Below the pieces are notes generated by a model. The model worked only from the letters and a program-made list of their open reading frames with translations. It searched no databases and was not told the DNA's origin. The translations under genes and the position numbers were made by a program. Shown here one piece after another: positions 1 through 20,485 of a stretch of DNA of 20,485 nt. This stretch comes from a candidate division TA06 bacterium SM23_40 (GTDB lineage Bacteria; LJUI01; SM1-40): contig LJUI01000029.1 in the NCBI GenBank assembly GCA_001303705.1, forward strand, positions 1 through 20,485, read 5' to 3'. Position 1 is the first letter of the stretch; the number at the start of each line of letters is the position of its first letter.

Positions 1-1
1 G

Positions 2-661
2 ACCTCGGTTACTGTCATGGACGACAGCACCTACACGGAACCACTCACCGGAAGCCTCTGGCCCGGTGCCACCCTGTACATACAACTGGAGGGAGATGAT
101 TGGAATCCCTCGTATATCGATCCCGCCCTGGTCATCATCACCAGCGGCCCGGATCCCTACGGGATCGGGGTGGCTCTCATCGAGACCGGCACATCAACGG
201 GCCTGTACCGTGGTACAGCGGAGATCCAGGCCTCGAGTGACGACGCGAATAACCAGATCGGAACCGGCCCCCTCGATACCCTCCTCATACGCGCCTTCGT
301 CGATCCCGCAGTGTGCGACACCGTTACCATCGTATCGATCGGGGTTGGCGACGACGATGTGGCCGATCTTCAGAAGATCGAGGAGGTCTGCTACCTGCAC
401 CAGAATCACCCCAATCCGTTCGGCGGCGCCACCCGGATCACCTATCGGGTCGGCGAGGCTGTTCACACGAGGCTCGAGATCTACAACATCTCCGGCCAAC
501 TCGTCCGAACGCTCATCGACGAACCGGTGTCGTCGGGCGTCCACTCGATCCAGTGGGATGGACGAAATAGCAATGGAGACGCCGTCCGGAGCGGCATCTA
601 CTTCTACCGCCTCCAGGCAGGCGCTTCCAGCGACTCGAGGAAGATGATCATTCTGAGATAG
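2..661 (+). CDS. Secreted repeat-type protein with C-terminal sorting domain (3' part only)
   Basis: The reading frame is open to the left edge, so the gene starts outside the window; about 219 codons are visible. The last ~85 residues are a classic FCB-superphylum C-terminal sorting / FlgD-Ig-like domain: HQNHPNPFGGATRITY, then LEIYNISGQLVRTL, SGVHSIQWDGRNSNG and SGIYFYRL, ending in a short basic tail (RKMIILR). Such domains direct secretion and surface attachment in T9SS-type systems. The region before it (DDSTYTEPLTGSLWPGATLY, GIGVALIETG, STGLYRGTAEI) looks like one unit of a beta-rich repeat used many times in large extracellular proteins of these phyla, so the full protein may be very long; that is inference. 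There is no transmembrane segment in the visible part. No other member of a secretion system is seen nearby. Confidence 0.85.
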   Translation, partial: TSVTVMDDSTYTEPLTGSLWPGATLYIQLEGDDWNPSYIDPALVIITSGPDPYGIGVALIETGTSTGLYRGTAEIQASSDDANNQIGTGPLDTLLIRAFVDPAVCDTVTIVSIGVGDDDVADLQKIEEVCYLHQNHPNPFGGATRITYRVGEAVHTRLEIYNISGQLVRTLIDEPVSSGVHSIQWDGRNSNGDAVRSGIYFYRLQAGASSDSRKMIILR

Positions 662-741
662 TATCATATGACCCTATGAGGCAGCAGATCGAGGCTTTTC
701 CGGCAGTTTCATCATGACTTCCATCAGAAAGGGTCCGCTTT
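657..741 (+). repeat. Imperfect direct repeat, copy A
   Basis: This copy begins in the stop codon region of the preceding gene. The first 37 bases (657-693) match 797-833 with a single mismatch; the remainder matches more loosely, including CGGCAG, ATCATGAC and a GGTCCRCTT block near 731-739. The two copies are exactly 140 bp apart without gaps. Function is unknown; it may be part of an insertion sequence end. Confidence 0.75.
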
Positions 742-1134
742 TGACAGTGACCTAACATGCGAGATATCTCTCATCGGTCGAATGATACGAACCTACGATA
801 GTATCACATGACCCTATGAGGCAGCAGATCGAGCCCACCGCGGCAGCCTGATCATGACCTCTGTGAGAAATGGTCCACTTCAAGGGGGCCGCGTTCGGCA
901 TTGAGCCAGCACACGACATTGGTCTCGTGCGGTCAAAGGATCTGAACATAGGATAGATTGTGCAGGCCGAGAGCCCGGAAACGCACTCCCCGTCAGGGGC
1001 GCGCGCAGAGGCGCGGCTCACTGGGCTGCCGATTCTCGTATGAGCGCGAGAACCGGGGAGACAGGATTCTGATCAGTGGCCAGGCCCGGAGGTCCGCAAG
1101 CCGCTCGATCGGCCCCGAACAGTGAAGCGACGAA
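662..1134. other. Non-coding stretch between sorting-domain gene and GNAT gene
   Basis: I find no convincing gene in these ~470 bases; short frames on either strand lack a ribosome site and recognisable protein. The stretch holds most of the two direct repeats described separately, a 10-bp palindrome GAGATATCTC at 761-770, and a hairpin TTCTCG / CGAGAA at 1033-1052 with an 8-nt loop. No clear sigma70 promoter for the downstream GNAT gene was found. Confidence 0.6.
797..881 (+). repeat. Imperfect direct repeat, copy B
   Basis: Second copy of the ~85-bp repeat that starts at 657. The core GTATCACATGACCCTATGAG is nearly identical to copy A. Immediately upstream, TGATAC (783-788) pairs with GTATCA (801-806) around a 12-nt loop. 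The block AAATGGTCCACTT near 868-880 resembles sequences repeated at the ends of IS21-family elements; that resemblance is from memory and is weak evidence. Confidence 0.7.
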
Positions 1135-1935
1135 ATGGGATCTATCGAAATCCGCAACATGGACCCCGCCACTGAATACTTCGTCGGGACCTGCACGCAC
1201 GTCGGCGACGACCCCCAGGCCATGACCAGAGATGAGATCGACGTCTCCTCACCCAGGCGCATCGCCTGGCTGCGGAAGATGTCTCGGCAGGGAGCCCGCA
1301 CGAAAGTCGCCACGATCGAGGGTGAGCCCGTCGGGTTCATTCACGTCATCCCCATAGAGATCTGTCCATGGGGGCCTCTGGGCAGGGACCTGCTCGTCAT
1401 TCCCTGCCTGGTTTCCTTGAGCAACACAAAGGGAAGAGGAGTCGGGAAAGCACTTGTCGCAACGGCTGAAGAGGAGGCCCGCCACCGGGAGAAGAAGGGA
1501 ATCGTCACGGTCGCTTATTACCACGATTGTTGGTTCATGCCGGCCCCCTTTTTCGAGGAGTGCGGCTTCTCGCTAGCATCACGTAGGGAGGGAACCGCCC
1601 TCCTGTGGAAGTTGTTCGATCAATCTGCAGAGGCTCCACGCCTTCTGGAGCGCGACTACCGGTATACCCCTGTGCCGGGCAAGGTTGTCGTCGACCTCTT
1701 CTGGAACACCTTCTGCCCCACCAGCTCGATAGAGGCCAGGCGGGTCCGGAAGGTCGTGGAAGAATTCGGGGAATCGGTCGTACTCAATGAGTACTGCGCT
1801 GACGATAGGGAAATCCTCCTCCTGCATCAACTGCCGCGGGGGATCTTCGTAAACGGGCGTGAAATATGGTGGGGGCACGAAGCTCCTGAGGAGGGCATTC
1901 GGAAGGCCATCTTGGAGGCCTCCAGCAGAGCTTAG
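1135..1935 (+). CDS. GNAT N-acetyltransferase fused to a thioredoxin-like (YoaP-type) C-terminal domain
   Basis: This 266-residue protein has two parts. Residues ~1-160 are a GNAT acetyltransferase, which uses acetyl-CoA to acetylate an amine. The acetyl-CoA loop is at 98-106 (NTKGRGVGK), followed by the typical helix ALVATAEEEAR, and FFEECGF (139-145) is the usual late beta-strand motif. Residues ~180-262 resemble the thioredoxin-like domain of YoaP-type proteins: VVVDLFWNTFCPTSS carries a single Cys (C194) and LPRGIFVNGREIW has a cis-proline-like P234. The second Cys of a CxxC site is absent. An in-frame stop at 1123-1125 fixes the 5' limit; ATG at 1135 is the first start and ATG at 1159 is an alternative. 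No good Shine-Dalgarno sequence is visible. The substrate is unknown. It stands alone, 400 bp ahead of the efflux operon, so context says little about its job. Confidence 0.8.
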   Translation: MGSIEIRNMDPATEYFVGTCTHVGDDPQAMTRDEIDVSSPRRIAWLRKMSRQGARTKVATIEGEPVGFIHVIPIEICPWGPLGRDLLVIPCLVSLSNTKGRGVGKALVATAEEEARHREKKGIVTVAYYHDCWFMPAPFFEECGFSLASRREGTALLWKLFDQSAEAPRLLERDYRYTPVPGKVVVDLFWNTFCPTSSIEARRVRKVVEEFGESVVLNEYCADDREILLLHQLPRGIFVNGREIWWGHEAPEEGIRKAILEASSRA

Positions 1936-2251
1936 TCGCGCCACGCGAGGAGGTCGGTGATCGTCTACAGAGATGCGCCCGAGGATCACCCCACACACTT
2001 CCCCAGTGATCACATTAAGATCCCGACGTACTACAACACCCAATTCACTCAACGGGAAGGCCGGGTACACGCTGGCACGGGCACGACGCACTGCCCTGCC
2101 CGGGATCGACTATGATACCTCGCCTCGACACCAATGCGCAACCTGATCTGCGGGGCCATCTCCCGATATCCTTTGAGGATACTTCCGCGAGAGTACCAGG
2201 GCGCGGGTGCGAAGACGGCGTCCACGCAGCCCGGACGCGCTTCCTCGACCG

Positions 2252-2281
2252 TTGACAGCTGCGTCCTCGACATCCTATACT
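2252..2281 (+). promoter_or_regulatory. Sigma70-type promoter of the TolC-RND operon
   Basis: A perfect -35 box TTGACA (2252-2257) is followed after 18 bp by TATACT (2276-2281), five of six matches to the -10 consensus. Transcription should start near 2288-2290, giving a leader of about 60 nt before the ATG at 2348. This position rules out translation from upstream start codons such as the one at 2207. Confidence 0.75.
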
Positions 2282-2331
2282 CTCTGGCCTGAGCGTAGCT
2301 CAGATAGACACGCGCGATTGAAATCTCAAAT

Positions 2332-2338
2332 GGAGGAG
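2332..2338 (+). promoter_or_regulatory. Shine-Dalgarno site that sets the TolC start
   Basis: GGAGGAG lies 9 nt before the ATG at 2348 and selects that codon over the longer frame opening at 2207. The start it selects is followed directly by a signal peptide. Confidence 0.75.
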
Positions 2339-2347
2339 AGACAGTCA

Positions 2348-3823
2348 ATGAATGTACGGCTTCTGTGTGGCCTCATGGCCCTTCCGCTTCTTGTCCAGAT
2401 CGGTCATGCCGAGACCGTGACCCTGGAGGAGTTCCTCGAGAACATTCAACAGACGCACCCCCTGTTTGCCAGGGAGGCCCTGTCACCCGAAATCCAGATG
2501 AGAGCGCGGGAGCGATTTCTCGGTGCCGAGGACTGGATTGTCAGCTCATCTCCGTTCTATGCCTACCAGAAGCCCCTCAGCACGAGCGCGTTCAGCCCGG
2601 AGCGGATCAACATGATCGGCGGCGAACTCGGGATCGAGAGGGCGTTCTGGAACACGGGAGGACGACTTTCGCTCTCCTGGTCGTCTGACTACACCGATCA
2701 GAAGATCCCGGAGATTGTCATTCCCCTGGGTCCCTCTACCGTTCTCGAGATCCCCACCGGCACAGCGGAATTCTATCAGAACAAGGTGTATCTCACTTAC
2801 TCCCAGCCGCTCCTCCAGAACTTCAGAGGGAAACTCGACCGCCTCTATTATGAATTGGGGGAATACGACGTAGCCTCCGCCGAGACGGAGGCGCTCGAAA
2901 CCGAAGAAGGATTCCTTTTCGACGTCGCAGCGCGATTCCTCGACTGGGTTCTTCTCTCCGAACAGAGCCGGATCGCCGCAGAGCGCCTCCGCCTGGCGAA
3001 TGAGCAGCTCGAGCAGACCACGCGAATGAGGCGGGCAAACCTGGTCGACCAGGTGGACGTATTGCGAGCCGAGGACGCTGTCAGGATTGCAGAGCAGACC
3101 CTCGTGCTGATCGAGTCCCAATTCAAGGCAAAACGGGCGGAGTTGGCAGTTCTGTCTCAATCAGAAGGACTGTACGAGCGCAGTCCTGAGTTCGATCTGT
3201 ACAGACTGGAGACGCCGCCACCAGTCGACGAGGCGATCTCGCGATTGAAAGAGCACTCAAGAATTCTACAGATCCTCTCCATCCGGCGGGAGCAACTCTC
3301 CTCTCTCCTCGACGGCTTCGCCGAGACCACTCGTCCACAGCTACTCCTCAATGTCGCCGCAGGACTTCAGGGCGGCGATGAAGATTTCGACCAGTCTCTC
3401 GAGCTCGATAAGCCGGATCTATCCGTCTCGCTCGGCTTCTCCTATCCATTGGGGAATCGGGCTGCCGGCTCAGATGTCGCGAAGACGAAACTCGAGTATA
3501 GACAGTTGGAGAAGGAGATCGAAACCGTAGCGCTGGACCTCGAGGCCAGCGTGAGAAATCTCCTGATCCAGATCCATGAGCTGGAGAAAGTTCTCGCATT
3601 GAACCAGGAACAGATCCAGTCGGCGCAGGCCAAGACCGCCGAAGAGCAACGCCTGTACAATCAGGGACGCGGCCAGCTCACATTCGTCATTCAGAGTCGG
3701 GACAATGAGCAGTTGGCAAAGTTGACCTATGCCCAGAATGCGGCGACATATCATCAACTGATGCTCACGTACCGTGCGCTAATGGACGAACTCCTCCCCG
3801 CGGGACAAGAGGGAGCGAGCTAG
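2348..3823 (+). CDS. TolC-family outer membrane efflux channel
   Basis: From the chosen start the protein has 491 residues, the usual size for this family. A signal peptide (MNVRLLCGLMALPLLVQIGHA) would be cut after GHA. TolC proteins form trimeric outer membrane channels with a long periplasmic helical tunnel that receive substrate from inner membrane pumps. Two similar halves are visible. Each has beta-strand segments (for example KVYLTYSQPLLQNF, and PDLSVSLGFSYPLGNRAA preceded by PQLLLNVAAGLQGG) followed by long coiled-coil helices (SEQSRIAAERLRLANEQLEQ; LDLEASVRNLLIQIHELEK). The late motif EEQRLYNQGRGQLTFVIQ matches the 'Y..G....' segment typical of the second coiled coil. The RND pump gene follows after 69 nt in the same direction, so the two are very likely co-transcribed. 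The exported substrate cannot be deduced. Confidence 0.92.
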   Translation: MNVRLLCGLMALPLLVQIGHAETVTLEEFLENIQQTHPLFAREALSPEIQMRARERFLGAEDWIVSSSPFYAYQKPLSTSAFSPERINMIGGELGIERAFWNTGGRLSLSWSSDYTDQKIPEIVIPLGPSTVLEIPTGTAEFYQNKVYLTYSQPLLQNFRGKLDRLYYELGEYDVASAETEALETEEGFLFDVAARFLDWVLLSEQSRIAAERLRLANEQLEQTTRMRRANLVDQVDVLRAEDAVRIAEQTLVLIESQFKAKRAELAVLSQSEGLYERSPEFDLYRLETPPPVDEAISRLKEHSRILQILSIRREQLSSLLDGFAETTRPQLLLNVAAGLQGGDEDFDQSLELDKPDLSVSLGFSYPLGNRAAGSDVAKTKLEYRQLEKEIETVALDLEASVRNLLIQIHELEKVLALNQEQIQSAQAKTAEEQRLYNQGRGQLTFVIQSRDNEQLAKLTYAQNAATYHQLMLTYRALMDELLPAGQEGAS

Positions 3824-3892
3824 CAGCGGATCGCGCAGCTGCAGGATCTTTCACGAGACCGACCATCAGCACCGACCCGGAGCAAAAGAGCC

Positions 3893-6800
3893 ATGAGACC
3901 ATTCTTCAAATTCTTTGCTGAACGCCACCTTCTGGCGATGCTCATCACCCTCATGATCGTCATGCTCGGAGTGAACTCATACCTCCGGATCAGGCGGGAG
4001 ATGTTCCCCAAAGTAGACTTGGGCTTCGTATTCATCTCAACTCGCTACCCTGGCGCCTCCCCCGAGGATGTGGAGCTGAACGTCACAAATAAGATCGAAG
4101 CAGAGCTGGAGGCCGTCACAGGTATCGATCGGATTACCTCCTATTCGATGGAAAACGTATCAGTCATCACGATCGTCCTCGATCCCGACGAGAGAGATCA
4201 GGACAAGATAAAAAGTGAAATCCGCGAGGCAGTCGCACGTGTTACGGATCTGCCCGACGACGTGACGGAATCGCCCTACGTAATCGAGATCACATCCGCA
4301 ATATTCCCCGTGATCGAAGTGGGCCTGATGGGAGACATCCCCTACGAGGAACTGCGAGAGATCGCGCGGCTATTCGAGAAGAAGCTCGAGACCCTCGACG
4401 GCGTATCGCATGTCGACAAGTACGGTTATCTGGCTAGAGAAGTCGAGATCGAGGTCTACCCTGAGGCAATTCGTAAATATCAGATCCCGCTCCGGGAGAT
4501 CATTGCTGCAATTCAGGCGCGCAATATCCGTGCCACCGGTGGATCCTTCGAATCCTATACCAGCGAGAAGAACGTCGTCACCCTGGCCCAGTTCGAGGAT
4601 CCCCTCGAGGTGGGCGATGTGATCGTTCGCTCAACCTTCGAGGGTCCTCAGATCAGAGTGAAGGACCTCGCAATTGTAAAGAGTGAATTCGAGGATGCAA
4701 GGATACTATCTCGCGTCAACGGGAAATCCGCTATCTCCTTCATCGTCAGCAAGAAGGAGACGGCCGATATCATCAGAACGGTCGATGCGGTCAAACAGCT
4801 GGTGGAGCAGGAGCGCCCCCACTTCCCAGAAGGAGTGGATATTTCATATTCCGACGATTTCTCTCGATACGTTCGAAATCGATTCCAGGTCGTCCGCGTC
4901 AACGGTGCCATCGGCCTCGCTCTCGTGATAATCATCCTGTCCGTTTTTCTCAATCCTCGCAGCGCATTCTGGGTCGCAATGGGCATTCCTATATCCCTCC
5001 TCGGCGTCATCTTCTGTCTCCCGTTCTTCGACGTCTACCTCGATAGCATATCCCTTGCCGCAATGATCATGGTGATCGGCATCATCGTCGACGATGGAAT
5101 TATTATAGCAGAGAATATACAACGCCACAGGGAGACAGGCGAGGGAGCCCTCAATGCTGCGGTGAATGGAATACATGGCGTATTCGCGCCGGTGGTAACC
5201 ACCGTTCTCACGACGATCCTGGCGTTCGTCCCCTTCTTCCTCCTGGGCGGCATCATGGGCAAGTTCGTTTATGTCATTCCTCTGGTCATCACTCTCGCGC
5301 TACTCATCTCGCTCATCGAGGCCACGGTCGCCCTACCGGCCCACCTCACCATGGGGTTGCCCCAGACGCCCGGAGAGAAGGGCAAGGTTGTCACTCGCCA
5401 GTGGTTCAATCTGCTGAGGTCCCCGTTCGAGCGGTTCTTGCGCAGGTTCCTTCGGTTCCGGTATGCGTTTGTCGTCTTCTCATTCGCGCTTCTCTTCGTG
5501 GCTCTCTGGTACGCAGGATCGTACATGAAATTCGTCCTCTTCCCCTCCAGCATGGCAGAGCAGTTCTACATTCTCGCCGAACTGCCGAGCGGAACATCCC
5601 TCCAGGCCACGTCCGACAAGCTCAAGGAAATTGAAAGGTTGGTGGCCGACCTACCGGACGACGAGCTCGACTCATACGTCACCCGGCTAGGCACCCTGGA
5701 GGACTTTGCTCCCGGCGAAAACGAGAACTGGGCCATAATCGGAGTGAGCCTCACCCCATTCGCCACACGCGACAGGACAGCCGACGACATCGTCGACGAC
5801 CTCCGGCAGAAGACCGATCGACTCGAAGGATACGATGCCATCACCTACTCCATCGAGGCGGGCGGCCCTCCTGTGGGGAGGCCAATCACGCTGCGTGTGG
5901 TCGGATCTGACGACACATTGAGGACAGCACTGGCCGATTCGATCGTGGCCTTCCTTGGAACGCTAGAAGGAGTGAAGGGAATCGACAGGAATGACAAGTA
6001 CGGAAAGGACCAGGTCGAGATAGACATTGACCACGATAAGCTTGCCCGCCGTGGACTGACGGTCGCTGATATTGCGCGGACTGTACGAACTGCCTACGAC
6101 GGTGAGCGCGTGACGAGCGTGCGCTACGGAGAGGAAACCGTCGAATTCCGTGTACGCCTCCAGGCGGCAGCGCGTGAGCGCCCCGAAGACCTTGGAGAAC
6201 TCCTCATCCCGAACCAGCTCGGACGGCTCATCCGGCTCCGGGAAGTAGCCCAGCTCAGCACCGGCCCGGGACCTTCCAACTTCTTCCACCACGACGGGGA
6301 ACGAGCGATCACGGTAACAGCCGACGTGACCAAGGGCAGCACGACTCCTGTCGAAGCGACCGACGCGGTGTTCGGTCATTTCAACCTCGACAGAGACTGG
6401 CCGGGCATGCGGTTTGTGGTTGGAGGAGAGGTCGAGGAGACCGAGGAGACATTGATCAACCTCGCGCGGGCGTTCATTATCGCCGTCGTCGGGATCTACT
6501 TCCTCCTCATCCTCCTCTTCAACTCTCTCACCCAGCCGCTGCTCGTCATGGTAGCGATCCCCTTCGGGATCATGGGTGTGATCGTTGCATTCGCAGTGCA
6601 CGCTGAAGACTTCGGCTTCGTGGCCGCGGTGGGTGTTATCGGCCTCGCTGGCGTTCTCGTCAACGACTCGCTCGTTCTCGTCAACCACATCAACAAATTG
6701 AGAGTGAAATGTCCTGACGAGAGTGTCAGTAGCCTGGTTGCACAGGGGACAACTCACCGCTTGCGCGCGGTCCTGCTCACGACGCTCACGACAGTCGGGG

Positions 6801-7009
6801 GACTTCTCCCGTTGGCCTATGGCTTCGGCGGCACTGATCCATACATGGCCCCCATGGCCCTCGCGATCGCGTGGGGTCTGGCCTTCGGCACGCCCCTCAC
6901 ACTGTTTCTCGTCCCCTGTCTGTACGTCATCCGCCACGACATGGGCAGAGGCCTCCTGGCCGTCAGAAGAGCCCTGGCGAGAGGCGGCGCACGGCCGGAA
7001 ACTCAATGA
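3893..7009 (+). CDS. RND-family efflux pump, inner membrane permease (AcrB/HAE-like)
   Basis: At 1038 residues this is a full-length RND transporter, a trimeric proton-driven inner membrane pump. The order is standard. TM1 is at ~12-31, the first periplasmic porter loop at ~35-330, and TM2-6 at ~337-485, including GIIVDDGIIIAEN with D400-D401, equivalent to the AcrB proton-relay pair D407-D408. TM7 is near 525-545, followed by the second periplasmic loop and TM8-12 in the last ~190 residues. The site of AcrB lysine 940 reads VLVNDSLVLV, so Lys is replaced by Asn (N924) next to D925; this variant exists in a large RND subgroup. The CzcA-type metal-pump signature was not seen, so a drug, lipid or other hydrophobic substrate is likelier than a metal. 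Only a weak GGAG lies before the ATG. A TolC gene precedes it, but no HlyD/AcrA-type adaptor gene is present anywhere in the window. Confidence 0.93.
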   Translation: MRPFFKFFAERHLLAMLITLMIVMLGVNSYLRIRREMFPKVDLGFVFISTRYPGASPEDVELNVTNKIEAELEAVTGIDRITSYSMENVSVITIVLDPDERDQDKIKSEIREAVARVTDLPDDVTESPYVIEITSAIFPVIEVGLMGDIPYEELREIARLFEKKLETLDGVSHVDKYGYLAREVEIEVYPEAIRKYQIPLREIIAAIQARNIRATGGSFESYTSEKNVVTLAQFEDPLEVGDVIVRSTFEGPQIRVKDLAIVKSEFEDARILSRVNGKSAISFIVSKKETADIIRTVDAVKQLVEQERPHFPEGVDISYSDDFSRYVRNRFQVVRVNGAIGLALVIIILSVFLNPRSAFWVAMGIPISLLGVIFCLPFFDVYLDSISLAAMIMVIGIIVDDGIIIAENIQRHRETGEGALNAAVNGIHGVFAPVVTTVLTTILAFVPFFLLGGIMGKFVYVIPLVITLALLISLIEATVALPAHLTMGLPQTPGEKGKVVTRQWFNLLRSPFERFLRRFLRFRYAFVVFSFALLFVALWYAGSYMKFVLFPSSMAEQFYILAELPSGTSLQATSDKLKEIERLVADLPDDELDSYVTRLGTLEDFAPGENENWAIIGVSLTPFATRDRTADDIVDDLRQKTDRLEGYDAITYSIEAGGPPVGRPITLRVVGSDDTLRTALADSIVAFLGTLEGVKGIDRNDKYGKDQVEIDIDHDKLARRGLTVADIARTVRTAYDGERVTSVRYGEETVEFRVRLQAAARERPEDLGELLIPNQLGRLIRLREVAQLSTGPGPSNFFHHDGERAITVTADVTKGSTTPVEATDAVFGHFNLDRDWPGMRFVVGGEVEETEETLINLARAFIIAVVGIYFLLILLFNSLTQPLLVMVAIPFGIMGVIVAFAVHAEDFGFVAAVGVIGLAGVLVNDSLVLVNHINKLRVKCPDESVSSLVAQGTTHRLRAVLLTTLTTVGGLLPLAYGFGGTDPYMAPMALAIAWGLAFGTPLTLFLVPCLYVIRHDMGRGLLAVRRALARGGARPETQ

Positions 7010-7136
7010 GCCACCCCGCGAAGCCCAGTCCCCGTCCTTCCCCGGAAGGTACGCCGGGAAGATGACGGCCTTCCTCGCCCGCTCACACCCGTGGGGGGAT
7101 GTCGCCGGCGGAGGCCACCCTCCAGTTAGGCGGAAC

Positions 7137-7166
7137 TTGACAACGGCCGGGACAGTTCACTATCAT
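7137..7166 (+). promoter_or_regulatory. Sigma70-type promoter of the M16 peptidase pair
   Basis: TTGACA (7137-7142), an 18-bp spacer and TATCAT (7161-7166) form a strong promoter. The expected start of transcription is near 7173, which is almost on the ATG at 7175, so that ATG would have no leader. The ATG at 7217, with its own ribosome site, is therefore the better translation start. Confidence 0.75.
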
Positions 7167-7204
7167 GGAGGTAGATGACCTATACTGCTACAGGAAGGCT
7201 TCAC

Positions 7205-7210
7205 AGGGGG
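7205..7210 (+). promoter_or_regulatory. Shine-Dalgarno site for the first M16 peptidase
   Basis: AGGGGG sits 6 nt ahead of the ATG at 7217. The other candidate, GGAGGT at 7167-7172, lies only 2 nt before the ATG at 7175 and overlaps the predicted transcription start, so it is unlikely to be used. Confidence 0.6.
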
Positions 7211-7216
7211 ATTCCC

Positions 7217-8557
7217 ATGCATCTCGACCTCATCGCACTCGCAGTCGTCGCAGCCGCGGTCTCCGTCGGCCCCGCCTTCAGCCAGACCCTCGGAATAGAG
7301 GAATACAGGCTCGATAATGGCCTGACGATCCTGGTGCGCGAGGATCATTCCTCGCCGGTCGTCTCCGTTCAGGTCTGGTACCGCGTGGGGTCTCGGAACG
7401 ACAGGAGCGGGACAACCGGCATCTCCCATTTCCTCGAACACATGATGTTCGAAGGAACAGAACGATACGGTCCAGGGGAGATCGAACGCATCGTCAGACG
7501 GAATGGCGGGGAGAAGAACGCATTCACCTCGCGCGACTACACAGCATACTATGAAAACCTGGCGAGCGATCGCTATGAGATCGCCATCGAACTCGAAGCC
7601 GATCGCATGCGAAATCTGGTACTCGATCCTGAGCGGATCTCCCGTGAGCGGGGTGCCGTGTCCGAGGAGCGACGGCTGCGCGATAACTCGCGGACTGGCA
7701 GGCTATACGAGGAGCTTATCGCTGCTGCCTATGTCGCCCATCCCTATCAGTGGCCCATACTCGGGTGGATGTCGGACATTGAATCGATTAGCCGCGAGGA
7801 TCTCCTCCACCACTATCGCACATACTACGCTCCCAACAATGCGATCGTGGTCATCATAGGTGATGTCTCCCCTGAGGAGGCATATCGCAAAGTCAAACGC
7901 TATTTCGGGAAGATCCCGCCAGGTGAAGAGCCGCCTCAGGTGAGGACCAGAGAGCCGCATCAGAAGGGAGAACGTCGCGTCGAGGTACGCAAACAGGCCG
8001 AGACGCCCTACGTTCTGGTGGCCTTCCATGCTCCCGAGATCGGGCATCCTGACCAGTACGTCCTGGATGTCATCAGCGAAATCATCTCCACAGGCAGAAG
8101 CTCGCGACTGTACCGATCCCTCGTCCGGGAGCGGGAGATCGCACTCTCAGCCTGGGGCGGGTACGAGGCCCGCACCGACCCGTCGCTCTTCTATTGCGGC
8201 GGGACGCCAAGAGCCGGGCACACGACCGACGAACTCGAGGAAGGTATCTATTCCGAACTCAAACATCTCATAGAGGAACCGGTATCGGACCGGGAGCTCA
8301 CAAAAGCGATCAATCAGATCGAAGCCCGACTCATCTTCAGCCTCGACCGGAATTTCTACCTCGGGGTACAGATCGGACGAAGCGCGACAATGCTCTCCCA
8401 TCACTACCTCGAGGACCTTGTCGCGAGGATCAGGGCTGTGACGGCTGAAGACATCATGCGGGTAGCTGGCGAGCACTTTGTGCCCGAAAACCGGACCGTC
8501 GCAATCCTCATCCCTGAGGGAAAGACGTCGGACCGCCTTCGCCAGCCCACGTACTGA
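7217..8557 (+). CDS. M16 (insulinase/pitrilysin-type) zinc peptidase, catalytically intact, exported
   Basis: The 446-residue protein starts with a signal peptide (MHLDLIALAVVAAAVSVGPAFS) and should act in the periplasm or cell envelope. M16 peptidases hold zinc with an inverted HxxEH motif, seen here as H71-F-L-E74-H75 in GISHFLEHMMFEGT; the distal zinc ligand is E150 or E151 in AVSEERRLRDN. A second, non-catalytic M16 domain follows (ITYxxNN-type segment YYAPNNAIVVIIGDV, then STGRSSRLYRSLV and the C-terminal strands). The family cleaves short or unfolded peptides inside a clamshell of two ~220-residue halves. The next gene encodes a partner with a dead zinc site, so the active enzyme is probably a heterodimer, as in mitochondrial processing peptidase and many bacterial M16 pairs. 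The start was chosen from the promoter position, the ribosome site and the signal peptide. Natural substrates are unknown. Confidence 0.9.
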   Translation: MHLDLIALAVVAAAVSVGPAFSQTLGIEEYRLDNGLTILVREDHSSPVVSVQVWYRVGSRNDRSGTTGISHFLEHMMFEGTERYGPGEIERIVRRNGGEKNAFTSRDYTAYYENLASDRYEIAIELEADRMRNLVLDPERISRERGAVSEERRLRDNSRTGRLYEELIAAAYVAHPYQWPILGWMSDIESISREDLLHHYRTYYAPNNAIVVIIGDVSPEEAYRKVKRYFGKIPPGEEPPQVRTREPHQKGERRVEVRKQAETPYVLVAFHAPEIGHPDQYVLDVISEIISTGRSSRLYRSLVREREIALSAWGGYEARTDPSLFYCGGTPRAGHTTDELEEGIYSELKHLIEEPVSDRELTKAINQIEARLIFSLDRNFYLGVQIGRSATMLSHHYLEDLVARIRAVTAEDIMRVAGEHFVPENRTVAILIPEGKTSDRLRQPTY

Positions 8558-8682
8558 TCTGCGTTGGCACATGAGAGGGCCGTGATCCTTCGCGATTACC
8601 CAAGCCATCTGCTCGCTGAGAGTAGTGAGCCTGTTCCTCTCGCCTCACGAGGCAACATGTCTATTGCTGATAGGAGACGCTC

Positions 8683-10077
8683 ATGCACCGATCGCTGATC
8701 GCCATAACGCTACTGTTGACGACACTGATCACAGTCAGCCCAGTCCAATCTGCTGCGGAGAAGACCGAAATGGCACTCCCAACTCCACACCGCCACGTAT
8801 TCGAGAACGGCCTTGCCGTCCTGACGGTCGAACGCCACCAACTCCCTATCGTCGAGTTGAGGGCCATGATCCGCGCCGGCGTGCGGCAGGAGGTGGATGA
8901 CGAGGCGGGCCTGGCTAACCTCGTGGCACGGCTCCTCGTCCACGGCACCCGTGAGCGCTCGGCAATCGAGATCGCCGAAGCCATCGACTATGTAGGCGGG
9001 CGGCTCGACACGTATGCCTCGGATGATGCCTCCTACGTATCTATCTCTGTCCTGTCGCGGGATCTCCTGCTCGGGCTCGACCTCCTGTGTGAGCTCCTGA
9101 CGGCGCCGACATTTCCTGAGGAGGAACTCGAACGAGAGCGCGGTCTCGTCCTTACTGAGATGGCGCAGCGCAAGGATGATCCGCGGACAGTCGTGGGAGA
9201 TGCATTCCGCGAGGCAGTGTTCGAGGACCACCCCTACCATCGACCTGTCACCGGATATGAGGAGACAGTCACATCTCTGACACGCGAGGCAATTCTCTCG
9301 TTCTATGAGCGTTTCTATCGTCCCAACAATTGTGCGATCGCCGCCGTGGGCGACTTCGATCCTGACAACCTGATTGAGGAATTGGGTAAGCGGCTCGAGA
9401 CGTGGGAACGACGTGACGTGCCCGCTGTGGAGCCGAAGACCCCCAGGCCCATCAAGAAGTCCGAGCTCAAGCTCATCGATATGGACATCTCCCAGTCTTA
9501 TGCCCGGTTCGGCCACCACGGCATCAAACGCAATCACCCCGACTACTATGCGATATCCGTCATGAATCGGATTCTGGGGGCTGTCGGATCCGGACGGATC
9601 TTCAGAGAGGTGAGAGAGGAACGGGGGTTGGCGTACGATGCGCGCGCCAGATTCCCGAGCCTTCTCGACCTCGGCACCTTCTATGCCTCGTTCGAGACGA
9701 AAATCGAGAGCACACAAGAGGCGCTCGACGTCACCCTCGACCAGATTCGCAGAATGAAGACACGAGGCGTGACCAGCGAAGAACTGGCAGATGCGAAGAG
9801 CTACTTGACAGGCCACTTCCCGCTTACGTTCGAGACCGGAAGACAGCTCGCTGCGATCCTGCTTGATATCCAACTCTTCGATTTGGGCCCTGAGTACCTT
9901 GCTGAATATCTGGATACTATCGAGTCAGTCACCAAGAAAGACATCAAACGTGTCGCCCAGCAGTATCTCGATCCGGAAAAGATGATCTTCGTCGTGGTCA
10001 CCAGGCTGGAAGATCTCTCGCTCGACGTGCCGGGCATCGAGCAACCGGAGCAACAAACGGAGAAAGATATGCACTAG
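8683..10077 (+). CDS. M16-family protein lacking the zinc site (likely non-catalytic partner)
   Basis: This 464-residue exported protein (signal peptide MHRSLIAITLLLTTLITVSPVQSA) has the same two-domain M16 layout as its upstream neighbour: VFENGLAVLTVERHQLP, RAGVRQEVDDEAGLANL, then FYRPNNCAIAAVGDF and GSGRIFREVREERGLAY. Where the neighbour has HFLEH, this protein reads N79-L-V-A82-R83, so both His and the catalytic Glu are gone. Known M16 pairs combine one active and one inactive subunit that helps bind substrate, the obvious model here. AGGAGA at 8672-8677 gives a good ribosome site. The two genes are 125 bp apart and no new promoter was recognised between them, so co-transcription is likely but not shown. 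No clear terminator follows; GC-rich inverted sequence is present around 10080-10125. Confidence 0.88.
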   Translation: MHRSLIAITLLLTTLITVSPVQSAAEKTEMALPTPHRHVFENGLAVLTVERHQLPIVELRAMIRAGVRQEVDDEAGLANLVARLLVHGTRERSAIEIAEAIDYVGGRLDTYASDDASYVSISVLSRDLLLGLDLLCELLTAPTFPEEELERERGLVLTEMAQRKDDPRTVVGDAFREAVFEDHPYHRPVTGYEETVTSLTREAILSFYERFYRPNNCAIAAVGDFDPDNLIEELGKRLETWERRDVPAVEPKTPRPIKKSELKLIDMDISQSYARFGHHGIKRNHPDYYAISVMNRILGAVGSGRIFREVREERGLAYDARARFPSLLDLGTFYASFETKIESTQEALDVTLDQIRRMKTRGVTSEELADAKSYLTGHFPLTFETGRQLAAILLDIQLFDLGPEYLAEYLDTIESVTKKDIKRVAQQYLDPEKMIFVVVTRLEDLSLDVPGIEQPEQQTEKDMH

Positions 10078-10165
10078 GCGGCAGCTCCCCGGGCGAAAGA
10101 CCCGCAAGGGCGGCCCGCCGCAGGTACGGTCAGCGCAGTCCTGCCGCCAGAGCGCCGAACGACGC

Positions 10166-10194
10166 TTGACGCCGCCTGCCGATCGGTGTATAAT
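10166..10194 (+). promoter_or_regulatory. Near-consensus sigma70 promoter of the copper-receptor unit
   Basis: TTGACG (10166-10171), a 17-bp spacer and a perfect TATAAT (10189-10194). Transcription should begin near 10201, giving a ~95-nt structured leader before the ATG at 10296. A promoter this strong ahead of a metal-uptake gene implies a repressor or a post-initiation control step. Confidence 0.8.
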
Positions 10195-10201
10195 GGCAAT
10201 G

Positions 10202-10240
10202 AGGACGCCCCTCGTCCTGGCTCGAATCCCTGTGAGGGAT
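10202..10240 (+). promoter_or_regulatory. Two tandem hairpins at the 5' end of the copper-receptor leader
   Basis: AGGACG (10202-10207) pairs with CGTCCT (10213-10218) around a 5-nt loop, and ATCCCT (10226-10231) pairs with AGGGAT (10235-10240) around GTG. Both stems are perfect 6-bp pairs and begin right at the predicted transcription start. They may stabilise the transcript or take part in regulation. They do not match any riboswitch I can recognise. Confidence 0.5.
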
Positions 10241-10295
10241 GCTATTCTGCTCGAGTCTCGCGGCATTTCGGAAATCGAAGAAGGAACGTAACTCA

Positions 10296-10850
10296 ATGGT
10301 GAGACGCGCCATAAACCGCCCCGCCGGCTCGGGGTTCTCGGCCCCGCGCCTCTTCCTGCTCGCCTTCCTGGTGGTGAGCTGCGCGTCGTATCCGGCGGCC
10401 GCGACTTCTGGCTGTGGTCTGTCCACACCGCACGCCGATCTGGAACCGACGGATGGAGAGAGTGGCCCGTCCTATGGCGCCAGGGGCGGAGTTGATGTGC
10501 ATACTTCGTGCTGCTCAATATCGCGACACGGAATACCTCGGGAATCGTCCCCACGGGCGGACCACGAGACTGTGAGCTGCGGGTGTGGCTGCTCCGATTT
10601 TGAGATATCGTGTCCGTGGGTCAACACGTCATCCTCTGCCGGTGTCGTTCTCTGCACCCACCCGTGTCCCTGCGCCGGCCAGCATTCCCAGGGCGTGTTA
10701 TCTTCCCCCCGGCTTCCCACGGGCCTTACACCATCCCTCCATACCTTCATCCGCACGCCTCACTACGAGAACCTAGCTACCCTATGCTTCATCAGGACCT
10801 CACAGCACACCCCTGCTGTTTTGCATGGCCCCCCTAGAGAATCCCGATAA
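10296..10850 (+). CDS. Small Cys-rich exported protein upstream of the copper receptor
   Basis: I do not recognise a family. The 184-residue product has a basic N-terminus and a hydrophobic segment (LFLLAFLVVS). It could be a lipoprotein (VVSC with C29) or be cut after PAAA near residue 37. Twelve cysteines follow or lie in this part, several in metal-ligand-like clusters: CC at 72-73, CGCGC at 95-99, and CTHPCPC at 120-126. The start has AAGGA 10 nt upstream and lies ~95 nt after a near-consensus promoter; third codon positions are GC-rich in the first half, supporting real coding. The next gene is a copper receptor, 216 nt downstream. In Proteobacteria, small Cys-motif ORFs (DUF2946/CruR-type) before such receptors sense copper during translation, and this could be an analogue, though no homology is claimed. 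Copper binding is inferred from Cys content and context only. The C-terminal third is the least gene-like part. Confidence 0.6.
   Translation: MVRRAINRPAGSGFSAPRLFLLAFLVVSCASYPAAATSGCGLSTPHADLEPTDGESGPSYGARGGVDVHTSCCSISRHGIPRESSPRADHETVSCGCGCSDFEISCPWVNTSSSAGVVLCTHPCPCAGQHSQGVLSSPRLPTGLTPSLHTFIRTPHYENLATLCFIRTSQHTPAVLHGPPRESR
10802..10822 (+). terminator. Weak terminator-like hairpin inside the end of the Cys-rich ORF
   Basis: ACAGCA (10802-10807) pairs with TGCTGT (10814-10819) around a 6-nt loop, and the transcript continues with a run of four T (10819-10822). The stem is short, so termination would be partial at best. Its place, in the last codons of the ORF and before the receptor gene, would suit attenuation coupled to translation. 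Confidence 0.35.
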
Positions 10851-11066
10851 TCCACGGAACTGGAAGAGCATCGTTGCGCGATAGCCCGTCCAATGCCCGG
10901 CCAGGCTTTGGTCCAACGATACCCGTGCGATTCAAGCTCGCTTTCCTGTGCGCAGCCGATGCGCTCCACGGCGCAAACGGTTGCCAGACAAGTTGCCAGC
11001 GGCGCGCCATAGCTCTGCGGCACAGACGATCCCGCGCCTGGCGCGTACTTCGGAAGGATAGACGCG

Positions 11067-13130
11067 ATGAAATACTTATCGATGATTCCCATGGCTCTCC
11101 TGCTCCTGGGTGGCGCCCTGTACCCCGCTGTCGCTCAGGAGGAAGAGGAGGAGCTGCCGATCTATACGATCGAAGAGCTCGTCGTAGTGGGCGAGCGCCT
11201 GGAACCAGGGATGAACCTGGAGGTGTCACAGCAAGAAGTCGCAGCGAGGGCCACGCGCGATGTGGGAGCTCTCTTCAGGACCATACCCCAGGCAGGAGCA
11301 ATCCGCCGCGGTGGTACAGGTCTGGATCCTGTGGTTCGCGGCTTCCGGGGCGAGCAGTTGACGATCCTCGTCGACGGTGCGGCACAGGCGTGGGCAGCAT
11401 GTCCGAACCGCATGGATCCGCCGACGATGCACATCGAGCCCGAGGATCTACAGAAGATCGAGCTCTTCCCGGGACCGTACACCGTGCGCTTCGGCTCGTC
11501 AGTCGGCGGCGTCGTCAATCTCGTCATGACGAGGCCGCCGCGGGTCTCGCACGCCGTGGTCCATGGCACTGTCACCTCCGGGTACGAGAGTGCCTACGAG
11601 GGACGCCGCATCCGTGGAGAGCTCTCGGCGAACTGGCCCTGGGGGGATCTGACGCTGACCGGCGCAGCCAAGGATTATCGGAATTACGAAGATGGGCGCG
11701 GTGACGAGGTCAGTGCGGCCTTCCGCACGAACAGCTACTCGGTGAAGCTCGGGGCGTCTCCCACATCGAACCAGCGCATCCAATTTTCGCACCGGCAGTC
11801 ATTCGCAAGGGATATGGCCTATCCGGCACTGCCCATGGACGCGAGAAAAGACGACACGCAATTCTATGCGCTCGACTACCGGCTGCACCGCCGCGCCCCA
11901 TACAACATGACGCTGACAACAAGGCTCTGGGCCAGCCTTGTCGACCACGTCATGGACAATTCCCTGAAGCCCAACGCAACAATGGTCACCGCCGTCACCG
12001 ATGCCCACACACGCGCCAGGGGAGGTCGGGCAGAAGGCCAGGTGATGCTAAAGGGCGGCCACCGCCTCTATATTGGTGCCGACTACTCCAGGCACTTCCA
12101 GAAGGGGTTCCGGACGAGGGACTTCCTCATGGGGCCGATGGCCGGCACAACGCTCTTCGACATCGTCTGGCCAGATGCGGAGATGGAGACCATAGGGGGG
12201 TTCGGAGAGCTTCGATGGACGCTCTCTCCCACCCTCCTGGCAACGGTGGGCGCACGAGTCGACAGAGCCACGGGCAGAGCGGATAACCCGGAGGCCGCGT
12301 TCGAAGCTCTCTATCCGGAAGATCTCGAGCGAACCGATGTGGTACCCTCCGGCCAGGTCGGACTGAGCTGGCAGGCTACCCCTCATCTGGAGCTTTCCAC
12401 CAAGGTAGGGACAGGCGCGAGGGTACCGAGCGTCGAGGAGCTGTACATCTATTTGCTGCCGGTCGGGCTAGACCCGTATGACTACCTCGGCGATCCGACC
12501 CTCGAGCCGGAACGCAACATACAGGGAGAAGTGCGCGGAGCCATCGAGCTCGCACCGGCGCGCATCGAGGCGACTCTCTTCCACAGCCGGGTCAGCGATT
12601 ACGTATCCGCCCGCATCGATACTACGGTCACCTCTCGGTCACCGGGAGCGCTGGGGGTGAAGCGCTTCACCTCGATATCGACAGCAACCATCTCCGGGGG
12701 ACACCTCAGGGCGGCGCTCGACCTCGGTCGGGGATTCGAGCTTTCAGGCAGCGTGGCCGCCAGCCTGGGTCGGGACGAAGATGCGGACGAAGACCTCCCG
12801 GAGATGGCGCCGCCGGAGGCGAGAATGTCGCTCTGCTATTGCACCCCCGGGGAACTCTTCCGCGGAGAGGTCGAGGGACGCTTCGTTGCAAAGCAGGACC
12901 GGATATCCGAGAGCTTCGGCGAGACGGAGACGGCAGGATTTGGGGTGTGCAACGCCCGCGCCTGGCTGAACCTCGGTTCCCATGTGACGCTCAGAGCAGG
13001 TGTAGATAATCTGTTCGATCACTACTACCGTGAACACTTGAATCGAAATCACAAAGTTGATGGCTCGTCCATTGCCGAGCCCGGACGCAGTCTTTCGGTT
13101 GAGTTGACAGCTGGACTGGGCACGCGGTGA
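11067..13130 (+). CDS. oprC: TonB-dependent copper receptor, OprC/NosA type
   Basis: This 687-residue outer membrane receptor has a signal peptide (MKYLSMIPMALLLLGGALYPAVA), a TonB-box-like segment (TIEELVVVG, ~34-42), a plug domain (~55-160) and a ~520-residue beta-barrel. Family assignment rests on the plug motif WAACPNRMDPPTMHI, diagnostic of OprC/NosA receptors, in which C112 and M116 form CxxxM. The second copper motif, HxM, is present as H294-V-M296 in LVDHVMDN. In Pseudomonas OprC these two motifs bind copper, so copper import across the outer membrane is the likely role. It would need TonB-ExbBD, not encoded here. GGAAGGA at 11052-11058 is the ribosome site. The barrel ends in GLGTR instead of the common terminal aromatic residue, a small oddity. 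The gene follows the Cys-rich ORF and is closed by a strong terminator. Confidence 0.9.
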   Translation: MKYLSMIPMALLLLGGALYPAVAQEEEEELPIYTIEELVVVGERLEPGMNLEVSQQEVAARATRDVGALFRTIPQAGAIRRGGTGLDPVVRGFRGEQLTILVDGAAQAWAACPNRMDPPTMHIEPEDLQKIELFPGPYTVRFGSSVGGVVNLVMTRPPRVSHAVVHGTVTSGYESAYEGRRIRGELSANWPWGDLTLTGAAKDYRNYEDGRGDEVSAAFRTNSYSVKLGASPTSNQRIQFSHRQSFARDMAYPALPMDARKDDTQFYALDYRLHRRAPYNMTLTTRLWASLVDHVMDNSLKPNATMVTAVTDAHTRARGGRAEGQVMLKGGHRLYIGADYSRHFQKGFRTRDFLMGPMAGTTLFDIVWPDAEMETIGGFGELRWTLSPTLLATVGARVDRATGRADNPEAAFEALYPEDLERTDVVPSGQVGLSWQATPHLELSTKVGTGARVPSVEELYIYLLPVGLDPYDYLGDPTLEPERNIQGEVRGAIELAPARIEATLFHSRVSDYVSARIDTTVTSRSPGALGVKRFTSISTATISGGHLRAALDLGRGFELSGSVAASLGRDEDADEDLPEMAPPEARMSLCYCTPGELFRGEVEGRFVAKQDRISESFGETETAGFGVCNARAWLNLGSHVTLRAGVDNLFDHYYREHLNRNHKVDGSSIAEPGRSLSVELTAGLGTR

Positions 13131-13187
13131 GGAGGCCCGGCAGACCGGACCATCGATCCATACTGCGAAACCCCTGACCAATCTGTT

Positions 13188-13228
13188 GAGCGGCAGGCCA
13201 TTTCTTACCGACGGCCTGCCGCTCTTCT
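13188..13228 (+). terminator. Strong intrinsic terminator between convergent units
   Basis: GAGCGGCAGGCC (13188-13199) pairs perfectly with GGCCTGCCGCTC (13213-13224) around a 13-nt loop and is followed by TTCT on the + strand. It lies 57 bp after the copper receptor stop. The perfect 12-bp stem could also stop transcripts arriving from the opposite strand, although the T-run on that side is poor. Confidence 0.85.
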
Positions 13229-13301
13229 ATCGAGGATTTCTCGCTCTAGACGCAGAGGGCACGCCATGCGGAGGATGCCGCTCGCGCCCAGACTGCTGAC
13301 A

Positions 13302-13838
13302 TCATGTGCCCGAGGCCTCTTCGGGCCACTTCTTGGCCATCTCCTGTATCGCCGCCATGGCGGCCCCGTACTGCCGCTTCTCCACAAGCGCCGTAACGAG
13401 TTTCACATGACGGATCCGCTCGGATCGGTCGCTATCGCCGCTCAACTCATCGAGATCGAAGACCTTCACGCCCGAGCCGAGTGCCTCGCCCGGACTGCTC
13501 CCCGAGTCGGGTACGATCCCAATGCCACTAGGCCCGGCCGCCTCGTCCGATGTTGGCGACGTCGGCTCAGCTTCACCAGCCTCTGGTGCTGGGCCCGCGC
13601 CCCGCTGCTCTCCCTCCGCTGCGCCATCGGTGTGCGTCGCAGACTCAATATGCTCTGTCTCCCCCGCCATGACCCTGCCGTAGTGCGTGATATCGAGGTT
13701 GTTATTCGCGCCCTGCGTGCTGCCCTCTTGCTTCTTCCTTTCGTCCTCGGCGGGCTCTTCCGGCTTCAGGAGCCGCTCCAGGGGCGAACGTTCGCGCTTC
13801 TCAGCATGCAGCTCCTTGAGCCGCTCGGTGATGTCCAT
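13302..13838 (-). CDS. Acidic, mostly disordered protein with helical C-terminus; third gene of the TPR operon
   Basis: No family is recognised. The 178-residue protein starts with a charged helix (MDITERLKELHAEKRERSPL). It then runs through a long low-complexity stretch rich in Gly, Glu, Ala, Ser and Pro (~30-135), and ends in amphipathic helices (RIRHVKLVTALVEKRQYGAA, then MAAIQEMAKKW) that resemble one TPR-like helical pair. There is no signal peptide or membrane segment, so it should be cytoplasmic. Its start is 5 nt beyond the stop of the 493-residue gene, and its ribosome site (AAAGG) overlaps that stop codon, so translation is likely coupled. A plausible role is a flexible linker or adaptor that joins the two TPR proteins made by the same operon; this is inference from composition and position. 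Confidence 0.75.
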   Translation of the reverse strand: MDITERLKELHAEKRERSPLERLLKPEEPAEDERKKQEGSTQGANNNLDITHYGRVMAGETEHIESATHTDGAAEGEQRGAGPAPEAGEAEPTSPTSDEAAGPSGIGIVPDSGSSPGEALGSGVKVFDLDELSGDSDRSERIRHVKLVTALVEKRQYGAAMAAIQEMAKKWPEEASGT

Positions 13839-13843
13839 CGTTT

Positions 13844-15325
13844 CTACCTTTCGCCTGCCATATGCGGATATGCCGCGAGCAATGCCCGCAGCTCATCATT
13901 GCCCGGATCTATCTGCTGTGCGCGCTTCCAGGCGACCACAGCCTCCTCATCCCTCTCCAGCTGACGGAGGGCCTTCCCCAGATTGAAATAGGCGGTGGCG
14001 TAGTTCGTGCGCCTGCCCAACGCCTCCTGAAAGTGCTTCACCGCCTCCTCATACTCTCCCTTTTCATAGAACGCCAGGCCGAGGTTGTTCACCGCCTCAG
14101 CGAACTCAGGCTCGAGTTCGAGTGCGCGGCGAAAAGCGAGAATCGCCTCATCCGACCGGCCCAGCTCGCTCATCACCAGCCCGAGGTTATTGTAGGCCTC
14201 GGCGGAGTCCGGGTTCAATTCCAGCGCCTGGGTGAGCTCGAGGCGCGCAGCATCGAACGCACCGCGATAGAAGAGCGCTACCGCCCGATCGTTATGGCGA
14301 CGAGCACCAGCAAGACGTTCCCGCTCCTCTTCCTCTTCGCGGCGTTTCCGTTCTCCTTCGAGGAACTCGAATACCTGACGGTTCGATTCGCCGATCCCAT
14401 CGACGAGCTTCACGAGTCGCGTCGATCTCTCACGGTCGAGACGGACTATTTCACTCAGGGCCTGCTCAAGCTCGCCAAGCTTCCCCTCGATTGCTCTGCT
14501 CACCTCGAGCGTCTTCTCCGCATATCCCTCGAATGAGCTAACGAGACGATCCTCCAGCGCCTTGTACGCTCGGGCGAGATCCGTCAACTTCTCGACGATC
14601 TCAGATTGCTGACGCCCGACTGACGCCAGTTGCTCGACTGCCTCCTTCTGATGTGCACTCGACTGTCGCTGCTCATTCGCTATCTCGGCAAGGCGCTCGG
14701 CATTCTCGGCATCGCACTTGGCCGACCTGTCGCTATTCATCGTCTCTATCTTGAGGAGTGCATCGAGCCTCCCTGCAAGCTCCTTGCCCGATGTCTCTAT
14801 CGAGCCGGCGATCGCCGGGAGTTCCTTGCCCATCGTCTCTATCGAGCCGGCAATCGTCTCGCTCTGCTCCTTGAGCTCCTGAACGAATGCGGCGACCTCC
14901 TGCTGGCGCGTGGCCCCTTCGGCCGCTGCGCGTGAGAGCGCCTCCAGCTTCTCTCCCAGCCCTTCCTTGCCGGCGACCGCCTCCTTCAGCTCTCCAGTAG
15001 CACGCGTCCCGACCTCAATACTTTTCTCGATCCGACCGGCCCCCGCCTTGGCCTCATCGGCCATCTGACCAAGGGCTTTTGTCACGCCCTCCCATTCGCG
15101 ATGAAGCTCGCTCGCCATATCTTTTAGCAGAGGACCGATCTCTCCGAGCTTCGCAGCGCCGCTCTCTTTGCGCGCACTCTTCGCCTCATGGAGGATGTGC
15201 ACGAGGGCGGCAAGGGCACACCGCTTTTCTCCCTTGTCGTACAGCTCACATGCTTCCCGCCGACACTCTATGAATCGCTTCTCCTCAGGCGATTCACGAT
15301 CGAAGACAAACGGACATTGCTTCAT
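13844..15325 (-). CDS. Coiled-coil / TPR protein with N-terminal four-Cys motif; second gene of the TPR operon
   Basis: The 493-residue protein has three parts. Residues 1-40 contain four cysteines (C4, C21, C26, C36) in MKQCPFVF, FIECRREACELYD and EKRCAL, a pattern that suggests a small metal or Fe-S site. Residues ~45-335 are almost purely helical and rich in Ala, Glu, Lys and Ser, a long coiled coil reminiscent of chemoreceptor signalling rods but without the conserved receptor tip. It contains a 14-residue tandem duplication. Residues ~340-480 are four canonical TPRs (AEAYNNLGLVMSELGRSDEA; AEAVNNLGLAFYEKGEYEEA; ATAYFNLGKALRQLERDEEA). No signal peptide or membrane segment is visible. AAGGGAC gives a good ribosome site. 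The gene lies 32 nt after the giant TPR gene and 5 nt before the small acidic one. The operon suggests a cytoplasmic protein assembly; no catalytic role can be assigned. Confidence 0.85.
   Translation of the reverse strand: MKQCPFVFDRESPEEKRFIECRREACELYDKGEKRCALAALVHILHEAKSARKESGAAKLGEIGPLLKDMASELHREWEGVTKALGQMADEAKAGAGRIEKSIEVGTRATGELKEAVAGKEGLGEKLEALSRAAAEGATRQQEVAAFVQELKEQSETIAGSIETMGKELPAIAGSIETSGKELAGRLDALLKIETMNSDRSAKCDAENAERLAEIANEQRQSSAHQKEAVEQLASVGRQQSEIVEKLTDLARAYKALEDRLVSSFEGYAEKTLEVSRAIEGKLGELEQALSEIVRLDRERSTRLVKLVDGIGESNRQVFEFLEGERKRREEEEERERLAGARRHNDRAVALFYRGAFDAARLELTQALELNPDSAEAYNNLGLVMSELGRSDEAILAFRRALELEPEFAEAVNNLGLAFYEKGEYEEAVKHFQEALGRRTNYATAYFNLGKALRQLERDEEAVVAWKRAQQIDPGNDELRALLAAYPHMAGER
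14781..14856 (-). repeat. Tandem duplication of 42 bp inside the coiled-coil gene
   Basis: Bases 14781-14814 and 14823-14856 agree at 30 of 34 positions with a 42-bp offset, which is 14 codons. The protein therefore reads IAGSIETMGKELPA followed by IAGSIETSGKELAG, two heptad pairs that lengthen the coiled coil without changing its register. Confidence 0.8.
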
Positions 15326-15357
15326 CTCTCTGTCCCTTGCCGGCTATACATCACCAT

Positions 15358-18300
15358 TCATGAAACGGTCTGTTCGGTCACATGGCTCGCCGGTACCGGA
15401 GCCCGACCTCCGCGAATGATCCCCTCCAGTACTTTCCCGCGTCCCTCCAACTCATCCGCAACCAGCCGCGTATACGCGCGCTCCAACCGCCTCTTGGCGT
15501 CCCGATACGGCACGCCACCCTCCATCAACCGGCCGAGAGCCGCAACCGTCCCCAGTCGATCGCCCATCTTCTCGCACGCAAGCGCAAGCTGATGGAAGAC
15601 CTCACGGGATGTCTCATCGGCCTCCCTACCCTCTGCGCCATCGCCTACATCTGTTGCCATCAGCACCTCGGCCGCCCCGCAGTAATAATGTCGTTCCATG
15701 AGGCATCGCGCCACCTCACAGGCACGCATTCGCTCGAGACGGCCCGTGCGGCCGCGGAACATGAGAAGCTGCTCGGCTTCGTCGAGCCGGCCGGCCCCGC
15801 GGAGCTGCCGTGCCGCCACTATCCTCAACTCCTCGCTCTCCGGATCGGCCTCGAGTCGCCTCATCGTTCGCTCAAGCTCCAACTGCACGCTCCTCGTGTG
15901 GAGGCGCTCGAATTCGCGACATACTGCGTTCTGATCCGATGCCTCCTGCGCGGCCTGTTGAGCCTCCTTCCTCGCTTCTTCGAGGCTACCGAGGCGGTAC
16001 AACGAATGGCTCAACCCAAGGTGAATCCGCGCTCGTAGATCACGATCCTGCTCTGCGTCCAGAACCGGAGCGAGAACATCGCGCGCACTCTCAACCTCTC
16101 CCCTCGCGAGCAGCAGATCACCAAGCGCATAGCTCGCATCCGTCTGGGTCGCATCGAGGCGGATTATCCGCCGCAGACGATCCATCACCACTTCCACCGC
16201 TGTCTCATCGCGTTCGGCAAGCTCGGCGAGTCTGGCAGTGGCCGTCTCCAGATCGCCCTTTTCGATCAGCATCGATGTAAGGGCGTCGAGAACGACAGGC
16301 AACTTCCCGGACTGCTCAGCCATCTCCGCAAGTCTCTCGACGACGGATCCGAGTTCATCCGGATCGAGTTCCACGATCCTGACCGAATGCCGCACCGCCT
16401 TCTGGAACTCCCCATCCTGCACGTATGCCTGCACCAGCGCATGGTGACACGGAACACTCGATTCCTGCGCCGAAAGGATCTTCTCCAACGCGCTGATCCT
16501 ACGATCTCGGGAGCGAGGGTCCATTTCCCCCGTCTCTTGAAGTATCTCTACCGCCTGGTTGAAGTTCCCCCGCGCCACATGGCAATCTGCAAGCCTGAAT
16601 CTCGCATCAACATTCCTCGGGGATCTCTCTATGATCCGGTGCAGCTCGCGCACGACGGTCTCGTGCAGCCCGGAATCGAGCGCCAGCGCCTTTGACAGTA
16701 TCGGAACAGCCTGGCCATCATATCCTTTCTTGATCTGTGCCCTCCCCAGGGCGAGCAGGAGACGCGCCTCCTCGCCTCTATCCTGAATGATGCTGTTGAT
16801 TCGCGCAATGACCCGATCGACATACGCCTCGTCGATCTCCATGGCCTGTTCCAGGTCGGCCACCGCCTCCTCTGCTCGATCGAGAGACGAGAGAACAACA
16901 CCCCGCGCATAGTGAGCGTCGGCGCTCGCCGGGTCGACGCCGATCAGAGTCGACAATTCCTCGACGACCCGAGTCCTCCTATCAGGAGCGATCTTCCCGA
17001 TCGTCATGAACTCCTCGACAGCGTGCGGTACATCCCCCGCGACACCGTAGATCTTCCCCAGCACGTAGTGCGCCGGAATATTATGCTTGTCGATCTCGAG
17101 CACCTTCCTGAGGATGCCTGTCGCCTCATCTGCCAGTGAACGATCCAACTGGACCGCTCCGAGGATCGGCCCTCCGGATTGGGAGAGATTCCCACGCTCC
17201 GCCATGCCCTCGCCAAGTCGGAGGTGGAAGTAGGCGCTCTCTTCCTCAGGCACCACATCGAGAGCCCGCTTCGCCTCCTGGATCACTTGATCGAACAGAC
17301 CCCGATCCCGATAGGCATCGACCAGGGCCTTCCGTATTGCGATGTTCTTCTCGTCGGCCTCGAGGATAGTCTGGAGGCGCGCGACGACCTGATCGAACCT
17401 GTGCGGGTCACTGGCCAGAACCATTTCGTAGTGGCCTGCGGCCTCCTGCACATTCCCCGCTTCCAGGAGAAGCTCCGCCAGTCCCATCTGGGCGTCGACC
17501 GCTTTCGGATTGCGCGCCAGAACGCGCTCATAGGCACCGATCACCTCTTCTGTCTGTCCGGGATCGATGCGGTGGCAGCGCAGGAGTTCCTCCATCATCT
17601 CGGCGTACTTCCCCGCCATCCCGTACGTCTCCCCCAGGGCGAGGGTCGCCAGGAATTCATCCGCACCGAGGTCGCGCACGCGCTCATAGAGGGCGATCAC
17701 CCGGGGCAGGCTCTTCTCCTCGGTTCGGGCTAAGAGATCGATGTGCGGGAGTATCGATGTCACCCGTTTCGGTGCGTCCTCTGCGGCCTCGGCGAGAAGC
17801 TCGATCGCGCGAGCCCAGTCGCCGGTTCGCCGCAGAATACCTGCCAGGCATACCTTCACCTGCCATTCCTTGCCGGCCTGCTCGTATACCCGCTCGATGC
17901 CGGCCTTCGCCCTTTCCAATCCCTCCTCACCGCAATCCGCCTGATGCTCAAAGACTGCGATTGCGCGTTCGATCTCCCCCTTGTCACTAAAGATCCGCCC
18001 AACGAGATCGAGAGTCTCCACGTCATCCGTCCTCGCCTCGAGCACACGATAGAGTCGCGGTACGATCTCCTGGGCCATCCCGCGGTCTGCCTCATATGCC
18101 ATCTTGAGATACTGCGCTGCCTCAGCGAACTCGCCGCTGTCCAAAAGGGCATCTACCAGATAACTGAGTGTGAGACTGTGCGCAGGATCACGCTCGAAGA
18201 CCGCACGATATCGATCGAGCACCTCGGCCTTCGATCCGGGAGCGACCTCCAGAACGCGCGAGTACTCGCTGAGCGCCGTCTCGATCTGCCCCTTGCTCAG

Positions 18301-19245
18301 ATATGCGTCGCCGAGCGACAGAAAGACGTTCACCTGACTCGCGTCCAGGCGCACGATCTCCCGATAGGACTTGATCGCATCATCGGTACTGATCGTCCCC
18401 GCGTCGAGTGACTCAGCAACCAGGCGTGTCGCATCCTGGAACCGACCGCCGGCAACATAGAACTCGAGGAGCGCTTTGAGGGATTCAGCTGATGCAGGTC
18501 CGATTGCCTCCAGCGCATTCGTCGCCTGCTCAAGAGCGGCCCGATCGAATTCGACGGCCTTCCTGAATTCACGCACAGCCGACGAAGCCTGGCCGGACTG
18601 CGCGTACAAATCTCCCAGCACCAGACACGGCCGATGGTCGCCATAGTTTGCCCGTGCGATCTCGTGGCATTCGACTATTACCGGTTGGATCTCCTCTGGC
18701 GATATCTCTACGACATCGCGGAAGAGGCCGAATGCCGTTTCGAGATCCTTCTTCTCCACAGCGAGAAGCGCCAGGCAGTAGTGTACGATCAGATCCTTCG
18801 TCCTCTTCTCCCGATCGCCCTTGTACTTGCTGATATTCTCGTGCATCTGCCGATAGCGACTTTCGAGCGGTTCCATATCCTGGGGATCGAGTGCGCGGAG
18901 CGTACGGTGGGCGTTCTCGAAGTCCCGCCGGCCGATGTATGTCTCAAGGAGAAACTCACCGGTCTCGGGAGGTTGCTCACCTCGGTAGTGCAGGTCCTCG
19001 ACGACGCCGAGCAGGAGTTCGAGCTGGTGAGGGTCAGCGGCTGCGGCGCGCTTGAAGACCGAGGCGGCCTCTTTCCTCTGCCCGTTCTCGAAGTACACAC
19101 TTCCCAGTTCGGCAAGCAGAGCGAAATGCTCCCCTTTCTTCAGCTCCTTCTCAAGAAGACGAATGGCGCGGTCGTACTTCCCCTCTACCCGGTGCTTCCT
19201 CGCTCGATCGATCGCGCCCTCTCCTCCGAATATGGGAAAAGCCAC
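15358..19245 (-). CDS. Giant TPR-type repeat protein (1295 aa) with a 52-residue super-repeat; first gene of the TPR operon
   Basis: Translation starts at GTG 19245, 6 nt after a strong AGGAGGA (19252-19258). The protein lacks a signal peptide and membrane segments, so it should be cytoplasmic. Almost all of it is helical repeat. The N-terminal ~240 residues are ordinary TPR-like pairs (AELGSVYFENGQRKEAASVF). From residue 244 to about 1060 the repeat changes to a regular 52-residue unit: a 34-residue TPR (A..LG..Y...G....A......L..DP) plus an 18-residue third helix (....VV.RL..II..D). By hand count 13 of 15 units are exactly 52 residues; exceptions are an 18-residue insert at 504-521 and one 88-residue unit at 626-713. 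The end (~1075-1260) returns to TPR-like helices and closes with a GVPYRDAKRRLERA segment of a kind seen at the end of other TPR proteins. TPR solenoids bind partner proteins; partner and process are unknown. Confidence 0.88.
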   Translation of the reverse strand: MAFPIFGGEGAIDRARKHRVEGKYDRAIRLLEKELKKGEHFALLAELGSVYFENGQRKEAASVFKRAAAADPHQLELLLGVVEDLHYRGEQPPETGEFLLETYIGRRDFENAHRTLRALDPQDMEPLESRYRQMHENISKYKGDREKRTKDLIVHYCLALLAVEKKDLETAFGLFRDVVEISPEEIQPVIVECHEIARANYGDHRPCLVLGDLYAQSGQASSAVREFRKAVEFDRAALEQATNALEAIGPASAESLKALLEFYVAGGRFQDATRLVAESLDAGTISTDDAIKSYREIVRLDASQVNVFLSLGDAYLSKGQIETALSEYSRVLEVAPGSKAEVLDRYRAVFERDPAHSLTLSYLVDALLDSGEFAEAAQYLKMAYEADRGMAQEIVPRLYRVLEARTDDVETLDLVGRIFSDKGEIERAIAVFEHQADCGEEGLERAKAGIERVYEQAGKEWQVKVCLAGILRRTGDWARAIELLAEAAEDAPKRVTSILPHIDLLARTEEKSLPRVIALYERVRDLGADEFLATLALGETYGMAGKYAEMMEELLRCHRIDPGQTEEVIGAYERVLARNPKAVDAQMGLAELLLEAGNVQEAAGHYEMVLASDPHRFDQVVARLQTILEADEKNIAIRKALVDAYRDRGLFDQVIQEAKRALDVVPEEESAYFHLRLGEGMAERGNLSQSGGPILGAVQLDRSLADEATGILRKVLEIDKHNIPAHYVLGKIYGVAGDVPHAVEEFMTIGKIAPDRRTRVVEELSTLIGVDPASADAHYARGVVLSSLDRAEEAVADLEQAMEIDEAYVDRVIARINSIIQDRGEEARLLLALGRAQIKKGYDGQAVPILSKALALDSGLHETVVRELHRIIERSPRNVDARFRLADCHVARGNFNQAVEILQETGEMDPRSRDRRISALEKILSAQESSVPCHHALVQAYVQDGEFQKAVRHSVRIVELDPDELGSVVERLAEMAEQSGKLPVVLDALTSMLIEKGDLETATARLAELAERDETAVEVVMDRLRRIIRLDATQTDASYALGDLLLARGEVESARDVLAPVLDAEQDRDLRARIHLGLSHSLYRLGSLEEARKEAQQAAQEASDQNAVCREFERLHTRSVQLELERTMRRLEADPESEELRIVAARQLRGAGRLDEAEQLLMFRGRTGRLERMRACEVARCLMERHYYCGAAEVLMATDVGDGAEGREADETSREVFHQLALACEKMGDRLGTVAALGRLMEGGVPYRDAKRRLERAYTRLVADELEGRGKVLEGIIRGGRAPVPASHVTEQTVS

Positions 19246-19251
19246 CTGCTA

Positions 19252-19258
19252 TCCTCCT
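19252..19258 (-). promoter_or_regulatory. Strong Shine-Dalgarno site that selects a GTG start
   Basis: On the minus strand this reads AGGAGGA, 6 nt before GTG at 19245. No ATG is better placed, so the giant TPR gene starts with GTG. Confidence 0.8.
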
Positions 19259-19327
19259 GATCTTTAGATGTGTACCGGTTATCTATGATCGTCCGCCTGC
19301 TACACGCTCGAGCCCACGTTCCACTGA

Positions 19328-19339
19328 CCTGTCGACAGG
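19328..19339. promoter_or_regulatory. 12-bp palindrome upstream of the TPR operon
   Basis: CCTGTCGACAGG is a perfect palindrome, ~83 bp upstream of the giant TPR start, in the 173-bp gap after the TPR lipoprotein gene. It could be a dimeric regulator site. No convincing promoter boxes were found in this gap, so the operon may partly depend on transcription from the upstream lipoprotein gene. Confidence 0.3.
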
Positions 19340-19418
19340 CGATCCCCCCGCCGTCCCACTCCCGGCCCGCCACCCTCGCTCTACCACGACCTCTCGCCCA
19401 GAGTCTCGACCCTGGTTG

Positions 19419-20039
19419 CTAGACGAGATCAATCAGTTCTTCGATCTTCTCCAACAGCATCCTCCGCCCCTCGGTCGTAGAGATATCGACGTAGAACGAG
19501 GGCTCAATCCTCTGTACCTCATAGAGCGCCTCCGCGAACTCACCGAGATTGCAGTGAGCTTTCGCCTTCACCATCCTGATATCGGCAGCAGAGACACTCG
19601 CATCGTGAGCGAATACGTAGTCTGGATCGGCTGCAAGCAGCAGGCTCGCGGTCGTGACCGCCTCCTCGCTGTCTTCAGAGTCGGAGAAGACGATGGCCCG
19701 TCCTGCGAGCGGGTCGATGAGCGACGGGCCTTCGTCCATCGCTGTCTGGAAGTTGGCTAATGCCTCGTCAAGATCGTCCAGTTTGGCCAGGGACCAGCCA
19801 AGACCGTTGTATGCATCGGCGAAGCGGCCATCCAGGTCGAGTGCTTCCTCGAATCTCTCCCGAGCCCTGACGTAGTCACCCACCTCGAACGCCGACCATC
19901 CCGCAGCGGTGAGAGAGCTCACGGTATTTCCCTCATCCCCCCCGCCACCCAGCCCACACCCGAGTGCGGCCACGAGCGCACCGATGCCGACTAGGGCAGC
20001 AAGGCGCGTGTACGACCACACCCTACTGAGGAATTCCAC
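19419..20039 (-). CDS. TPR-containing probable lipoprotein
   Basis: The 206-residue protein starts at GTG 20039, 5 nt after a strong AGGAGGA (20045-20051); the longer frame from 20054 would place the ribosome site inside the gene. The N-terminus is a basic-hydrophobic export signal (WSYTRLAALVGIGALVAALGC). Its ALGC end is an imperfect lipobox, making C28 the likely lipid-attached residue, followed by a Gly-rich linker (GLGGGGDEG). The mature part has TPR pairs: AGWSAFEVGDYVRARERFEE, DAYNGLGWSLAKLDDLDEA, then DIRMVKAKAHCNLGEFAEAL. It should sit on a membrane facing the periplasm and bind a partner protein. It lies 66 bp downstream of a sorting-domain protein gene on the same strand, so the pair may share a transcript, and 173 bp before the giant TPR gene. 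No specific function is recognised. Confidence 0.8.
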   Translation of the reverse strand: MEFLSRVWSYTRLAALVGIGALVAALGCGLGGGGDEGNTVSSLTAAGWSAFEVGDYVRARERFEEALDLDGRFADAYNGLGWSLAKLDDLDEALANFQTAMDEGPSLIDPLAGRAIVFSDSEDSEEAVTTASLLLAADPDYVFAHDASVSAADIRMVKAKAHCNLGEFAEALYEVQRIEPSFYVDISTTEGRRMLLEKIEELIDLV

Positions 20040-20044
20040 TGGAC

Positions 20045-20051
20045 TCCTCCT
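20045..20051 (-). promoter_or_regulatory. Shine-Dalgarno site that shortens the lipoprotein start
   Basis: AGGAGGA on the minus strand, 5 nt ahead of GTG 20039. It lies within the longer frame that would begin at GTG 20054 and so argues for the shorter start. Confidence 0.7.
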
Positions 20052-20105
20052 CACCCAACGCCGCGTCTACTGATAATCTGTCACCAGCCCTGTACCATAG
20101 TCTGG

Positions 20106-20485
20106 TTACTTCAGGTAGACGAGCCTTCTGGACTCAGATCGGCCACCGACCTCAAGCCGATAGTAGTAGATCCCGGTCGCCACGCGCCTGCCGCCGTCGT
20201 CGAGGCCTCCCCAGACAGATCGATGCTCGCCGGGGACCCGGGGCCCCGCGACGAGTGTCGCCACCCGCTGACCGAGCAGATTATATATGGCCAAGCTGAC
20301 GTCGATGGGCGCCTCCCCGGTCCATTCGGACGGCGGCACAGTATAGGCAATCGTGGTGCTCAGGCCGAACGGATTAGGGTAGTTCTGTTCCAGAAGCAGC
20401 GGCCGGGGCGCAAGAGCGATCTCCGGCCCCCCGCCGTCGAGCATCAGCACATAGACTCCGAGACGATCGATCCCCACCCTCACCT
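20106..20485 (-). CDS. Secreted protein with C-terminal sorting domain (3' part only)
   Basis: The frame is open to the right edge; about 125 codons are visible and the true start is probably outside. Nearly the whole visible part is the C-terminal sorting / FlgD-Ig-like domain: LLLEQNYPNPFGLSTTIAY, then VSLAIYNLLGQRVATL, GEHRSVWGGLDDGGRR, and TGIYYYRLEVGGRSESRRLV ending in YLK. The pattern matches the domain at the left end of the window, with the same basic residues before the last strand. The protein should be exported and displayed on the cell surface. Its enzymatic or structural role lies in the missing N-terminal part. The TPR lipoprotein gene follows on the same strand. Confidence 0.85.
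   Translation of the reverse strand, partial: VRVGIDRLGVYVLMLDGGGPEIALAPRPLLLEQNYPNPFGLSTTIAYTVPPSEWTGEAPIDVSLAIYNLLGQRVATLVAGPRVPGEHRSVWGGLDDGGRRVATGIYYYRLEVGGRSESRRLVYLK

Follow-up and report, generated by a model that had tools for sequence, protein, structure and literature searches.

A giant TPR-derived protein built of 52-residue units and its Cys4 partner in a candidate division TA06 bacterium

Genes at the locus

The stretch of DNA analyzed (the window) comprised 20,485 nucleotides of contig LJUI01000029.1 from candidate division TA06 bacterium SM23_40. Three of its genes, all located on the minus strand, are considered here, together with two regions of the partner protein.

13302..13838, minus strand: small third gene, 178 aa, product mostly disordered-looking, with the short motif GVKVFDLDEL (homologues lie beside the partner gene in genomes G132 and G269)
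13844..15325, minus strand: partner gene, 493 aa, with an N-terminal Cys4 motif, a helical, probably coiled-coil, middle and C-terminal TPRs (read from the sequence)
13898..14296, minus strand: C-terminal TPR domain of the partner, approximately residues 344-476 (Pfam TPR_1/TPR_11 matches)
15218..15325, minus strand: N-terminal C4 motif of the partner (C4, C21, C26, C36; conservation in homologues)
15358..19245, minus strand: giant gene, 1295 aa, encoding a 52-residue, predicted three-helix solenoid protein (open reading frame, periodicity)

The giant matched only generic TPR families in Pfam (best E 2e-64), and neither SEL1 nor PPR was present among the 24 Pfam families listed for it. A search of solved structures with its sequence returned designed CTPR proteins, OGT, MamA, LapB and BcsC among generic TPRs, and PADLOC gave nothing beyond a generic TPR and a weak match to a coiled-coil region. 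The NCBIfam equivalogs MamA, PrsT, LapB and BcsC remained below their curated cut-offs (152.6 of 200, 147.9 of 312, 104 of 363 and 58.7 of 858 bits, respectively). No signal peptide or membrane helix was evident in the 1295 residues of the giant, for which the top 19-residue hydropathy was 0.92.

The 52-residue unit and its predicted structure

In the initial annotation, a strict repeat of 52 residues was proposed for positions 16171-18516 of the minus strand, which do correspond to residues 244-1025 of the giant. BLOSUM62 autocorrelation of the whole giant gave the top peak at 52 residues (z 12.2), followed by peaks at 104 (9.5), 34 (7.3), 156 and 208; further peaks were found at 70, 122, 174 and 226. 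Under a stricter null, in which blocks of 12-40 residues were permuted, the period of 52 outscored that of 34 in the giant of the window (z 11.7 vs. 6.8) and did so in 13 of 13 family members.

The unit was defined with an ungapped PSSM, iterated across the family. Its first two elements, h1 (approximately xxLGxxYxxxG) and h2 (approximately DEAVxxLxxALxxDP), together form the TPR consensus, with L, G/A, Y, G, A, F/L and P occupying TPR positions, and the third, h3 (approximately xxVLExLxxILxxxP), copies the h2 pattern at +18. The peaks at 34, 70, 122, 174 and 226 equal 52n+18 or 52-18, which is explained by the similarity of h3 to h2 at this offset. The PSSM and the structural models described below agreed with the original description of the unit as a 34-residue TPR signature followed by an 18-residue helix with a hydrophobic pattern.

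In the giant of the window, unit starts were located at residues 39, 91, 150, 202, 251, 303, 355, 407, 459, 529, 581, 633 and 669 and then every 52 residues up to 1033. The array was divided as follows.

15994..19131, minus strand: array of 52-residue units, approximately residues 39-1084, most of the giant (PSSM scan)
17716..18495, minus strand: five strict 52-residue units, starts 251, 303, 355, 407 and 459 (PSSM scan; AF2 helices)
17662..17715, minus strand: extra helix of 18 residues (511-528) in the joint of 70 (H316-331 in the AF2 model of residues 195-560)
17350..17661, minus strand: two strict 52-residue units, starts 529 and 581 (PSSM scan)
17242..17349, minus strand: piece of 36 residues (633-668), read as a plain TPR with probably two helices (PSSM scan)
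15994..17241, minus strand: eight strict 52-residue units, starts 669 to 1033 (PSSM scan; AF2)

The anchors counted by hand in the initial annotation were recovered at residues 244, 296, 348, 400 and 452, then at 574 and 626 after a gap of 122 (2x52+18), and then, after a gap of 88, at 714, 766, 818, 870, 922 and 974; one further anchor lies at 1026, past that series. The array is thus present where it was described, but it is longer, since its units span residues ~39-1084. Likewise, the 52-residue blocks of the strict layout were confirmed, but what had been called an 18-residue insert appeared as one extra helix, and the step of 88 combines one unit of 52 residues with a TPR of 36, the latter probably of two helices as judged from the unit pattern.

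Across the family, 126 spacings of exactly 52 residues were found, along with non-52 steps of 59, 49, 70, 36 and 37. In most orthologues, these steps and the joints (59-62, 70-71, 86-88 and 37) stood at matching places, within a few residues. Since the joints are kept at about the same places, it may be concluded that the architecture is fixed and that the array is neither growing nor shrinking. No DNA-level tandem repeat was found in the array by TRF; therefore, the array is old. Recent DNA tandem duplication was rejected on the same empty TRF result.

Two stretches of the giant were modeled by AF2, residues 663-1110 (m9ce9e055c50b; pLDDT 88.7, pTM 0.69) and residues 195-560 (m2d8aa951c70c; pLDDT 89.9, pTM 0.77), from alignments of 4 sequences only, one of which was a paralogous stretch of the same giant, with the closer orthologues L063-L070 left out. 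In both models, three helices were predicted per 52 residues, typically of 13, 14 and 17 residues, and the h2-h3 junction was usually a single residue. For example, h1, h2 and h3 of the 663-1110 model were H61-73, H77-90 and H92-108, and this set recurred every 52 residues. Three helices per unit, as previously supposed, were therefore obtained for two different stretches.

According to one alternative, the giant is an ordinary TPR protein in which 34-residue repeats are joined by 18-residue linkers and the period of 52 is incidental. Pfam and NCBIfam do score h1-h2 as generic TPRs, and 34 was the third autocorrelation peak. However, 34 never rose above 52 and, with the other secondary peaks, fits the similarity of h3 to h2. 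In addition, both models confidently predicted the 18-residue part as a helix in each unit, and h3 has a conserved hydrophobic pattern of its own and keeps its length in orthologues down to 15-24% identity. The plain 34-residue reading was largely refuted by the periodicity, the conserved h3 and the AF2 models, and it is considered very improbable.

The models were compared with known structures by VIA-align. Residues 41-162 of the 663-1110 model (h3-h1-h2-h3-h1-h2-h3) were superposed on seven helices of CTPR3 (1na0) over 117 aa at 3.2 A, and the joint region of the 195-560 model was superposed on HOP TPR1 (1elw) over 117 aa at 3.1 A. Longer alignments to CTPR and OGT were poor (13-20 A); for CTPR8/16, 267-271 aa were aligned at an rmsd of 13-15 A. 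The best long-range structural overlap was that with Sec17 (9ng2_G), 188 aa at 4.0 A. The poor fit to CTPR and OGT and the better fit to Sec17 are consistent with, but do not prove, a rod straighter than a TPR superhelix. Matches in a viral structure library were mostly to TPR/SEL1 proteins of giant viruses, with a query TM-score of at most 0.25.

An ARM-like unit, in which h3 or h1 crosses the other two helices and all units keep the same orientation in a regular superhelix, would agree with the three helices per unit of armadillo proteins (PMC11514114). It would also agree with the sequence, in which no signal of odd/even unit alternation was found (0.31 for the same parity, 0.33 for different parity). 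As a check on layer swapping, this lack of a signal speaks neither for nor against a symmetric screw. However, in both models seven successive helices were placed on seven TPR helices at ~3 A, so that a crossing helix would have no space in that region, and h1-h2 bear the TPR signature, not the ARM pattern. Among the PDB structural matches listed for the models, there were no ARM, HEAT or PUF chains. An ARM-like arrangement is thus regarded as unlikely.

The models instead support antiparallel stacking of consecutive helices in two layers as in TPRs, whatever the place of a helix in the unit. Because the seven-helix match to CTPR3 starts at h3 and the number of helices per unit is odd (three), each helix type would swap layers from unit to unit. 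We propose that the unit consists of a canonical TPR hairpin (h1, h2) and an h3 that copies the h2 pattern. With an odd helix count, each unit would be turned by ~180 degrees relative to the previous one, so that the layer roles alternate; curvature would then partly cancel, and the rod would be straighter than the classical TPR superhelix. At fixed points, the phase may be reset by the extra helix and by the unit of two helices.

The giant family, its partner and a possible role

Full-length orthologues of the giant (~1245-1310 aa, 15-24% identity in the multiple alignment) were found in genomes of many unrelated families. Among phyla with more than one genome sampled, the giant was present in every genome checked of four (10/10, 4/4, 3/3 and 2/2), the phylum of the window being represented by its genome alone. 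It was normally a single-copy gene; in one genome, it was split over two contigs. The features that define the orthologous family, namely, a length of ~1245-1310 aa, a dominant period of 52, conserved joints and a partner gene in the genome, were found together. A scan of genome contigs identified candidate division WOR-3 Zod_Metabat.185 and 'Desulfuromonas sp. SDB' as named carriers; the latter name may be wrong, since the SDB contig falls in the same small phylum as genome G030. The same scan gave a match in Staphylococcus pettenkoferi (E 1e-6, 198 residues).

The N-terminal motif of the partner has the form CPF...C...C...Y/F-D...C. Three of its Cys residues were invariant in 13 homologues, and the first (CP) was present in 12 of the 13, the remaining sequence being trimmed there. 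Judged from its sequence, the motif may bind metal. The middle region was poor in Pro and Gly in most homologues and very variable in length (homologues are 386-1189 aa overall), and it is probably a coiled coil, with a heptad power that was weak in the partner of the window itself. No signal peptide or membrane segment was found in the partner of the window.

Fourteen of 386 sampled genomes carried the partner, called at E < 1e-46 from matches that included its middle region, and these 14 were also the genomes with the giant, with no exception in a sample in which the sensitive giant profile was run on only part of the non-carriers. Two of these 14 giants were found only after the partner had pointed to their genomes. 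The naive p-value of co-occurrence (7e-26) overstates independence, as the 14 carriers cluster in about ten families. The partner adjoined the giant in 9 of the 14 sampled carriers, and also in genome G100, and was unlinked in five; in the WOR-3-like lineage, the two genes overlapped by 4 bp.

In the window, the third gene starts 5 bp beyond the partner. Its product and those of G132 and G269 have the motifs ITHYG and V.F.LDEL in common, the latter doubled in two of the genomes. Short peptides of the FDLDEL type are plausible TPR ligands, and the grooves of the giant could perhaps bind such short motifs, for example, the FDLDEL of the small third protein.

M16 peptidase genes were found near the partner and the small gene in the window, G132 and G269, the last two belonging to one phylum. 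These genes, together with a weak similarity, below the cut-offs, to TPR proteins of the PrsT, LapB and Tgl types, would suit a giant and partner that form part of a specific machine, for secretion, gliding motility or assembly of the envelope, and not a general cytoplasmic scaffold. Against this stand the neighbors, which were inconsistent across phyla, with era and ClpB-like genes in one lineage and a CarD-like gene in another, as named from the appearance of their sequences. Moreover, the giant and the partner of the window have no signal peptide or membrane segment, and the NCBIfam scores were far under the curated cut-offs. A specific machine is therefore considered rather doubtful.

It is probable, in our estimation, that the giant is a long cytoplasmic alpha-solenoid of 1.5-TPR units, flipped from unit to unit, that serves as a single-copy scaffold with the partner. 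Scaffolding is probably the role of the family, and the giant would act as a single-copy structural scaffold working with the Cys4 coiled-coil/TPR partner. It should be mentioned that so broad a role as 'scaffold' is difficult to falsify. More tentatively, the geometry may be a distinct one, in which a three-helix TPR-derived unit flips by 180 degrees at each repeat to give a long, near-straight rod whose two faces are equivalent. On this reading, the rod would serve in poorly studied bacterial phyla as a universal single-copy scaffold, together with a coiled-coil partner that binds metal.

If the reading of a flipped-rod scaffold is true, it would represent an undescribed cytoplasmic structural system. 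A 1.5-hairpin, TPR-derived unit held at exactly 52 residues in very divergent orthologues would be a natural way of obtaining TPR rods that are straight rather than curved, and a template of use in design. The giant and its previously unnamed Cys/coiled-coil/TPR partner are a concrete candidate for a two-component scaffold in bacteria of barely known cell biology.

Relation to known helical repeats

The initial annotation had raised the possibility of a repeat class not described as such. The unit has no Pfam or NCBIfam model, the matches being to generic TPRs only, and no relevant paper on a 52- or 54-residue TPR-like repeat unit was found in the open-access literature searched. To this extent, the suggestion holds; however, the unit is a TPR-derived 1.5-TPR variant and not a separate superfamily. 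The giant is a variant TPR solenoid in a new conserved family, and its fold class is not new.

Helix-repeat proteins are usually seen as stacks of a fixed two-helix (TPR, SEL1, PPR) or three-helix (ARM, PUF) unit. The giant shares the h1-h2 consensus (W/L-L-G/A-Y ... A-F/L-A-P) and predicted local two-layer stacking with classical TPRs (Pfam TPR_1/TPR_2/TPR_8/TPR_19; CTPR 1na0, 9qhb; OGT 1w3b). In contrast to these, its unit has a third helix and a period of 52 rather than 34, its long-range path diverges, and the two-helix, 34-residue succession was represented by isolated steps of 34-37 only. The classical TPR superhelix is right-handed, with about 8 repeats per turn.

A sister type to the 52-residue unit was met in other giant proteins of bacteria (L035, L036, L071), whose TPR-like units of 54 residues likewise have a 1.5-TPR length (34+20) and form long strict arrays, with as many as 29 steps of 54 in succession. 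The two types are not orthologous. In the 54-residue type, a second LA..Y...G motif lies within h2 and is followed by a B-type helix, whereas the 52-residue type has a B-like h3 after an h2 that terminates in DP. We know of no dedicated family name for the 54-residue arrays.

Sec17/alpha-SNAP, a eukaryotic SNARE adaptor, is an elongated helix stack for which, to our knowledge, there is no regular 52-residue sequence repeat, and its match to the giant model may reflect shared geometry only. SEL1, PPR and HAT proteins are helix-repeat solenoids like the giant, but with two helices per repeat and periods of 31-44 residues. For PPR, a period of 31-36 has been reported (PMC11514114). The armadillo repeat has three helices in 42 residues, with H1 perpendicular (PMC11514114, a review of alpha-solenoids). 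The giant shares with it the three helices per repeat but differs in its period of 52 instead of ~42 residues, in its TPR signature and in the stacking of all its helices.

Genes around the giant gene and at the window edges

The order era-like GTPase, giant (the 52-residue-repeat solenoid protein), partner and ClpB-like gene was kept in three genomes of one phylum, and in genome G361 a CarD-like gene was located directly upstream of the giant gene; all three "-like" labels were assigned from sequence appearance only. In the window, the gene directly upstream, on the same strand, encoded another TPR protein.

L068:6471-14948 (also L069, L126), era-like GTPase/giant/partner/ClpB-like block
L066:10786-11265, (-), CarD-like gene
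Window 19419-20054, (-), TPR protein, 211 aa, lipoprotein-like N-terminus
Window 2-661 and 20106-20483 (-), FlgD-like C-terminal tails NHPNPF/EQNYPNPF

These tails, present at both window edges, resembled those of surface proteins with type IX-like or similar sorting.

Partner, small protein and M16 peptidases

A small, disordered-looking protein was encoded beside the partner in three genomes. It matched no Pfam family and carried a K.G.G.R.F.LDEL motif, which occurred more than once in two of them. M16 peptidase genes were convergent to the partner/small-gene pair, to which they may be functionally linked.

Small protein gene: window 13302-13838; L128:4390-4857; L132:4089-4601
M16 peptidase genes: window 7175-10077; L128:2341-3699; L132:878-3560
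TonB receptor gene, between the M16 genes and the pair: window 11067-13130

The convergent arrangement was common to two phyla, that of the window and that of G132 and G269.

In the lineage of "Desulfuromonas sp. SDB" and G100, the partner (L045:9407-12976) reached 1189 aa in total, its helical middle being very long, Q/N/S-rich and of internal period ~67. The G030, G098 and G099 contigs stopped within this same gene.

A 54-residue repeat in other giant proteins

A strict 54-residue period was observed in other giant bacterial TPR proteins.

L071:5666-13687
L036, 2724-aa frame
L035, 2619-aa frame
Also L037, L038, L039

In the three largest, this period gave z of 16-24, and as many as 29 successive steps of 54 occurred in a row. 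The unit, comprising two LA..Y...G copies 20 residues apart followed by a B-type helix, is a second 1.5-TPR type. These proteins are not orthologous to the 52-residue-repeat giant of the window.
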